DNA of 64,000 bases, from the NCBI RefSeq assembly GCF_009834365.1, contig NZ_CP041348.1, positions 1,364,501 through 1,428,500 on the forward strand, read 5' to 3'. Under the pieces are notes generated by a model, which did not search any database, was not told where the DNA came from, and saw only the letters and a list, made by a program, of their open reading frames with translations. This DNA is from Komagataeibacter xylinus (GTDB lineage: Bacteria > Pseudomonadota > Alphaproteobacteria > Acetobacterales > Acetobacteraceae). Positions 1 through 64,000 of the stretch are shown one piece after another. Each line of letters opens with the position of its first letter. Within the stretch, counting starts at the first letter, position 1. Position numbers and translations under genes: made by a program.

Positions 1-1058
1 CCGGGCAGGATGGGCAGCGGGGCGTCGTGGCCTGCGGGTTCGGCCATCCATGCCGCCGTCGCTGCATCTCCGCCCGAGGGCAGGAAGCGCCCAGGGTGCA
101 GGATCCAGCTGGTCATGTCCGCTGTCACCTTCTCGCCCGCCAGCCCGCGTGTCAGCAGGTGGTAGCCGTTGGGTATGTAATCCAGCCGCGTGCCCGCTGG
201 CATGTGCCGCCACGCCCGCGCCATGGCGGCAGCGGGCACGATCTGGTCGCACCCGCCATACACCACCAGCACGGAGCCATGCATATGGGTGCTGGCATGG
301 GCGGCCTGGTGCATGAGGTCGGTCAGTCCGGCGAGCGCGGTGGTGGATGTGTCACGCAGGGTCAGCGGGTCGTAATACAGGCGGGCAAGGGCCAGCTGGT
401 CGTCGGCTGCGGTCACGTGCACGGGCAGTTCGCGCCCGCTCAGCCGCCAGCGCGGGGCCATGGCGGCCATGAGGTGGGTGGTCAGGCGCGCGCCTGCGTC
501 CAGATCCCACAATGCCGGGGCCAGCAGGATCGTGCCCGCCACCGGCGGCGCGTCAGGCTGGGCTGCCATTACGGCGGCCAGTGCGCCGCCCATGCTCTCG
601 CCCATGATGTAAAGCGGCACGCCGGGGTGTTCGCGGCCAAGGATGGTGGCCAGAGTGCTGGCCGTGCGGCGCAGCATGTCCATGCCCACCCAGCCACCGC
701 GTGCCTGTGTCTGGCCAAAGCCGGGCAGGTCGGGGGCCACCACGCTCAGCCCCGCGGCGTTGAGCGCGGGTGCCGGGCGCTCCCACGCATCGCGGCTGTC
801 ATTGAAGCCATGTAGCGCCAGAATCACCGCGCGTTCCGGCCCATGTGCGGGCCAGATGCGCAACGGCACAGCACCCACGCCTGCAATATTTACCACGCGG
901 TCAGCGGGCACGAGGCGGGCCAGTTCGGCATGCCGCGCGGGTGGTACGGGGGCAGGGGCCTCGCGCGTGGCGCAGGCGGTCAACATCACAAAAAGCGCTG
1001 GATAAAGCAGGCGTGACAGGCGAATGTTTGAAAGCACGGCAATCCTGCGTATCATCAT
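1..1058 (-). CDS. Alpha/beta-hydrolase lipoprotein (3' end beyond window)
   Basis: The reverse strand encodes an alpha/beta-hydrolase anchored as a lipoprotein. The N-terminus has a basic, hydrophobic signal ending in a lipobox (LTAC), so export and lipidation are expected. The core shows LHGFNDS, the nucleophile elbow GESMGG (Ser nucleophile), and a C-terminal part containing NGYHLL where the catalytic His would lie. This order resembles monoacylglycerol-lipase or lysophospholipase-like hydrolases, but the substrate cannot be read. Two adjacent ATG codons (1058 and 1055) are possible starts. The gene is divergent from the zinc-finger gene and polA, and its 3' end is cut off by the window. 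Confidence 0.85.
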   Translation of the reverse strand, partial: MMIRRIAVLSNIRLSRLLYPALFVMLTACATREAPAPVPPARHAELARLVPADRVVNIAGVGAVPLRIWPAHGPERAVILALHGFNDSRDAWERPAPALNAAGLSVVAPDLPGFGQTQARGGWVGMDMLRRTASTLATILGREHPGVPLYIMGESMGGALAAVMAAQPDAPPVAGTILLAPALWDLDAGARLTTHLMAAMAPRWRLSGRELPVHVTAADDQLALARLYYDPLTLRDTSTTALAGLTDLMHQAAHASTHMHGSVLVVYGGCDQIVPAAAMARAWRHMPAGTRLDYIPNGYHLLTRGLAGEKVTADMTSWILHPGRFLPSGGDAATAAWMAEPAGHDAPLPILP

Positions 1059-1131
1059 GGGCCAGCGCATGGCTCACCCATCGGGCGCGCCATGCAAATC
1101 CAAGCCGGACAACAACCCGAGGCCGATCAGA

Positions 1132-1347
1132 ATGCAAGCCCTGTCCCACGATCCCGCACCGCACCCCCGCCTGGGCACGATTGAAACCATCGTGGTCGAT
1201 TCGCGCACCCTGTCCTGTGATGGCGGTCTCGGCGCGCTTGGTCATCCGCGCGTGTTCCTGCGCATCGGCCATCACCAGACCTTCTGCCCCTACTGCTCCC
1301 GCCTGTTCGTGCTCAACCCCGATGCACCGGCGGGTGACGCGCACTGA
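1132..1347 (+). CDS. Small zinc-finger (zf-CHCC type) protein
   Basis: A 71-residue protein ending just before polA. Its core has a Cys near SCDGG, then GHPRVFLRI and FCPYCSRLF, which fits the short CHCC zinc-finger family found near respiratory and housekeeping genes in Alphaproteobacteria and related to the mitochondrial complex I subunit NDUFS6. One zinc ion is expected from Cys, His, Cys and Cys. The start at 1132 gives the usual family length. An upstream in-frame ATG at 1057 would overlap the divergent hydrolase gene and add a poorly conserved tail. Only 14 bases separate its stop from the polA start, so co-transcription with polA is likely. Confidence 0.75.
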   Translation: MQALSHDPAPHPRLGTIETIVVDSRTLSCDGGLGALGHPRVFLRIGHHQTFCPYCSRLFVLNPDAPAGDAH

Positions 1348-1361
1348 CAGCCTCTACATCC

Positions 1362-4130
1362 ATGTCCAGCGACACGCCGCTTCACCTGATTCTTGTGGAT
1401 GGCTCGGGGTATATCTTCCGCGCCTTCCACGCCCTGCCGCCCATGACCAGCCCCGATGGCACGCCCGTCAACGCGGTCTATGGTTTTACGAATATGCTGT
1501 CGCGGCTCCTGCGCGAACATGCCGGCACCCACCTTGCGGTCATATTCGATGCAGGCCGCCATACCTTCCGCAATGACCTGTATGGCGAATACAAGGCCCA
1601 CCGTCCCGAACCACCCGAGGAACTGCGCCCGCAGTTCAGCCTCGTGCGTGATGCCACGGCAGCCTTTGGTGTGCCGGCCATCGAGCAGGCCGGCTGGGAA
1701 GCCGATGACCTGATCGCCGCCTACGCCCGCAAGGCCACCGATGCGGGCGGGCAGTGCACCATCTATTCATCCGACAAGGATCTGATGCAGCTCATCCGCC
1801 CTGGCGTGATGATGATGGACCCGATCAGGAACCGGCCGATCGGACCGAAGGAAGTCGAAGCAAAATTTGGCGTGACCCCGGACCGGGTGGCGCAGGTGCA
1901 GGCCCTGATCGGTGACCCGGTGGACAACGTGCCCGGCGTGCCCGGAATCGGCCCCAAGACCGCATCGGCCCTGATGGCGGAATATGGCTCGCTCGATGCC
2001 ATCCTCGCAGGTGCGGAGAGCATGAAAGCCTCCAAGCGTCGCGAGAACCTGCTGGCCCATGCCGACATGGCCCGCCTGTCCTACAAGCTCGTCACGCTGT
2101 GCGAGGACGCACCCTGCCCCGAACCGCTGGCTGATCTGGGCTGCTGCGACGTGGACATGGAGCGGCTGGGCGCATGGCTGTCGGATATGGGGTTTTCATC
2201 GCTGTTGCAGCGCATGGGGCTCAAGGCAAAGCCGCGTCCGCGCATTTCGGCGCATGACACGCTGGCGGCGGCCCCGGTGGCCGAACGCCCGCCCTTCCCG
2301 CCCGAGCCTTATGGCCCGTACATCACCGTAACCGACCCCGAGGCGTTGCGGGAATGGGTCAGCGAGGCCCGCACCAGCGGCGTGTGTGCGGTGGATACGG
2401 AAACCGACGGACTTGACCCGCTCACCGCGCCCTTGGTCGGCATCTCGCTTGCGCCACGCTGCGGGCGGGCGTGCTACATTCCGCTAGGCCATCAGGTGGA
2501 CCTGATGGACAGCGCGGGTGCGCCCCAGATGAAGGTGAAAACCGCGCTGGAAATTCTTGAGCCACTGTTTGCCGACCCGTCGGTGCTCAAGGTGTTCCAG
2601 AACGCCAAGTTCGACCTGCTGGTGCTGACACAGGCGCGCAGCGTGCAGCCGACCCCGATCGATGACACCATGCTGATCTCGTACGCGCAGTCAGCAGGCC
2701 AGCATGGGCAGGGCATGGATGAGCTTTCGCGCCTCACCCTCGATCACACGCCTATTCCCTACGATGAAGTGACCGGCACGGGCCGCAAGCGGGTCGTGTT
2801 CTCGCAGGTGGCGATTGACCGCGCCACGCCGTATGCGGCGGAAGATGCGGATGTGACCCTGCGCCTGTGGCAGGTGCTCAGACCCCAGCTGCGCACGAAT
2901 AAGGCTCTGGCGCTATATGAGGAGATGGAGCGCCCGCTGGTGCCCATTCTGGCCGATATGGAGCGGGCGGGCATCAGGGTTGATGCCGATGACCTGCGCG
3001 CCATGTCGACCGAGTTCGCAGGCCGCATGGACGTGATCGAGGCCGAGATTCACAAGCTGGCCGGGCGTGACTTCAATGTCGGCTCCCCCAAGCAACTGGG
3101 CGAGATCCTGTTTGACGAGATGGGCCTGCCCGGTGGCAAGCGCACCAAGGCGGGCGCATGGGGCACGGATTCGGCCGTGTTGCAGGATCTCGCCGACCAG
3201 GGCCACGACCTGCCCGCGCGCATTCTGGCCTGGCGGCAGTTGGCCAAGCTCAAGAGCACTTATGCCGACGCGCTGCTCAACCAGATCAACCCCGCCACCG
3301 GGCGCGTGCACACCTCGTTCCAGATGGCGGTCACGACAACGGGCCGCCTGTCATCGAACGACCCCAACCTGCAGAACATCCCCATCCGCACGGAGGAAGG
3401 CGGGCGCATCCGCCGCGCCTTTGTGGCGGAACCGGGTCATGTGCTGGTCTCGGCGGATTATTCACAGATCGAGTTGCGGCTTCTGGCTGACGTTGCGGAT
3501 ATTCCCGCACTGCGTGAGGCATTCGAACTGCGGCAGGATATCCATGCCCGCACGGCTTCCGAAGTGTTCGGCATCCCGCTTGAGGGCATGGACCCGCTCA
3601 CGCGCAGGCGCGCCAAGGCCATCAATTTCGGTATCATCTACGGCATCAGCGCTTTCGGGCTGAGCCGCCAGCTGGGCATCTCCCCCGGTGAGGCACGGGG
3701 GTATATCGACGCCTACTTCGCCCGCTATCCCGGCATCCGTGACTACATGGAGCGGGTGAAGGCGGAGGCGCGCAGGAACGGCTATGTCACCACGCCCTTT
3801 GGCCGTCGCTGCTTTGTGCCGGGCATTGCCGAGAAGAGTGCCGTGCGCCGCAACTATGCCGAGCGGCAGGCCATCAACGCGCCGTTGCAGGGGGGGGCTG
3901 CCGACATCATCAAACGCGCCATGGTGCGAATTCCTGCTGCCCTGTCCGATGCAGGGCTTGACGGACGCATGCTCCTTCAGGTCCATGACGAACTTGTGTT
4001 CGAGGTGCGCAAGGATGATGCCGATCGTCTGGCAGCCCTCGTCAAACAGGTCATGGAATCCGCGGCGGCCCTGTCTGTGCCCCTGGTCGTGGAAACCGGG
4101 ACCGGAACGAACTGGGCGGATGCACATTGA
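1362..4130 (+). CDS. polA: DNA polymerase I
   Basis: A full-length 922-residue family A polymerase used in Okazaki-fragment processing and repair. The N-terminal 5'-3' exonuclease domain starts around LVDGSGYIFRAFHAL and includes EADDLIA and the helix-hairpin-helix GVPGIGPKTA. The middle 3'-5' exonuclease domain keeps its acidic residues (VDTETDG, NAKFDLL, YAAEDADVT), so proofreading should be active, unlike in Taq-type enzymes. The polymerase domain shows DYSQIELR (motif A), the O-helix around RRRAKAINFGIIYG, and QVHDELVFE (motif C). It ends two bases before the SCO-like gene, suggesting an operon with it. Confidence 0.97.
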   Translation: MSSDTPLHLILVDGSGYIFRAFHALPPMTSPDGTPVNAVYGFTNMLSRLLREHAGTHLAVIFDAGRHTFRNDLYGEYKAHRPEPPEELRPQFSLVRDATAAFGVPAIEQAGWEADDLIAAYARKATDAGGQCTIYSSDKDLMQLIRPGVMMMDPIRNRPIGPKEVEAKFGVTPDRVAQVQALIGDPVDNVPGVPGIGPKTASALMAEYGSLDAILAGAESMKASKRRENLLAHADMARLSYKLVTLCEDAPCPEPLADLGCCDVDMERLGAWLSDMGFSSLLQRMGLKAKPRPRISAHDTLAAAPVAERPPFPPEPYGPYITVTDPEALREWVSEARTSGVCAVDTETDGLDPLTAPLVGISLAPRCGRACYIPLGHQVDLMDSAGAPQMKVKTALEILEPLFADPSVLKVFQNAKFDLLVLTQARSVQPTPIDDTMLISYAQSAGQHGQGMDELSRLTLDHTPIPYDEVTGTGRKRVVFSQVAIDRATPYAAEDADVTLRLWQVLRPQLRTNKALALYEEMERPLVPILADMERAGIRVDADDLRAMSTEFAGRMDVIEAEIHKLAGRDFNVGSPKQLGEILFDEMGLPGGKRTKAGAWGTDSAVLQDLADQGHDLPARILAWRQLAKLKSTYADALLNQINPATGRVHTSFQMAVTTTGRLSSNDPNLQNIPIRTEEGGRIRRAFVAEPGHVLVSADYSQIELRLLADVADIPALREAFELRQDIHARTASEVFGIPLEGMDPLTRRRAKAINFGIIYGISAFGLSRQLGISPGEARGYIDAYFARYPGIRDYMERVKAEARRNGYVTTPFGRRCFVPGIAEKSAVRRNYAERQAINAPLQGGAADIIKRAMVRIPAALSDAGLDGRMLLQVHDELVFEVRKDDADRLAALVKQVMESAAALSVPLVVETGTGTNWADAH

Positions 4131-4132
4131 TA

Positions 4133-4759
4133 ATGCGAAATGAACGGGACCGGTTTTTCGTACTGGTCGGGTTTGCCATACTGGTGGTCTCCTCCATCGC
4201 GGGGTATTTCGGCTACCGTTATTCCGATAGCGCGCCCGTGCCGCTGACCACCTATGGCAACCCCGTTGGCGGGTCGTTCAGGCTGATCAACGGGGCAGAT
4301 GGCTCGGTGCTCGATACCGACTTCCGGGGCCGGTGGATGCTGATCTATTTTGGCGATACCCACTGCCCCGATGATGTATGCGGCGCCACCGTAAAAGCCA
4401 TGGCCGAGGGCGTGGAAGCACTGGGCCACGACCGCGCGCGCCTTGCGGTGCCCATTTTCATCACGCTCGACCCCATGCGCGATAACTCCGACGTGCTGCG
4501 CACCTATGCCCTGCGCTATGGCTCGCATGTGACGGTCATGACCGGCTCGCCCAAGATGATCCAGGCCGTGGCCAGGGAGTATCATGCCCCTTATGTGCGG
4601 CGTGATGGCGCCAATGGGGATTACAGCATGGAGCCTGCCAGCCAGATCGTGATCATGTCGCCCACCGGGCGCTATGAGGGCAGCCTGCCCGCCACCGCCA
4701 CGGCAGCCGACATCACGGCCCGCATGACGGAACTCATGTCGCCCCCGGCGCATAACTGA
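4133..4759 (+). CDS. SCO1/SenC-like thioredoxin-fold protein with altered metal site
   Basis: A 208-residue membrane-anchored protein with one N-terminal helix (about residues 8-24) and a periplasmic thioredoxin-like domain resembling SCO copper chaperones for cytochrome oxidase. Two key features differ from canonical SCO. The cysteines are spaced as CX4C (C78 and C83 in CPDDVC) rather than CX3C. The conserved His ligand, normally found in a DH(S/T) context, is absent: the corresponding segment near residues 164-176 reads DYSMEPASQIVI. Copper binding may therefore be lost, and a thiol-redox role is possible. A TTG at 4127 is an alternative start, but ATG 4133 lies right after the polA stop and is preferred. 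Confidence 0.8.
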   Translation: MRNERDRFFVLVGFAILVVSSIAGYFGYRYSDSAPVPLTTYGNPVGGSFRLINGADGSVLDTDFRGRWMLIYFGDTHCPDDVCGATVKAMAEGVEALGHDRARLAVPIFITLDPMRDNSDVLRTYALRYGSHVTVMTGSPKMIQAVAREYHAPYVRRDGANGDYSMEPASQIVIMSPTGRYEGSLPATATAADITARMTELMSPPAHN

Positions 4760-4776
4760 ACCGGGCGGGCCAGCGC

Positions 4777-6462
4777 ATGCGGGCATTGTGGCACCGGCTG
4801 GGCATCATGGCGCTCATGCTTGGCGGCCTGCACGCGCTGCCTGCCGCAGGCTCTGCACAAGGCACGCAGGGCAGCCCCCATCGCGGCGGCACCCTGCGGC
4901 TGACGGCGGCAAGTGCCTCTGGCACGCTCGACCCGCAGATCAGCTACACCAGCCAGTACATGCAGCTTGCCGCCGTTATTTATGACGGGCTGCTCACCTA
5001 CCCCAAGCTGGAGGGGGCAGCAGGCAACCAGGTAGTGCCTGACCTTGCCGAGGCCATGCCCGAGCAGCGTGATGGCGGGCGCACATGGGTGTTCACCCTG
5101 CGGCAGGGCATCCGCTTTTCAGATGGTGCGCCGGTTACGGTAGAGGATGTGGCCGCCTCGCTGCGGCGCATCTTCAAGGTGGGCACGCCCACGGCAGGCT
5201 CGTTTTACGGCACTATAGTGGGGGCGGATGCCTGCCTGCGCGATGGCGCGCACTGCACGCTGCAAGGTGGCGTGGAGACCGAACCCGCTACCCGCCGCAT
5301 CACCATCAACCTGACCGAGCCGGATTCCGAATTCCCGCAAAAGCTGGCTTTTGGGCACGCTTCCATCCTGCCGGCTGCCACGCCCGCGCATGATCTGGGC
5401 AATGTGGCAGCCCCCGGCACGGGGCCATACCATATCGTATCCTCCGACCCCGAGCGCGGGCTGGTGCTGGAGCGCAACCCGTATTTTCATGAATGGAGCG
5501 AGGCGGCCCAGCCCGATGGGTATGTGGACCGCATCGTTTATGATTTCGGCCTGTCGGAAGAAGATGCGGTCACCGCCGTCGAGCGCGGGCAGTATGACTG
5601 GATGGCGGGGCTCAAGCCGCTTGACCGGCTGGGCGAGATCGGCAGCCGTTACACGGCGCAGGTGCATGTCTCCCCGCTTTATGGCCTGATCTTCCTGCCG
5701 ATGAACGTCAACATCCCGCCCTTTGACCAGCTCAAGGCGCGCGAGGCCGTAAACTACGCGCTTGACCGGCGCGCCATGACCATTCTGTACGGCGGGTCGG
5801 GCGTTGCTACCCCGCTGTGCCGCATGGTGCCCCCGGGCCTGCTGCCCGGCGATGGTGCCTGCGCCTGGACGCGCGGCGCCGACCCTGACCACCCGCTAAC
5901 GCCCTGGGCGCACCCGGACCTGCAACGTGCCCGCGCACTCGTGCATGAAAGCGGCACGGAGGGCATGGACGTGACCCTGATCGTGCCTGCCACCGCCATG
6001 TATGTGAGCATGGGCACCTATCTGCGCGACATGCTTGAGGCGATCGGCTACCACGCGCGCCTGCATCCGCTCTCGCCTGCCCTGGAGGGCAATTACGCCG
6101 CCAACACCATCAACCATGTGCAGATCAGCCTGTTGGGGTGGTATGCGGATTACGCCTCGCCCTCCAACTTTCTTGATACGCTTTTCGGCTGCGAGAACTT
6201 CCACCCCGGTTCCGACAGTTCCATCAACATGTCCGGCCTGTGCGACCCGGTGATGCAGGCGCTCGTGGCGCGTATCCGCAGTGAGGCCGACCCGCAGGCA
6301 GCCCTGGCACTGTGGGGGCAGGTCGATGACCGTATCACCCGCCTGGCACCCGCAGCCCCCATGATCAGCACGCGGTATGTCGATCTCGTCTCGCCCCGGC
6401 TGGGCCATTATTTTGTGACCAGCCTGTATCACATGGCGTTTTCACGCGTGTGGGTGCAGTAA
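4777..6462 (+). CDS. ABC transporter substrate-binding protein, family 5 (peptide/nickel type)
   Basis: A 561-residue exported protein with a signal peptide of about 27 residues (cleavage near AGSAQG). The mature part follows the family 5 solute-binding layout: RGGTLRL, LDPQISY, VIYDGLL, VPDLAEAMPE, IRFSDGAPVTVEDVAASLRR, GTGPYHI and LVLERNPYF, and it extends to the end without truncation. These proteins deliver oligopeptides, glutathione, nickel or opines to an ABC permease. No permease or ATPase gene follows, so the partner must lie elsewhere. It starts 17 bases after the SCO-like gene and may share its transcript. A palindromic repeat follows its stop. Confidence 0.88.
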   Translation: MRALWHRLGIMALMLGGLHALPAAGSAQGTQGSPHRGGTLRLTAASASGTLDPQISYTSQYMQLAAVIYDGLLTYPKLEGAAGNQVVPDLAEAMPEQRDGGRTWVFTLRQGIRFSDGAPVTVEDVAASLRRIFKVGTPTAGSFYGTIVGADACLRDGAHCTLQGGVETEPATRRITINLTEPDSEFPQKLAFGHASILPAATPAHDLGNVAAPGTGPYHIVSSDPERGLVLERNPYFHEWSEAAQPDGYVDRIVYDFGLSEEDAVTAVERGQYDWMAGLKPLDRLGEIGSRYTAQVHVSPLYGLIFLPMNVNIPPFDQLKAREAVNYALDRRAMTILYGGSGVATPLCRMVPPGLLPGDGACAWTRGADPDHPLTPWAHPDLQRARALVHESGTEGMDVTLIVPATAMYVSMGTYLRDMLEAIGYHARLHPLSPALEGNYAANTINHVQISLLGWYADYASPSNFLDTLFGCENFHPGSDSSINMSGLCDPVMQALVARIRSEADPQAALALWGQVDDRITRLAPAAPMISTRYVDLVSPRLGHYFVTSLYHMAFSRVWVQ

Positions 6463-6472
6463 TCAAAGCAAT

Positions 6473-6550
6473 AAAGTTTTCGGGTGCCGCATTTTTTCAA
6501 AAAGGCTGCGTTATTCTGAAGCTTTTGAAAAAAAGCTTTACCAAAAACTT
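6473..6550 (+). repeat. Dispersed intergenic palindrome, copy 1
   Basis: This element begins AAAGTTTTCGGGTGCCGC and ends CTTTACCAAAAACTT. The two ends are complementary and enclose two potential inner hairpins, an imperfect GC-rich one and an AAGCTTTT one. It lies between convergent genes and may help terminate the substrate-binding protein transcript. Better-preserved copies are at 17086, 23267 and 38097. Confidence 0.75.
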
Positions 6551-6592
6551 CTTGTTGTTCCGGGATGCGGAACGGGTGATCGTCCTCAAACA

Positions 6593-6619
6593 CAAAACCC
6601 CGCCGGATAACCGGCGGGG
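6593..6619 (-). terminator. Rho-independent terminator of the DUF2501 gene
   Basis: A perfect 9-bp GC-rich stem (CCCCGCCGG with CCGGCGGGG, 4-base loop) lies about 30 bases past the stop of the leftward DUF2501 gene. Read on the minus strand it is followed by TTTTGTG, giving a short U-tract. Confidence 0.8.
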
Positions 6620-6648
6620 CCTGTAAACGGGGTATCAGACCACGTTGA

Positions 6649-7098
6649 TCAGAGCATGGACTTCGCGCGGGCTTCCACCTTGGCGCAGGCCTGCTTGCGG
6701 ATGTCGGTCGAGGCATCCTCGAGCGAGATGGGAGCCTTGCCACCCACCTTCAGCAGGCCGGTCGAGCCATCGGCATAGGACATGTTGCCCTTCTGGTTGG
6801 ACGGCACGTCGTTGGTCTTCTTGTTGAAGGCAGCCAGAACCGGCCATGCTTCGGATGCAGTCAGGTAGTTGGACTGGATGCAGTAGTTCATGATGCCGCC
6901 CAGATCAGCGGGCTTGGCGGAGGCAACGGCGGAGTACACCGTATCGGCCGAAAGCGAACCCGGCTTGATCTGCTCGACCTGGTTGGCAACGCCTGCACCC
7001 GTGGGCGGCGAGACTTCAGCGGCATGGGCCGCAAGCGGTGCTGCGGCCAGCAGGGTTGCAAAGGCACTGGCGGACAGGACGCGACCGAACGACACCAT
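6649..7098 (-). CDS. DUF2501 domain exported protein (YjjA-like)
   Basis: A 149-residue protein with a clear signal peptide (cleavage near AAHAAE). The body has the DUF2501 pattern: a GIMNYCIQSNYL segment followed by a glycine-containing C-terminal region ending in a Lys/Arg-rich tail. The family includes E. coli YjjA and has no established biochemical role. The start at 7098 has AAGGAA eight bases upstream on the minus strand, and upstream in-frame ATG codons would spoil the signal peptide. A strong terminator follows. It faces the substrate-binding gene across a repeat and diverges from the ABC exporter gene. Confidence 0.72.
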   Translation of the reverse strand: MVSFGRVLSASAFATLLAAAPLAAHAAEVSPPTGAGVANQVEQIKPGSLSADTVYSAVASAKPADLGGIMNYCIQSNYLTASEAWPVLAAFNKKTNDVPSNQKGNMSYADGSTGLLKVGGKAPISLEDASTDIRKQACAKVEARAKSML

Positions 7099-7469
7099 TT
7101 CATTATTCCTTGCACTGTTCATCAGGCGGGCACGGCAGGTGCCCACTCAATTGTGAATCTATGTGTCAGGCATAACACGATGCGCGTGCGCCACACCCCT
7201 GCGGCGGATATGTCAGGCATTCGTCTTTTCGATATATGGTGCCCTTGTCATGCGCTTTGTGCGCCATAAACCCCTGTTGTCAGCCGGTATTGCCTGCCAG
7301 TTGCCTGGCGCGGGCAAATGGCGCGCACGGTCAATAAGTTGTGATAACGCTTAATGCCCCCGGCTTTTTTCGCGCAAAACGGGCGTGTGCCGCAATCATG
7401 ATTGAGTCCGCCCCCACTTCGTGGGAATGCTGTGGGTTCCTGTTTCTCACCCCACTGCACGGGATCAAC

Positions 7470-9233
7470 ATGCAGCATTTGCGCCTTCTTCTGAAAGATG
7501 TCTGGTACCTGACCCGCCCCTATTTCGTGTCGGAGGACAGGAAATGGGCCTGGGGCCTGCTCGTGGCCGTTCTGGTGCTGACCTTCTCCATCGTGGGGAT
7601 GGACCTGCTCCAGTCCTTCTCGCGCAATGTGTATTACACGGCGCTGCAGCAGCGTGATGCCACCACCTTCCTGCGCGGGCTGTTCTGGTATGTGCATAAT
7701 GATAGCGGGTACGTGCCTGGCTTCTTCATCATCACCATTCCGGCCATCCTGTTCAGTGTCTATGCAACCTACCTGCAGCAGATGCTCGGCCTGCGCTGGC
7801 GGCGGTGGCTGACCGCGCGCATGACGCGGCAGTGGATGGAGCACCAGACCTATTTCCGCATCGCCATCACCACATCGGGCCTTGAGGCCGGGGCCGACAA
7901 CCCCGATCAGCGCATACAGGAGGACCTGAACAGCTTTGTGACCGATACGCTGACACAGTTCATCAACCTGCTGTCCAATATCGTGACGCTGTTCAGCTAT
8001 GTCGGGCTTCTGTGGGTGTTGTCCGGGCCGCTGGAAATATGGGGCATGTCCATACCGGGCTACTTCTTCTGGGCGGCGCTGATCTATTCCGTGGTGGCGA
8101 CGTGGGTGACGCATCTGGCGGGACACAAACTGGCGGGGCTGCAGTTCTTCCAGCAGCGCGCCGAGGCCGATTTCCGCTACAGCCTCGTTCATGTGCGCAA
8201 CAATGCCGAAGGCATCGCGCTCTATCGGGGCGAGGCAGAGGAACAGGCCGGACTCGACCGCTCCTTCGCCTCCGTTTACGGCAATTTTCTTTCCATCATG
8301 CGCCGCACCAAATGGCTGGGCCTGCTCACCACGGGACTGGATGTGGTGTCGGGCAATTTTGCGCTGCTGATCGGCTCGATCCGCTACTTCGCGGGCAAGA
8401 TGAGCTTCGGCACGCTCATGCAGTTGGTCATGGCGTTCTCACGCGTGCAGGGGGCACTGGGCTGGCTGTCCAACTCCTATGCCGCGCTGACCACATGGCA
8501 TGCGGAGGTGGCGCGTCTGGCCACCTTCCAGCGCGTGATGGACCGCGCGCAGGCCATGAAAAGCGAGATCAGCCTCATTGCCGCCCCCGCCAGCGCCGAC
8601 CTGCAGGTCAGCGGGCTGGACGTGTTCCGCCCCGATGGCACGGCGCTGCTCAGGGATGTGAACTTTACGCTGGCACATGGGCAGATGACAGTGGTGACCG
8701 GCCCCTCGGGCACCGGCAAGTCCACGCTGTTCCGCGTTCTGGCGGGCATCTGGCCGTTTGCCAAAGGCACGATTACACGCCCCGACATGCCCATGATGTT
8801 CGTGCCCCAGCGCCCCTACATGCCGACCGGCACGCTGCACCGGGCCGTGGCCTATCCGGCGGACGGCACGGCGTATTCCGCAACGCAGGTGGCCGAGGCG
8901 CTGAAGCAGGTCGGTCTTGGCGCGCTGGTGCCGCGTATTGAAAATGAGGAGCCTTGGGGGCAGATCCTCTCGCCCGGCGAACTCCAGCGCCTGGCCTTTG
9001 CGCGCATTGTGCTGGCGCAGCCGGGCTGGGTGTTTCTCGATGAATCGACCTCGAACCTTGATGCTGCGTCCGAGGCCGCCCTTTACGCCCTGCTGGCCCG
9101 GACCTGTCCGGGCATGACGGTGGTGTCGATCACGCACCGGCAGTCGGTGGTGGGGATGCATGAAAATGCCATTGACCTCACTCCCTTTGCCGTGGGCGCA
9201 ACTGCCGTGGTCAGTGCGGACGCATCGCCCTGA
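7470..9233 (+). CDS. ABC transporter permease-ATPase fusion (SbmA/BacA/YddA type)
   Basis: A half-transporter of 588 residues with an N-terminal membrane domain of about six helices and a C-terminal nucleotide-binding domain. The membrane part begins LLKDVWYLTRPYF and includes LRWRRWLTARM and NPDQRIQEDL, typical of the SbmA/BacA-like peptide transporter group and of E. coli YddA. The ATPase has Walker A GPSGTGKST (about residue 411), signature LSPGELQRL (about 500) and Walker B VFLDEST (about 522). It probably works as a homodimer. An upstream ATG at 7341 is in frame but adds an unrelated tail. The 3' end overlaps the convergent zinc-binding protein gene by 23 bases. Confidence 0.87.
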   Translation: MQHLRLLLKDVWYLTRPYFVSEDRKWAWGLLVAVLVLTFSIVGMDLLQSFSRNVYYTALQQRDATTFLRGLFWYVHNDSGYVPGFFIITIPAILFSVYATYLQQMLGLRWRRWLTARMTRQWMEHQTYFRIAITTSGLEAGADNPDQRIQEDLNSFVTDTLTQFINLLSNIVTLFSYVGLLWVLSGPLEIWGMSIPGYFFWAALIYSVVATWVTHLAGHKLAGLQFFQQRAEADFRYSLVHVRNNAEGIALYRGEAEEQAGLDRSFASVYGNFLSIMRRTKWLGLLTTGLDVVSGNFALLIGSIRYFAGKMSFGTLMQLVMAFSRVQGALGWLSNSYAALTTWHAEVARLATFQRVMDRAQAMKSEISLIAAPASADLQVSGLDVFRPDGTALLRDVNFTLAHGQMTVVTGPSGTGKSTLFRVLAGIWPFAKGTITRPDMPMMFVPQRPYMPTGTLHRAVAYPADGTAYSATQVAEALKQVGLGALVPRIENEEPWGQILSPGELQRLAFARIVLAQPGWVFLDESTSNLDAASEAALYALLARTCPGMTVVSITHRQSVVGMHENAIDLTPFAVGATAVVSADASP

Positions 9234-10107
9234 CCATCAGCGCGGTATTGTAGCGCATCATGCTGATGTAGTCGGGGGCCGGGCCGCCTGCGGTGGAGAG
9301 CGCCTCGGCATAAAGCTCGCCGCCGGGCTGTGCCCCGGTGGCGTGGGCGACCTGCTGCACAAGGCGTGGGTCGGTCGCGTTTTCAAGGAAATAGGTGGTC
9401 ATGCCGGTCTCGCGGATCTGCGCGATCAGCCTGCCCACATCGGCGGCGGAGGCTTCGGTCTCGGTAGAGAGGCCCTGCGGCGCCATGAAGGTTACGCCAT
9501 AGGCGCGGCCAAAATAGCCAAAGGCATCATGGCTGGTCAGCACGCGCCGCCGGGCGGGCGGAATGGTGTCAATCTCGGTGCGGATGTCATGGTCAAGGGC
9601 CTGCAGCTGCGCGGTGTAAGCCGCGGCCGAGGCACGGAAATCATCAGCGTCCGCCGGGTCAGCCGCGATCAGCGCATCGCGGATGTTACTGGTCCATACA
9701 ATCACGTTGGGCACGCTGTTCCATACATGCGGGTCGGTTTCCACCTGCTGGCCATCGTGTTCGGTATGGATGTCGATCCCGTCTGATACGATGACAGGCC
9801 TGCCCTGATAGCCCGCCGCGTGGGCCAGGCGGGCAAACCAGCTTTCCAGCCCCTCGCCGCTCATGAACACCACATCGGCCTGCCGCAGGGCGCGCGCGTC
9901 ATCGGGGGCGGGTTCGAATTCATGCGGGTCGCCATCAGGCGGCACCAGCGAGGTCACGCTCACATGCGCGCCGCCCACATGCGACACCACATCGGCCAGC
10001 ACGGTAAAGCTGGCAACGGCGTGCACTACATGCGGCGCGGGAGCGGCACGGGCGGGCAGGATGGACAGGAAACCACAGAAGCCCAGAAGGCAGGTGAGGC
10101 GACGCAT
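9211..10107 (-). CDS. znuA: Zinc (or manganese) ABC transporter substrate-binding protein
   Basis: A 298-residue periplasmic cluster A-I metal-binding protein with a signal peptide (cleavage near PARAAP). Expected metal ligands are present: His in DPHEFEP, His in TDPHVWNS, His in TSHDAFGYF, and an acidic residue in ENATDPR near the C-terminus. The His-rich loop common in zinc-specific ZnuA proteins is short or absent, so manganese cannot be excluded from the protein alone, but the Zur-like operator upstream of the operon argues for zinc. It is the last gene of the leftward operon, one base after the permease stop. Confidence 0.9.
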   Translation of the reverse strand: MRRLTCLLGFCGFLSILPARAAPAPHVVHAVASFTVLADVVSHVGGAHVSVTSLVPPDGDPHEFEPAPDDARALRQADVVFMSGEGLESWFARLAHAAGYQGRPVIVSDGIDIHTEHDGQQVETDPHVWNSVPNVIVWTSNIRDALIAADPADADDFRASAAAYTAQLQALDHDIRTEIDTIPPARRRVLTSHDAFGYFGRAYGVTFMAPQGLSTETEASAADVGRLIAQIRETGMTTYFLENATDPRLVQQVAHATGAQPGGELYAEALSTAGGPAPDYISMMRYNTALMVRAMRPH

Positions 10108-10108
10108 G

Positions 10109-10981
10109 TCAGTGACTCCGGAAGGGGGATGAACCACCCCGCGCGCGGATACCGGCGGGGGAGGCAATAAGGGAGAACAGATAGGCCGCCGAGCAGGTGA
10201 GGATGATGCACGGCCCCGCCGCCAGCCGGAAATGGTAAGAGACCAGCAGCCCCGTATAGCCCGCGAGCATGCCCACCGTGGCCGAGAGCGCCATCATGGG
10301 CACGAGGCGGCGCGTCCACAGCCGCGCGGTGGCGGCGGGCACCATCATCATGCCAACCGACATGAGCGTGCCCAGGGCTTCAAACCCGGCCACGAGGTTG
10401 ATGACCACAAGGAACAGGAACACCATGTGGTAAAGCGCGCCCCGGCTGCCGGTCATGCGCATGAAGCCGGGGTCCACGCATTCCATGACCAGTGGCCGCC
10501 AGATGAAGGACAGCAGGAACAGGCTGAGCGTGGTGATGCCCGCCATCAGGTACAGGGCAGGCCCGTCAATGGCGAGAATGGTGCCGAACAGCACATGCAG
10601 CAGGTCGATATTCGACCCCCGCGCTGACACGATCAGAACACCCAGCGCCAGCGACGTGAGGTAGAAACTGGCAAAGCTTGCATCTTCCGCCAGGTGCGTG
10701 CGGCGGCTCACCAGCCCCGCCAGCAGTGCTACCCCCAGCCCCGCCGCGATGCCGCCCAGCCCCATGGCCGTAAGCGACAGCCCGCCCGCTGCCAGAAAGC
10801 CTACGGCGGCACCGGGCAGGATGGCATGGCTCATCGCATCGCCAATCAGGCTCATGCGGCGCAGTTGCAGCAGCACGCCCACCGGCCCCGCCCCCATGCC
10901 CAGCGTGATGGAGGCAACCAGCGCGCGGCGCATGAAGCCAAAGGTGGCGAACGGCTCCCATAATCCGGCCAGCATGCTCAT
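10109..10981 (-). CDS. znuB: Zinc ABC transporter permease
   Basis: A 290-residue polytopic membrane protein of the ABC-3 metal permease family with eight or so predicted helices. Conserved segments include LQLRRMSLIGDAMSHAILPGAAVGF and a later LVAGFEALGTLMSVGMMM. It passes zinc from the binding protein through the inner membrane, powered by the adjacent ATPase. Its ATG at 10981 overlaps the ATPase stop (ATGA), which indicates translational coupling and fixes the start over an in-frame ATG six codons upstream. Confidence 0.9.
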   Translation of the reverse strand: MSMLAGLWEPFATFGFMRRALVASITLGMGAGPVGVLLQLRRMSLIGDAMSHAILPGAAVGFLAAGGLSLTAMGLGGIAAGLGVALLAGLVSRRTHLAEDASFASFYLTSLALGVLIVSARGSNIDLLHVLFGTILAIDGPALYLMAGITTLSLFLLSFIWRPLVMECVDPGFMRMTGSRGALYHMVFLFLVVINLVAGFEALGTLMSVGMMMVPAATARLWTRRLVPMMALSATVGMLAGYTGLLVSYHFRLAAGPCIILTCSAAYLFSLIASPAGIRARGGSSPFRSH

Positions 10982-11706
10982 GCCGGGCCACCTGCCCATG
11001 TGGGCTGCGGCGTGTCATAGGCGCGTTGCAGCGTGCCGGGCGTAAGGATGCGGGCGGTCTCGCCCCAGATGGCCTGCCCGCCCGAGAGCAGCACCACATG
11101 AGGGAAGCAGGTGCGGATCTGGTGCATGTCATGCAGCACGGCAATGATGGTGCGACCCTGCGCATGCCATTCGCGCACCAGTGCCAGCAGGTCCTGCGTG
11201 GTGGGAGCATCCAGCGCGGTGAATGGTTCATCGAGCATGATGACGGTGGCATCGGTCATGAGCAGACGCGCGAACAGCAGGCGCTGGAACTGCCCGGCCG
11301 AGAGCGCATCGATCATGCGCCCGGCCTGTTTTTCCAGCCCCACGCGGCACAGCGCATCGGCCGCGCGCTGGCGCACGGCAGGGCTGGCCGCGCCAAAGGC
11401 CCCGGTCTGGCGCCATGCGCCACTGAGCACCATGTCCGTCACACTGATGGGAAAGGCGCGGTCAATGATGCGGGCCTGCGGCAGGTAGCCAAAATCCTGC
11501 GCGTGCAATCCGCCAAGCGTGATCCTGCCCGCAGTCAGCGGCACCTCGCCCAATATGGCGCGCAGCAGGGTGGACTTGCCCGCGCCATTGGCTCCTGCAA
11601 TGGCGGTCATGCTGCCGGGTGCAAAACTGCCGGTGACATGCTGCCACACCGGCGTGCCGTGCAGAGCGACACCCGCGTCGTCCAGCCCGATGGCGCCATG
11701 GGTCAT
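10978..11706 (-). CDS. znuC: Zinc ABC transporter ATP-binding protein
   Basis: A 242-residue ABC ATPase. Walker A is GANGAGKST, the Q-loop region follows as FGYLPQ, the signature is LSAGQFQRLLFARL, Walker B is VIMLDEPF, and the H-loop is AVLHDMHQI. This matches zinc/manganese importer ATPases. The start at 11706 overlaps the stop of a small upstream ORF by the ATGA arrangement. The gene lies in the leftward zinc operon ahead of the permease and binding protein. Confidence 0.9.
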   Translation of the reverse strand: MTHGAIGLDDAGVALHGTPVWQHVTGSFAPGSMTAIAGANGAGKSTLLRAILGEVPLTAGRITLGGLHAQDFGYLPQARIIDRAFPISVTDMVLSGAWRQTGAFGAASPAVRQRAADALCRVGLEKQAGRMIDALSAGQFQRLLFARLLMTDATVIMLDEPFTALDAPTTQDLLALVREWHAQGRTIIAVLHDMHQIRTCFPHVVLLSGGQAIWGETARILTPGTLQRAYDTPQPTWAGGPA

Positions 11707-11900
11707 GGCTGGGCCACGGCCCAGGCCACCAGCCCCCATAACAGGCCACAGGGCAGCGCCATGCACACCAGCCGCTGCCATCCTGCGCGGGCCATCCATG
11801 TAAGTGGCAGGGGCGTTGCCGCGCTGGGGGCCGGGTGGGGCATTGTCGTGTTGCTGTCCTGCGGGTCAGGGTGGGCGGCAGACGGGGACGGGAATGGCAT
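11703..11900 (-). CDS. Small membrane protein leading the zinc operon
   Basis: A 65-codon ORF beginning 15 bases from the Zur-like box and ending in ATGA overlap with the znuC start. The N-terminal half is rich in Pro, Ser and Ala. The C-terminal half has one hydrophobic segment (about residues 44-62) that could span the membrane. I do not recognise a family. Its tight coupling to znuC suggests it is translated, either as a small accessory protein or as a leader that sets znuC translation. It may also be a chance open frame in GC-rich DNA. Confidence 0.4.
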   Translation of the reverse strand: MPFPSPSAAHPDPQDSNTTMPHPAPSAATPLPLTWMARAGWQRLVCMALPCGLLWGLVAWAVAQP

Positions 11901-11914
11901 GGGAACGCCCAAAG

Positions 11915-11929
11915 TGTTATAATATAACA
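11915..11929. promoter_or_regulatory. Zur-type operator
   Basis: TGTTATAATATAACA is a perfect 7-1-7 inverted repeat matching the core of the zinc uptake regulator box known in proteobacteria. It lies between the leftward zinc operon and the rightward LysE-family gene, so zinc-bound Zur would repress the importer and possibly affect the exporter. Confidence 0.82.
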
Positions 11930-12012
11930 TTCATTTACAGCACGGGCTTGCTATCCGTCAAGCGGAGGCTGCATTGTTACGCCATGCGCACGATACGATC
12001 GGGGTGGAACGG

Positions 12013-12642
12013 GTGAGCTTTCATACATGGCTGCTGTTTGCCGCAACTGCCTTCCTGCTCTCGGCCATGCCGGGGCCGAACATGATGCATGTCATGTCCA
12101 TCAGCGTGCGGCATGGCCTGCTGCGCAGCACGGGGGTCATGGGGGGGTGCATGCTGGCCATCGTGCTGGTGGTGTGCGCGTCACTTGCGGGCATGGCGGG
12201 CGTGCTGGCGGCGTCGCCCCGGCTGTTTGCGGTGCTGCGCGTGGTGGGGGCGGCGTATCTGGTGTTTCTGGGCGTGCGCGTGTGGATGGCGCGTGACACA
12301 GAGGGCGAGGGTGCTCCGGCGGCGGATGATGACCCGTCTGCGCCATGGCGTGACCTGTTTCGTGATGGATTCCTGACCGGCATCAGCAACCCCAAGCTGC
12401 TGCTGTTTGCAGCCGCCTTCCTGCCGCAGTTCGTCAACCCGGCGGCGCCTCACATGCGGCAGTATGGGCTGCTGGTTGCGACCTTCGCGTTTTTGGAGGC
12501 GTTCTGGTACCTGGTTTACGCAGGCGGCGGGCGCATGCTCTCGGCCTGGCTGCGCACGCCGGTGGTGCGGCGGGTCTTTGGCATTGTGACCGGGCTGGTG
12601 TTCATGGGGTTCGGGGCCATGCTGCTGCTGACGCGCGTTTAG
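12013..12642 (+). CDS. LysE/RhtB family exporter
   Basis: A 209-residue inner-membrane protein with about six helices. It shows the family pattern near the N-terminus (AMPGPNMMHVMSISVRHG) and the later GFLTGISNPKLLLFAAAFLPQFV. Members export amino acids or similar small molecules, and the substrate here is unknown. A GTG at 12013 gives the usual family length; a start at 11974 would add 13 residues. The gene diverges from the zinc operon, and the Zur-like box lies 84 bases upstream of the GTG, so zinc-dependent control is possible but unproven. Confidence 0.82.
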   Translation: MSFHTWLLFAATAFLLSAMPGPNMMHVMSISVRHGLLRSTGVMGGCMLAIVLVVCASLAGMAGVLAASPRLFAVLRVVGAAYLVFLGVRVWMARDTEGEGAPAADDDPSAPWRDLFRDGFLTGISNPKLLLFAAAFLPQFVNPAAPHMRQYGLLVATFAFLEAFWYLVYAGGGRMLSAWLRTPVVRRVFGIVTGLVFMGFGAMLLLTRV

Positions 12643-13117
12643 GCAACCTGTTTGAAAACGACTTATGGAATAAAAGCTTCCAGGTGCCACCTTGTTAAAA
12701 AATGGTGTTCTGTCAAAGCTTTTTTAAAGAAACTTTACCACAAACTTTCTGACTGATGGCGTCCGGGCCGGGTGGGCATGACCCACGTTCCGCAAATGAT
12801 GGCGCCAGTTCCGCTTTCGCACGGTATTGCAGTGCAGGCATATGGAAACGCCACGGGTGGCACGTGTTTTTTAGTATCGATTCCATATAGTTGTGCTGCA
12901 TCGATCTGTGTCGGCTGCAAAAGCCGGGTTATCATGGGGGATTGGTAAAGTAGGTATATCTATATACATCCATATATAGACATCTGTATCTATAAGGACA
13001 CAGTCATACGCTATATGACGATTACGTTATTAATATATTTATGCTGATATAGACGCTGCGGCAGGTGGGTTATATACGGCCATGCATGTTCAAAATGGCT
13101 AACGAAATGGAATCAGC
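12643..13117. other. Intergenic region before TonB receptor: decayed repeat plus AT-rich leader
   Basis: No gene is seen here. At 12672-12748 lies a diverged copy of the dispersed palindrome (contains AAGCTTTTTTAAAG and ends ACCACAAACTTT). From about 12940 to 13070 the DNA is strikingly AT-rich for this genome and contains an inverted repeat at 12975-12994 (TATAGA, 8 bases, TCTATA). This is the probable promoter and control region of the siderophore receptor. I found no convincing match to a classical Fur box. Confidence 0.55.
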
Positions 13118-15460
13118 ATGGCCAGAATGACCGCAGGTATGGCGTGGATGCTTTCGGCCAGTCTTGGCGCACTGCTCATCCCCTCCGCTTACGCACAGGG
13201 CACCGGCACGGATGCGGACAAGGGCAAAAAAGCCCTTCAGGCCACCAAAAGCACCCCGGCCCCGGATGATGCCGTAGGCTCCGCCAATGCGGAGGAAATG
13301 ACCGTGATCGGCCACCACCGCATGGTGGCAGGTGCCGCGGCCAACTATAACAAGAAAATGGCCAATCTCGGCCCGCTGGGCACGCGCCGCACGCTTGATA
13401 CGCCCATGTCGATCATGACCGTGCCGCATGACGTGATCGTCAACCAGCAGGCGCGTAACATCAACGACCTGATGCAGTACATCCCGTCGGTGCAGCTTGA
13501 AACCCGCGCCGACCCCGGCACCAGCCGCCCGCAGTCGCGCGGGTTCGAGGCGGATGTGATCTCCAACAGCCGCATCGACGGGCTGAACGCCTTTACGGTC
13601 ACGCCCTACGCTGCCGAGCAGTTCGACAACGTGCAGGTGCTCAACGGCCTGGCAGGCGCCCTGTATGGCCCCCAGAACCCGGCGGGCACGTTTGAATACG
13701 GCCTCAAGCGCCCGACCGACGAGCGAATCAACCGCCTTGTGGTGGGTGTTGATTCTGTTGGCACGCTGATGGAAAACGTCGATGCATCGGGCCGCGCGGG
13801 CAAGCATGGCTGGTTTGGCTACCGCATCAACCTGCTGCATGGCGATGGCACGTCCTATGTGCAGGATAGCTGGGTGCGCCGTAACATGGTCAGCGCCGAT
13901 TTCGATATCCATTTCGACCGCGATACCGTGCTGGAACTCGATGCCAGCCATTACACGTTCGATGAGCGCGGCATGCCTGCGGGCGTCAACCTCAAGGGCT
14001 ATAGCCTGCCTTCAGCCCCTGACCTGAGCAAGCCGCATATGGGTCAGGACTATTCGGGCTACAATTCCGAGAACAACGTCTTTCTTGCCAAGCTCAAGCA
14101 TCGCATCAATGATAACTGGAGCTTCGTCATTGGCGGGCTGTACCAGGATTCCGGGCGGCAGGTATTTGAGTCGGCTGATTCCCTGATCAACAACTCCGGT
14201 GGTTATACCCAGTCCCTCTCGGCCGCCACCACGGTCAATGACTTCAAGGTCGGCAGTAACATGGCCTATGTCAACGGTCATGTGCGCACGGGCTTCATCA
14301 GGCATGATCTGGTCATCGGCACCAATGGCTACATGGAAGGTGGCTATAACCCGCTGAGCGGGCAGAGCTATACCGCCATCAAGTCGGGCACGCTGGACAA
14401 TCCTACCGTGGCGCCCAATGGCCCGCAGCCCTATTACAGTGGCAAGTATGAATCGCAGTACGTGCGCTACCAGTCGATGATTTTGGGTGACACGCTGCAC
14501 TTCAACAAGCACTGGTCGGTCATGGGCACGCTGGCATGGAGCTGGCTGGATCAGGACAGCACCGCAACGGTTGCCGGCGCTTCAACCAAAAGCGTCGAGA
14601 ATGGTTACACCGTCACCACCACCCATCTGACCAAGGGCAAGACCACCAACAGCCGTGCCGATGCGGCCTTCAGCCCCATGGCCAGCCTGGTCTACAAGCC
14701 GACTGAAAACCAGACCGCCTACTTCACTTATGGCCGCTCGCTGCAGGCTGGCACATCCGCCCCGGCTGATGCGCTCAACGCCAATGCCCTGACATCCCCC
14801 GTGCATAGCGAGGAGTATGAGGTGGGCTACAAGATGCAGTGGCGCCAGATGCAGTTCAACGTGGCGGGTTTCCGTGCCACGCGCAGCTATGCTTTCTATG
14901 AAGGTAGCAACACGCTGTATGGCAATTTCGGCACCCAGCGCAATTATGGCGTGGAGTTCCAGGCCATGGGGCATGTCACGCCCCGCCTGTCGGTTATCGG
15001 CGGCATGACATGGATTGATGCGGAACTGACCCATGCAGGTTTTGCCGCCCTCAACAACAAGGAAGTGGTGGGCGTGGCGCCCCTGCAGGCCAATGCGCTG
15101 ATGGATTACCGCATTCCGTTCCCGCGTGGTTTCGCGCTCAATGGCCTGGCCGTGAATGCCAACGTGCATTACACCGGCCGCCGTGCGGCGGATCTTGAAA
15201 ACAAATACTATGCCGGTTCCTATGTAACACTGGATCTGGGCCTGCGTTATCCGTTCCGTGCGGCAAAGCATCCTTGGATGGCGCGTTTTGGCGTAACGAA
15301 TGTTGCCAATGAGCGGTACTGGTCCTCGATCTATAATGGCACGGCCTCAAGTGCCGGGATCACGACCAAGGATGCGACGGCAAAGTCGCTTGACGCTGGC
15401 AGCGCCGCCTATGCCGGCATGCCGCGTGCCTTCCACTTCACGCTGGAAGCCGACTTCTGA
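13118..15460 (+). CDS. TonB-dependent siderophore receptor
   Basis: A 780-residue outer-membrane receptor. The signal peptide ends near SAYAQG. The plug domain includes a degenerate RRTLDTPMSIMTVPHDVI stretch and QSRGFEADVISNSRIDG with GLAGALYGPQNPAGTF, typical of the FhuA/FpvA-type siderophore receptor subfamily. The barrel runs to a C-terminal aromatic (final ADF). It should import a ferric siderophore, probably a xenosiderophore since no biosynthesis genes are nearby. An isolated gene, it is followed by a partial palindromic repeat that can form a hairpin and T-run. The leader is long and AT-rich. Confidence 0.92.
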   Translation: MARMTAGMAWMLSASLGALLIPSAYAQGTGTDADKGKKALQATKSTPAPDDAVGSANAEEMTVIGHHRMVAGAAANYNKKMANLGPLGTRRTLDTPMSIMTVPHDVIVNQQARNINDLMQYIPSVQLETRADPGTSRPQSRGFEADVISNSRIDGLNAFTVTPYAAEQFDNVQVLNGLAGALYGPQNPAGTFEYGLKRPTDERINRLVVGVDSVGTLMENVDASGRAGKHGWFGYRINLLHGDGTSYVQDSWVRRNMVSADFDIHFDRDTVLELDASHYTFDERGMPAGVNLKGYSLPSAPDLSKPHMGQDYSGYNSENNVFLAKLKHRINDNWSFVIGGLYQDSGRQVFESADSLINNSGGYTQSLSAATTVNDFKVGSNMAYVNGHVRTGFIRHDLVIGTNGYMEGGYNPLSGQSYTAIKSGTLDNPTVAPNGPQPYYSGKYESQYVRYQSMILGDTLHFNKHWSVMGTLAWSWLDQDSTATVAGASTKSVENGYTVTTTHLTKGKTTNSRADAAFSPMASLVYKPTENQTAYFTYGRSLQAGTSAPADALNANALTSPVHSEEYEVGYKMQWRQMQFNVAGFRATRSYAFYEGSNTLYGNFGTQRNYGVEFQAMGHVTPRLSVIGGMTWIDAELTHAGFAALNNKEVVGVAPLQANALMDYRIPFPRGFALNGLAVNANVHYTGRRAADLENKYYAGSYVTLDLGLRYPFRAAKHPWMARFGVTNVANERYWSSIYNGTASSAGITTKDATAKSLDAGSAAYAGMPRAFHFTLEADF

Positions 15461-15481
15461 AAACACTGTTCCAAAAACAGT

Positions 15482-15528
15482 ATAAGTTTTGGGGTGCCGC
15501 CTTTTTTCAAAAAGGCGGCATTTTTTTT
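15482..15528 (+). repeat. Dispersed intergenic palindrome, partial copy 2
   Basis: Only the first half of the element is present: AAGTTTTGGGGTGCCGCC then a T-rich loop and GGCGGCATTTTTTTT. The GC stem followed by eight T residues makes a plausible terminator for the TonB receptor gene. Confidence 0.75.
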
Positions 15529-15626
15529 GGCAAAGCCCCGCGCACCCGCTTGTGATGGCGGGCAGGGGCGCGAAACGAGGCTGGTGTGCCCATATTCCCA
15601 TCAACCATAAGGGAAGGAACGCCACC

Positions 15627-17081
15627 ATGACCGAACCGACACCCCCGACATTGACTGACTGCCCCATCGGGCTCGATGCCACCGGCACGCGGCGCGAGAA
15701 GGATTCGATGGGCGAGATTGACGTGCCCGCCAGCCATTACTGGGGGGCGCAGACGCAGCGCAGTCTCGTGCATTTCTCGATCGGGCGCGACCATATGCCC
15801 ATCGAGGTCTGCCATGCCTATGGCATCGTGAAAAAAGCGGCGGCGCAGGTAAATGCCGCCGATGGGCGCATGCCGCAATGGAAGGCCGACGCCATCAGCC
15901 GCGTGGCCGATGAGGTGATTGCAGGCAAACTCGATTCCGAATTCCCGCTCTTTGTCTGGCAGACCGGCTCGGGCACCCAGACGAACATGAACGTGAATGA
16001 GGTGATCGCCAACCGTGCCATCCAGCTTCTCGGCGGCACCATCGGCTCCAAAAGTCCGGTTCACCCCAATGATGACGTGAATATGGGCCAGTCGAGCAAT
16101 GACTCGTTCCCCACCGCCATGCATGTGGCCACCGTGCTTGAAATCGACAGCCGCCTTTTGCCGCGCGTGCGTGAACTGATCGAAAGCCTGCGCAGCAAGG
16201 CGGAGGAATGGATGCAGGTGGTCAAGATCGGTCGCACCCACCTGCAGGATGCCGTGCCGCTTACGGTGGGGCAGGAATGGTCGGGCTGGGCCCAGCAGCT
16301 TGAAGATGCGCTCGAGGCGGTCGAGGCCGCGCGCCCGGGCCTGTTGCAGCTTGCGGCGGGCGGCACGGCGGTGGGCACCGGGCTGAACGCGCCGCCGGGC
16401 TTCAGCCACGCCATTGCAAAGCGCATCGCTGGTTTGACCGATAAGCCCTTTGTCACCGCGCCCAACAAATTTGCAGCCCTTGGCGGCCTGGACGCCATGG
16501 TGCGGGCTTCGGCAGGTCTGCGCGGGGTTGCTGTAACCCTGCTCAAGATCGCCAATGACATGCGTCTGCTCGGTTCCGGCCCGCGCTGCGGGCTGGGCGA
16601 GCTACACCTGCCGGAAAACGAACCCGGTTCCTCCATCATGCCCGGCAAGGTCAACCCGACCCAGTGCGAGGCGATGGTGATGATCTGCACGCAGGTGCTT
16701 GGCAATGACGCTACGGTGGCATTTGCGGGCAGTCAGGGCCAGCTTGACCTGAACGTGATGCGCCCGGTGATCGTGGCCAATGTGCTGCATGCCATCCGCA
16801 TCCTGGCTGATGGGTGCCACAATTTCCGTGTGTTTTCGGTTGAGGGCACCACGCTCAACCGCAAGCGTATCGATGCTTACGTGGCAGGCTCGGTCATGCT
16901 GGTCACGGCTCTCAGCCCCGAGATTGGCTATGACCGGGCTTCGGCCATCGCCCATCAGGCCATGGAGCATGACATCAGCCTGCGCGAGGCGGCTCTGGCT
17001 TCGGGCTTTGTCGATGGCGCGACCTTCGACCGGCTGGTCCGCCCGCTCGACATGGTGGGCAAGGGCGTGGGCGGCGCCTGA
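15627..17081 (+). CDS. fumC: Fumarate hydratase, class II
   Basis: A 484-residue iron-independent fumarase catalysing fumarate to malate in the TCA cycle, active as a homotetramer. Family features include GSGTQTNMNVNEVIANRA, the substrate-site SSNDSFPTAMH, the IGRTHLQDAVPLT region and the signature GSSIMPGKVNPTQ near residue 334 carrying the catalytic loop. A good AAGGAA ribosome site lies eight bases upstream of ATG 15627; earlier in-frame codons run through the preceding repeat and are not coding. The gene is followed by a palindromic repeat shared with the convergent SMP-30 gene. Confidence 0.97.
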   Translation: MTEPTPPTLTDCPIGLDATGTRREKDSMGEIDVPASHYWGAQTQRSLVHFSIGRDHMPIEVCHAYGIVKKAAAQVNAADGRMPQWKADAISRVADEVIAGKLDSEFPLFVWQTGSGTQTNMNVNEVIANRAIQLLGGTIGSKSPVHPNDDVNMGQSSNDSFPTAMHVATVLEIDSRLLPRVRELIESLRSKAEEWMQVVKIGRTHLQDAVPLTVGQEWSGWAQQLEDALEAVEAARPGLLQLAAGGTAVGTGLNAPPGFSHAIAKRIAGLTDKPFVTAPNKFAALGGLDAMVRASAGLRGVAVTLLKIANDMRLLGSGPRCGLGELHLPENEPGSSIMPGKVNPTQCEAMVMICTQVLGNDATVAFAGSQGQLDLNVMRPVIVANVLHAIRILADGCHNFRVFSVEGTTLNRKRIDAYVAGSVMLVTALSPEIGYDRASAIAHQAMEHDISLREAALASGFVDGATFDRLVRPLDMVGKGVGGA

Positions 17082-17085
17082 GCGG

Positions 17086-17169
17086 ATAAAAGTTTTTGGT
17101 GCAGCTTTTTTCAAAAAGCTTCGAAGAACGCCGCTTTTTTAAAAAAAGGCGGCACCCCAAAACTTTTAT
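17086..17169 (-). repeat. Dispersed intergenic palindrome, copy 3 (reverse orientation)
   Basis: A nearly complete element between convergent fumC and the lactonase gene. The outer ends AAAAGTTTTTGGTGC and GGCACCCCAAAACTTTT pair. The inner hairpins are AAGCTT-centred and GCCGCCTTT-centred, in reverse order compared with copies 1 and 2. It may terminate transcription from both sides. Confidence 0.8.
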
Positions 17170-17185
17170 TTTTCAAGGCAGGTTT

Positions 17186-18397
17186 CTATGAGGGCGCAGC
17201 CCCCTGCGTGTTGACCTGCAGCGTGAACAGCGTATCGCCCGCGCACATGAACACCACATCGCGCTTGGGGCCGCCAAAGGTCAGGTTCGACACGCCGCGC
17301 GGCAGGCGGATGCGCCCGATCATGTGGCCGTGGGGGTTGTACACCACCACGCCACACAGCCCCAGCGGCCCGTTGGCCCCGCACCACAGATTGCCGAAAA
17401 TGTCGGTGCGCATGCCATCGGGAATCATCGCATGCCCGTTCAGCATCATGTCGGCAAACGGGCGGAGGTTGCGCACTTCGCCCCCCACCACGTCGGCAGC
17501 GTGGATGCGCCCGTCGCCGCCATGGCCGTCCTGCCCCGGTCCTGGCCCGTCGGAGATGACATAGACAATCCTGCCATCGGGCGAGAACGCAATGCCGTTG
17601 GGGTCGGGCAGCTGCTTCTCGGTGAATACGGCCTTCACCGCGCCCGTGGTCGGGTCGATGCGGAAGACATGGTCCTCCTGCCGCCTGCTGCCGCCAGACT
17701 CGGTCATGACCTCGCCATCAAGGTTCCAGCGTTCCACGCCCTCGCGGTTGGCGGGGTTGCCCGGTGCATCGGGGTGACCTTCCACGATCGTGTCACCATA
17801 ACCGGGATCGGTAAACCAAATGCTGCCATCGGGGTGGACGGCAAGGTCGTTGGGCGAGTTGAGCGGCGCGTTATTGTAGCGGTCGGCCAGCACGCGGCAT
17901 GAGCCGTCATGCTCCCAGCGCACCACGCGGCGCAGGCCGTGCTCGCAACTGACCAGGCGGCCTTCATTGTCAAAGATGTTGCCGTTGCTGTGATAGGACG
18001 GGCTGCGGAAAAGGGAGACGGCCCCGTTCTCCCACAGGTAGCGGTACTGCACGCCGCGGATCGTGTCACTCAGCAGCAGGAAACGCCCTTCACTGCACCA
18101 GGCCGGGCCTTCCAGCCAGCCGCCGCCGCGCCATGCCAGTTTCAGGCTGGCATTGGCATAGGCCAGATTACCAAAACTGGGGTCGAGCACCAGAATATCG
18201 GGGTCGGGCAGGGGCGTGATGGGGGCTTGGGCACCCCATTGCCGCGGCGGGTTCGACACCACGCTGGGCGGCTGGGGCAGGCCGTCGGGGTTGGCGGCCC
18301 GGGCGCGTTGCCCGATGGTCCATAATCCGCCTGCGGCCAGCCCCCCGGCAAGCATGGCCCGTCGGCCAGGATTGAACGGATGGATGACTGGCGGCAT
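17186..18397 (-). CDS. Tat-exported SMP-30/gluconolactonase-like protein
   Basis: A 403-residue six-bladed beta-propeller of the SMP-30/gluconolaconase family. The N-terminus has a twin-arginine signal (NPGRRAMLAGGLAAGG), so it is exported folded to the periplasm, where acetic acid bacteria oxidise sugars to lactones. Propeller hallmarks are EGPAWCSEGRFLLLSDT, NSPNDLAVHPDGSIWFTDPGYG and LPDPNGIAFSPDG, which carry the divalent-metal ligands. A lactone-hydrolysing role is likely but the substrate is not determinable. AGGGAGG just upstream of ATG 18397 supports this start over one ten codons earlier. Confidence 0.85.
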   Translation of the reverse strand: MPPVIHPFNPGRRAMLAGGLAAGGLWTIGQRARAANPDGLPQPPSVVSNPPRQWGAQAPITPLPDPDILVLDPSFGNLAYANASLKLAWRGGGWLEGPAWCSEGRFLLLSDTIRGVQYRYLWENGAVSLFRSPSYHSNGNIFDNEGRLVSCEHGLRRVVRWEHDGSCRVLADRYNNAPLNSPNDLAVHPDGSIWFTDPGYGDTIVEGHPDAPGNPANREGVERWNLDGEVMTESGGSRRQEDHVFRIDPTTGAVKAVFTEKQLPDPNGIAFSPDGRIVYVISDGPGPGQDGHGGDGRIHAADVVGGEVRNLRPFADMMLNGHAMIPDGMRTDIFGNLWCGANGPLGLCGVVVYNPHGHMIGRIRLPRGVSNLTFGGPKRDVVFMCAGDTLFTLQVNTQGAAPS

Positions 18398-18432
18398 GGG
18401 GGCCTCCCTTTGATGAATATGGATCACGACAG

Positions 18433-18460
18433 GAAAAACCCGGCCCCTGAAAGGGCCGGA
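18433..18460 (-). terminator. Rho-independent terminator after the heme-degradation gene
   Basis: On the minus strand a CCGGCCC/GGGCCGG stem with a 6-base loop is followed by TTTTT. It lies downstream of the leftward IsdG-like gene and upstream of the lactonase gene, separating the two transcripts. Confidence 0.75.
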
Positions 18461-18520
18461 TGACGCCGCATGAATGTCGATCCTGAAAGTTTATGTGAGG
18501 TTTGTTAAAAAAGACGGCTT

Positions 18521-18835
18521 TCAGTTCTGAATATCCTGAAGCACTTCAAAACCTTCGAACACCGGCGGCCCCGCCATGAGCGGCTTGCGGTTGCCCGCAT
18601 GCGCATGGGCTGCGCGGAACTGTTCGGACTGGGTCCAGCCCAGAAAGGCCTCGTAGGATTCCCACACGGTATGCGAGGCGTAGAGGATGTAATCTTCATG
18701 CGTGGGGCCCTTGAGGAACTGGAAGCTGACAAAACCGGGCACGGTGCGCAGATGCACCTCGCGGCCCAGCCAGCGCTCACGGAATTCGGCCTCGTTCTCG
18801 GGCGGGATGCGGAAACGGTTCATGGCGATATACAT
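18521..18835 (-). CDS. IsdG-type heme-degrading monooxygenase (ABM fold)
   Basis: A 104-residue cytoplasmic protein of the antibiotic-biosynthesis-monooxygenase fold. It carries the three residues that define IsdG-type heme oxygenases: N6 in MNRF, W67 in GWTQS, and H77 in FRAAH, at essentially the same positions as in staphylococcal IsdG (N7, W67, H77). It should act as a dimer, binding heme through the His and ring-opening it to release iron. GAGGAG sits nine bases before ATG 18835. No heme transporter is adjacent, but a siderophore receptor lies about 3 kb away. A terminator follows. Confidence 0.82.
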   Translation of the reverse strand: MYIAMNRFRIPPENEAEFRERWLGREVHLRTVPGFVSFQFLKGPTHEDYILYASHTVWESYEAFLGWTQSEQFRAAHAHAGNRKPLMAGPPVFEGFEVLQDIQN

Positions 18836-18992
18836 GTCTGGCTTCTCCTCAAAAGCTGTTCTGAAAGCCTGCCTGCGCCCCTGCTGGCGGGAACGCCGTA
18901 GGGGGCAGGGTAACGCATGGCGGGGGTATTTTCACCCGCTTTGCAGGGCGCGGCGCGGCAATGGCTGAAAATAAACTCTTGATAAAAAACTG

Positions 18993-19060
18993 ATAAAAGT
19001 TTTTGGGTGCCGCCTTTTTGAAAAAAGGCGGCGTTTTTTTCGAGGCTTTTCGTAAAAAGC
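18993..19060 (+). repeat. Dispersed intergenic palindrome, copy 4 (3' truncated)
   Basis: AAAAGTTTTTGGGTGCCGCC, a T/A loop and GGCGGCGTTTTTTTCG are well preserved. The second hairpin is degenerate and the closing outer arm is missing. Confidence 0.75.
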
Positions 19061-19158
19061 AGCCTTGAGGGAGCACCCTGCGCAGCGGTTCAGATGATGA
19101 CCTTGCGGTGTAGTGGAGCGCCCGCCTCCTGCCCTGCCACCCGGGCAGTGGCGGCCTT

Positions 19159-19485
19159 TCAGCGGCGTTCTGAATCCGCGCCGCTGCCCTCGTCGGTAAT
19201 GCCTGCGCGTGAGGGTGCCTCCGAACCGGGTTCCACCATCCGGCTCATGCGGGCTATGCCTGCATCATCGCCAAACCCCCTGGCCGAGACACGGCGGCGG
19301 GGAGCAGGGTTTTCCATCAGCACGGTGGCGAGTGCCTCGGGGTCGGTGCGTTCGGCTTCATCAAACAGGGCATCGGCGCGGGCCTGATCGCCCGCGCGTT
19401 CGGCGCGCAGGCCGGCCTCGGCCAGCTGGCGGGCGGTGGCGTGCTTGTTCCCGCCGTCATCATCGGGGCGGTCATCATCATTCAT
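19159..19485 (-). CDS. Hypothetical protein downstream of VirB10-like gene
   Basis: A 108-residue hydrophilic protein. Its first half is acidic, with DDDRPDDDGG, then an Ala-rich helical stretch with alternating charges (LAEAGLRAERAGDQARADALFDEA), reminiscent of one TPR-like hairpin. The C-terminal part is probably disordered. It has no signal or membrane segment. I do not recognise a family. It lies about 100 bases after the VirB10-like gene on the same strand and may be the last gene of that unit. The start at ATG 19485 was chosen over one four codons upstream. Confidence 0.5.
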   Translation of the reverse strand: MNDDDRPDDDGGNKHATARQLAEAGLRAERAGDQARADALFDEAERTDPEALATVLMENPAPRRRVSARGFGDDAGIARMSRMVEPGSEAPSRAGITDEGSGADSERR

Positions 19486-19587
19486 CGAACGGGGCATGGA
19501 GCAGCCTTTCCTGTCTGGTTACGGGCCGCGTGGCCCATGGGCAGACAACACGCAAGGCGGGGGCAGGGTTCATCACAGCCTGCAGGA

Positions 19588-20559
19588 CTACTGCTCGGCC
19601 AGGGTATAGACACTGCTGAAGTCGAGGTCGCGCGCCACATAGATCTGCACCATGTTGCCCTGCTGCACGTACAGGCTGGGCGGCACGTTGCTGGTCTGGG
19701 CAAGGATGACCTTTTCCACCTCGCTTACGACCGAATTGGTGTTGTCGCTGCTGGTGGTGATGCTGGTGGTGCCGGGCTTGGAGGCAAGGTTGGTGATGGC
19801 CTGCACCATCATCTGCCCCACATTGGTAATGATCGACACCATGATCGCATCGCCAAAGCGCGCCCAGAAATGCGTGTTGACCTTGCCCTTCACCCCGCTG
19901 CCGCCAAGCGGTGTGGTGCCGGGGCTGAGCAGGTCGATGGTCACGCCTTCGGGGTTGCGCAGGCGCAGCCAGTTCACAAAAATACGCTTCTGGCCATATT
20001 GCAGGGCGGATGTCACCTCGCCTTCCGCTACCGCGCCCTTGTCGATCAGGCGCACCTTGCCGTTGATGGAATAGACATCGTGACTGACCCGGCAGGTGAC
20101 CAGTCCGGGCAGGGTGGTGTTGATCTCGTTGATCGTGCCGCACGGGATCAGCGTGCCCTTGCCCACAATCAGGTTCTGGCCATGCATCAGGCTGGCATGG
20201 GTTGTGGGCGTGTTCTCGGGCTGCAGGCGGGTCAGGAGCGGGTTATCGGTTTTGGCGGCTGCCGTGGCCGCAGCCGGGGTGGCAGCCGTAGGGGTGCTGG
20301 TATCGGCCACGGGGGTGGCGAAGGTAAAATCATGGCCGAGCCTGCGCTTCATGGCGGCGTCTTCCGCACTGTCCACCACGGCTGCGGGCGCTGCCACGGG
20401 GGCAGCCTGCGCGGTGGATGGGCACGAGGCCTGTCCCTGCCTATCGACCATGACGGTGCTGCCGGGGCATTTCAGGGTAAGCCGGGCTGCATCCTGCGCG
20501 CGGGCGGGGCTGGCCAGCGCGCACAGTGCCAGCGCACAGACGGTGGCCGCGCGCTTCAT
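19588..20559 (-). CDS. virB10: VirB10/TrbI-like type IV secretion core protein
   Basis: A 323-residue protein whose C-terminal 200 residues match the TrbI/VirB10 beta-barrel domain (KGTLIPCGTINEINTTLPG, VTCRVSHDVYS, IDKGAVAEGEV, GQKRIFVNWLRLRNPEG, and an antenna-like hydrophobic DAIMVSIITNVGQMMV). The N-terminus is unusual. Instead of a cytoplasmic tail and inner-membrane anchor it has a short signal-peptide-like sequence ending ASPARAQ. The start is fixed by ATGA overlap with the VirB9 stop, so a longer protein is unlikely. It may therefore form an outer-membrane ring without energy coupling through the inner membrane. Confidence 0.82.
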   Translation of the reverse strand: MKRAATVCALALCALASPARAQDAARLTLKCPGSTVMVDRQGQASCPSTAQAAPVAAPAAVVDSAEDAAMKRRLGHDFTFATPVADTSTPTAATPAAATAAAKTDNPLLTRLQPENTPTTHASLMHGQNLIVGKGTLIPCGTINEINTTLPGLVTCRVSHDVYSINGKVRLIDKGAVAEGEVTSALQYGQKRIFVNWLRLRNPEGVTIDLLSPGTTPLGGSGVKGKVNTHFWARFGDAIMVSIITNVGQMMVQAITNLASKPGTTSITTSSDNTNSVVSEVEKVILAQTSNVPPSLYVQQGNMVQIYVARDLDFSSVYTLAEQ

Positions 20560-21458
20560 GATGCCCCGTCACGCACGACCCGGCGCACCATGGGCGAGAT
20601 GGTGCCGCCCGGAGCACTGCCCAGCGAGGGATTGAACCCGTCATTGACCACGCCAATCACGAGGCTGCCGTAGCGGATGCGCCATTGCCGGGCGGTCATC
20701 TGGGCGGCGAGGATATTGTGGTCGCGCCCCAGCACCACGGCGTTGACCACTGTTTCCTGCCCGCTTTCGTTCATGACATACAGCGTGGGCAGCACCCCGT
20801 TTTCAGGAAAGCGGAAATAGGTGAAGCGGTAGTCATCCCACACGTTCAGTGGCGCGATGGCACGGTCCTGCGTGCCATCCGAGCGGCGATAGGCGGTATT
20901 GTGCGGCCCGTCGCCATACGGGTCGGCCAGTTCGGCCTCGATGTGGCTGGCGCGCGCGGCGGCGGCTTTCTTGCCATCATTTTCATCGGGGTAGACATAG
21001 GTCAGTTCCACCGTGGCCTGCGCCAGCGCCCACGGCGTGGGGGCGAAGACGGTGCGCATGACGCCATCAGCCCCCTTTTCCTGCTGTCCGCCCACGTAAT
21101 GCAGCAGGATATGGTATGTGCGGCGGTCGGTGACGATGGCGAGGTTGGTGTCGCTCTCCTGCGCCTTGGGGCGGATGAAGCAGTGGTTCTCGCGGCAGGC
21201 GAAGGACCAGCCGCCTTCCTCGCCAAAGGCGTGGGTGACGTAATGCTCGTCAGGCGCAAGGGTGATGTCGGTTGCAATCCCCACCACGCCATCGACTTCC
21301 ACCGTATCACGCGGGTTATAGATGACCGACTTGATGCGGTAATCATACGGCGAGGCGCTCTTGCGCCCCGTGGCCCCGGCAGGCAGGGGGCACATGACCG
21401 GCGCCATGAGGGTCGCCACCATTGCCATGCACCATGCGCCATGGAGTGTGCGGGTCAT
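20556..21458 (-). CDS. virB9: VirB9/TrbG-like type IV secretion core protein
   Basis: A 300-residue periplasmic/outer-membrane protein with a signal peptide (cleavage near PAGATG). Family features include the N-terminal KSVIYNPRDTVEVDGVVG strand, a HNCxx-like CRENHCFIRPK segment, and the C-terminal domain WDDYRFTYFRFPENGVLPTLYV that binds VirB7 in characterised systems. The start at 21458 overlaps the VirB7-like stop by ATGA, and its own stop overlaps the VirB10 start the same way, giving a strictly coupled three-gene unit. Longer upstream starts would run through the VirB7-like gene. Confidence 0.83.
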   Translation of the reverse strand: MTRTLHGAWCMAMVATLMAPVMCPLPAGATGRKSASPYDYRIKSVIYNPRDTVEVDGVVGIATDITLAPDEHYVTHAFGEEGGWSFACRENHCFIRPKAQESDTNLAIVTDRRTYHILLHYVGGQQEKGADGVMRTVFAPTPWALAQATVELTYVYPDENDGKKAAAARASHIEAELADPYGDGPHNTAYRRSDGTQDRAIAPLNVWDDYRFTYFRFPENGVLPTLYVMNESGQETVVNAVVLGRDHNILAAQMTARQWRIRYGSLVIGVVNDGFNPSLGSAPGGTISPMVRRVVRDGAS

Positions 21459-21688
21459 GGGCGTGCAGCCTGTGCGCCGGGAGTGGAAATGGGGGCAGAC
21501 GTGCTCACGCGGCCCGAGAGTTCGGGCGGCGGAGTGCGGTTGACCGGCACCAGATGCCACATGTTGGGCTGGGTTACATGGCCGGGCCGGGGCGTGCAGC
21601 CAGCCAGCAGCAGGCCCATCGCCACGCCCATGCCTACACGCGACCCTACAGGTTGCAGGCGCGAAAACATACGGATGGCCTGGCTCAC
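21455..21688 (-). CDS. virB7: VirB7-like small lipoprotein
   Basis: A 77-residue protein with a lipoprotein signal ending LLLAGC (Cys31) and a short Pro-rich mature part. Position, size and lipobox match VirB7, which stabilises VirB9 and anchors the core ring in the outer membrane. Sequence similarity among VirB7 proteins is weak, so the call rests mainly on context: it directly precedes and overlaps the VirB9-like gene. It is the first gene of the leftward unit and is divergent from the VirB1-like gene. Confidence 0.65.
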   Translation of the reverse strand: MSQAIRMFSRLQPVGSRVGMGVAMGLLLAGCTPRPGHVTQPNMWHLVPVNRTPPPELSGRVSTSAPISTPGAQAARP

Positions 21689-21810
21689 AGACCGGGCAGC
21701 CCGACCCTGAACCGGACCGCTATCGATTGCTCAAATCCGTCTCTTGACACCGTTCGCATGCGAAAAGGATAAAAAAGCCCCCTGTTATTGGCAAGTCCGG
21801 GAAGGAAGAA

Positions 21811-22548
21811 ATGCAGCGCCCGTTCCTTCTCGCGCTTCTGGCGTGGCTTTCATGTGGCCTGATCGGCCCGGCCGGGGCGGCTGTGCCCGCCCTCCCTCTG
21901 GCTACGCTTGCGCAGCGCTGCGCGCCCGATACCGCGCCCCGCACGCTCATGCTGGTGGCAGCACAGGAATCAGCGGGCGTGCCGTGGGCCATTCATGTCA
22001 ATGGTCCGTACCGCCTGCCACGGCCCCCTGCCAACCTGGCCGAAGCTACCGCCACCGTGCGCTGGCTGGCAGCCCACGGGCATGATTTTGATACGGGGCT
22101 GCTGCAGATCAACAGCCGCAACGCTACGCGGCTGGGGCAGGACCCCGCCGCCCTGCTCGAGCCATGCCGCAACCTGCGCGTGGCCAGCCTGATCCTGCAT
22201 CAATGCTACCGTGCTGCCCTGCCCGGTGCGCCCAGTCCCCAGGCCGCGCTGCGCCATGCGCTGAGCTGCTACAATACCGGCAGCCCCACGCGGGGCCTGC
22301 GTAATGGCTATGTTGATGGCCTGCTGGCCCGCGCGGCACAGCCTGCAGCCGCCGCCACGCTGATGATCCCGGCACTTGAGGCCCCGCCTGCACCGCCCGA
22401 TGGCGCACCATCGCCGCCGCCACCGCAGGAGCCATCCCCCGCAGCCCCGCCCGGCCACGACCCGCAGGGCGATGACGCGCCGGGGCAGGGTGCCTTCAGC
22501 CATGCGCCGCGCGATGTGTTCACTCCACAAGCCGCACCCCATGACTAG
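21811..22548 (+). CDS. virB1: VirB1-like lytic transglycosylase
   Basis: A 245-residue exported muramidase with a signal peptide (about residues 1-23) and an SLT domain. The catalytic Glu is E53 in AAQESAG, followed by TGLLQINSRN and LSCYNTGSP. VirB1-type enzymes open peptidoglycan locally for secretion machines. The C-terminal ~65 residues are a Pro/Ala-rich low-complexity tail. It is divergent from virB7-virB9-virB10, with a 122-base intergenic region that would hold both promoters. Confidence 0.85.
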   Translation: MQRPFLLALLAWLSCGLIGPAGAAVPALPLATLAQRCAPDTAPRTLMLVAAQESAGVPWAIHVNGPYRLPRPPANLAEATATVRWLAAHGHDFDTGLLQINSRNATRLGQDPAALLEPCRNLRVASLILHQCYRAALPGAPSPQAALRHALSCYNTGSPTRGLRNGYVDGLLARAAQPAAAATLMIPALEAPPAPPDGAPSPPPPQEPSPAAPPGHDPQGDDAPGQGAFSHAPRDVFTPQAAPHD

Positions 22549-22681
22549 ATATCCGGGCACAGACCTGCAGTGCACAGGCGGCGGCCATGCCCAAAACCAC
22601 CACGGTAGATGGGCGGCTTGCATGTAATATCAAAACCCTGATCCGCCACCATCGTGGCGGTAGCATGCAACGGAGTATCCC

Positions 22682-23218
22682 ATGTCCGATCTGATCGTTA
22701 TCGGCTTTGACACCCAGGACGAAGCCACGGCCGCGCTGACCGAATGCAAGAAGCTGGAAAAGGAATACCTGCTTGACCTTGAGGACGCGGTTGTCGTGGT
22801 CCGTGGGGCGGATGGCAAGCTGCACCTGCAGCAGAGCATCAACCTTGAAAAGGTCGGTGCTTCCTATGGCCTGTTCTCGGGCGGGTTCTGGGGCGCGCTG
22901 GTCGGCCTTCTGTGCCTGAACCCGCTGGCAGGCTTTGTTGCGGGCAGCATCGTGGGTGCTGGCGCCGGGGCCCTTGCGGGCAAAATGTCCGATTACGGCA
23001 TTGATGACAATTTCATCAAGTCGCTCGGCTCGACCATTCCCGCCAACACGTCTGCCCTGTTCGTGCTGGTGCGCAAGTCGCAGCCCGACAAGGTGCTGGC
23101 TGACCTGAGCCAGTTCAAGGGCCACGCCCGCGTGCTCCAGACCTCGCTCTCGCCTGCCAATGAAAGCAAGCTGCGCGAAGCCCTCGGCCAGATGGCTGCG
23201 ACCGCTCCTGCCGCCTGA
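22682..23218 (+). CDS. DUF1269 family membrane protein
   Basis: A 178-residue protein beginning SDLIVIGFDTQDEA, followed by a DAVVVVRGADGKLHLQQS segment, a Gly-rich hydrophobic region (about residues 62-100: SYGLFSGGFWGALVGLL) that may span or associate with the membrane, and a C-terminal domain with SALFVLVRKSQPDKV. This is the DUF1269 layout. The function is unknown; members are often stress-induced. A GGAGTATCCC sequence lies before ATG 22682. A strong hairpin terminator follows. Confidence 0.78.
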   Translation: MSDLIVIGFDTQDEATAALTECKKLEKEYLLDLEDAVVVVRGADGKLHLQQSINLEKVGASYGLFSGGFWGALVGLLCLNPLAGFVAGSIVGAGAGALAGKMSDYGIDDNFIKSLGSTIPANTSALFVLVRKSQPDKVLADLSQFKGHARVLQTSLSPANESKLREALGQMAATAPAA

Positions 23219-23226
23219 ACACCTGT

Positions 23227-23256
23227 CCCCCGCAGGGTCATGGCGCCTGCGGGGGT
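23227..23256 (+). terminator. Rho-independent terminator of DUF1269 gene
   Basis: CCCCGCAG and CTGCGGGG form an 8-bp GC-rich stem nine bases after the stop. The T-run is short (GTT), but the stem is strong. Confidence 0.65.
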
Positions 23257-23266
23257 TAGCGCGATC

Positions 23267-23330
23267 AGAAAGTTTTTGGTGAAGCTTTTTCAAAAAGCTT
23301 CGAAAAAAACGCGGCACCAGAAAACTTCTA
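23267..23330 (-). repeat. Dispersed intergenic palindrome, copy 5
   Basis: Outer arms AGAAAGTTTTTGGTG and CACCAGAAAACTTCT pair. The GAAGCTTTTT/AAAAAGCTTC hairpin is intact and the GC-rich hairpin is shortened to a remnant (AACGCGG). Confidence 0.78.
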
Positions 23331-23430
23331 TCAATTATTTATTTTCAGCTCATTTTGTCCGGTTGCCCTACGCCTTGTTTCACACGCAGCCGTGAACCGC
23401 CTGCGCGGCGGGGGATGATAGAGTGGGGGC

Positions 23431-24558
23431 ATGCGCTTCCCCGGTTTTTCCCTCTCCCTGCGCGGCATGGCCGTGGCGGGTGCCATATTCGTCCTTGGCC
23501 TTGCCGGTCAATCGGTGCCTGCGGGCGCGCGTGAGACGCTGCACACGGCCTGGACCTCGCAGCGCGTGCTCAATGCCGTGGCCGTGGCGGATAACGGGCG
23601 CATGTTCGTCTCGTTTCCGTATTGGGGCGGGGGTGAGGGCGGCCCGAGTGTGGCCGAAGTCGATGCGCAGGGCCTGCCCCATGCCTTTCCCGATGTGCGC
23701 TGGAACCATGCGGATGGCACGAAAGGCGACATGCAGCCCTTCGTGCGGGTCAATGCCCTGCGCATCGGGCCGGACGGACTGCTGTGGGTCGTGGATTCGG
23801 GCGATGCCAATGTGGGCGGTCCTCCCAACCCCATGGGGGGTGCCCCCGCGCGGCTCCTGGCCTTTGACATCACGACCGGGCAGCCCGTGCACATCATCTC
23901 GTTGCGCGCCAGCAGCACGCAGCACAGCTATATCGATGATATCCGCTTTCATGACGACACGATTTTCGTCACCGATGCGGGTGATCCGGCCCTGATCGTA
24001 GTCAACCAGCGCACCGGGCAGCAGCGCCGGGTGCTGGCCCATGACCGTTCCACCACCGATGAGCGCCCGATGTATGCCGAGGGCCGGCTGCTGACCACGG
24101 GCGGCCACCCCGCCCGCGTGCATGCCGACCAGCTCGAGGTCTCGCCAGATGGGTCGAAGCTCTATTTCCAGCCCAGTTCCGGCCCGCTCTGGGTCGCCCC
24201 CACCGCCGCGCTGGAAAACCCGGACCTGCCCGCGCAGGATCTCGCCCGGACCGTGCAGCTGTTCTACAACACGCCCACTACCGGCGGCACGGCCATTGAT
24301 GGTGATGGCAACCTGTATGTATCGGATGTGAACCGGCTGCGTATCCTGCGCCTGACCCCGCAGGGCAGGGCCACCACGCTGGTGCGCGACAGGCGGCTGG
24401 TCTGGGCTGATGCCATGTGGATCGACAGCCACGGCACCTTATGGATTCCCGCAGTCCAGCTCAACCGCACCGCCAGCTTTCAGCCTGATGGAAAATCACG
24501 CCTGCGCCTGCCGGTTGCAATCTACACCATGGACCTGCACCTCAAACCGGTGCGCTGA
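23431..24558 (+). CDS. Major royal jelly/yellow family exported protein
   Basis: A 375-residue protein with a signal peptide (cleavage near PAGARE) and a beta-propeller of the MRJP/yellow family. Visible landmarks are LNAVAVADNGRMFVSFPYW, VNALRIGPDGLLWVVDSG, SYIDDIRFHDDTIFVTDAG and the C-terminal DGNLYVSDVNRLRI. In bacteria this family is annotated as L-dopachrome tautomerase-related, but without proven activity. It stands alone between two repeats, and no sign of truncation is visible. Confidence 0.78.
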   Translation: MRFPGFSLSLRGMAVAGAIFVLGLAGQSVPAGARETLHTAWTSQRVLNAVAVADNGRMFVSFPYWGGGEGGPSVAEVDAQGLPHAFPDVRWNHADGTKGDMQPFVRVNALRIGPDGLLWVVDSGDANVGGPPNPMGGAPARLLAFDITTGQPVHIISLRASSTQHSYIDDIRFHDDTIFVTDAGDPALIVVNQRTGQQRRVLAHDRSTTDERPMYAEGRLLTTGGHPARVHADQLEVSPDGSKLYFQPSSGPLWVAPTAALENPDLPAQDLARTVQLFYNTPTTGGTAIDGDGNLYVSDVNRLRILRLTPQGRATTLVRDRRLVWADAMWIDSHGTLWIPAVQLNRTASFQPDGKSRLRLPVAIYTMDLHLKPVR

Positions 24559-24572
24559 AGCGTGTGATGAAA

Positions 24573-24627
24573 ATAAAAGTTTATGGGTGCCGCCTTTTTT
24601 CAAAAAAGGCGGCGTTCTCCTGAAACC
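24573..24627 (+). repeat. Dispersed intergenic palindrome, partial copy 6
   Basis: AAAAGTTTATGGGTGCCGCC with the matching GGCGGC arm is intact. The second hairpin is decayed. It lies between the convergent royal-jelly-family and Rieske genes. Confidence 0.72.
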
Positions 24628-24638
24628 TGACTGGTTTT

Positions 24639-25280
24639 TCAGAGCTGGAGAATGCTCGAGAAGTCAAAATCCTGCCCCGCCGGGTTCTCGCCCAGCCGGA
24701 TGACGGTGGGCGAGGGCATGCTGTACGGCGGCACGGGCAGGTTGTAAGGCGCAGGCGCGCCGCGGAATACACGGCCTGCAAGGTCGAATTTGGAGCCATG
24801 GCACGGGCAGGCATAACCACCGGGCCAACTGGCTTCCCCGCGGCCTTCAGGCAGGGGCTTGTAAGCGGGCACGCAACCCAGATGGGTGCAGATGCCCACC
24901 ACCACGCCGTAGCGCGGGTCAAGGGAGCGGTGCCAGTTGGTGGCATAGGGCGGCTGCTGGTTGTCGTGCGATGGCCCATCGCGCAGGCGTGCGGTCTGGG
25001 CTGCATCCTGCAGCACGGCCAGCGCCTCGGGCGTGCGGTGGGTAATGAAAACCGGCTTGCCCTGCCACGTCACGACAATCTGCTGCCCTGGCGGTAGGGC
25101 GGATATGTCCACATCCACCGGCAGGTGGGCGGCGGCGCTGTCACGCGGGGCGAGACTTTGCAGGAAAGGCCACAGACATGCTCCGGCACCCGCAGCAGCC
25201 GTGGCGGTGGTGACAAGCCCGAGAAAATTCCGGCGCCCCCCCGGGGCGGGTTGTGTGTCCGACGCGTTTTCCATCATCAT
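24639..25280 (-). CDS. petA: Ubiquinol-cytochrome c reductase Rieske iron-sulfur subunit
   Basis: A 213-residue Rieske protein. It has a Tat-type membrane anchor ([18 protein letters not shown]), then the soluble domain with both cluster-binding boxes: CTHLGC (C131, H133, C136) and CPCHGS (C158, C160, H161). It transfers electrons from ubiquinol to cytochrome c1 in the bc1 complex. The cytochrome b and c1 genes, which normally follow in one operon, are not in this window. Starts at 25280 or 25274 are equally possible; GGGAGC upstream slightly favours 25280. Confidence 0.92.
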
Positions 25281-25436
25281 GGTTTTACTGCGCTCCCATG
25301 CCAAAAGGAAGAGGATACAGCGCGGATGCGTCATGTTGCGCAGGCCGCGTTCAACAGGCAGGAATGTGATGGCAGCCCATCCGTGCGGGATGTCATCCCC
25401 GCCGCCCTGCCGGAACCATCATGAAAGGTATTGTCC

Positions 25437-25622
25437 ATGCGTCTGATCCTGGCCCTCCTGCTGCCCTGGCTGCAGTTTTTTACCATCGGGCGGCCCTTTG
25501 CGGGCATTTTCTGCCTGATATTGCAGGTAACCGTCATTGGCTGGATTCCCGCTGCCATCTGGTCAGTCTATGCGCTGAGCCAGTACACCACCGACCGCAA
25601 GATCGCGGCCATGACACGCTAG
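25437..25622 (+). CDS. YqaE/Pmp3 family small membrane protein
   Basis: A 61-residue protein with two hydrophobic helices, LILALLLPWLQFFTIGRPF and CLILQVTVIGWIPAAIWSVYAL, matching the Pmp3/YqaE proteolipid family (normally 50-60 residues) implicated in membrane potential and stress tolerance. ATG 25437 with AAAGG upstream is preferred to a TTG at 25431. It is 10 bases ahead of glutaredoxin 2 and probably co-transcribed with it. Confidence 0.82.
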   Translation: MRLILALLLPWLQFFTIGRPFAGIFCLILQVTVIGWIPAAIWSVYALSQYTTDRKIAAMTR

Positions 25623-25632
25623 CGGGACCGGC

Positions 25633-26277
25633 ATGAAACTCTATATCTACGATCACTGCCCCTTCTGCGTGAAGCCACGCATGATTTTTGGCCTCAAGCA
25701 CATGCCGGTGACCGATATCGTGCTGCTCAATGATGACGTGGAAACCCCCACCCGCATGATTGGCCGCAAGATGGTGCCGATTTTGGAACAGGACGGCCAT
25801 TTCATGGGGGAAAGCATGGATATTGTCGCCCATGTCGATGCCATGGATGGCAGGCCCCTGCTGACCGGCCCCACGCGGCCTGAAATCATTGCGTGGATGA
25901 AGGAGATGCACGAACCCTACCTGAACCTGACATTGCCGCGCACGGCGGCAACGCCCCTGCCGGAATTCGCCACTACGGCAGCGCGGCTGTATTTCATCCG
26001 CAACAAGGAGGAGATGGTCGGCCCGTTTTATCAGCGCCTGGCCGAAAGCCCGGCCCTGATCGCCCGCATCAACGCGGCACTCCCCCGCCTTGCCGAACTG
26101 ATCCGCAGCCCTGCCGCCGTAAACGGCCAGCTTTCAACCGATGACATCCATCTCTTTCCTTTTCTGCGCAACCTGACACTGGTGGCGGGCATTGTATGGC
26201 CCATGCCGGTGCGGGCGTATTGCACGCATATGGCGCAGGCCACCGGCATTCCGCTGCTCGACTCCATGGCGGCCTGA
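25633..26277 (+). CDS. grxB: Glutaredoxin 2
   Basis: A 214-residue monothiol-independent, GST-like glutaredoxin. It has the CPFC active site (residues 9-12) and strong collinearity with E. coli Grx2 over its length: MKLYIYDHCPFC, VLLNDDVETPTRMIG, ESMDIVAHVDAMDG, and the C-terminal DDIHLFPFLRNLTLVAGI. It reduces protein disulphides with glutathione. This form is common in enterics and may have moved between groups; base use here looks normal for the region. Confidence 0.95.
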   Translation: MKLYIYDHCPFCVKPRMIFGLKHMPVTDIVLLNDDVETPTRMIGRKMVPILEQDGHFMGESMDIVAHVDAMDGRPLLTGPTRPEIIAWMKEMHEPYLNLTLPRTAATPLPEFATTAARLYFIRNKEEMVGPFYQRLAESPALIARINAALPRLAELIRSPAAVNGQLSTDDIHLFPFLRNLTLVAGIVWPMPVRAYCTHMAQATGIPLLDSMAA

Positions 26278-26394
26278 GCGGGGATTGCGGCGCGCGCGCA
26301 TGGCAGCCCCGTCGTGGCACACAGGCAGGAAACTGTCAGCGTGGCCTGACCGTTTTCCCTGCTGGACACGCCCGGCATCACAGGGAGGGACACC

Positions 26395-26604
26395 ATGCCA
26401 GCATTTCATGATACGCCGCTCCTCCCCCCCAGGCGGGGCGGCGGCACGCCGTTCGAGGTCTGGGTCCGCCAGTCGCTGCATGCGCGATTCGACCGGGTTT
26501 TTGCCGAAAATCTGCCCCATGAAATTCTGGTTCACTTCGCCCAGCCTGACCAGATGCCCCCTGATCTTGCGGAACATGACGGCGAACCGGGACTGAATGA
26601 CTGA
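26395..26604 (+). CDS. NepR-like small anti-sigma protein
   Basis: A 69-residue protein with a helical core, PFEVWVRQSLHARFDRVF, then AENLPHEILVHF. The pattern of a basic amphipathic helix followed by an E-x-x-P-x-E-hydrophobic segment resembles NepR anti-sigma factors of the alphaproteobacterial general stress response. NepR normally sits beside phyR and ecfG, which are not seen here, so this could be a stand-alone paralogue or unrelated. GGGAGGGAC upstream of ATG 26395 is a strong ribosome site and supports translation. Confidence 0.5.
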   Translation: MPAFHDTPLLPPRRGGGTPFEVWVRQSLHARFDRVFAENLPHEILVHFAQPDQMPPDLAEHDGEPGLND

Positions 26605-26880
26605 GTCCGTGACGGGACGGGTCGGTCAGGTGTGGATTTTTTTCACCATAATCCGCCCGAGTCCCCTGCACAGGAAAGTGCGGGCGTAAAGAAGGGTGCA
26701 AACAGAATCCTGATTATGGCGGAAAATAGCCATTTATTGTCGCTTTACCGCAACAGGAAACAGGATTCGCAAGATGGAATCTTTCATGCTGCCCTGTGGA
26801 TAAGTCTGTTGACGCTTGAGGAGATCAGGCACCGGGATGCAGAGTCCTCCTTTTTTCGTGATTTGTTCTGGCGCCCTTTT

Positions 26881-27525
26881 TCAGCCCGGCAGGCTCAGGG
26901 TCACATGCGGCTTGCCGTTGGCCCGCCATTCACGACGCAACTGGGGCAGGGGCGCGCCTTCCATGACCGTGTGGTGGCCGATATGCCACGGGTTGCCATC
27001 AAGCCGCAGGGCAACCCAGCCTTCGATGGTGTTACTGGCGGGGGCCAGCCCGACAAGGGTCATGTCCGTCATGGGATCATAGGCGGCAAACTGCTTCTCA
27101 TGGCCTTCAAAGACCAGCTTCAGCGTGGCGTGGGAGTCGCACATGCGCTTGAGGTCAACGAGCAGGCTGCCGCCATTTTTCGTGCCCCTGTCAAACATCA
27201 GGGTACCACCGCCCGCCCGTATGTTCACTGGCAGCATGGTCACGCTCGTGCCCTGGGCATGGGCAATGATGAGTGTGCCTCCATCAAGATTCAGGGCACC
27301 AGCGTTCCACCCGTCGAGTTCGGGCAGGGTCATGCTCAGCCATGCGCCGCTATGCGCCACGATGGGGCATTCATTGCCCCTGCTGGCCGAGATGCGGCCT
27401 TCCCTGCGGTAATGGTTCATGGTCTGCTGGAGCGAATCGATATCGAAATGACCGGATACAAGGACCATCTGCCCATTTTCGCGGGACACCGCCTGTGCGG
27501 AGCCATACCTGTTCCTGCTACCCAT
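26881..27525 (-). CDS. Hypothetical protein
   Basis: A 214-residue soluble-looking protein that I do not recognise. It has no signal peptide or membrane segment. Glycine-rich, beta-type stretches (GALNLDGGTLIIA, VNIRAGGGTLMFDRG) and a C-terminal region with WVALRLDGNPWHIGHHTV suggest a beta fold. GGAGG lies about nine bases before ATG 27525, which supports this start; ATG 27468 is an alternative. It stands alone, flanked by about 270 bases without genes on each side, the right-hand one AT-rich. Confidence 0.6.
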   Translation of the reverse strand: MGSRNRYGSAQAVSRENGQMVLVSGHFDIDSLQQTMNHYRREGRISASRGNECPIVAHSGAWLSMTLPELDGWNAGALNLDGGTLIIAHAQGTSVTMLPVNIRAGGGTLMFDRGTKNGGSLLVDLKRMCDSHATLKLVFEGHEKQFAAYDPMTDMTLVGLAPASNTIEGWVALRLDGNPWHIGHHTVMEGAPLPQLRREWRANGKPHVTLSLPG

Positions 27526-27797
27526 GAAATCCTGCCTCCAGATGCGTGCATGTCGCCAGCACGGGAGACATGATTAAAATATTGCCATTTTTGAGATATT
27601 GTTGAAGACCAACTGAAAAATACCGTACCCCACTATTGCAAAGGCGGGGGTGATGTCAGGACTTTCATGCCGTCTGGCAAATGGTGAAAATTAGTTTCAT
27701 ATAATAATTAATACATAATATCTGTTATCGTCTGGGAAATCCCTAACACCATATGAAGCGGCTGTCCACTTACAGGGTTATTGGTCCATAATCGGGG

Positions 27798-29210
27798 CTA
27801 GAGTGCTTTCCATGCCGCCAATGCGCGGGCCCGTCCGCCTGCCAGATCCACTACGGGGGTGGGGTAGCGCGTGCCTGCGGGCAGGTCGGTTTTCCATGGC
27901 GTGTGGATGGAGCGCCCCGGCAGGTGCGCAAGTTCGGGCACCCAGTGCCGCACATATGTGCCTTCGGGGTCGAATTTCTCTCCCTGCAGCACCGGGTTGA
28001 AAATACGGAAATACGGGGCCGCATCCAGCCCGCATCCGGCCACCCACTGCCAGTTGAACGGGTTGCTCGCCGCATCGGCATCCACCAGCGTATCGGCAAA
28101 CCATCGTTCGCCCACTCGCCAGTCCAGCAGCAGGTGCTTGGTCAGGAAAGACGCCACGATCATGCGCACGCGGTTATGCATGCAGCCTGTATGCCACAAT
28201 TCCCGCATGCCTGCGTCGATAATAGGGTAGCCGGTGCGCCCGCGCTGCCAGGCCCGCAACCCGGCGGGGTCGGTACGCCAGGGCATGGCGTCGAATTCGG
28301 GCCGCAGGCTGCGCGTTGCCATATCGGGAAAGTCGAACAGGGTGGAATGGGCGAAATCACGCCACCCCAGTTCGCTCAGGAAGCGCGCGCTGTCACCGTC
28401 GCCCGGCCCACGTTCCTCCACCGCGTGCCAGGCCTGCCGGGGCGAGATATGGCCAAAGCGCAGGCACGGCGACAGGCCCGATGTGGCGGGCCGGGCGGGC
28501 AGGTCACGTGCGGTGGCGTAACCGTGCAGGCGCTCTTCTAGGAATGTATCAAGCCGATCAAGGGCCGCTGTCTCGCCGGGTTGCCATGTGGCGCGCAGGC
28601 CCGCCGCCCAGTCCGGCGTGGTGGGGCGCAGCGACAGGGCGGCCAGCTTCACGAGCCGACTGGTTACGGCAGGCGGCATAGGGGCGGCTGCCAGGGCGGC
28701 ATCCAGCCCATGCGGCACGGGTAGCGGCGGCAGTGGCGCCCCCATGGCCTGCACCGCCCGCCACCATGGCGTGAAAACGCGAAAGGAGCCGCCCTGCTTC
28801 GTGCGCACCTGCCATGGCTCATGCAGCATGTTGCCGGGGTGGCTCTGTGCTGTCAGGCCCCCGGCTTTCAGCGCGGTCTTGATCGCGGCATCACGCGTGC
28901 GGGCAGGCCCTGCGTAACGGCGGTTCCATTCCACGCCACGCGCGCCCAGAGTCTGCGCAAGCCACAAAAGGCTTTCCTGTTCCGGTCCGGCCATGAGGCA
29001 TAACTGCCCACCCCGTGCGCGCAGGTCGGCATCAAGGGCCTCAAGCGCGCCATGCAGCCACCATTTTTCAGCCCCGCCCAGCTTCAGCGCGGGGTCATGG
29101 ATATGCACGCATATTACCGGCCCCGCCGCCACCGCGGCAGACAGGGCCGGGTTATCGGCCAGCCGCAGATCATCACGAAACCACATGATGGTGGGAGCAT
29201 AATCAGGCAT
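27798..29210 (-). CDS. phrB: Deoxyribodipyrimidine photolyase
   Basis: A 470-residue FAD-dependent class I CPD photolyase that repairs UV dimers using light. The N-terminal alpha/beta antenna domain begins IMWFRDDLRLADNPAL. The C-terminal FAD domain shows GWRDFAHSTLFDFP, WQRGRTGYPIIDAGMREL, the signature HNRVRMIVASFLTKHLLLDW, and DADAASNPFNWQWVAGCG with the tryptophans of the electron-transfer chain. Full length, not in an operon. Confidence 0.95.
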   Translation of the reverse strand: MPDYAPTIMWFRDDLRLADNPALSAAVAAGPVICVHIHDPALKLGGAEKWWLHGALEALDADLRARGGQLCLMAGPEQESLLWLAQTLGARGVEWNRRYAGPARTRDAAIKTALKAGGLTAQSHPGNMLHEPWQVRTKQGGSFRVFTPWWRAVQAMGAPLPPLPVPHGLDAALAAAPMPPAVTSRLVKLAALSLRPTTPDWAAGLRATWQPGETAALDRLDTFLEERLHGYATARDLPARPATSGLSPCLRFGHISPRQAWHAVEERGPGDGDSARFLSELGWRDFAHSTLFDFPDMATRSLRPEFDAMPWRTDPAGLRAWQRGRTGYPIIDAGMRELWHTGCMHNRVRMIVASFLTKHLLLDWRVGERWFADTLVDADAASNPFNWQWVAGCGLDAAPYFRIFNPVLQGEKFDPEGTYVRHWVPELAHLPGRSIHTPWKTDLPAGTRYPTPVVDLAGGRARALAAWKAL

Positions 29211-29338
29211 GACGACCCTGTTCCAGAAATACAGGCTGTTTGTGTGGGGTACAAATGGCAGGCCGTCAAATGGCTACCCCATCGCCGCCGCTTTCCCTGT
29301 TTCAGCGATCGTTTGGAAATAAATCATTGATAAGAAGG

Positions 29339-29421
29339 AAAAGCCTTCCGGTATCGCCTTTGTTCAAAAAGGCGATGTCTTTCGAAGCGTTTTAAAAAAA
29401 GCATCACCAGAAAACTCTTTT
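29339..29421 (+). repeat. Dispersed intergenic palindrome, diverged copy 7
   Basis: AAAAGCCTTCCGGTATCGCC with GGCGATG forms the first hairpin, and TTCGAAGCGTTTTAAAAAAAGC the second. The closing arm ATCACCAGAAAACTCTTTT partly pairs with the opening arm. Stem bases differ from other copies but the overall design is kept. Confidence 0.65.
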
Positions 29422-29442
29422 CGGGTGCGAACCGATATGTTT

Positions 29443-29760
29443 TCAGCGCGGGGCAGGCGTCGCGGGCGGCGGGGACTGTGCGGGCGTGCCTGTGGGCTTG
29501 GGTGGGTCATCATCTTCAAACATGGCCCGGCATTTGGGCGAGAGCTGGTCGAGCTTGCTTTCCAGGCATTCCGTCATCAGCTTTTCGTTCGGAATGTCGA
29601 GAAAACAGAGCCTGAACACATCGCCCTTGCATGCACTGGCCTGATCGCCGCGCTCGGCCGCATGGGCGGCCGGCGTAGCGCAGGCAACACCTGTGGCAAC
29701 ACAGACTAGCGCAAGCAGCCCATGCGGAGTGAAGCGCCGGGCATCGGGCAGGCGTCGCAT
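29443..29760 (-). CDS. Exported cysteine-rich repeat protein
   Basis: A 105-residue protein with a signal peptide (cleavage near AAHAAE). One cysteine-rich motif is visible: CKGDVFRLC, then 14 residues, CLESKLDQLSPKC, the spacing of the eukaryotic GLG1-like cysteine-rich repeat that also occurs in short bacterial periplasmic proteins. The tail is Pro-rich. AAAGGAG lies eight bases before ATG 29760, ruling out longer in-frame starts. The function is unknown. Confidence 0.68.
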   Translation of the reverse strand: MRRLPDARRFTPHGLLALVCVATGVACATPAAHAAERGDQASACKGDVFRLCFLDIPNEKLMTECLESKLDQLSPKCRAMFEDDDPPKPTGTPAQSPPPATPAPR

Positions 29761-29990
29761 TGCGTTTTCTCCTTTGTGTTTCAAGGTTGCGTGGTCTTGC
29801 CGCATCACAGCGCATTGCAGTTTGCTACAACTGTCAACCCTTTTTGTCATAACAGGACCAGCAAGAGCGCGATCCAAAAGTTCCCTGAAAAATACACGGC
29901 AGTCTTCATAAATCCGTGATGGCACGAATGTCGCCCTGCCTTCGTTGGCCTGTCATAACCACAACGTCAGACCACAAAGGAGCATACACC

Positions 29991-30347
29991 ATGGCTACCA
30001 CCCGTACTGACCAGATCGGACAGGCCGCAGGTAAGGTTGCTGATGTGCTGACCGGTGCCCGTACCGATACATCGGGCCTGATGAGCGCGGTCATTGCCTA
30101 TATGGGCAATGCCAACAGCCCCGGCCGCAAGGACCTGCATGCCCGCGCCCGCAAGGCCGGGCTGGAAGATCAGGTTACCCGCTGGGAAAACCACCCCACC
30201 AACACATCGGTTGATGAGAATGTGGTGACAACCCTGATCCCTGACCCCGTCATTGGACGATTCTCGGATGAAACAGGGCTGTCACGCACTGCCACCATCA
30301 AGGGGCTGAGCGACCTGCTGCCCCACCTTGCGCGACTGGATGGCTGA
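29991..30347 (+). CDS. YidB/DUF937 family protein
   Basis: A 118-residue cytoplasmic-looking protein. The second half contains the DUF937 pattern: ENHPTNTSVDENVVTTL, IGRFSDETGLSR and a final LSDLLPHLARLDG. E. coli YidB belongs here; its function is unknown. The start at 29991 follows AAAGGAGC at good spacing, and longer in-frame options lack a ribosome site. A stable hairpin follows the gene. Confidence 0.75.
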   Translation: MATTRTDQIGQAAGKVADVLTGARTDTSGLMSAVIAYMGNANSPGRKDLHARARKAGLEDQVTRWENHPTNTSVDENVVTTLIPDPVIGRFSDETGLSRTATIKGLSDLLPHLARLDG

Positions 30348-30359
30348 TATACGCCGCCT

Positions 30360-30396
30360 GCCTGCAAACGGGCATGTTTTCCTGTTTGCAGGCGGG
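30360..30396 (+). terminator. Hairpin after YidB-family gene
   Basis: GCCTGCAAAC and GTTTGCAGGC form a perfect 10-bp stem with a 14-base loop, 13 bases after the stop. There is no T-run, so it could also be a stability element. Confidence 0.55.
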
Positions 30397-30451
30397 AGCA
30401 GGGGCTTATGATCCCCTTTATCAGATACCCCATGGCAGGCAGGACGATTTC

Positions 30452-31216
30452 ATGAACAATGCCCATTCCCCCGCACCGGCTCACACTCCCGGCGTTGTGA
30501 TCGTAACGGGGGGCAGCCGGGGCATTGGCCATGCCATCAGCACCCTGCTTGCGCGTGAGGGGCATGCGGTGGCCATCAATTACGCCACCAACGCCGCCCC
30601 GGCCGAGGCGCTGGCACAAGCCATTACCGAACAGGGCGGCCGGGCGATGGCTATCAAGGCCGATCTCTCCCAACCTGACGAGATCCGCGCCCTGTTCACG
30701 CGCGCGCATGAACTCGGGCCACTATGGGGGCTGGTCAACAACGCGGGCGTGACCGGCACCAAGGTGCGGGTGGAAGAACAGACTGCCGAGACGCTCGATG
30801 CGCTGTTCAATATCAATGTCCGCGCCACCATGCTCGCGGCGGGCGAGGCGGTGCGCCGCATGTCCACCCGCCATGGCGGCAGGGGGGGCGTGATCGTGAA
30901 CCTGTCTTCCGTTGCGGCACGGCTGGGCGGATTGCCGGGACTTGTGCCCTATGCCGCCACCAAGGCGGCGGTCGAGACATTTACGCGTGGCCTGGCCAAT
31001 GAGGTCGCGCGCGAGGGCATTCGCGTCAATGCGGTGGCACCCGGCCTGACCGCGACCGACATGGTGCCCCCCGAGACCGCGAAACTGGCCGAAACCGTGG
31101 TGCCCATGGGCCGCGTGGGCCATGTGGACGAGATTGCGCAGGCGGTGGCGTTCCTGCTTTCGCCCGCGTCATCCTACATGACGGGCAGCGTCATGACGGT
31201 ATCGGGCGGGCGGTGA
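30452..31216 (+). CDS. SDR family NAD(P)-dependent oxidoreductase (YgfF-like)
   Basis: A 254-residue classical short-chain dehydrogenase. The cofactor site is VTGGSRGIG, followed by NNAG, the catalytic Ser in VNLSSVAARLGG and the YAATK motif. The C-terminal PMGRVGHVDEIAQAV and SSYMTGSVMTVSGG match E. coli YgfF closely. The substrate is unknown, with sugar or ketone reduction likely. It is the last intact chromosomal gene before a mobile-element scar. The start at 30452 leaves a short 13-residue N-terminal extension before the fold. Confidence 0.88.
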   Translation: MNNAHSPAPAHTPGVVIVTGGSRGIGHAISTLLAREGHAVAINYATNAAPAEALAQAITEQGGRAMAIKADLSQPDEIRALFTRAHELGPLWGLVNNAGVTGTKVRVEEQTAETLDALFNINVRATMLAAGEAVRRMSTRHGGRGGVIVNLSSVAARLGGLPGLVPYAATKAAVETFTRGLANEVAREGIRVNAVAPGLTATDMVPPETAKLAETVVPMGRVGHVDEIAQAVAFLLSPASSYMTGSVMTVSGGR

Positions 31217-31395
31217 AAACATGAAGGCATCGCATTTATTGAAACGCCTGCAGCATCTTCTGGCGCACTACAGGCCCACAATCCGCTGATTATTTCGCCA
31301 GCCACAAGCTGTACCGTGGCATCTATCAGTGGATGACTGATTGCGGGTTTTTGGTGAGTGCAAGGGAAAATTTTCATATAAATCAGGCTCAGGAC

Positions 31396-31818
31396 TCATT
31401 CTTTGAGATAGAAGATGAAGCTTGCGGCGAAGTGGATGGCAGACATAAATGTATGAGCGCAGTGCGCGTATCTGGTCGCAATACGTCGCCAGTCTTTCAG
31501 CTTTGCGAACATGTTTTCGATAAGGTGACGCTTTTTATAAAAGTGCCAGTTGTAAGGTAGTTTTGATTTTCTATTCTTCTTCAGTGGAATGCAGGCAGTG
31601 ATGTTCCACCCTGTGAGAGGGCGTCTGATCCGGTTGCTGTCATAGCCCCGGTCACCGATCACTTTTTCTGTCCCGTCGGGAAGGTCTGCAAGCAGTATAT
31701 CAGCCTCTCTGAAGTCGCTGATCTGTCCTGTAGTCAGATGCAGGCGGACAGGCCGCCCCTGGCCCTCTGACAGCAAAAACACGTTCATCCTCCCGATGGC
31801 CTGTAAATCATGGAACAT
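31396..31818 (-). pseudogene. IS5-family (IS427-like) transposase remnant
   Basis: An open frame of 140 codons matching only the C-terminal half of a two-ORF IS5-family transposase. It has GDRGYDSNRIR, IPLKKNRKSK, YKKRHLIENMFAKLKDWRRIATRY and the final FIFYLKE. The first ORF (helix-turn-helix and first catalytic Asp) is missing; the frame breaks off near 31800 where an integrase fragment begins. One probable element end lies just past the stop near 31375-31390. It cannot be active by itself. Confidence 0.8.
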
Positions 31819-31820
31819 AG

Positions 31821-31934
31821 CTCTTCGACCGCGACGGGAGCCGTGAATACCTCACGGTCGCCGAGCAGGCGCCGCGCGAGGCCCGTACGCTGTGCATGAC
31901 CCTGGCCTGGTTGGGCTGCCGTCCTCAGGCATAG
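31821..31934 (+). pseudogene. Tyrosine recombinase (integrase) fragment
   Basis: A short forward reading frame gives LFDRDGSREYLTVAEQAPRE and then ARTLCMTLAWLGCR, which resembles the start of the catalytic domain of phage-type integrases. It ends in a stop soon after, without any catalytic residue, and runs into the SWIM-gene fragment. It is too short for certainty and is best read as a scar from a lost element. Confidence 0.45.
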
Positions 31935-31948
31935 GAGACCGATGACGT

Positions 31949-33239
31949 GGAGGGTTCGAAAAACCCCTTGGCTCTGAATTGGTGGCTGTGATTCCATACC
32001 TTGTGTGATGATTGGGGGGATGGCTCATGAAGCAGCCGGGTTTCTTTGATGTTGACGAGCGGCTTGCCCGGTTAAGCGGGCTTGGCGATCAGTTGGAGGC
32101 ATTTTCCCGGACTGTGGATTTTGAGGCGTTCCGCCCTGATCTGGAGAAGGCTCTGGCCTATTCAGACAGGAGCAAAGGCGGCCGTCCCCCGTTCGATCCG
32201 GTGCTGATGTTCAAGATCCTGGTCATCCAGACGCTGAACAATCTCTCCGACGAGCGAACGGAATATCTGATCAACGACCGCCTGTCCTTCATGCGTTTCC
32301 TCGGTCTGGGACTGTCGGACCGGGTGCCCGATGCCAAAACGGTCTGGCTGTTTCGCGAGCGTCTGACCGAGGCAGGCGCCATCCAGAAGCTGTTCGAGCG
32401 CTTTGACGCCACCCTGCGTAACGCTGGGTATCTGCCGATGTCCGGCCAGATCCTGGATGCCACGCTGGTGGCAGCGCCAAAGCAGCGCAATACCAAAGGG
32501 GAGAAAGCGGATCTCCGGGCGGGACGTATTCCAGAAGACTGGCAGGACAAGCCCGCAAAGATGTCGCACAAGGATCGTCATGCACGATGGACACTTAAGT
32601 TCACGAAGGCGAAGCGGCAGGACGATGGAACCATACCGTCGAGCGATCTCGCCATCCCGTTCTTTGGCTACAAATCCCACATCTCCATCGACCGGAAGTT
32701 TCGGTTCATCCGAAAATGGAAGACGACGGATGCCGCCGCCAGTGATGGTGCGCGATTGAGAGAGGGGCTGTTAGATAAAACCAATACGGCCTCAAGCGTT
32801 TGGGCTGATACAGCTTATCGCTCGAAAGCGAATGAGGACTTCATGGACAAAGAGGGTTTTGTCTCAAAGGTTCACAGAAAAAAGCCGCATCTCAAGCCTA
32901 TGCCCCGACATATCCAGAAATCGAATGCTGGAAAGTCCGTGATCCGATCACGCGTCGAGCACGTCTTTGCCGACCAGAAATCACAGACGGGATTGTTCAT
33001 CCGAACTGTCGGTATCACCCGGGCCACCATGAGGATCGGGCTGGCCAATATCGTCTACAACATGCGCCGCTTCCTCTTCCTCGAAAGGTTGAACGCGAGC
33101 GCGTAGTCATCCAGCGGGAGGGCAGTCCCCGATCTGCTCAAAACGCAGATCAAAAGCTACCCCAAAAACCGTAAATCAAATCGCCAAAACCCTGAAATCA
33201 CGAGCCAGGCGCATCAACCAACGGTTCTTCGATCCCTCC
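31949..33239 (+). mobile_element. Complete IS5-family insertion sequence, 1,291 bp
   Basis: Terminal inverted repeats GGAGGGTTCGAAAAACC and GGTTCTTCGATCCCTCC match at 15 of 17 positions. The 4-bp direct repeat ACGT at 31945-31948 and 33240-33243 is the target duplication. Because ACGT is itself palindromic it looks like part of the inverted repeat, but the interrupted SWIM reading frame (CKH on one side, HVIGLL on the other) shows it is target DNA. The element carries one intact transposase gene. Confidence 0.82.
32027..33106 (+). CDS. IS5-family transposase, apparently intact
   Basis: A 359-residue DDE transposase. The N-terminal DUF772 domain includes KGGRPPFDPVLMFKILVIQ and LSDRVPDAKTVWLFRERL. 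The catalytic region has GQILDATLVAAPKQ (first Asp), YKSHISIDRKFRF, VWADTAYRSK (second Asp) and RSRVEHVFADQK (Glu). This is the single-ORF IS5 subgroup that is widespread in acetic acid bacteria. GGGGGG lies before ATG 32027; an ATG at 32012 is also in frame. No frameshift or stop is seen, so it may be mobile. Confidence 0.92.
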   Translation: MKQPGFFDVDERLARLSGLGDQLEAFSRTVDFEAFRPDLEKALAYSDRSKGGRPPFDPVLMFKILVIQTLNNLSDERTEYLINDRLSFMRFLGLGLSDRVPDAKTVWLFRERLTEAGAIQKLFERFDATLRNAGYLPMSGQILDATLVAAPKQRNTKGEKADLRAGRIPEDWQDKPAKMSHKDRHARWTLKFTKAKRQDDGTIPSSDLAIPFFGYKSHISIDRKFRFIRKWKTTDAAASDGARLREGLLDKTNTASSVWADTAYRSKANEDFMDKEGFVSKVHRKKPHLKPMPRHIQKSNAGKSVIRSRVEHVFADQKSQTGLFIRTVGITRATMRIGLANIVYNMRRFLFLERLNASA

Positions 33240-33474
33240 ACGTGCTTGCAGGGAAATTTGCGTGAGGGACAGGTGCATTTATTGCCCATATCTCACGCAG
33301 GTCGGCCGTTACCCGGTAAGGCCGCGCGCCGGAATCTGCGCGTTCGCTTCATATCAGCGTCGCATCCGCACTCGAGCCAAGGGCCGACCATTTGGCAGGT
33401 CTGGCCAGGCCCACGCCCGCGCGCAGGGAGGCCTGGTCAGCCACAAGCCGTTCGATGATCTCAGGATCAATCAT

Positions 33475-33917
33475 GATGATGCATTGCCCTTTTTCTTGAT
33501 GAAAAAAGCATAAAAATCAATGGTGAAAGTTCAATGGCCCGGTATAGATATGATACTCATATATCCTTAAAAGAAAATATGACATTCATGTACAGATAAT
33601 GTATTTTATAATAGGATTTATTATCCGTCCATATGTGAATTATTCATAGAACATAGACTCAGGAAGATCATGACGTTCCTGTTTTAACTGGGCATAATGA
33701 CCGGAACACACTGTCAGCTCCGATATGCCGGACAAAACATCTGTGATCCGGGAGGGGGTAATGCGGCTTGTCCCTAAACTCAAAACAACCAGACTGGATA
33801 GGAAAACCATAACGAATTGATAATTTATTATAAATTAATTACAATTAAAAGATAATTTGTATTTAATTTTCATCATATATGAAAGTAATATTCCTGAAAT
33901 AGGCGCCAATATCACTT
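33475..33917. other. AT-rich intergenic region
   Basis: About 440 bases without a recognisable gene. The part from 33540 to 33900 is very AT-rich (runs such as AATTACAATTAAAAG), unlike the rest of the window. It follows the mobile-element scar and precedes the three-gene exported-protein cluster, so it holds that cluster's promoter and may itself be acquired DNA. I see no repeat or RNA structure I can name. Confidence 0.5.
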
Positions 33918-35015
33918 ATGTCTTTCTTCCTTCTCTATTCAAATACTTCATGCGCTGTGCGGAAGGTGCTGGCCGGAGCCGCAGTCGGCATGTTTATCAC
34001 AACATCCGTTGCCTGCGCCCATGCTGCCGTGCCATCCGCCAGCATGCCCCTCTCCTCCGCGCCTGATGGGCATGCAACTGCCTTTGCCCTGTCTGAACGT
34101 GAGATGCTGAACAATGTCGCCTCCGCTCGTTACATGGCGGGGCTGGGCTACCAATTATTTCGCGGTCTTGCCAGCCATGACCATGCCCGCATCCGCGCCG
34201 CCATCCGTGCCATGAACCGTGAGACCGCGTGGCTTGGGGCGCAGCCACGCCCGAACATGACGGCCGCGCTCACCCCTGCGGAGCGCGAGATCATGTTGCG
34301 TGGCGCAATGCAGATGAAACAGGGACATACTGCCGCCGCGATCGCCATTTTCAATCAAGAGCTCGAGCGCTTTCCTGATTCCAACGTCGCGACCGTCCTG
34401 TTGATCAAGGCTTATGCCACCCCCGGCCCGGCGCAGGATCTGGACCGGTCGGCCGCGTTAGGCTGGCATCTTGCCAGCGTCTCTCCCCGATCGGGCGTAA
34501 TGTGGAGCGCCATTTTGTGGGGCATGAACACCCCTGACAATATCGGCAATGCGCTGGGTGCTTACGCGGTCATGATGTACTATATGCCAGCAGCCCAGCG
34601 TACCGAAATCGGAACCTCCATGGAACTGGGCAGGAATCTTTCATATACCCCAGTGGACCTGTTGCTGCCCGACATGCCGGTCTTTGAAGCGCCCCGGCGT
34701 GAGGAAGCGCCCACAGATGATCCCGCCATGGCTTTCACGCTGGCAAAGGCCCGTGGCCCCGCTCTTGCCGCACCGGCCGGACTGGAACAGCAGGAGGCCG
34801 CACTCACGCTGGAATATGACATTGATGCCGCGGGCATTCCCCGCAATGCCCGTGTCAGCCGCCTATCGGGTAATGCGCGTTTCCGCCTGCAGGCGCTGGA
34901 CTGGCTGGGGCAGCAGACTTTTCCTCTGCTGGTGGGCGACCCCACCCATCATGACCATCAGCGCGCCGAACTTTATTTTGCACCCCGCACGGCCATGGTG
35001 CTGCCCGTACTGTAA
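33918..35015 (+). CDS. Exported protein with TonB-C-like C-terminal domain (paralogue A)
   Basis: A 365-residue protein with an N-terminal signal (hydrophobic core AGAAVGMFITTSVACAHA). The middle is helical with TPR-like repeats (GAMQMKQGHTAAAIAIFNQELERFPD, VATVLLIKAYATPG). The C-terminal ~80 residues (LEYDIDAAGIPRNARVSRL, then RLQALDWLGQQTFP) have the strand-helix pattern of the TonB C-terminal fold. There is no proline-rich spacer or inner-membrane anchor as in true TonB. The next gene is a paralogue with the same layout. The function is unknown. AT-rich DNA upstream suggests acquisition or strong regulation. Confidence 0.7.
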   Translation: MSFFLLYSNTSCAVRKVLAGAAVGMFITTSVACAHAAVPSASMPLSSAPDGHATAFALSEREMLNNVASARYMAGLGYQLFRGLASHDHARIRAAIRAMNRETAWLGAQPRPNMTAALTPAEREIMLRGAMQMKQGHTAAAIAIFNQELERFPDSNVATVLLIKAYATPGPAQDLDRSAALGWHLASVSPRSGVMWSAILWGMNTPDNIGNALGAYAVMMYYMPAAQRTEIGTSMELGRNLSYTPVDLLLPDMPVFEAPRREEAPTDDPAMAFTLAKARGPALAAPAGLEQQEAALTLEYDIDAAGIPRNARVSRLSGNARFRLQALDWLGQQTFPLLVGDPTHHDHQRAELYFAPRTAMVLPVL

Positions 35016-35063
35016 TATTCGGCCATATGCCCTCTCTTTTGTTGTTTCTGGATACGTTATTTC

Positions 35064-36143
35064 ATGCATGTTCCTTTGCTACGCTTCTGCCAACTCGTGA
35101 CTGCGCTTCCTTTACTTGTCGCGCTGGGATATGGTGGTAATGGTGCGCAGGCTCACCGGAAACCGCCCGCGCCCCCCATCGTGCCCGAATACGGCCGGCA
35201 GGACACACGCGGGCTTCGGAGCACTTTTGTCAGGGTGCAGTATCTGGCCGTGCGTGCTGCATTCTACGAGCAGCTTCTGCCCAACGGTCCATTTTCTGCC
35301 ATGGATGAAAAGTGGCACATGATTGATCAGGAAATGGCATGGCTTGACGCCCACCGCCTGCCTGCCCCGCAGGCGGATGTTTCAGCGCGCGAGCGGCTGA
35401 TCCTGACCAGTGCCATAAGTCAGGTCCAGCATGGCCTTTATCGGGATGCCATCACGACCCTGAATGATGAACTGGCGCATTTTGCCCCATCCCTCCCCGC
35501 CGTCCAAACCCTGCTGGCTGCCTATGACGGCCTGAATACGCCCGCCAGTCTGGAGCAGGCTACGACTCTTGCCTGGACGCAGTTGCGTTCCGACCCGCGT
35601 AATCCGGGGTACTGGCTGACCCTGCGGGATCAGTTGATGCGGTTCCATGGCCCGAACTGCGACAGATTGGCCTTCGGAGCGAGTGTTCTGGCTGTATATT
35701 ACGCCTCCCCCGAAACACGCCGCCTTGTCATGCGCCCGGCAGTGGAACTGGCGCACCCTGCGCAGGCGCGCATCATTGCCGCCCTGTATGACAACCTGCC
35801 AACCGCCCCGGCACCTGGTGCACTCCCCGTACCTGCGACAGAACCCCTTCAGATGGGACTGCTGTTCGAGTCAATGGGGCCGGAATTGCTGGACATGCCT
35901 GCGGACACGGCGAAAAAAATGAAGAAGGGCACAACGGCGCATGTAACCGTGACACTCGATATCGATAGCGAAGGACGGCCTCATAACGTCCGCATGGCCG
36001 AGCTGACGGGCGACAGGCTTCTGGCACAGGTGGCTGTGGAAAACCTGAAGCAGATGATTTTCCCGCTGGTCGGGGCTAATCCAGACCCGGCCTATCATGT
36101 CAACCACGTCCTCCAACTGAACCTCGAAATTGGTGATTCCTGA
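35064..36143 (+). CDS. Exported protein with TonB-C-like C-terminal domain (paralogue B)
   Basis: A 359-residue protein paralogous in layout to the preceding one. It has a signal peptide (cleavage near NGAQAH), a helical middle with QHGLYRDAITTLNDELAHFAP (compare HTAAAIAIFNQELERFPD in its neighbour), a block on DQLMRFHGPNCDRLAFGASVLAVYY, and a C-terminal VTLDIDSEGRPHNVRMAEL with a helix before FPLV. It follows 48 bases after paralogue A and is directly followed by a third exported protein, so one operon is likely. No known family is identified with confidence. Confidence 0.7.
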   Translation: MHVPLLRFCQLVTALPLLVALGYGGNGAQAHRKPPAPPIVPEYGRQDTRGLRSTFVRVQYLAVRAAFYEQLLPNGPFSAMDEKWHMIDQEMAWLDAHRLPAPQADVSARERLILTSAISQVQHGLYRDAITTLNDELAHFAPSLPAVQTLLAAYDGLNTPASLEQATTLAWTQLRSDPRNPGYWLTLRDQLMRFHGPNCDRLAFGASVLAVYYASPETRRLVMRPAVELAHPAQARIIAALYDNLPTAPAPGALPVPATEPLQMGLLFESMGPELLDMPADTAKKMKKGTTAHVTVTLDIDSEGRPHNVRMAELTGDRLLAQVAVENLKQMIFPLVGANPDPAYHVNHVLQLNLEIGDS

Positions 36144-36737
36144 ATGTGCCCGGTGAAAAATATGTCTACCGTCACGTCAGTATTGTGCCGCCGCCTGTGG
36201 CTCGTGCTTGGCCTTGTGCCCCTTGCTTCCGGTCTGGCGGGCTGGCGCAGCGCGTCAGCAAAGCAGGTGGGTCTTGAACCCGAGACGTTGGCCTGGTCAC
36301 AGCAGGCAGGCAGCGCCAACATACGTGGCGTGGGTTTTTCAACCTTTTTCAAACCGGACAGGCCCCGCAGCGTGCGCGGCCACCAGGTTACCACGACCTG
36401 CAGCGGGCGCGACGTGCAGTTGATCCCGCAGAACACCTATACCGGCAAGCTGGTGGACAGGATGTTCCGTCACAACCGGGCGGACGACCCGCGCATGGTC
36501 ACGGTGGAGGTTGCGCAGTTCATCCGCCATACGACGTGCGACAGCGAGGGGCAGTTTGCCTTTCCCAACGTGCCAGCCGGGGCATGGTACGTCGTGACGA
36601 CGGTCGGGCCGGTGGACAAGCCGGGCGGCGTAATAGTGAAGGACGCCAGCACCATCGATAACCACACCACGATTGTCAGGGCGCAATGGAAATGGGGCTG
36701 GCCGCCATCGTGGCGGCACCCACCTTCCCTATGGTAG
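36144..36737 (+). CDS. Exported protein with carboxypeptidase-regulatory-like (Ig) fold
   Basis: A 197-residue exported protein starting immediately after the stop of paralogue B (TGAATG). The signal core is LWLVLGLVPLASGLAGW; a start at ATG 36162 would give a shorter n-region. The C-terminal half has the pattern CDSEGQFAFPNVPAGAWYVVT, typical of carboxypeptidase-regulatory or transthyretin-like beta domains that often bind surfaces or act as extracellular modules. Together with the two upstream genes it forms a three-gene exported cluster of unknown purpose. Confidence 0.68.
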   Translation: MCPVKNMSTVTSVLCRRLWLVLGLVPLASGLAGWRSASAKQVGLEPETLAWSQQAGSANIRGVGFSTFFKPDRPRSVRGHQVTTTCSGRDVQLIPQNTYTGKLVDRMFRHNRADDPRMVTVEVAQFIRHTTCDSEGQFAFPNVPAGAWYVVTTVGPVDKPGGVIVKDASTIDNHTTIVRAQWKWGWPPSWRHPPSLW

Positions 36738-36867
36738 ACTGCAAGAATCTCAAGGTATTTTTGTTGAATTGACCTCAAGGTCGTAATCTGCGTCAGCGAG
36801 AGCATATTGCTGCTATACTCATACGAGATGCATATCACCCTCTAAAAATTTGTTTTTAATGGGTTAC

Positions 36868-37077
36868 CTAAAGCGAAGGCCCCCACATGCCCGCCACGAA
36901 CACGATGGCGCCAAGGGCCAGCATGGCGATATGGAACATGACCTGACCCGGCATGGCATCGGGGCTGATGTTCAGCCCGTGAATGAACTGGACGAGCACC
37001 AGCGTCAGCCCGACCACGCACAGCCCGATCCGCACGGGGCTGATGGTAGTGGGCCATATCGGGTTTCTGCGGTTCAT
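36868..37077 (-). CDS. Small two-helix membrane protein
   Basis: A 69-residue protein with two hydrophobic segments, IGLCVVGLTLVLVQFIHGL and MFHIAMLALGAIVFVAGMW. GGAGG lies nine bases before ATG 37077 on the minus strand, which supports expression. The family is not recognised. A longer in-frame reading upstream is non-coding because it overlaps the divergent phosphatase gene. Confidence 0.6.
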   Translation of the reverse strand: MNRRNPIWPTTISPVRIGLCVVGLTLVLVQFIHGLNISPDAMPGQVMFHIAMLALGAIVFVAGMWGPSL

Positions 37078-37241
37078 CGGGGTGTGCCTCCAGCTTGTTG
37101 GCGCAGCATGCCATAAAACCTGGTGGGGCAGAAGATGCGTGTGGCCCGCGCGGGCGTTGCGGCATTTGCCGCTCCCGCGCCCCATGCTATGGGCAGGGTG
37201 TGGCCGTAGCCTGCGGCAAAAGGTGAACTGACAGGAACAAG

Positions 37242-38093
37242 ATGCGTCTCGATCGTTCTGCCATGGCGCGCAGGCTGGCCGCCTGTGCCGTAATGGGGCA
37301 ACTGGCCATGCTGCCTGTGGTGGCCTGCGCGCATCCGCATGCCCATCATCATACTGGCCCTGTCCATCACCATCCTGCCGCGCAGGCCGATGTGCCAGCA
37401 GGGCCGCCTTTGCCTGACGGGCAGATATTCCTGCCGCCCCCGCCCGGCCCGGACACGGCGCAGCGCGCGGCTGATGCCTCCATCTTTGCCGCGACCCGCG
37501 CCCTTGAAGGCACGCCACGGTGGAAACTCGCCCAGGCCGATAACCGCGATACACCCGCGCATATGGTCTCGGCCTTTTCCTGCGCTGCGGGCTTTACCCT
37601 GCCGCCCGAGCAGTTGCCCGAGCTCGTGGGCCTTGTGGCGCGGATCGAAAAGCGTCTCACACCTGCCGTCAATGCCGAGAAAGCGCTATGGAATCGCCCC
37701 CGCCCCTTTACCGAGGCCGAGCTTTCCACCTGCATCCCGCTCCGCGCCGACCTCAAGCGTGATCCGTCCTATCCCTCCCTCCACGCCACGCTGGGCTGGG
37801 TAACGGGGCTGATCCTGTCTGATATCCTGCCTGAGCGCACAGCCACGATCATGCAGCGTGCCCGCGTGTTCGGCGAGAGCCGCGTGGTGTGTGGCGTGCA
37901 GTGGCAGAGTGATGTCGCAGCGGGGTGGCTCAATGGCGGGGTGCTGTATTCGGCCATGGAGCAGGATGACGGTTTCCGGCAGGAAATGGATGCCGCGCGG
38001 GCGGAAGTAACGGCGCTGCACGCCACCATGGCAGCCCCCCCTGCGGCCGAATGCGCTATCGAGGCTGACGCCGCAGCCCATCCGCCCCAATAA
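37242..38093 (+). CDS. Class A acid phosphatase (PAP2) homologue with substituted catalytic His
   Basis: A 283-residue exported protein with a signal peptide and a His-rich spacer (HPHAHHHTGPVHHH). It carries the three PAP2 signature blocks: KALWNRPRP (KX6RP, K147 to P155), PSLH (H181; usually PSGH), and SRVVCGVQWQSD at 213-224. In the last block class A enzymes such as PhoN have His as the covalent nucleophile (SRX5HX3D); here it is Gln220, confirmed by the codon CAG. Phosphatase activity by the normal mechanism should be lost or much reduced. The His-rich segment could bind metal. Confidence 0.85.
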   Translation: MRLDRSAMARRLAACAVMGQLAMLPVVACAHPHAHHHTGPVHHHPAAQADVPAGPPLPDGQIFLPPPPGPDTAQRAADASIFAATRALEGTPRWKLAQADNRDTPAHMVSAFSCAAGFTLPPEQLPELVGLVARIEKRLTPAVNAEKALWNRPRPFTEAELSTCIPLRADLKRDPSYPSLHATLGWVTGLILSDILPERTATIMQRARVFGESRVVCGVQWQSDVAAGWLNGGVLYSAMEQDDGFRQEMDAARAEVTALHATMAAPPAAECAIEADAAAHPPQ

Positions 38094-38096
38094 ACA

Positions 38097-38178
38097 AAAG
38101 TTTTTGGTGAAGCTTTTTTTTAAAAGCTTCGAAAAAACACCGCCTTTTTTGAAAAAAGGCGGCATCCAGAAACTTTCA
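38097..38178 (-). repeat. Dispersed intergenic palindrome, copy 8 (reverse orientation)
   Basis: A well-preserved copy. Outer arms AAAAGTTTTTGGTG and CATCCAGAAACTTTC enclose a GAAGCTTTT hairpin and a perfect CCGCCTTTTTT/AAAAAAGGCGG hairpin. It separates the convergent phosphatase and AAA ATPase genes and could terminate both. Confidence 0.8.
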
Positions 38179-38189
38179 TTCCCTGTTTA

Positions 38190-40280
38190 TCAGGACAGGA
38201 AACCGATCTTGCGGTTGCCCTCGCGACCTGCGGTTTCCGCGCGCAGGCGTTCGAGTAGTTCGTCGGGCGTGGGGTTTTCATCAAGCAGCCGCGCCCGGCG
38301 CAGCACCAGCGCGAAGTCCGATGGCACGAGAGTGTGCAGATGCCGCAGGGCAGCCGGTGCCTCCTGCCCGAAAAAGCGCGAGAACGCGTGCACCGCCTGT
38401 ACCGTGTTCAGGTAGCCAAAGCGCGCGCGGAACAGGAAGCGCCGCATGCTGGCCGGGTCCAGCTTTTCGACAAGGTTGGTGGTGCAGGCAAATGGCAGCG
38501 GGTGCTGCTCCATCCAGGTCAGCATCTCGTTGACCTGGCTGATCTCCCATGACCGCTCGGCGGAGCGGCGGTCGCCGAGCAGGCTGTCGGCCTCGTCAAT
38601 GATCAGGAAGGCCCCGCTATCGACAGCCTCGGCAAAGGCTGCGGCAATCTGCTGCTCGCTCTGGCCTACATATTTATCCAGCAGGTCGGAGGCCCGCTTC
38701 TGCAGCACCGGCATGTCCATCTCGGCTGCAAGGTGGCGGGCATACGCACTTTTGCCCGATCCCGGCGGCCCGGACAGCAGGAGGGAGACCGCACGCGGTG
38801 CGCCGGGGCGGGCGAGGCGCCTTGTCAGCGCCTGCAGGTCGCAATCGGCGTTGATGAGGGTCGCGTCATAATCCGTTACGTCGGGCTGTGATGGCATGGG
38901 CATCTGCCCGCCTGCGGCGGCGCGCGCGATGCCGGTGGCGATCAGGCTGGCCATGGCCGAATCGCCGCCTGCCAGATGGGTGGAGCGCAGTGCGTTGCGA
39001 AAGATGCCAGGGGCCGCCGGAATGGTGCGGGCAAGATCAGCCGCATCCTGCGGGGCGAGGGCCACTTTCTCCTCACGCGCCATGTCCTGCCACAGCCGCG
39101 TGCGCACGCCGATGCCAGGCTGGCGCACCTCGATGCACAGCGCCATGCGCCGGGCAATGGCGGGGCCGAGGGTATCGAGGTCGTTGGCGGTCCAGATCAC
39201 CGGCGTGCCCCCCTGCTCGAGCAGGCGGTGGAAGAACACGCGGCTGTAGGATTGCGGCGCGTCGAACAGGCTGGAGGTAAACAGGTCCTCCGCCTCGTCG
39301 AACAGGAGGATGGACTCGGTGTTGCGCAGCAGGCGCGTGCTGCACCGCAGGTCGGCCAGGCGCTCATGGCGCGATGGTTCATCGCCCGCGCTGTCGGCCT
39401 CGCCCACGGGGTACAGCGTCGCCCCTATATGCTTTGCAAGGGTGGCCGCGAACTCGGTCTTGCCGGTGCCCGGCGGGCCATAAAGCAGGATGTTGATGCC
39501 GCTGGCATGGGTGGCCACGGCCGCCCTGAGCAGCCTTGCCGCAATCTCGGCCTGCTGGCCCAGATGGGCAAAGGCCTCCCATGGCAGGGTGGCGGTGCGG
39601 GGCTGGCCGAGCAGCATGGAGCGGATATCGCCCACCACGCTGGCGCGGCGGTTCATCAGCGCCATCAGGCGGGGCAGGAGCGTGATGTCGCCATCCTCGT
39701 CCACGGTCATCAGCCCGCTCATGCGCAACTGGCCATCGGGGGCGAGGGCTGTGGCAATCGCGTCCTCCTCCTGGCCAAGCAGCAGGTGGAGCAGCGGAAT
39801 GTCCTCGCACAGGAATGGCCCGCGCGAGCGGTTTTCGCACAGGTCATCCCATAACTGTTCGAAATGCCCGTTCAGGCGGTAGCACATGGCAAGGCCGAGT
39901 ACCTCGCTGGCAACGCTGCCAAGGCCGGTGGCGTGGCTGAGTTCATCAAGCCAGGCATCCACGTATCCCCGGTCGTTTGCATGCTGGAGGCGGATTTCCT
40001 CCAGTGCGTGGCCGAGGCGCTTCCATTCCGTGGCGGTGGGCGGGTTCTCGCCATCATGCCGGGGGGCGGCGGGCAGGTCCTTGTCGGGCAGGCCAAGATC
40101 GGGCTGGGCCTGCACCACGCAGCGCACGAGAGCACCGGAATCACGCGATCCGCGATGGATCGAACCATGCAGCACGCACAGCATTTCCAGCAGGCGGCGT
40201 GTCTCGCCGCGAACGCGTGGCGAGCGGGTCTGTACCGTCCTGCGGCGGGGTGCCGGTCGTCTGCTTTTGGCCAATGCCAT
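38190..40280 (-). CDS. Double-AAA-domain ATPase
   Basis: A 696-residue protein with an N-terminal helical region (1-255) and two AAA modules. Module 1 has Walker A GPPGTGKT (268-275), Walker B ILLFDEAED (324-332) and a sensor-1 WTAN. Module 2 has GPPGSGKS (504-511), LIIDEADSLLGDR (559-571) and CTTN. Both look competent for ATP hydrolysis. The pore-loop region DKYVGQSE in module 2 resembles classical AAA unfoldases (FtsH/katanin group). There is no protease domain or membrane segment. It follows the partner gene by 91 bases on the same strand. The function is unknown; substrate remodelling with the partner is the simplest idea. Confidence 0.82.
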   Translation of the reverse strand: MALAKSRRPAPRRRTVQTRSPRVRGETRRLLEMLCVLHGSIHRGSRDSGALVRCVVQAQPDLGLPDKDLPAAPRHDGENPPTATEWKRLGHALEEIRLQHANDRGYVDAWLDELSHATGLGSVASEVLGLAMCYRLNGHFEQLWDDLCENRSRGPFLCEDIPLLHLLLGQEEDAIATALAPDGQLRMSGLMTVDEDGDITLLPRLMALMNRRASVVGDIRSMLLGQPRTATLPWEAFAHLGQQAEIAARLLRAAVATHASGINILLYGPPGTGKTEFAATLAKHIGATLYPVGEADSAGDEPSRHERLADLRCSTRLLRNTESILLFDEAEDLFTSSLFDAPQSYSRVFFHRLLEQGGTPVIWTANDLDTLGPAIARRMALCIEVRQPGIGVRTRLWQDMAREEKVALAPQDAADLARTIPAAPGIFRNALRSTHLAGGDSAMASLIATGIARAAAGGQMPMPSQPDVTDYDATLINADCDLQALTRRLARPGAPRAVSLLLSGPPGSGKSAYARHLAAEMDMPVLQKRASDLLDKYVGQSEQQIAAAFAEAVDSGAFLIIDEADSLLGDRRSAERSWEISQVNEMLTWMEQHPLPFACTTNLVEKLDPASMRRFLFRARFGYLNTVQAVHAFSRFFGQEAPAALRHLHTLVPSDFALVLRRARLLDENPTPDELLERLRAETAGREGNRKIGFLS

Positions 40281-40371
40281 ATATCGGGTCTCCTGCTATT
40301 CCTGCTGAATATAGGTATTGCAGGCCCGGATGTCGTGGGGGGAGAAGAATATGTTTTCTTCTCCCCCTGTC

Positions 40372-41367
40372 TTATCGCCCGCCCGAGAGGGCGAAGCCGG
40401 TTTCAACCCGGTTGAGCATGGCTACGAGTTCCGCCTGGCGCAGCGGGTCGGTGCCGGTGGCCACATGGGCGTGTGCGCGCCGCTTCAGGCTGTCGACCAT
40501 GTTGGCGCTGACCGTATGCCCGTCGCCCTGGCGCAGGAGTTCAGCAAGGCTCAGCCGCTGCTCATGGGCGGCATGGGCCACGGCAAAGGCCATGTGGTTG
40601 ACGATGTTCTCGAACGCAAAGCGCCCGAAACGCGACTGGCACCGGCTGAACTGCTCAAGGGCGCTCGCATAGCGCGCCACGGGATCGGCCTGCCCCACGA
40701 TGTGGAAGTGCCGCGCATGGTGGCGGGCGGCCTGGATATGCTCCTCACGCGCCATATCCCATTCGCCAATGGCGGCGCATTCCGTCTCGATCAGGCAGTG
40801 CAGCGCGCGGGCATTGAGGCTGGCGGCGATGAAATCCGCATGGGTGATGTCGTTCCACGCCAGCGGCTGGCCGGGGCGCTGCATGGCGAAGCGGAAGCCC
40901 CGATGCCCGTCGATGCCGTACACAATGGTGGTGTTGCCGCGATAGAGCGGGTCGGTTCCGGTCACCATGATGTGGCCGCTATCGGCGCGGTGCATATAAT
41001 GCTGCCATGTCATGACATCGAGCATTGTCTCGTCATCCACATGCCGTGCGGTATGGCGGTGGGCGTGCTCCATGAAATGGGGCGCCGACAGCCCTGCTAC
41101 GGCGCGGGGCGAGAAGTCGACCTGCCACCACACGCACGCCTTGAGCAGGTGAAAGGCCAGCGAATCACGCAGTTGCGCCAGCGCGTCATCCTCGGTGGCG
41201 AGGCTGTCGCGTTCGGCATCGCACAGGGCTTTTACGGCCTGGAAGCGGTTGGCAAGCAGGTCAAGCTGCCGTGCTACGGGCTGCCAGGGGTCGAAATAGC
41301 TTACCAGGCATTCAGGGCGGGAATGCTGCAGATGCCAGGCAGCCAGGGCGGTACGTGCTTCACGCAT
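40372..41367 (-). CDS. Hypothetical protein paired with AAA ATPase
   Basis: A 331-residue protein (from ATG 41367; an in-frame ATG at 41496 adds a Pro-rich, unlikely tail). It is mostly helical, rich in His, Trp and Ala, and lacks signal or membrane segments. Visible landmarks are AFHLLKACVWWQVDFSPRA, HFMEHAHRHTARHVDDE, and VTGTDPLYRGNTTIVYGID, the last possibly a nucleotide- or sugar-binding loop. I do not recognise a family. Its place upstream of the double-AAA ATPase, on the same strand, suggests that it is a dedicated partner or substrate adaptor. Confidence 0.6.
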   Translation of the reverse strand: MREARTALAAWHLQHSRPECLVSYFDPWQPVARQLDLLANRFQAVKALCDAERDSLATEDDALAQLRDSLAFHLLKACVWWQVDFSPRAVAGLSAPHFMEHAHRHTARHVDDETMLDVMTWQHYMHRADSGHIMVTGTDPLYRGNTTIVYGIDGHRGFRFAMQRPGQPLAWNDITHADFIAASLNARALHCLIETECAAIGEWDMAREEHIQAARHHARHFHIVGQADPVARYASALEQFSRCQSRFGRFAFENIVNHMAFAVAHAAHEQRLSLAELLRQGDGHTVSANMVDSLKRRAHAHVATGTDPLRQAELVAMLNRVETGFALSGGR

Positions 41368-41802
41368 CGGGCGGTCCTTGAAGTATCTGTGGCCAGAACG
41401 GTTGGTTGCTGGTGGTGGGGCGGGCAGGATGGGCCTGCACCGCACGGAACCATGCGCCACAGTGGATGGGGGCTGGTCACATGGGCAGTACGGCATGTGC
41501 CTTGTTATGGGGGTGAGGCTTGCATGATGGGTCGTTGGATGCCGTATTGATGCATATCATAGGCATATTATGTGATAATAGTAATTAATATCACATTAAA
41601 TCCAGGACAGGTTTCTCGCCGGCTGCACGGATGGGTCTCTTTCAGTTGTGTAAGCTAACGGCGTGGTGAGCGCGGTGGTTCTCCCCCTGAAATTGCGCGC
41701 ACCCGCCTCTGGCGCCACGCCACCACGCCAGCGGGGGATTTGCCAAGACCGATGGGCTGCAATATCCAGATATCATCGTAACGCAACGGATATGGCAGGA
41801 AA
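41368..41802. other. Intergenic control region between divergent genes
   Basis: About 435 bases between the AAA partner gene and panB. An AT-rich stretch at 41545-41605 contains an inverted repeat TGTGATA...TATCACA (41571-41595, 11-base spacer), a possible regulator site though the spacing is longer than CRP/FNR sites. The rest shows no gene or structure I can support. Confidence 0.4.
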
Positions 41803-42642
41803 ATGGCAGGCATGGGCAAGGGCGAACAGCCCCGGCGACGGACCATCCGCGATGTGCGCAAGGGTGTTGAGCCCGGTGTATGGCTTACGGCCTATACCGC
41901 GCCCATGGCCCGCAGGCTCGATCCGCATGTTGATGTGATGCTGGTGGGGGATTCGCTGGGCATGGTGGTGTACGGCATGCCCGATACGCTGGCCGTGAGC
42001 ATGGACATGATGATTGCCCACGGCGCTGCCGTGGTCCGCGCCTCGCAGCGTGCGCTGGTGGTGGTGGACATGCCCTTTGGCTCCTATCAGGAATCACCGC
42101 AGCAGGCCTTTCGCAACGCTGCCCGCCTCATGGCTGAAACCGGCTGCGGCGCGGTCAAGCTTGAGGGCGGGGCGGAAATGGCCGAAACCGTGCGTTTTCT
42201 GGCCGAGCGCTGCATTCCCGTATGCGGGCATGTGGGGCTGATGCCGCAGGCGGTCAACGCCACGGGCGGCTTTCGCACGCAGGGGCGTGACGAGGCGCAG
42301 GCGCGCAAGGTGCGTGATGATGCCCATGCCATTGCAGGCGCGGGCGCCTTTGCCGTGGTGCTCGAGGGCACGGTCGAATCCGTCTCGCGCGAGATCGTGG
42401 CCGCCGTGCCGGTGCCGGTGATCGGCATCGGGGCCTCGCCTGCGTGCGATGGGCAGGTGCTGGTGGTTGATGACATGCTGGGCGTGTTCGGCACGGACAC
42501 CCCGCGCTTCGTGCGCCGTTACGCCGATGTGGGCGATGTGATTGACGGCGCAGTGGCCCGGTATGCCGAGGATGTGCGCACCCGTAGCTTTCCGGGGCCG
42601 GAAGAATGTTTTGGCACCCGCCGCGCGGTAACGCCGGGTTGA
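41803..42642 (+). CDS. panB: 3-methyl-2-oxobutanoate hydroxymethyltransferase
   Basis: A 279-residue enzyme of pantothenate and CoA synthesis, adding a hydroxymethyl group from methylenetetrahydrofolate to ketoisovalerate. Motifs of the TIM-barrel family are present: [24 protein letters not shown] (metal and substrate Asp), [33 protein letters not shown] and [21 protein letters not shown]. The length is typical. The following transporter gene overlaps its 3' end. panC is not adjacent. Confidence 0.96.
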
Positions 42643-44012
42643 CGCGCCCGCCCGCGCCGGTGCCGCCTCCTCCCGCCCTCCGCGTGGGGCTGAAGGAGAT
42701 CGTGGCATTTGGGGCGGGCGATGCGGGGTTCAACATCATCTGGGGGCTGATGCTCAGCTACCTGGCGTATTTCTATACCGATATCTGCTTTTTCCCCGCC
42801 CGCATGGTGGGGTTCATGCTGCTTGCCGCGCGTGCGGCCAGCCTCGTGACCGACCCGGCCGTGGGGCTGTGGATCGACCGCAGGCCCACGGGCCATCAGG
42901 CCCTGCCTTTGCTGCGTGGCGGGCTTGTGCCGTTCATGGTGCTGGTGGTGCTGACCTTCGTGCCGCTGCCGCGCGGCTGGCCCGTCGTGGCGCGCGGGCT
43001 GTGCGCGGGTGTGGCCTATATGGCGCTTTGCGTGAGCTATGGGGTGGTCAATACCGCCTATGGGGTCATGACCAGCCTGATTTCATCCGATCCCGCCATC
43101 CGCCTGCGCCTGGCTACGAGCCGCATGGTGGGGGCTACGCTTGGCGGGCTTGTGGTCAGCATGGTCACCCTGCCTGCCGTGGATTTTCTGGGCCACGGCA
43201 ACCGGCAGGCGGGCTTTGCCCTGTTCATGATGGTGGTGGCCTGCGTGGTGGGGGCGCTGGTGTGGCTGCCCGCGCGGTTGTGCCACGAGCGCGTGGCGAC
43301 AGATGGGGGCGATGTGGCGCCCCGGCAGCTCGTTATGTCGCTGCTGGCCAACCGGGCTTGGCGGCGGCTGACGGGGGCCATGCTGCTGACCATGCTGGGC
43401 AGCACCTTCCTGTTCGGCGCGCTGGTCTATGATGTGCGCTACGTGCTGCATGCGGGCGACCACATGGCGGGGTGGCTGCTGGGCATGATGAGCCTGACGG
43501 TGCTGGCCGGATGCGGGCTCTCCCTGCCTTTATGCGCATGGTGGGGGCCGGGCGTGGTCATGCGCCGTGGCACGGTGGCGGCGGGGGGCATCCTGCTGCT
43601 GGCCTATGGGCTGCCCGCGCGGCTGGATGTAACCGGGGCGGGGCTGGCGCTGTTCGGGCTGTGCGTGGGCGTGTGCAATCCGGCCTGCTTCACCCTGCTG
43701 GCGCACGCCATGCGGCATGAAGGAGGGGCTTGCGGCCTGCACGCGGTGGGGCTGGGCTGGGCGCTCAATTCCATGGCGTCAAAAATGGCGTTTGATATTG
43801 GCGGCAGCCTGCTGGCGGGCGTGCTGGCGGCGGCGGGTCTGGTCAGTGGCACTGCCGGGCAGACGGCGCAGGCGCAGGCGGGCATCCATGCGGGCTGTCT
43901 GCTGGTGCCCGCCGTGCTGTACCTGCTGGCGGGCGGGATCGTGCTGCGCGGCCTTGGAGTTCAGAACCCCGTGGCGGCGGTAAACAGCACCGCAAGCCCG
44001 CCGCCCACGTAA
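42606..44012 (+). CDS. MFS transporter, GPH/MelB-like
   Basis: A membrane protein of up to 468 residues with about twelve helices, resembling glycoside-pentoside-hexuronide:cation symporters: [22 protein letters not shown], then [21 protein letters not shown] between helices 2 and 3, and [14 protein letters not shown]. The substrate is not predictable. The start is uncertain: ATG 42606 lies within panB; TTG 42639 overlaps the panB stop. Either implies coupling with panB. Its 3' end overlaps the convergent TonB receptor gene by 52 bases. Confidence 0.8.
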
Positions 44013-46267
44013 TATTGCGGCCCGTCGGCTTTTGTCAGCGTGGGGGTGGCCACGCCTGAGAGGTAATGCTGGTTGGTGATGTTGATGAAATTCATGCGGA
44101 ATTCGGGGTGCGAGAGAAAGGCATGGTCATCCATGCGGTAACCAATGGCGAGGTTGCCCGTGGTGTGGTCGGGCATGCGCTCGTCATTCATGAAGGTTGA
44201 ATACTGCCGCCCGGTATAATGTACCGAGGCCATGCCGAAGAAATGCCCGTCATCATAGCTCAGCCCCGCCGATGCCTGGAGTGTGGGGCTTTCCACCGCC
44301 GTTTTGCCACGGGTTGCCAGCATGCCGGTGGCGGAGGGAATGTCACTGTCGATGGTCGCATGCAGGTACTCGCCCGACAGGTAGGGGGCTAAATGGTGCC
44401 ACGGCTTGAGCCCGATTTCCACATCCACCCCGCGCGAGGTCTGGCCGCCCCCATTGATGGTGGAATCGACCTGTGCGCCATTCACGTTGAGCAGGGTCTG
44501 GATTTCGCGGTTGGTGAAATCATAGTTGAACAGCGTCAGGCTGCCCACGATCAGGTCGCCATTGTAGCGGTAGCCGAGTTCCTCCGACACGGAATATTCG
44601 TTTTTGAGCTGCGTCGTGATGCCGCTTGCGGTCACGCCTCCAAACAGCGCGCTTTCATCAGGCGTGCGGAAATTGGTGGTGGTGTTGAAAAACACCATAT
44701 GCCGTGGCGTGATCTGGTAGCGGATGGCGATGCGCGGCAGCGGTGTGGCGCTGTTGCTGCCCGCCGCCGTCTGCACGCCGCCCGATGTGGTGGTGCCGGT
44801 GCGGTCCAGCATCACTTCCTTGAAGCCCACATCCACCATCAGCTTCCTGTGCAGGAAATGCATCCTGTCGCCGATATAGAGCGCGTTGGTCTGCGAGATC
44901 ATGTGGTAGCTGCCTGCATCGATCTGCTGGCCGCTGCCGTCGAGCAGGGTGCGGCTGATGCGGTCCACCCAGATATCGGGCGCATAGCCCTGTGCGTTGA
45001 CAGCGGTGAAGGGCTGGTGCTCGCTGTCATCGGAGTAGTCGTACCAGTAGCCGAATACGAGGTCATGGTTGCCAAGCTGCCAGTCGAGTGTGGCGTTGAA
45101 GCCCGAGCGGTAGCTGGTCTGGGTCCAGTTCGAGCGCACCACCGTGCCTGCATCCGCCCCGCCTGAAAGCCCGGCATCGCCCAGCGTCGTGCCGCCGGGG
45201 TCGTTGCCGTAGCTCCACTGCGCATAGGGCGTGACCTTGAGGTGCAGCCCGCGCGCCAGCGTAAAGCGGGCGGGTGCGGCAAGGTAGGCAATGCGCTCGG
45301 GCTGGCGGTAAAGCGCCCAGTAATCGGTGCCGCCTGCGGCGTTGTTCGGGTTGTAGGTGGCGGCGAGGTTGTTGGCCGCGCCATGCACGCCCTGGGCCTG
45401 CCAGTCGGTTTTGTCGACCGGCGGGTAGTAGCTGGCCACCATCGTGTTCCATGTGCCGATCAGCGAGACCCGGTTGCCCTGCCCCCATTCGCGCAGGAAC
45501 TTGAAGTCGATATGCTGGCGCTCGTCATGGCCCGGCCCGCGCCAGTTATCGGTATAGCCATGCGAGTAGGACACGAAGCCCCGCAGGCCGGTATGCCCGA
45601 TCTGCCCGGTTTCAAGCCGCAGGAACTGGCGGTTGGTGTTGTAGGAACCGTAGGATACATCGGCATATCCTCCCGCCCGCATGGAGGGGTCGCGGAAGGT
45701 CATGCTCATCAGCCCGCCCGCCGCGTTGAGCACGGGGGAGTCGAGGTCCGCCGAGCCTTGCGCAAGCGAGACGCTCTGGTAATTCTCGGTATCGGCAAAC
45801 TGGCCGGGGTAGCCGTTGTAATAGGCAATATCGTTGAGCGGCATGCCTTCGAGCACATAGCCCAGCGAGTCTCCGCCCAGTCCGCGCACGCTGATATTGG
45901 TCTGCGGCGAAAAGCCCAGCGGGTCGGATGAGGAAACATTGGCCCCTGGCAGCAGGCTGACCATGTCGAACGCCGTGGCACTCGGCGCCTGCTTGCGCAT
46001 GAAATCGGTGCCGATGGTACTGACCGATTTTGCCGCATCCTCCACCTTGATCAGCCCGCCACCGGGTTCGGTGCCCACTACGCGCTGGCTGGTTACGGTC
46101 AGCCTTTCTACCTTGCCCGGGGCGGGCGGTTTTGTCGTGGTGGTGTCATCAGCTGCCGCCATGCCCGGCCCGAGGCCGAGCAGGGCGCTGAGGGCGGCTG
46201 TCAGCACATGCAGGCGGCCGGCGGAGGCGGCAGGGAACACAACGGGGCGGCATGGCGGGCACGGCAT
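43961..46267 (-). CDS. TonB-dependent outer-membrane receptor
   Basis: A 768-residue receptor with a signal region ending near GMAAAD, a plug (VERLTVTSQRV TonB-box-like start, FDMVSLLPGANVSS, INVRGLGG-like ISVRGLGGDSLGYVLEGMPLND) and a 22-strand-type barrel ending FTAATGF with a C-terminal Phe. It has the SLAQGSADLDSPVLNAAGG loop rather than siderophore-receptor features. Substrate candidates include sugars, metals or cobalamin; none can be chosen. It has its own transcript, divergent from phoU. Confidence 0.88.
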   Translation of the reverse strand: MPCPPCRPVVFPAASAGRLHVLTAALSALLGLGPGMAAADDTTTTKPPAPGKVERLTVTSQRVVGTEPGGGLIKVEDAAKSVSTIGTDFMRKQAPSATAFDMVSLLPGANVSSSDPLGFSPQTNISVRGLGGDSLGYVLEGMPLNDIAYYNGYPGQFADTENYQSVSLAQGSADLDSPVLNAAGGLMSMTFRDPSMRAGGYADVSYGSYNTNRQFLRLETGQIGHTGLRGFVSYSHGYTDNWRGPGHDERQHIDFKFLREWGQGNRVSLIGTWNTMVASYYPPVDKTDWQAQGVHGAANNLAATYNPNNAAGGTDYWALYRQPERIAYLAAPARFTLARGLHLKVTPYAQWSYGNDPGGTTLGDAGLSGGADAGTVVRSNWTQTSYRSGFNATLDWQLGNHDLVFGYWYDYSDDSEHQPFTAVNAQGYAPDIWVDRISRTLLDGSGQQIDAGSYHMISQTNALYIGDRMHFLHRKLMVDVGFKEVMLDRTGTTTSGGVQTAAGSNSATPLPRIAIRYQITPRHMVFFNTTTNFRTPDESALFGGVTASGITTQLKNEYSVSEELGYRYNGDLIVGSLTLFNYDFTNREIQTLLNVNGAQVDSTINGGGQTSRGVDVEIGLKPWHHLAPYLSGEYLHATIDSDIPSATGMLATRGKTAVESPTLQASAGLSYDDGHFFGMASVHYTGRQYSTFMNDERMPDHTTGNLAIGYRMDDHAFLSHPEFRMNFINITNQHYLSGVATPTLTKADGPQYYVGGGLAVLFTAATGF

Positions 46268-46443
46268 GGGGGCGTTCCTGAAAAATATCTTTTTATTTCA
46301 TTATTCTGTCTCATCCGGGTGGGATATGACATCGTCTTGAACAAATCAGGGACCGATATAGTATAGTCCCGTAAGGCATCGTAAGCCCCGTTATCGGGCG
46401 GATCGTGCATCATTGCGCGGGCAGGCAGGCAAAAAGGTTGCGG

Positions 46444-47151
46444 GTGGTGGGACAGGAATCAGCACATATCGTACGCAGTTACGAGCAGGAACTCGAGCAG
46501 TTGCGCTCCATGATGGCGCGCATGGGTGGACTGGTGGAACGCCAGACCTCGCAGGCCGTTGCCGCCATTGCCGACCGTGACGAGAACGCCGCCGGCATCG
46601 CCGCCGACCTCGACCCGCAGGTCGATGCGCTCGAGCGCGACGTGGAGGCGATGGTGATCCGCATCCTCGCCCTGCGCTCGCCCGTGGCGGGTGACCTGCG
46701 CGAGGTGGTCTCCGCCCTCAAGATTACCGGCGACATGGAACGCATCGGCGATTGCGCCGCCTCCATCGCGCGGCGTTCGCTGCGGGCGGAACTGGTGGCC
46801 TCGCGCATCTCGCTCAGCGGCCTGCGCAGCATGGGCCGCCTGGTGCAGGACAACCTGCGCCGCGCGATTGATGCCATGAGCCAGCGCAACCCCGACCTTG
46901 CGCGTGAGGTGTGGCAGTCCGATACGGCAGTGGATGAACTCTACAACGCCATGTTCCGCGAACTCGTGACCTACATGATGGAAGACCCGCGCAATATCGG
47001 GCCGTGCACCCACCTGCTGTTCATTGCCAAGAACCTCGAACGCATTGGCGACCACGCCACCAACATTGCCGAGCGCGTGTACTACACCGCCACCGGCGAG
47101 ATCCTGCCCGTGGTGCGCCCGCGTGGCGGGTTCTCAGGACAGGGAAGCTAA
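46444..47151 (+). CDS. phoU: Phosphate signalling protein PhoU
   Basis: A protein of about 235 residues built of two PhoU three-helix repeats. Typical segments are LRSMMARMGGLVE, the ALRSPVAGDLREVVSALKITGDMERIGD motif of repeat 1 and the LLFIAKNLERIGDHATNIAE motif of repeat 2, both carrying the metal-binding acidic residues. PhoU links the Pst transporter to PhoR to restrain the phosphate response. Starts are GTG at 46444 or 46447; an in-frame ATG at 46405 is less likely. It is five bases ahead of phoB. The pst genes are not in the window. Confidence 0.92.
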   Translation: MVGQESAHIVRSYEQELEQLRSMMARMGGLVERQTSQAVAAIADRDENAAGIAADLDPQVDALERDVEAMVIRILALRSPVAGDLREVVSALKITGDMERIGDCAASIARRSLRAELVASRISLSGLRSMGRLVQDNLRRAIDAMSQRNPDLAREVWQSDTAVDELYNAMFRELVTYMMEDPRNIGPCTHLLFIAKNLERIGDHATNIAERVYYTATGEILPVVRPRGGFSGQGS

Positions 47152-47156
47152 AGCCC

Positions 47157-47885
47157 GTGCAGGCTGACCAACCGCTCCGCATCCTTGTTGCGGAAGATGA
47201 TGCCGCCCTGTCCGTCATGCTTACCTATAACCTCGAGGCAGCGGGGCATACGGTCATGCCGGTCGATAACGGGCTTGATGCCCTGACCGGGGTGACCAGC
47301 TGGAAACCCGACCTCGTGCTGCTTGACTGGATGATGCCCGGCCTGTCGGGGGTCGATCTGTGCCGCAGGCTGCGCATGGCGGCGGCCACGCGCTACCTGC
47401 CCATCATCATGCTTACTGCACGTGGCGAGGAGCGGGATTCGATTCACGCGCTCGATACCGGGGCGGATGACTACCTCGTCAAGCCCTGCGGCATGGACGT
47501 GCTGCATGCCCGCGTGCGCGCGGTGATGCGGCGCAGTGCCGGGCGCGGGGCTGCGGCTGCCGCCGTGGCGGAGGGGGATGTCCTGACCTTTGCCGATGTC
47601 ACGATCGACCATGGGGGCCGCCGCGTGTCACGCGCGGGCAGCACCATTGCGCTGGGGCCGACCGAATACCGTATCCTGCTGCATCTCATGCGTCATCCGC
47701 GCCGGGTGTTCTCACGCGCTGAAATTCTGGCGGCTGCGTGGGATGACCGCATTCACGTGGAAGAACGCACGGTGGATGTGCATATCCGCCGCCTGCGGCT
47801 GGCACTCAACGCCACGGGCGGGGCGGACCTGATCCGCACCGTGCGCTCAAGCGGCTACATGCTCGATGATGGCCAGGCGGATTGA
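47157..47885 (+). CDS. phoB: Phosphate regulon response regulator PhoB
   Basis: A 242-residue OmpR-type regulator starting with GTG and preceded by AGGGAAG. The receiver domain has the acidic pair in VAEDDAALS, the phosphorylated Asp in VLLDWMMPGLSG, Thr in IIMLTARGEE, and Lys in YLVKPCG. The C-terminal winged helix shows LGPTEYRILLHLMRHPRRVFSRAEIL and RTVDVHIRRLRLAL. Direct linkage to phoU supports the PhoB call over other OmpR-type regulators. The kinase PhoR is not adjacent. Confidence 0.9.
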   Translation: MQADQPLRILVAEDDAALSVMLTYNLEAAGHTVMPVDNGLDALTGVTSWKPDLVLLDWMMPGLSGVDLCRRLRMAAATRYLPIIMLTARGEERDSIHALDTGADDYLVKPCGMDVLHARVRAVMRRSAGRGAAAAAVAEGDVLTFADVTIDHGGRRVSRAGSTIALGPTEYRILLHLMRHPRRVFSRAEILAAAWDDRIHVEERTVDVHIRRLRLALNATGGADLIRTVRSSGYMLDDGQAD

Positions 47886-47894
47886 TGGAAACTT

Positions 47895-48392
47895 TTATCC
47901 CCGCTCCAGCCTGGCATACCGCCTGAGCGCGCGCTCGCGCCGCAGGCGTGACAGCCGCCGGGTCCAGAACAGGCCGTTGGTCTGGTCGATCTCGTGTTGC
48001 AGGCAGACGCCCAGAAGGCCATCGGCCTCGTCCTCCGCCACGGTGCCATCAGGGCGGTCATAGCGCACCCGCACGCGGGCAGGCCGGATGACAGGCGCGT
48101 GGATGCCCGGCATGGACAGGCTGCCTTCTTCCATCGTGGCGGTCTCATCAGCGTGCCAGATGATCTCGGGGTTGGCATAGACATGCGCGCCCGCGCCATC
48201 ATGCAGGTCGATCACCACCAGCCGCAGGGGCTGGCCCACATGGCTTGCGGTAATGCCCAGGCCCGGTGCCGCGCGCAGGGTGTCGAGCAGGTCGCGGGCC
48301 AGTTGAGCCGTTTCGGCGCTGGTGGCGTCAACGGGGCGGGCGACCTGTTCGAGGCAGGCATGCGGGTAGCGGATGATCGGCACGATGGCCAT
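47895..48392 (-). CDS. Peptide deformylase homologue lacking two metal ligands
   Basis: A 165-residue protein collinear with peptide deformylase. All three motifs are recognisable but altered. GLGITASHVG (44-53) replaces the usual GxGxAAxQ. EEGSLSMPG has Ser91 where the Cys metal ligand is invariant. QHEIDQTNG has His133 and Glu134 but Gln137 in place of the second His of HEXXH. Two of three metal ligands are thus gone and the enzyme is probably inactive as a deformylase. The fold may serve binding. It is convergent with phoB; the housekeeping def gene must be elsewhere. Confidence 0.85.
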   Translation of the reverse strand: MAIVPIIRYPHACLEQVARPVDATSAETAQLARDLLDTLRAAPGLGITASHVGQPLRLVVIDLHDGAGAHVYANPEIIWHADETATMEEGSLSMPGIHAPVIRPARVRVRYDRPDGTVAEDEADGLLGVCLQHEIDQTNGLFWTRRLSRLRRERALRRYARLERG

Positions 48393-48409
48393 GGCGGATG
48401 TTCCGGGCT

Positions 48410-49081
48410 TCAGTAAAGGAAGGGACCGTTATCATCCGCGTTGAGGTTGGTGTAGTAGGGAATGTAGAAATTCAGGCCAAACGGGCTGTAGGTATGTTCC
48501 ACGCCCGAGACGGGGCGCAGCGGCTTGACGTTATGCTCGGCGAGGCAGTCGTACAGCGTCTCGCGCAGGTGGTCGGTTTCCTTGTCCGATTTCGGGGCGC
48601 CATAGAACAGGTCATGCGCGTAGGGTTTGCAGGCCTGCGGGGTGTGTTCGTAATAATTGGCGTAACGGTCCTGCTGGTTGCGGGCGATATCGGCATCCGA
48701 CATCCACTGGTGGGTTGCAGCCGTGGTGCTCCACAGGGCTTTCCAGTCCGTATGCATGTGCGACAGGCGGGCGATGGCTACGCCCGCTTCGCGCGTGCCA
48801 TCGCCGCGCACGAGGTTGCCATGGCAGGCGAGCACCTGCACGTGGTCGTTATAGACCGAACTCTTGACCGTGCCCCCCTCGAAACGGATTGCGGGCGAGG
48901 CCGTGGGCGCGCCCTGGTTTGCAGTGCGCACGATGGCCGCGGTGATGGCGGGCTGGCTGCAGTAATTGACCATGGGGCGGGGTGCATGCTGCGCGCAGGC
49001 GGCCATGGCGAGCGGAAGGCATAAAGCAACAAGACGGCGCAACGGTTTTTTCCTTTTTGGTGGGGCGCGCACACCCGTCAT
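48410..49081 (-). CDS. Hypothetical lipoprotein
   Basis: A 223-residue protein with a basic n-region, a hydrophobic core and a lipobox AMAAC at residue 29. The mature part has ten or so aromatic residues near YEHTPQACKPYAHDLFY and a C-terminal TYSPFGLNFYIPYY. Three further cysteines (CSQ, LACHGN, YDCLAE) could form a disulphide. I do not recognise a family. It lies 17 bases upstream of the deformylase-like gene on the same strand, so the two may be co-transcribed. Confidence 0.65.
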   Translation of the reverse strand: MTGVRAPPKRKKPLRRLVALCLPLAMAACAQHAPRPMVNYCSQPAITAAIVRTANQGAPTASPAIRFEGGTVKSSVYNDHVQVLACHGNLVRGDGTREAGVAIARLSHMHTDWKALWSTTAATHQWMSDADIARNQQDRYANYYEHTPQACKPYAHDLFYGAPKSDKETDHLRETLYDCLAEHNVKPLRPVSGVEHTYSPFGLNFYIPYYTNLNADDNGPFLY

Positions 49082-49207
49082 GAGGCGGGTCGTTCGGGCC
49101 GGAACATCAAGGCTGCATATAATGCAAAAAGAAGGCGTGAAACTGTTTTTGCCTGATGGCTGCGATGTTTTTTTAAGGCAGCTACGCGCCAGCGCAGGCC
49201 GGCGGCA

Positions 49208-49789
49208 TCACGTCGCGTATTTCCGGCCACCGGGTTTGGGTGGGGTGAAGAACCATTTTACCAGCCCGAGGAAACCACGGCGCTTGCGCTGTCTGGGCCT
49301 GCTGCGTGCAAAGGTGGGATTATAGCGCATGGTCATGCTGGCATAGTCATAGACAATGCACACCGGCGTGGCGGGGCGGGCATACAGGTCATATGTCGCG
49401 CAATGGATCATGCTGCACACATCATAGGTCCGCCCGCCCTGTTGCCTGCCTGCGGGGGCGCCCGCGCCCAGAACCTCATAATCCTCAAGGTCACGCAGCA
49501 CGATGTAATCGGGCTGCATGATGTGCGTGATGGCCTTTACGCCCAGCCTGCCAGCAAGTTCATGGATGGGATCATCAAAATCATGCAGGGGATAGCGTTT
49601 GGCATCGCCGATGTTCCGGTACAGGGTCGTGCCATCATATTCCAGCTTAAGCTGGATGATGTTGCAGATATCGAGCAGGATGAAGGTGGTCCTGCCCTTG
49701 GGGTTGGTGGGGGAACATTCCAGCCATCGGTTATTTGCCACCGTGCGCATGATGGTCCGGACATCATCAAACCTGTCGTAGTAAGACAT
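49208..49789 (-). CDS. Hypothetical protein
   Basis: A 193-residue protein with no signal peptide. The first two thirds look like a compact alpha/beta domain (TTFILLDICNIIQLKLEYDG, HIMQPDYIVLRDLEDYEV). The C-terminus is strongly basic (SRPRQRKRRG, then KWFFTPPKPGGRK), suggesting nucleic-acid or membrane-lipid contact. GGGGAGGAATCC immediately precedes ATG 49789. The family is not recognised, and there is no obvious operon partner. Confidence 0.6.
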   Translation of the reverse strand: MSYYDRFDDVRTIMRTVANNRWLECSPTNPKGRTTFILLDICNIIQLKLEYDGTTLYRNIGDAKRYPLHDFDDPIHELAGRLGVKAITHIMQPDYIVLRDLEDYEVLGAGAPAGRQQGGRTYDVCSMIHCATYDLYARPATPVCIVYDYASMTMRYNPTFARSRPRQRKRRGFLGLVKWFFTPPKPGGRKYAT

Positions 49790-49873
49790 GGATTCCTCCC
49801 CTGTTGTTTATAGGGCGGGGGGAGGACGTAACAATAATACAAATTTTCAATGCGGCCCTGTGCTTTTGCGCTT

Positions 49874-49999
49874 TTACCGGGGCGTATCGTTGCGGGCGCG
49901 GGGGGCATTGGGCCGTCCGGGTGCCAGGAGCAGCACCATAAGCAGCAGCACGACCGCGCCCGACCAGCCCCGCCTGCACGGGGTGGCGGAGCTGCCCAT
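49874..49999 (-). CDS. Small single-pass membrane protein coupled to the porin gene
   Basis: A 41-codon ORF whose ATG overlaps the porin stop (TGATG). It encodes a basic N-terminus (CRRGW), one hydrophobic helix (AVVLLLMVLLLAPG) and a basic tail. The overlap suggests translational coupling with the porin. Nothing homologous is recalled, and it could be a chance frame. Confidence 0.35.
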   Translation of the reverse strand: MGSSATPCRRGWSGAVVLLLMVLLLAPGRPNAPRARNDTPR

Positions 50000-51618
50000 C
50001 AGAACGTAATGTTGCTGTGCAGGCCAAAAATGGCCTCGTTGCCCACGCGGCGGTTATAGCTCACGCCATAATCCGGCACGCCGCCCGAGGGGTTCCATAC
50101 GTACTGGAAGTCAGGCTGCATCACCATCCATGGCGTGACCTGCGCCTGATAGGTCAGTTCAAGGTGGTTTTCATTGCCCTGCACGGGGGTGTAGGCGCTC
50201 AGGGCCGAGTTGCGGTCGAACTGCCGCTCGCCCGAGCTTGCCCGGCCAATGCCCCAGCCCAGCCCGATCGTGTCATTGTCGCGGCCCCTGAACGGGGCCT
50301 TGAGGTTCAGGCCCGCATCAATGGCGAAGCTGATCAGGTTGCGATCCCCGCTATTGCCGGTGGCGCGCACGAACAGCCCCAGTGACCGGGCTGACTTGAG
50401 CGAGGGCCGCCAGAGCATCTGGTCGATGATGCCGTACACCATCCAGTTGCCCCGGTCCCAGCGCGGAATGCCGGTGGTGTCATTCGGGCTGCCAAGCGCC
50501 TGGCCCAGATTGTTGTAGCGGTAATCGGCGAACTTCGCGGTATCGTAATAGCCGCCCAGCTTGTACACGCCCGGCAGGCCGGGGTTTTTGGTCACGTTCG
50601 TCATATCGGCGGGCTGGGGGTTGATCGCGTATTGCAGCTCGGTGATAAGCAGCGCGCCGGTGCCCATGTTGAAGTTGGTGCCGTTGGCGCCGTTATAGGT
50701 CTGGCTGGTTGGATCGGAATTATAGCCGCTGGCGGAACCGGTAGCCTGCTGGATGGGGGTTGAATTGTACCGGTTGCCGGGCGGGTTGTCGTCCGCTGCG
50801 GCAAACATGAAGGTGAACTTCTCGCTCGGCCGGTAGCGGATGCGGATGGCGGGTGAGGAGAGCGGCCATGACGGCCCGCCGCCATACAGGTTGACCGAGG
50901 GCGCCATGGGCCAGCCAAAGTTGGCGTTGAGGTAGAGCGAGGCGTAATCGCTGATCAGGAACTCGGTATCAAGATCCTGCTGGCCGATCTTCACATCCAG
51001 TTTGCCCTTGAGGAAGGACTGCTGGTACCACAGCTCGAACAGCCGGGTGGAGCGGTCGGCCTCGAACCCGCTGACAGGGTTGAAGTTGGCCAGATGATCC
51101 TGCGAGATCGAGCGCCCGCGTGTCTGCAGCGCGCTGACATTGAACAGCCCGCCCTTGAGGCCGAACAGCTTTTCGGTATCCACGGTAAGCGTGGGCATGG
51201 TCACGCCATCATAGGCAGGCCCGGTGCCTGAGCCACTGGAGCCATCATTGCTGGAAGGCGAGCCGCCGGTGCCGTTACCCCAGACTTCATCAACTTCCTG
51301 AATGTCGAAGCTGATGCCGTGTTTGTACAGCCACGGCCGCGCGCCCCACATATTGCCCAGCAGGTTGCCGCTGGTATCCAATTTGTCGCCATCGCCTGCG
51401 GCTTTTTCTTCCGCATCAGCCGTGGCGCGTTCAGAATCGCGCACCGTGGCGGGGTCGATCTGCACGATCAGCGGCGTGGAATTGCCCAGGCGGGCACGGT
51501 CCTGCGCAATCTGGGTCTGGGCGTGGGCTACGGTGCAGCAGGTGCCGCTCAGGGCGCCCGACAGCAGCAGCATGTGCGACAGGGATTGCCGACGCGGGAG
51601 GAGAATATGCAATTTCAT
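49999..51618 (-). CDS. oprB: OprB-family carbohydrate-selective porin
   Basis: A 539-residue outer-membrane protein with a signal peptide (cleavage near AHAQTQ) and the OprB domain. The mature N-terminus carries a short, acidic, helical segment (RATADAEEKAAGD). Then come WGARPWLYKHGISFDIQEVDEVWGN, a long beta-barrel with LWYQQSFLKGKLDVKIGQQD, and a C-terminal GNEAIFGLHSNITF ending in Phe. OprB porins are expanded in acetic acid bacteria, which oxidise sugars in the periplasm. The leader contains a cobalamin riboswitch, which is unexpected for this family and hints at a corrinoid-linked substrate or regulation. Confidence 0.9.
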   Translation of the reverse strand: MKLHILLPRRQSLSHMLLLSGALSGTCCTVAHAQTQIAQDRARLGNSTPLIVQIDPATVRDSERATADAEEKAAGDGDKLDTSGNLLGNMWGARPWLYKHGISFDIQEVDEVWGNGTGGSPSSNDGSSGSGTGPAYDGVTMPTLTVDTEKLFGLKGGLFNVSALQTRGRSISQDHLANFNPVSGFEADRSTRLFELWYQQSFLKGKLDVKIGQQDLDTEFLISDYASLYLNANFGWPMAPSVNLYGGGPSWPLSSPAIRIRYRPSEKFTFMFAAADDNPPGNRYNSTPIQQATGSASGYNSDPTSQTYNGANGTNFNMGTGALLITELQYAINPQPADMTNVTKNPGLPGVYKLGGYYDTAKFADYRYNNLGQALGSPNDTTGIPRWDRGNWMVYGIIDQMLWRPSLKSARSLGLFVRATGNSGDRNLISFAIDAGLNLKAPFRGRDNDTIGLGWGIGRASSGERQFDRNSALSAYTPVQGNENHLELTYQAQVTPWMVMQPDFQYVWNPSGGVPDYGVSYNRRVGNEAIFGLHSNITF

Positions 51619-51643
51619 GGTGGAAACATCCCGTCAGGATGGG

Positions 51644-51663
51644 TCTGGCGCCCTGGCGCCAGA
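51644..51663 (-). promoter_or_regulatory. Hairpin in the porin leader
   Basis: TCTGGCGCC and GGCGCCAGA form a perfect 9-bp stem with two loop bases, 26 bases upstream of the porin ATG and downstream of the cobalamin aptamer. It lacks a following U-tract on the minus strand, so it is not a simple terminator. It could be part of the riboswitch expression platform. Confidence 0.5.
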
Positions 51664-51784
51664 AAATGACAGGCCGCAGAAGAGGCCCGTCGCTGCTACG
51701 GCATACGGGATGTCAGGTCGGAGGACGCATGGTCTCATATCCATCTCCGGTCAGGCCCGCCCGGCGATATCGTTAAAGGACAAT

Positions 51785-51985
51785 GGCAGGTCTCCTGACT
51801 TGCGGGTCATTGCACTCCATCTCCCTTCCCGGCCGGAGCCAGTGGTTGCCGTTGGTATGGCACCAGATGAAGCACTCTCCGCCTACAGTTGCGGGTACAG
51901 TTGCCGACTGCGCCCCCGGGCCTGATTACCCTGCCGGAGCTTACGGCATTCCCTTTTTCACCCGTTTGCACGGGACCATTGACTT
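51785..51985 (-). promoter_or_regulatory. Cobalamin riboswitch
   Basis: On the minus strand the conserved elements follow in the right order: GCAAACGGGTGAAAAAGGGAA, CGCAACTGTAGGCGG, an ACCACTGG box, and finally the B12 box AAGTCAGGAGACCTGCC (51785-51801). The aptamer occupies about 200 bases between ribokinase and the OprB porin and reads toward the porin, whose ATG is about 165 bases further on. Binding of adenosylcobalamin would be expected to lower porin expression. Confidence 0.9.
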
Positions 51986-52025
51986 GTCGGGCAGGACTAT
52001 ACCGTGCGCGGATCAATGCGCAAGC

Positions 52026-52964
52026 TCAGCCCGGCTGTGCATCCAGCAGGGTGGCGACTTCATCTGCCGTGGGCGCGGCCTCGGCGGCTCCTGCGCGCGT
52101 GGTGGCCAGCGCGCCGCAGCCTGCAGCAAAACGCACGGCTTCGGGCATATCCGCTCCGCGCGCCAGCGCCGTGGCCAGACCGGCGTTGAAGCAGTCACCC
52201 GCTGCCACCGTGTCGATTGCCTTGACGCGGAAGGGCGGCACAAATCCCCGTGCCGCCGGGGTGGACCACACCACGCCCCGATGCCCCAGCTTGATGATGA
52301 CCGTATGCGTGCCGCGTGCGTGCAGGATACGGGCGGCGGCCAGGGATGTGGCCTCATCGGTGGGGGTGATGCCGGTCAGGGCCTGTGTTTCGATCTCGTT
52401 GGGGGTAATGATGCTGGCCATGGCGTACAGCGCCGCGGGCAGTCCGGTATCCGGCACGGGGGCGGGGTCGAGCATGACGGGTATGCCACGCCCGTGTGCC
52501 GTGCGTGCCATGGCCAGCACAAGCTGCGGGTCCATTTCCATCTGCAGCATGAGCATCGCGGCATTGTCCAGCACCGGGGCAAGGATTGCGGCGCACTGGC
52601 CGCCATGTGCCATGTTGGCACCGCCATCGACAAGGATCTGGTTCTGGCCTGCATGGTTGATGGTAATGAAGGCGCGCCCGGTTCCCGCTGTTGCATCGGC
52701 CATCAGGCAGCGCGTATTTACGCCGGCTTCAGCCAGGGTGGCGCGTGCCATCTCTGCCAGCATGTCCTGCCCGGTCCAGCCTGCAAGGGCCACGTCCTGG
52801 TCCAGCCGTGCTACGGCAATGGCCTGGTTGGCTCCCTTGCCACCCAGCCCGGTGCTGGAGGCATGCACATGCAGCGTCTCGCCCGGCCGGGCAAAACGCG
52901 CGACATGCACGACAAAATCAATATTCGTGCTGCCAGTGACGGCAATGGCGGACGGCTTTGACAT
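52026..52964 (-). CDS. rbsK: Ribokinase (PfkB family)
   Basis: A 312-residue sugar kinase. It has the two PfkB signatures: GLGGKGANQAIAVARL near the N-terminus and DTVAAGDCFNAGLATAL near the C-terminus (catalytic Asp kept, DTxGAGD varied to DTVAAGD). AVTGSTNIDFVV is the usual ribokinase start. It phosphorylates ribose to ribose 5-phosphate, although related sugars or nucleosides are possible. ATG 52964 is chosen because sequence upstream is a decayed repeat rather than coding. No ribose transporter is nearby. Confidence 0.9.
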   Translation of the reverse strand: MSKPSAIAVTGSTNIDFVVHVARFARPGETLHVHASSTGLGGKGANQAIAVARLDQDVALAGWTGQDMLAEMARATLAEAGVNTRCLMADATAGTGRAFITINHAGQNQILVDGGANMAHGGQCAAILAPVLDNAAMLMLQMEMDPQLVLAMARTAHGRGIPVMLDPAPVPDTGLPAALYAMASIITPNEIETQALTGITPTDEATSLAAARILHARGTHTVIIKLGHRGVVWSTPAARGFVPPFRVKAIDTVAAGDCFNAGLATALARGADMPEAVRFAAGCGALATTRAGAAEAAPTADEVATLLDAQPG

Positions 52965-53035
52965 GCTGGCCCCTGTGGTGGTGAATGCGGGGGCACAGAC
53001 ATACCAGCATGCCCATGGAATGTGGGGCAAAACAT

Positions 53036-53080
53036 GCAGAAGTTCTGGTGAAGTTGTTTTCAAAGCAGAGCGAAAAAACA
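53036..53080 (-). repeat. Dispersed intergenic palindrome, strongly decayed copy
   Basis: CAGAAGTTCTGGTGAAGTTGTTTTC followed by AAAGCAGAGCGAAAAAACA keeps the order of the element's first arm and AAGCTT hairpin but with many changes and no closing arm. Confidence 0.4.
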
Positions 53081-53150
53081 GCCAGCCTGTCACACTGACG
53101 GCAATTTTCCCGCCCCGTGCCATCTTTTGCAGGACATCATTGCCCCGACT

Positions 53151-53168
53151 GGGTTTTCTGAAAAACCC
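53151..53168 (-). terminator. Hairpin after the phosphodiesterase gene
   Basis: GGGTTTT and AAAACCC form a 7-bp stem with a 4-base loop 35 bases past the stop. No clear U-tract follows, so it may act as a weak terminator or mRNA end-protector. Confidence 0.35.
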
Positions 53169-53202
53169 TTCGCCCGGAACATTCCTGTGTTTTCAGGTCA
53201 TG

Positions 53203-55731
53203 TCAGGCAACCGGCACGCTTTCCGCCCGGCGTTCCCTGATCCATGTATCAAGGGCTGCGGTATCCATCGGGCGGCCAAAGTAATAGCCCTGTATCACAT
53301 CGCAATCGATGTTGCGCAGCTGGGCGCACTGGGCGGCATCTTCCACCCCTTCGGCCACCACGGTCATGCCCAGAGTGTGGCCGATGCGGATGATGGCGGT
53401 CACCACCTGCCGCACGTTGCCGGTGCTGCCAAAGCCGTTCATGAAGCTGCGGTCGATCTTGACCTCGCTTATGGGCAGGCTGGCAAGGTTGGACAGGCTG
53501 GAATACCCGGTGCCGAAATCATCCATCGACAGGCCGATGCCCAGTTCGCGGATGGCCCGGGCGGTTGCCACCGTCTGCTCGAAGTTCTCGATCATGGCGG
53601 TCTCGGTCAGTTCCACGATCAGGCGTTCGGGTGGCACGTTGGTCTCGTGCAGGATGGTGGCAAGCTGCGCCACGAGTTCGGGGTCCTGAAACTGGATGGC
53701 CGATACATTGACCGATACGGTGGGCACACGAATGCCGCGGGCGATCCACTGCGCCATCTGCGTGCATGCCGCGCGTAGAGACCATACGCCAATGGCGCCG
53801 ATCTGCCCCGTTTCCTCCGCCACGGGAATGAACCGCCCCGGCGAGACCATGCCCAGCGCCGCATCGTTCCAGCGTGAGAGTGCCTCCACGCCATGCAGTT
53901 CACCCGTGCTCAGGTCCACCTGCGGCTGGTAGACAAGGGTCAGCCGGTTATCGGCAATGGCCTCGCGCAGGGCGGAGGCGAGGATGATGTGATCTTCCGC
54001 CTGCCGGTTCATGGAGGGGTGGAAGAAGCGGTAGCAGCACCGCCCCGCCTTCTTGGCCTGCGCCAGCGCGGTATAGGCCTGGCGCAGCGTTTCCTCCACC
54101 GCCTGCCCGTCCTGGTGGGTGCTGATGCCGATGCTGCCCGAAATGTTGATGGGAATGCCATCGACCGTAAACGGCTCTTCAAGCGTGTGGAGGATACGCT
54201 CGGCCAGATGCGTGATGTTGGTGGCATCCTGCGTGGTCAGCACCACGAATTCATCGCCCTCCGTGCGCACCAGCACGTCGCGCCCCACAATGCCGTGGCG
54301 CAGGCGCCCCGCGAGTTCGAGCAGCATCTGGTCGGCCCGGCCCTGCCCAAGCGCCTGCACGATCTTGCGGAAACGGTCGAGGTCGATGACCATGATGCTC
54401 AGCGCCGTGGCAGGCGGCCGGGCCACGAGTTCGTTGAGGCGGCGGTTGAGCCACAGGCGGTTGGGCAGGCTGGTCAGCCGGTCGGTATAGGACAGGCGGA
54501 TGATGGATTCACGGCTGCGCTGCTGCTCGATGGCCAGCATGGCCAGATGCACGCAGGCATTGACAATGCGCCGGTGCCACGCCCCCGGCTGGCCGGGCGT
54601 GCGGAAATAGAGCGAGAAGCTGCCCGCCACATCCCCATTGCGCAAGATGATGGGCACCGCCCACTCCGCCGCCAGCGCGTGCTCCGCCACGACCGCGCGC
54701 AAGGCGGGCCAGCGGTCTTCTGCCGCAAGGTCGGGCACTACCACTTCATGCGCGGTTGCGATGGCCGTGCCGCATGCGCCGCCCGCGGTGCTGGCCTCCA
54801 GCCCCTCGAACGCCTGCAGCACGGGCAGGGGCATGGCGCCATGGCCGCCGGCATGCAGCACGCCGCCGGTGCTGAGCATGACCACGGCCATGCAGTCCGG
54901 CGCGATCAGTTCGATGCGGCGGCACATGAAATCAAGCATCTCGCGCAGCGAGAACTGGTCCGTCAGCGCCTCGACCACGTCACGCTGCAGGTTGCGCAAC
55001 TGCCGGTCATGCGTGATGTCGTGGATGATGATGATGATATCGGCCAGCGTGCCGTCATCCCCGTAATGCGGCGTGACCGCGCAGCGCAGCCACAGCGCCA
55101 CGCCCTGCGGGCCACGGGCCTGCACATCCACCTCGAAACCGGTGCGGCGGGCAAGATGCGCGCGCAACTGGCGCAGGGTGCCGATATCGTTTTCCGCCCC
55201 TGCCAGCAGCGTGCCGAAAGGGGCGCCATGCAGCGCGTTGCGCTCCACGCCGAGCATGGTGGCGATGGCCGCATTGGCGTGGGTGATGCGGTACTGCGCA
55301 TCAAGCACCACAATGCCCCGGTCGGTCGCCTGCACGATCATGGCGCTGATCTCGGCCTGCTCGCGCGCCAGTTCTTCATGCGTTCGGTCATGCAGGGCGA
55401 TCAGTTCATAGGGCACGCCATCCCATTCCACGTTTTCACGGTACAGGCGCACGGGCAGGCCCAGCCCGTCCCTGCGGCGCAGCGTGGTGCAGTGTGATGG
55501 CGTGGCCCCTTGTTCTGGCAGGTCTGGCGTGGTGGCTGCATCCGCACTCGGCAGCATGCCCTTGGTAAACAAGCGGCCCAGACGGGTGGCGGCGAGTTCG
55601 GTCGCGCTGTAGCCGGTCATGGCGCAGGCGCGTGCGTTGCCATAGAGCACATGGCCCGCGCTGTCCGCCATCATCAGTGCCAGTGGCAGTTTCTCCAGAA
55701 GCGGGGAAGAAATCTGTGTGATATCTGGCAT
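53203..55731 (-). CDS. Cyclic-di-GMP phosphodiesterase, PAS-PAS-GAF-GGDEF-EAL
   Basis: An 842-residue sensor enzyme. Two PAS domains (about 8-100 and 130-245) lead to a GAF-like domain (265-410), a GGDEF domain and an EAL domain. The GGDEF site is degenerate (EGDEF near residue 490, and KIVQALG instead of KxINDxLG), so cyclase activity is doubtful. The EAL domain keeps its catalytic set: VEALSRW, SVNVSA, ELTETA, MDDFGTGYSS, KIDRSF, AEGVE. It should hydrolyse c-di-GMP, which in these bacteria activates cellulose synthase. Komagataeibacter PDEA proteins have a similar PAS-GGDEF-EAL design; a heme-binding PAS is possible but unproven. GGAAAG precedes ATG 55731. Confidence 0.88.
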   Translation of the reverse strand: MPDITQISSPLLEKLPLALMMADSAGHVLYGNARACAMTGYSATELAATRLGRLFTKGMLPSADAATTPDLPEQGATPSHCTTLRRRDGLGLPVRLYRENVEWDGVPYELIALHDRTHEELAREQAEISAMIVQATDRGIVVLDAQYRITHANAAIATMLGVERNALHGAPFGTLLAGAENDIGTLRQLRAHLARRTGFEVDVQARGPQGVALWLRCAVTPHYGDDGTLADIIIIIHDITHDRQLRNLQRDVVEALTDQFSLREMLDFMCRRIELIAPDCMAVVMLSTGGVLHAGGHGAMPLPVLQAFEGLEASTAGGACGTAIATAHEVVVPDLAAEDRWPALRAVVAEHALAAEWAVPIILRNGDVAGSFSLYFRTPGQPGAWHRRIVNACVHLAMLAIEQQRSRESIIRLSYTDRLTSLPNRLWLNRRLNELVARPPATALSIMVIDLDRFRKIVQALGQGRADQMLLELAGRLRHGIVGRDVLVRTEGDEFVVLTTQDATNITHLAERILHTLEEPFTVDGIPINISGSIGISTHQDGQAVEETLRQAYTALAQAKKAGRCCYRFFHPSMNRQAEDHIILASALREAIADNRLTLVYQPQVDLSTGELHGVEALSRWNDAALGMVSPGRFIPVAEETGQIGAIGVWSLRAACTQMAQWIARGIRVPTVSVNVSAIQFQDPELVAQLATILHETNVPPERLIVELTETAMIENFEQTVATARAIRELGIGLSMDDFGTGYSSLSNLASLPISEVKIDRSFMNGFGSTGNVRQVVTAIIRIGHTLGMTVVAEGVEDAAQCAQLRNIDCDVIQGYYFGRPMDTAALDTWIRERRAESVPVA

Positions 55732-55952
55732 GATGGCGTCTTTCCACAAGGTCCTGGCCCACTGCTGCACGGCACACCCATGATAAAAAGGAGCGTAAAA
55801 TGCGTGGTTTTTCAGGCGATAAGGGGCATTAGCGTATCTTTAACTCTATTGCGGCAGTTTTATGGCCTGCTGCTGTATTGTGTTTGCCGATCCATTTTTT
55901 CGTTTTGACTGTTCCGCCATCCGCTCATGCCGGGGCATGGTGCGGCGGTGGA

Positions 55953-56405
55953 TCAGTATTCCGGTTTTTCTCCCTTGGCGGGAACGGAGGTGGGCGTGCC
56001 CGGCGTGCCGGCATAGGTCAGCAGCACGACGGTGCGGGTATCGCCCGTTTCCCCGCGATGCGTATCATCAACGGATTCGGCAAACGCTTCGCCCTGATGG
56101 AAAGTTTCCGTCCTACCACTATCACGATCATGAATCGTCAGCTGCCCTTCCAGCACGTAACCCGCGTTGGGCACGGGGTGGGTGTGCCATGGCAGCGCGG
56201 TATGGGCGGGAATGGTCAGGCGGATCATGGTCAGTTCCGGGCGCGTGGTGGGGTAGGGCCCGTATGCCACGCCATTCCATGAATGATCGGCCTGCAGCAG
56301 GATGTCACGATGGCCCGAGGCAACCGTCTGGCCATGGGCTGCTGTAGTGGCAAGGCTGGCAAGGCAGAGGCAGGCGGCGGCTACGCGGGCAGGGTGCAGG
56401 GGCAT
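55953..56405 (-). CDS. Exported cupin-domain protein
   Basis: A 150-residue protein with a signal peptide (cleavage near AAHGQT) and one cupin barrel. The metal-site pattern is PWHTHPVPNAGYVLEGQL (two His and a Glu), followed by a Gly-rich second motif with FHQGEAFAESVDDTHRGE. Many such small periplasmic cupins are annotated without function. It is the last leftward gene before the c-di-GMP phosphodiesterase and is 108 bases from the aryl-polyene operon, possibly on the same transcript. Confidence 0.78.
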   Translation of the reverse strand: MPLHPARVAAACLCLASLATTAAHGQTVASGHRDILLQADHSWNGVAYGPYPTTRPELTMIRLTIPAHTALPWHTHPVPNAGYVLEGQLTIHDRDSGRTETFHQGEAFAESVDDTHRGETGDTRTVVLLTYAGTPGTPTSVPAKGEKPEY

Positions 56406-56513
56406 GGTGTATCTTTCCGCTTGTGGTTCGCTCCTGTTCCTAGCGTTCCATTCTCCGCTGCGTTGCCGCCCCGCGCGCTCACATGGCTTTGAGCGCGCGG
56501 GTGGGGCCGGGTT

Positions 56514-57833
56514 TTACCGGCTTTTGCCTGCTTCGGTGTTGCGCAGGTCGGCAAGGGCCTGCTGCACCTTGACCTGCTGGGCAGCAATATAGTCGTAGTA
56601 ATGCTGGTAGAATGCCGGGAACGGCCCCGAGGCCCGCGCAAGGGAGGGATGGTGCGCCTGCCACCATGAAAGCGGCTGGCGTGCCTGCATGATGCGGGCA
56701 TAGCGCCCGGCAAAATACTCAAGGTTGGTGCGCAGGTCGTAATAATGCGCGTTGTTAAGGTAGTGGGCGAAATTGCGGTGATACGATCCCAGCACCGGGT
56801 CATCGTAGAAAATGAGCGACAGCGAGGTATTGTAAACCTCGTTGGGGGAATGGACCGGCTCGGATTCCAGCAGCACGCCGGGTTCATCGGCCAGCCAGTC
56901 ATATTGCATGAAGGTCTGGTAGGTCAGCCTGTCGTTGAATATGGCCTGAATGTTGTCCACCGGCACCGCATCGGTGCGGTGGATCAGGTTGACGAGTTCA
57001 TTCTTGGGCACGGGAAAGCTCAGCGCGGCCAGCACGACAAAACGGTTGATCGGCCATTCGCTCCAGAAGCCCGCCGCCGCCAGCGCGTTATGGGTCAGGT
57101 GGTTGCAGTTGTCCTGCAATACGTTGGAATCATAGGTTTTGGGCCCGTTGCGATAGACGGCGTTGCGTTCGTTCAGAAAATCCATGATCTTGCGCATCTG
57201 GGGCTCGGTCACGGGCAGGCGGGCACAGAAGCGCGCGCGCCCCAGCGTGGTGGCGTAATCGGTGCCGACCGACATTTCATATTTCCAGTCCACGGCGGAC
57301 ATGTTGGCAGGCTTGCCGTTGAACACTTCCTTGTGGAAGATCACGCCATCATAAATGCCGCGCCGCTTGGCCTCGTCCTGCGTTGCCACGTAGCCTGCGC
57401 GCGTCAGTCCCTCGCCCGGTGCCAGCGTGCCATCAAAGTAGAAGGCGCTGCTTTCAGCCCCGGTCCAGTTGGCGTTGCTGTAATGGGAGTTCATGCTGAA
57501 GCCCACGCCATCGGGCCGGTCGGCCGCACGGGTTGCATCGCATTCGGTCAGCACGGGGTAGCCCGCCTTGCGGTCAAGGCACACGCCACCAAGGAACATG
57601 ACGGCATGCCCGCCCGCGCCCCCGCTGATATCCGCGCCAAAGCCGGGCTTTTTCGATATCTGCGAGACCGCGCACAACTCGGCATAATATGGGAAGGCCT
57701 GATTGTACACATCAGGCCTGCTGATCCGGCCGGGATGGGTGAAATTGGTCGGCGCGCAGGCGGCCAGCAGGGCCGTGCCTGCCAGCAGGGCCGCGCAGGT
57801 CATGCGGCGAAGAAGATGGTGTGCCATGCCCAT
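56514..57833 (-). CDS. Lipoprotein with LRAT/NlpC-like His-Cys pair at the end of the polyene operon
   Basis: A 439-residue lipoprotein (lipobox LLAAC, Cys26). GGHAVMFLGG with His76 and DNCNHLTHNAL with Cys243 and His245 resemble the inverted His...NC(E/N)H arrangement of LRAT/NlpC-P60 papain-like proteins, so an acyl- or peptide-bond chemistry at the membrane is possible. The C-terminal 150 residues are rich in Tyr and His (NFAHYLNNAHYYDLRTNLEY). Its ATG shares one base with the stop of the flavoprotein gene (TAATG), so it belongs to the aryl-polyene operon. No described aryl-polyene gene of this type is known to me. Confidence 0.65.
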   Translation of the reverse strand: MGMAHHLLRRMTCAALLAGTALLAACAPTNFTHPGRISRPDVYNQAFPYYAELCAVSQISKKPGFGADISGGAGGHAVMFLGGVCLDRKAGYPVLTECDATRAADRPDGVGFSMNSHYSNANWTGAESSAFYFDGTLAPGEGLTRAGYVATQDEAKRRGIYDGVIFHKEVFNGKPANMSAVDWKYEMSVGTDYATTLGRARFCARLPVTEPQMRKIMDFLNERNAVYRNGPKTYDSNVLQDNCNHLTHNALAAAGFWSEWPINRFVVLAALSFPVPKNELVNLIHRTDAVPVDNIQAIFNDRLTYQTFMQYDWLADEPGVLLESEPVHSPNEVYNTSLSLIFYDDPVLGSYHRNFAHYLNNAHYYDLRTNLEYFAGRYARIMQARQPLSWWQAHHPSLARASGPFPAFYQHYYDYIAAQQVKVQQALADLRNTEAGKSR

Positions 57834-59176
57834 TACCGCCGTCCCCGCTCAAGTTCGGGGCACGATTGTGGCCTGTCGCGTTCCAGCCACAGCCGGGCCA
57901 AGACAAAATAGTATGCCGCCTTGAACACCGCCATGGGCAGGCGTGTTTTCAGCTTGCCCCTGAAGTCGCCCGCGAGCAGAGAGATCACCCCGTCACGCAT
58001 GCGGAACTCGTTGCGCGGGTTCATGAACAGGTGGCGGATGACCGGCGTGTTGATGCGGTAGATCAGCCACGCAACCCGCTTCATGGCCGCACGGGTTTCC
58101 TGCTCCGCCCGGTGGGCGGCCCGCCGCCCCGCCTTGGGGGATTTGAGCCACGCATCCGCAACTGATACGCCCCGCTCGGCACTGCTCATGGCCAGCAGCA
58201 CGCCCGAGGAGAACACGGGGTCAAGAAAGCCGAAGGCATCGCCGATCATGTAATACCCTTCTCCCCATGACTGCCCGGCATGGTAGGAGTAGTTGCCCGT
58301 GGCCGTTATGTCGCGCAGCGGCGTTGCGTTGCGCATGCGCGCGCTCACGCTCGGGCTGGCCCTGACCCTGCTCCAGAACAGGTCTGCCGGGCTGCCCTTG
58401 CGGCCTTCAAACGCCACGCGGTCGCCCACAAAGCCCACGCTCATCAGCCCGTCGGGCAGGGGGATCATCCAGAACCAGCCATTATCCACCAGATGGATGG
58501 AAATATAGCCCTCCCTGTCGCCATCGCGGAATTCGACGCCGCTGAAATGACCAAACAGGGCGGCGGTGGAATTGTATTTGTTGCTGGTCTTGTTGCCCGC
58601 GCGGCTGGCGAGGAAGGTATCGCGCCCCGAGGCATCGAGTATGAAGCGCGGCGCAAACGCCTGCTTCGCGCCATCAGGCCCCACGGCCTCGACATGGCCG
58701 CGTGCACCATCGTGTCCCGGCGCCACACTGGTCACACGGGTATTTTCCAGCAGGGTTGCACCTTCCCTGCCCGCATGGCGGAACAGCATTTCATCGAATT
58801 CGGAGCGCACGACCTGGTAGCTGTTGGTGTAGCTTTTGTCGATGCCATAGGCGAACGGGAAGGCGACGCTGCGCCCGCTCACGTCGGACACGAACTCGGC
58901 ACCCGGCTTGAACACCCCGAACGCGCGCACCCGGTCCATCAGGCCAAGGCGTTCGAGAATGGGCAGGTTCCATGCCAGCAGGGATTCGCCAATATGAAAA
59001 CGCGGATGGCTGTCCTTTTCCAACACGATCACCCTGCGCCCCTGCCCGGCAAGCAGGGCGGCGGCGGTTGACCCCGCAGGGCCGCCGCCAATGACAAGGA
59101 CATCGCATTCCTGCGCGGGGCTGCTGCCGGTGGGGGGCGTCATGGGGCGTTCTTTCGTGCTGGGGTCCGGGGTCAT
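57833..59176 (-). CDS. Halogenase-like FAD-dependent oxidoreductase
   Basis: A 447-residue flavoprotein. It has a GGGPAGST dinucleotide site, RFHIGESLLAW, a middle WFWMIP that matches the WxWxIP motif of flavin-dependent halogenases, and GDAFGFLDPVFSSG near the second FAD site. In pigment clusters of aryl-polyene, flexirubin and xanthomonadin type such enzymes modify the aryl head group or polyene (hydroxylation or halogenation). Which chemistry applies here is not predictable. Its start overlaps the ketoreductase stop (ATGA). Confidence 0.85.
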   Translation of the reverse strand: MTPDPSTKERPMTPPTGSSPAQECDVLVIGGGPAGSTAAALLAGQGRRVIVLEKDSHPRFHIGESLLAWNLPILERLGLMDRVRAFGVFKPGAEFVSDVSGRSVAFPFAYGIDKSYTNSYQVVRSEFDEMLFRHAGREGATLLENTRVTSVAPGHDGARGHVEAVGPDGAKQAFAPRFILDASGRDTFLASRAGNKTSNKYNSTAALFGHFSGVEFRDGDREGYISIHLVDNGWFWMIPLPDGLMSVGFVGDRVAFEGRKGSPADLFWSRVRASPSVSARMRNATPLRDITATGNYSYHAGQSWGEGYYMIGDAFGFLDPVFSSGVLLAMSSAERGVSVADAWLKSPKAGRRAAHRAEQETRAAMKRVAWLIYRINTPVIRHLFMNPRNEFRMRDGVISLLAGDFRGKLKTRLPMAVFKAAYYFVLARLWLERDRPQSCPELERGRR

Positions 59177-59892
59177 GCCATGCCACCATTGATCGAGATG
59201 GTCTGGCCGTTGATGTAGGCGGCGCGATCGGAGGTAAGGAAGGCGACAAGGTCGGCCACTTCCTCCGGCTGGCCCGCGCGCTTTGCGGGCACGAGATCGG
59301 CAATCTGGCGCTGGGTCATGACCGCGTCGATGGCAGGCGAGGCAATGACGCCGGGGGCCACCACATTGACCGTAATGCCCCGGCTGGCCACCTCACGCGC
59401 CAGCGCGCGCGCGGCCCCGCTCAGCCCGGCCTTGGCCGCCGCGTAATTGGCCTGCCCCCGGTTGCCCATGATGGCCGCGACCGAGGAAATGCCCACGATC
59501 CGCCCCCATCGCGTGCCGATCATGGGCAGCAGGAGCGGCTGAAGGGTGGCAAAGAACCCGTCAAGCGATACGGACACGACCGAGCGCCACTGCTGCGCAC
59601 TCATGCCCGCCATGGGTGCGTCATCATGAATGCCGGCATTATGGACCACCACCTGCACCACGCCTTCGGCCAGAAGGGTTTCGAGTGCGGTGGCGGTGGC
59701 TTCCATGTCTGACAGGTCGCACTGCCAGGCCTGCGCCGAACCGCCGGTAGCGCGGATACTGGCTGCAATGGCGCGTGCCCTGTCGATGGCGTTATGCGCA
59801 TGAACGATAACATGCAGTCCGTCCTGTGCGAGGCGCTGGCAGATGGCCTGGCCCAGCGGGCTCGCGCCCCCGGTTACGAGTGCGCGTTTCAT
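59173..59892 (-). CDS. apeQ: 3-oxoacyl-ACP reductase of aryl-polyene synthesis
   Basis: A 239-residue FabG-like SDR. Landmarks are VTGGASPLGQAI, HNAGIHDD, the Ser in VGISSVAAIMGNRG, YAAAK, and INGGMA at the end. It would reduce the keto group at each elongation step. It is embedded between dehydratase and flavoprotein genes with four-base overlaps on both sides (ATGA), so its role in the polyene pathway is secure by context. Confidence 0.88.
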   Translation of the reverse strand: MKRALVTGGASPLGQAICQRLAQDGLHVIVHAHNAIDRARAIAASIRATGGSAQAWQCDLSDMEATATALETLLAEGVVQVVVHNAGIHDDAPMAGMSAQQWRSVVSVSLDGFFATLQPLLLPMIGTRWGRIVGISSVAAIMGNRGQANYAAAKAGLSGAARALAREVASRGITVNVVAPGVIASPAIDAVMTQRQIADLVPAKRAGQPEEVADLVAFLTSDRAAYINGQTISINGGMA

Positions 59893-60332
59893 GGCTGTTG
59901 TTCCTGTGGTTGCAGCACGACAAAACCATGGCCCGTGACCAGCACGGTCCCTGCTTCGCTTTCCACGCTGAAGTGGTAGCGCATGCCCTGTTCATCGGCC
60001 TGTTCGCATGTCGCCCTGACCTGCAATGTGCCCCATTGCGGCTGGTCCAGCCGCCCCGGCGCAAGGCTGACATGGCGCAGGGTGGTCAGGTAGCCGATGC
60101 GCGGCCCGCCTGTCTGCATGTGCAGCCCCCCATGCAGGGCGGCGGCCTGCATGCCGATTTCAACCCCGCACACCATATCGAGCCGCCCGTTGCGGCGCAG
60201 CGGGTTGGCGGGGTCGAGATGCGCGCGGGTGGTGCAGTGAATTGTCTGCACATCATGGGCAATGACGCGCTCGAGCAGGCAGCTTGCCCCGGCATGAGGC
60301 ATGCGTGCCTCAATATCCGCCCGGCTCAGCAT
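59889..60332 (-). CDS. apeP: 3-hydroxyacyl-ACP dehydratase of aryl-polyene synthesis (hotdog fold)
   Basis: A 147-residue hotdog protein of the ApeP type. The active-site His is in IEARMPHAGASCLLERV. A second motif, GRLDMVCGVEIGMQAAALHGG, resembles the helix found in these dehydratases, and the tail GTVLVTGHGFVVL ends the fold. It would remove water from the reduced intermediate to give the conjugated double bonds. It overlaps the chain-length factor gene upstream and the reductase gene downstream. Confidence 0.85.
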   Translation of the reverse strand: MLSRADIEARMPHAGASCLLERVIAHDVQTIHCTTRAHLDPANPLRRNGRLDMVCGVEIGMQAAALHGGLHMQTGGPRIGYLTTLRHVSLAPGRLDQPQWGTLQVRATCEQADEQGMRYHFSVESEAGTVLVTGHGFVVLQPQEQQP

Positions 60333-61135
60333 GGCGTCACCTTTATGGCGACATGCCCCATATCGCCTGCCACGCAGATCTCATGCGTGCCGCCTTCGGC
60401 CATGGCGGCCAGAAGCGGCAGGCAGCGGGCCGCCGGGTTGTCATGGCATAGCGCGCGCAGCGCTGTCGTGGTCTGTGTATCGGGCAGGCTCAGCGGGGTG
60501 TCGGCTGCGCTCTGCGGCCCGTAGTCTATGTCCAGCATGGCCTGTGCGTGCGGCACGGGGTGGGGAGAGAGCACGAGCCCCACGCCAAACGTGCCCCGCG
60601 TGGCCCGTTTCTGGCCCAGGGGCTGCGGCATGGTCATGTCATAGACACACAGCAGAACGGTCTTTTCTTCCACCACCGCCTCGGCTGCGGCCTGAAGCAG
60701 GGAAAAGCCCCAGCTCCAGTCATAGCCGCCAAAACAGGCCACGGGCTGGTGGGAGTGGCTGCCGATGGTCCAGTACCCCGCCGCCGCGTTGTGCACGCAA
60801 TTGTGGAACTGCGTGGGGGAGATGCCCGCTGCCGGGTCGGCAAGGGCCTGCAGGATGGCATTGACCACCATGCCATCGCCATTGGAGCTGCCAAACACGT
60901 TATGCACCGTGGCCGGGTCGCAACCGGCGGCGGCACAGGCCTGGTTTGCCACGGCCATGGCAAGGCGCACGATGGGGCTGGTGCGCCGCCGTTCGTTGGG
61001 GGGCAGGGTGGTGGGCTGCGGCAGGGCGCACGGCGTGGGCTGCCATGGCTCTTCCCCGCGCAGGATGGCGCGGGCGGGTTCCCATCCCGCCATGCCATCG
61101 GCCAGCACGGCCAGGCCCGAAATCCATACGCGCAT
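60326..61135 (-). CDS. apeC: Ketosynthase chain-length factor of aryl-polyene synthesis
   Basis: A 269-residue protein of the short beta-ketoacyl synthase-like family. It has AVANQACAAAGCDPATVHNVFGSSNGDG and FHNCVHNAAAGYWTIG, where a Cys appears in a position like the ketosynthase one but the second-half His residues of a full ketosynthase are missing. ApeC-type proteins pair with the ApeO ketosynthase to set chain length. It starts at the ketosynthase stop (one-base overlap, 61135). Confidence 0.82.
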   Translation of the reverse strand: MRVWISGLAVLADGMAGWEPARAILRGEEPWQPTPCALPQPTTLPPNERRRTSPIVRLAMAVANQACAAAGCDPATVHNVFGSSNGDGMVVNAILQALADPAAGISPTQFHNCVHNAAAGYWTIGSHSHQPVACFGGYDWSWGFSLLQAAAEAVVEEKTVLLCVYDMTMPQPLGQKRATRGTFGVGLVLSPHPVPHAQAMLDIDYGPQSAADTPLSLPDTQTTTALRALCHDNPAARCLPLLAAMAEGGTHEICVAGDMGHVAIKVTPC

Positions 61136-62349
61136 CAGGCGGCCTTTCCAAAAATCAGGCTGCAGTTTGCCCCGCCAAAACCAAAGGCGTTGCTTATGAC
61201 ATGGCGCACGGGGCGGGCCATGTTGCCGGTCAGCACATCGGCGCAGAAAGCGGGGTCTACTTCATCCACGCCAAGGCAGCCGGGCATGAACCCGTGCTCA
61301 AGGGCCAGGGCGCAGATCATGGCTTCGAGCACGCCGCAGGCACCCAGCGTATGCCCCGTCCAGCCCTTGGTGGAGGCGCACGGCACATGCGCGCCGAACA
61401 CGGTGCTGACTGCCCTGTCCTCCATGGCATCATTGGCGCGGGTGCCGGTGCCGTGCAGGTTGATGTAATCAATGGCGTTCACCGGCAGGCGCGCGCTGTC
61501 CAGCGCGCGTTGCATGGCCAGAACCGCGCCCGCGCCGTGGGGATGTGGGGTGGACATGTGGTGCCCGTCGCTGCTTGCCCCATAGCCGAGCAGGGTGGCG
61601 CAAAACCCGGCGGGGGGGCCGCTCATGGTGCGGCCATCAGGGCGTTCGAGCAGCACGATGCCCGCCGCCTCGCCGATCGAGATGCCATCACGCAGCGCAT
61701 CGCACGGGCGGCAGCGTTGGGCCGAGACCAGCTCGAGGGCGGCAAATCCGCGCAGCGTCATGCGGCACAGGCTGTCCGCCCCGCCCACCACCACCGCATC
61801 GCAGATACCGGAACGGATCAGATAGGCCGCATCCATGAACGCGCGCGAGGAGGATGCGCACGCCATCGACACGCAAAGTGCCGGGCCGCCCAGCTCCAGT
61901 GCCGCGCGCACATACCGCGCGAGCGAGAACAGATCCTGCGTATGTTCATAATCGAAGTCCGTGGGCAGCCTGCCCTGCGCATCCATCGCGCAGAAGGCGT
62001 CCTCGCTGGCCAGCACGCCCGATGTGCTGGTGCCCATGACCACGCCAATGCGCCCCGCGCCATAATGCGCGCGGGCTGCCATGATGGCATCGGCCACGCC
62101 ATCGGTGCGCAGGGCCATGTCGATCAGGCGGTTGTTGCGGCAGTCATAGGCTGCCAGTGCCGGAGGCAGGGCGTGGGTTTCCACGCCTGCAACGCAGCCC
62201 GCATAGCCGTGGGTAATACCGGCAAAATCGCACGGCTCCAGCCCGGTGCGCCGGTCGTGCAGGGCGGCCAGCGTCTGCGCCACACCAAGGCCCATGGCAC
62301 TGATGCCGGTGCCCGCGGTCATGAGCAGGGTGGGCATGGCGGCGGTCAT
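61135..62349 (-). CDS. apeO: Beta-ketoacyl-ACP synthase of aryl-polyene synthesis
   Basis: A 404-residue condensing enzyme. The active-site Cys is in SMACASSSRAF, the two catalytic His in LHGTGTRANDAMED and TGHTLGACGVLEA, and the closing NAFGFGGANCSLIF is typical. It would elongate the polyene chain with malonyl-ACP together with the chain-length factor. Its start overlaps the exporter stop (ATGA). An ATG four codons later is possible. Confidence 0.9.
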   Translation of the reverse strand: MTAAMPTLLMTAGTGISAMGLGVAQTLAALHDRRTGLEPCDFAGITHGYAGCVAGVETHALPPALAAYDCRNNRLIDMALRTDGVADAIMAARAHYGAGRIGVVMGTSTSGVLASEDAFCAMDAQGRLPTDFDYEHTQDLFSLARYVRAALELGGPALCVSMACASSSRAFMDAAYLIRSGICDAVVVGGADSLCRMTLRGFAALELVSAQRCRPCDALRDGISIGEAAGIVLLERPDGRTMSGPPAGFCATLLGYGASSDGHHMSTPHPHGAGAVLAMQRALDSARLPVNAIDYINLHGTGTRANDAMEDRAVSTVFGAHVPCASTKGWTGHTLGACGVLEAMICALALEHGFMPGCLGVDEVDPAFCADVLTGNMARPVRHVISNAFGFGGANCSLIFGKAA

Positions 62350-64000
62350 GGCCGTGCCTGCCGCGCGGTGTTGGTGACAGGTGCCGCCATCATGAAACTG
62401 AACAGCATGGCCAGGAACGCTCCTATCGCGACGGTTGAGCCGATATCACGCAAAAGCGGGGTGCGGCAGCATGCCAGGATGCCAAAGGTAAGAAGGGTCA
62501 TTGTATTGCAGGTGAGCAGGGTGCGTAAGGTGCGGGCGCGTTCGGCCCGGTCGATCTGGGGGCGGGCGAAGAACAGGGCGTAATCCAGCCCCACCCCCAT
62601 CACGAACTGGAGCGAAATGACATGGATGAGCGACAGCCTGACGCCCAGCACCCCCATGGCCGCAAGGATCACGATGCCCGCACTCCCCACCGCCATGCAC
62701 ACGCGCGCCAGTCGCCACCTGTCACGCAGGCCGAGTGCCAGCAGGGCGACCGCCATGGCAGTGCCTGCCGCCGTCCACCACAGGGCCTGATGCATGTGGT
62801 CGGCCACGATGGCGTTTGTTTCGTTGCGCATGTTCAGCACCATGATGCCGGGCTGCGTTGCGAAGGCCGCGGCAAGGGCTGCCGTATCGCGCACGGTTTC
62901 GGGCAGGATGATGCCAAACCACTGGCCCTGGCGTGCGAACAGCAGCGGGGCCAGCCGGGTGGCAACGAGCGGAGATGTCATGTCGCCCGGCTGTAACGGC
63001 GCCATGGCGCGTGTCACTGCTACATCGTGCACGAAGGGGGCAAAGGCATCGGGCTGGAACGGCAGGTCGGCGCGGGCTTCATCAAGCCTGCGGGTCAGCG
63101 CCGGCGTATCGGGCAGGCTCGCGATCCGGGCGCGCTGCACGGTGATGCTGGGCAGGAAGCGGGCGGCGTATTCCGCATCGCCCATCACGCCGCGCGCCTG
63201 AAGTGCTTCGAGCACGGGGATCAACTGTTCCTCGCGTTCGAGCACGCCCTGCACGGTGGGCGCCTGCACGATAATGGCCTGACCTGCATCGGGCGCGCCA
63301 ATTTCGTGGCGCAGTTCCGTATCGAGCGCGCGCAGTGCAGGCGGCACGGGGCTGAGGGAGGCGATATCCATCTCGCGCGCGGGCGGATGGACCACGAGCA
63401 CGCCCGCGCCAATCACCGGCAGGATCAGGAACCACAGGCGGTAGCGCCGCCAGGATTCAATGCGCAGGATGCCATCCGCATGGGTTGCGACACCGGGGGA
63501 AAGATCGGCCTTCTGGATCAGGCGTGGCAGGAGCCACAAGGTTGTGGCCGCAGCGCTCAAAAGCCCCGCAACCGAAAACACGCCAAGCTGCGCCAGCCCC
63601 GGCAGCCCGCAGAACACCATGCCCGTAAGCCCCAGGCAGGCGCTGGTTACCGCAAGGCGCAGGCTGGTTCCGATCCGGCGCAGGGGGGCATCTGCCGCCT
63701 CGCCCTGGTCGCGGTGACCGATCAGCAGCACGGGGTAGTCAAGCGAGACGCCGAGCATGGCCATGCCAAAGCCGAACGAGATGCCATGCACGTATCCAAA
63801 CAGCACCCGCACCACAATCATCGCCACGCTGAGCGATAGCGCGAATGCAATGCCCAGCGCCGCCAGCACCCAGGGCGAGCGGAAGCGCCAGATCAGCACC
63901 GCCGTGACCAGCAGCATCGAGGCGGTGGACAGGAACTCCACATCCCCCTGCATGGCGTGCGAGGCTTTGAGCGCAAATACCGCAGGCCCGGACATGAGCA
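62346..64000 (-). CDS. apeM: MMPL/RND-family exporter of the aryl-polyene cluster (5' end beyond window)
   Basis: At least 550 residues of a large membrane exporter that continues past the right edge. It has ten or so helices with an MMPL-type pattern: FRSPWVLAALGIAFALSL, FGFGMAMLGVSLDYPVLLIGHRDQG, a periplasmic loop, and the second half HVISLQFVMGVGLDYALFFARPQ with charged residues in helix 4. Such proteins move polyene lipids across the inner membrane. An internal ATG at 63995 is not the true start, because the visible N-terminus is mid-domain. It is the first visible gene of the operon. Confidence 0.87.
   Translation of the reverse strand, partial: LMSGPAVFALKASHAMQGDVEFLSTASMLLVTAVLIWRFRSPWVLAALGIAFALSLSVAMIVVRVLFGYVHGISFGFGMAMLGVSLDYPVLLIGHRDQGEAADAPLRRIGTSLRLAVTSACLGLTGMVFCGLPGLAQLGVFSVAGLLSAAATTLWLLPRLIQKADLSPGVATHADGILRIESWRRYRLWFLILPVIGAGVLVVHPPAREMDIASLSPVPPALRALDTELRHEIGAPDAGQAIIVQAPTVQGVLEREEQLIPVLEALQARGVMGDAEYAARFLPSITVQRARIASLPDTPALTRRLDEARADLPFQPDAFAPFVHDVAVTRAMAPLQPGDMTSPLVATRLAPLLFARQGQWFGIILPETVRDTAALAAAFATQPGIMVLNMRNETNAIVADHMHQALWWTAAGTAMAVALLALGLRDRWRLARVCMAVGSAGIVILAAMGVLGVRLSLIHVISLQFVMGVGLDYALFFARPQIDRAERARTLRTLLTCNTMTLLTFGILACCRTPLLRDIGSTVAIGAFLAMLFSFMMAAPVTNTARQARP

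Follow-up and report, generated by a model that had tools for sequence, protein, structure and literature searches.

The analysed stretch of Komagataeibacter xylinus DNA (64,000 nucleotides of contig NZ_CP041348.1, hereafter the window) carries a minus-strand open reading frame at 51618-49999 for a 539-residue OprB porin (PF04966, 344.8 bits), whose closest named relative is a Komagataeibacter xylinus protein at 95% identity. Upstream of it, behind a ribokinase-like gene ending at 52026, lies a cobalamin riboswitch: RF00174 is the sole Rfam family with a match above its gathering threshold in the window (cmscan, 51995-51768, minus strand, 99.6 bits against a gathering score of 31.5, E 1.1e-23, model positions 1-189 complete). 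A complete cobalamin aptamer in front of an OprB porin had been proposed in the first-pass annotation, and the Rfam and Pfam searches bear this out. The B12 box also lies where that annotation had put it (51800-51785, given earlier as 51785-51801), and its hairpin at 51644-51663 is present, but with eight pairs and a 4-nt loop by RNA folding rather than nine pairs. The gap between the aptamer and the porin ATG is 150 nt, and the features of the leader are, in order of transcription:

52018..52023, minus strand: putative -35 element TTGCGC, directly past the stop of the ribokinase-like gene (sequence)
51996..52001, minus strand: putative -10 element TATAGT, conserved in type-A leaders
51768..51995, minus strand: cobalamin riboswitch aptamer, RF00174 (cmscan)
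51885..51895, minus strand: L5 segment CCCGCAACTGT, with a CCCGC part able to kiss L13, conserved in the alignment of relatives
51785..51800, minus strand: B12 box (sequence and alignment)
51747..51765, minus strand: P13 hairpin of the expression platform, near-invariant in relatives
51713..51730, minus strand: five-codon leader ORF, M-R-P-P-T-stop, with ATG and stop conserved and the peptide not
51705..51712, minus strand: anti-Shine-Dalgarno (anti-SD) CATCCCGT, directly 3' of the stop of the five-codon ORF
51644..51663, minus strand: hairpin inside the anti-SD/SD stem (RNA folding and RNAalifold)
51627..51634, minus strand: porin ribosome-binding region ACGGGATG, complementary to the anti-SD
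49999..51618, minus strand: OprB-family porin, 539 aa (PF04966), with an N-terminus that looks signal-like by eye and, ahead of the barrel, a predicted helical module

The leader thus runs from the B12 box through P13, the five-codon ORF, CATCCCGT, some variable stems and ACGGGATG to the porin ATG. Three of these features had been missed in the first-pass annotation: the conserved -10 box, the five-codon ORF (51730-51713) and the helix formed by anti-SD and SD.

The PF04966 profile match spans the barrel (residues 133-539, profile positions 3-372 of 372), and the helical module is predicted at residues 36-74 in a structure model of moderate quality (mean pLDDT 68.4, pTM 0.73). The best match by both sequence and structure is Pseudomonas putida OprB (PDB 4GEY; phmmer 71.5 bits; Foldseek E 1.9e-29, TM 0.62/0.79), which is about 100 residues shorter and 22% identical in the structural alignment. 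The features in which the window porin differs from it are the predicted N-terminal module and the B12 riboswitch. OprB pores are sugar-sized; carbohydrate selectivity of the window porin is not assumed here.

Comparison of the leaders of OprB genes in related acetic acid bacteria, a check put forward with the first-pass annotation, showed that 18 of the 19 Komagataeibacter genomes searched, the window's own included, have the riboswitch immediately upstream of such a porin, with the contig ending inside the porin in several of the 18. In the exception, G005, no switch-porin pair turned up, and the cut-off applied left a single porin, a more distant one. Among 72 loci of relatives fetched from public genomes, nine with less than 100 nt upstream were excluded from switch and neighbour counts; the switch is present in 15 of the other 63 (at least 100 nt upstream), all of them in Komagataeibacter, Novacetimonas and Gluconacetobacter entanii. 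Since the genomes overlap, leaders were de-duplicated by sequence to a set of 24, which come from related species and are not independent. Fourteen of these, including the window's, carry CATCCTGACGG before the porin and are called type A, and the other ten are types B and C. L055/L120, where the contig ends inside the porin, is excluded from the 24; its leader still has a five-codon ORF (MAPTS). In a separate observation, G008 may hold a third riboswitch-porin pair (C3:1802500).

All 14 type-A leaders have the box TATAGT upstream of the aptamer, at a spacing of 23-24 nt from GGTCCCG in the 13 where it was measurable by script, and inspection by eye finds TATAAT in two of the ten type B/C leaders, similar boxes in the rest, and a TTG-type element at the same -35 position in most relatives. 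Because this conserved box sits just before the aptamer, it is very likely that aptamer and porin share one transcript. Together with retention of the pair across the genus, the promoter-like box makes it very likely that, as had been suggested, the B12 riboswitch controls the OprB porin. B12 switches usually repress their genes when B12 is abundant. The RF00174 element of the porin leader is predicted to bind cobalamin and change expression accordingly, and the porin gene is very probably B12-repressed. A porin is an unusual target for B12 riboswitches, which are otherwise textbook regulators. No paper pairing “cobalamin riboswitch” with “OprB” came up in a literature search outside which most subscription journals lie, and the texts on cobalamin riboswitches and porins, accessible in part, describe no porin target in the portions available.

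The part of the leader between switch and porin is constrained in an unusual way. An ATG stands at one fixed site in all 24 distinct leaders and is followed, 15 nt on, by an in-frame stop in 23 of them (TGA in 18, TAG in 3, TAA in 2), the lone exception being a TGG in K. swingsii L090 (also in G004). All twelve bases between the two vary, and the encoded peptides are correspondingly diverse (MRPPT, MRPPS, MHFLL, MHFFL, MSCFP, MDPTG, MRQIT, MLRIT, MNTTS, MYFLL, MYKTS, MYKTI and MYPTS). When offsets from 3 to 74 were scanned, +15 was the only one at which at least half of the leaders had a stop. All 24 triplets at +15 are T-purine-purine, three of whose four forms are stops anyway, so part of the conservation could stem from another constraint, which weakens the point without removing it. 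The ORF ends 92-106 nt before the presumed porin start across the leaders (94 nt in the window). Its own SD is weak in the window type, and the GGAG of P13 is rather distant from the ATG. A longer leader ORF is open in the window: it starts with an ATG at 51744, has 36 codons and stops 15 nt short of the porin ATG, in the same frame. It was rejected because only the closest leaders (L031, L032, L057 and L096) share its length; elsewhere the length differs or the frame runs on. A conserved ORF of fixed length and variable sequence between switch and porin appears to be new here.

The position of this ORF agrees with that of start codons after other switches. In the porin leaders its start lies 67-70 nt after the start of the B12 box. 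A B12-box-like match is present in 89 other leaders, of which 37 fit a pattern of loop, SD and start and 52 did not; setting aside L055, which is a porin leader cut by a contig end, the start codon lies 68-71 nt after the B12-box start in 33 of 36. This count is descriptive: the search is biased towards starts close to an SD, and related strains contribute many near-copies to the 37. Some of these starts open directly into a gene, as for a MetE-domain protein, and others into short ORFs: 23 codons, with a stop/start overlap, before a DUF2147 gene; 16-19 codons before p116; 43 codons (23 in one) before p161; and 34-36 codons before a second MetE-domain protein.

The second conserved element is the helix between CATCCCGT and ACGGGATG, which RNAalifold found unprompted in 13 type-A leaders. 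Over 18 distinct composite rows of types A-C, its five core pairs are formed in 98.9% of 90 cells, compared with at most 52.2% when slid, and none of 500 shuffles scored as high on cells paired; extended to eight pairs, 89.6% of cells pair. One core pair is compensatory (C-G to U-A in 6 of 18 rows, which may be a single event), and neither doubly changed pairs nor pair types in the core exceed the shuffles (480 and 500 of 500 as high). Duplexes of type-A leaders with their own partner have energies of -14.3 to -19.4 kcal/mol, the cross-type means being -2.4 to -6.2; those of types B and C (-11.2 to -13.4 kcal/mol) are not stronger than cross-type ones. The hairpin at 51663-51644, enclosed by this stem, is also recovered by RNAalifold in 13 type-A leaders, with broken cells at several pairs, one compensatory pair (U-A in 6, C-G in 6, broken in 1 of 13) and no conserved T-run after it in these leaders.

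Folding with the five-codon ORF occluded gave mixed results. In the window, the porin SD has a mean unpaired probability of 0.00, which becomes 0.31 with a ribosome-sized mask on the ORF and 0.05 with a mask of the same size elsewhere. The means over the 24 leaders are 0.19 with no mask, 0.28 with the ORF masked and 0.24 with the control mask, and the core helix has a predicted probability above 0.9 in 6 of 24 leaders only. Because of these mixed results, a relay through the ORF is plausible rather than demonstrated.

The mechanism that we find best supported, at about even confidence, is as follows. The loop of P13, L13, reads GCGGG (51760-51756) and is complementary to the CCCGC of L5; by analogy with known cobalamin riboswitches, a loop-loop contact between the two is inferred for the porin leader. 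With B12 bound, this kissing loop would hold P13 shut and keep ribosomes off the five-codon ORF; with the ORF untranslated, CATCCCGT would pair with ACGGGATG and porin translation would be off. When B12 is short, the ORF would be translated, a ribosome terminating at its stop would cover CATCCCGT, the porin ribosome site would be left free, and the porin would be made. Because the ORF ends 92-106 nt before the porin start, the coupling would have to go through RNA structure. An ORF of fixed length and variable sequence offers a clean, testable case of ribosome position serving as a relay, and the Komagataeibacter hosts are easy to handle, harmless and in industrial use.

Gram-negative cobalamin riboswitches often mask an SD directly. 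The switch might therefore act with the five-codon ORF incidental, either by SD masking tied directly to aptamer folding or by transcription termination, and we regard this as possible though rather less probable. It gains from the mixed folding result, from the TRR form of every stop-site triplet and from a terminator-like hairpin in the window (51691-51668) with a ATTTTCTG tail. The T-run of that tail is not kept in relatives, however, and terminator control was rejected for this reason; the anti-SD is located approximately 55 nt past the end of the aptamer match. Against both versions, 23 of 24 leaders retain the ATG and the five-codon stop despite changes in the codons between, and the ORF starts at the site where other switches place a start codon.

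The closest known system to the proposed relay is the B12 riboswitch of Mycobacterium tuberculosis ppe2 with its upstream ORF, a translational OFF switch in which the SD of the upstream ORF lies in the hairpin carrying L13 and the main gene is expressed only if that ORF is translated (PMC11260477, accessible in part). Common to both is a conserved upstream ORF directly after the L13 hairpin. According to the accessible part of that source, the ppe2 upstream ORF shares an AUGA overlap with the main gene and acts chiefly through termination-reinitiation, whereas the porin leader has no such stop/start overlap: its ORF is of five codons in 23 of 24 leaders, the peptide is not kept, and in the window it ends 94 nt upstream. 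A further difference is that the aptamer of the porin leader matches the standard Rfam model over its full length. Another parallel is mgtQ before mgtB in Salmonella, a very short ORF whose translation frees a hidden ribosome-binding site and so controls a metal transporter; as far as the accessible text goes, it differs in having 8 codons, in depending on acidic codons and in having no B12 aptamer (PMC8092293).

As for what the porin admits, a close relative in the same genome is informative. This paralogue is 89% identical over 515 aa and has no riboswitch; its neighbours are a P19 gene for Fe2+ transport and a transporter of the FecB/FecCD type. On the tree, porins with the switch are intermingled with those lacking it (six changes of state, three of them forced by well-supported branches), and a separate clade of switch-bearing porins was rejected on this basis. 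The tree was made by a quick method with SH-aLRT support only and midpoint rooting for drawing only; the porin in two pieces (L102) was excluded, and two other porins of this genome (L156 and L157) entered by the weaker of two matches and have false long branches. Among relatives of at least 69% identity, P19 lies within about 4 kb of the porin in 12 of 16 switch-free loci and in none of 15 switch-bearing ones, while the cobalt transporter gene cbtA stands beside 6 of the 15 switch-bearing loci and one switch-free locus, that of A. pomorum, where a riboswitch is found about 550 nt upstream of cbtA on the cbtA strand. Neither gene was found near 32 more distant porins, possibly through under-calling (Komagataeibacter references, some short loci), and no metal gene adjoins the window porin itself. 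Elsewhere in the genome, DUF1636, an ORF judged CobW-like by eye and CobN follow the second full riboswitch, and an AdoCbl-type element before cbtA falls below the Rfam threshold (41.7 of 50 bits).

We read these neighbourhoods as suggesting that a single type of pore serves in settings of metal acquisition, in one of which it has come under B12 control. The porin would be a general sugar-type or metal-chelate pore recruited to the response to cobalt or B12 shortage, most likely admitting cobalt, free or chelated by sugar acids, to the periplasm rather than corrinoids. Entry of cobalt or metal chelates is the leading role, by association only, and unproven. The whole proposal, that is a B12-repressed porin controlled through the ORF relay and acting as a general or metal-chelate pore in cobalt or B12 shortage, is one towards which we lean slightly. 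More tentative is the specific conjunction in which the five-codon ORF is a peptide-independent parking site for the ribosome, relaying the B12 decision over approximately 90-105 nt, and the OprB porin provides the outer-membrane step in acquiring cobalt for B12 synthesis. Slr1908 of Synechocystis, which we take to be an OprB-family porin, is a precedent for passage of a metal through a porin. It is said to carry inorganic iron, and belongs to a cyanobacterial lineage rich in OprB-type porins, with no riboswitch described in the accessible part of the source (PMC9705863). In Anabaena, the same partial text reports, mutating porin-like genes gave no cobalt resistance. According to a review, cobalt crosses the outer membrane by porins or TonB receptors, and a cobalt-specific receptor in that membrane is unconfirmed (PMC7689651); the cobalt role, if true, would put a name to an outer-membrane entry route.

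The B12 islands of relatives (metE, MetE-domain and Rieske genes, the BtuB-like set) keep other roles for the porin open. In G008, G009, G018, K. diospyri and Komagataeibacter sp. FXV3, the riboswitch-porin pair lies in or beside an island with genes for MetE N-domain-like proteins, themselves riboswitch-led, and for Rieske proteins, which are oxygenases; metE is also present there in G008 and G018. Such neighbours favour a porin feeding B12-independent metabolism, which would admit a substrate (a methyl donor or sugar) of the MetE-domain and Rieske proteins that replace B12-dependent enzymes. We consider this unlikely, since this genome and the other type-A loci examined are without those neighbours, and the genome encodes MetH and only a short, 351-aa MetE-like protein. 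An apparent interruption of MetH by a TGA was rejected, as the 214 residues matched are translated and the TGA stands at the end of the domain.

As possible substrates of the porin, the first-pass annotation had suggested cobalamin, cobinamide or a compound that is metabolised with the help of B12. The last fits poorly because B12 switches are usually off at plentiful B12, and a substrate needed when B12 is scarce would fit better. Passage of cobalamin, cobinamide or another corrinoid appears improbable to us. In its favour are the btuB-like riboswitch control and the arrangement in N. hansenii (L078), where a riboswitch comes next after the porin, and then a TonB receptor and an ABC transporter set with its binding protein, together labelled BtuB-F-C-D. 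Corrinoids are, however, larger than what a sugar-sized OprB pore passes, nearly the same barrel stands without a switch beside iron uptake genes, the switch-bearing porins are not a separate clade, and the other B12-type leaders of this genome precede the CobN operon and, below threshold, cbtA. The likelier reading is a B12-controlled general pore for small solutes or metal chelates. At E 1e-60, a riboswitch-led TonB receptor labelled BtuB occurs in 9 of 19 genomes; in this genome a cut-off of E 1e-20 gave no match to it. As other TonB receptors are encoded here, the genome may still have another B12 receptor.

Finally, that the aptamer is a leftover outside the porin transcript is very improbable: the 150-nt gap before the ATG and the uncalled promoter are all that was found for it, whereas a consensus scan called no sigma-70 site anywhere in 51500-52150 (and likewise missed the one proposed upstream of the aptamer), the switch is retained in 18 of 19 genomes, the -10 box is conserved upstream of the aptamer, and the leader downstream of it is conserved in structure.

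Ahead of its barrel, the OprB porin of the window carries a conserved N-terminal stretch, RARLGNSTPLIxQIDPATVRDS, that is predicted to be helical; the solved OprB, by comparison, is about 100 residues shorter than this protein. The riboswitch-free paralogue of the source genome lies among iron genes, its neighbours being a P19-type Fe2+ transport gene and a FecB/FecCD set, and the adjacency of P19 and porin is found again in Gluconacetobacter, Novacetimonas and Acetobacter. On the two smaller contigs of the source genome, which are probably plasmids, an OprB relative of 65-69% is paired convergently with one of 36-41%, and the same pairing is present in other Komagataeibacter. Komagataeibacter sp. 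FXV3 has a switch-free porin with a weak match (38.6 bits) to the riboswitch model of this analysis directly downstream.

Window 51618-51390: N-terminal stretch of the porin
L155 3852-9886: locus of the riboswitch-free paralogue
L156 6505-9424: convergent pair of OprB relatives
L157 4934-7541: convergent pair of OprB relatives
L086 9727-9949: weak riboswitch-model match, FXV3

Upstream of cbtA, which encodes a cobalt transporter, the source genome has an AdoCbl-class (RF01482-like) riboswitch that scores under the Rfam threshold. Four relatives have copies of this riboswitch: three of these copies reach 31.7-35.3 bits with RF00174, and the fourth reaches 45.2 bits with RF01482. Some relatives possess islands crowded with cobalamin riboswitches (17 matches in genome G008, for example), a number of them arranged back to back. 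These islands encode MetE, DUF2147 and small unknown proteins, Rieske oxygenases adjoining MetE N-domain-like proteins, and a TonB receptor with a binding-protein ABC set. A conserved 23-codon ORF (MRHGKTNAADQCPPCFLFLAETS and kin) is reached from the riboswitch ahead of the DUF2147 gene, and its stop shares bases with an ATG (TGATG or TAATG), an overlap that looks like translational coupling.

L034 5250-6158 (G000:C1:1533249-1534157): sub-threshold AdoCbl-class riboswitch with cbtA
L035, L036, L037, L038, L039, L067, L068: riboswitch-dense islands
L035 from 7170, plus strand: riboswitch-led 23-codon ORF before DUF2147 gene
L037 from 8652, plus strand: the same

The sole source-genome match to the MetE catalytic domain (PF01717) is a 351-aa reading frame, at 125.5 bits; the MetH activation domain is found elsewhere in that genome.

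L159 (G000:C1:214705-215676): 351-aa PF01717 reading frame
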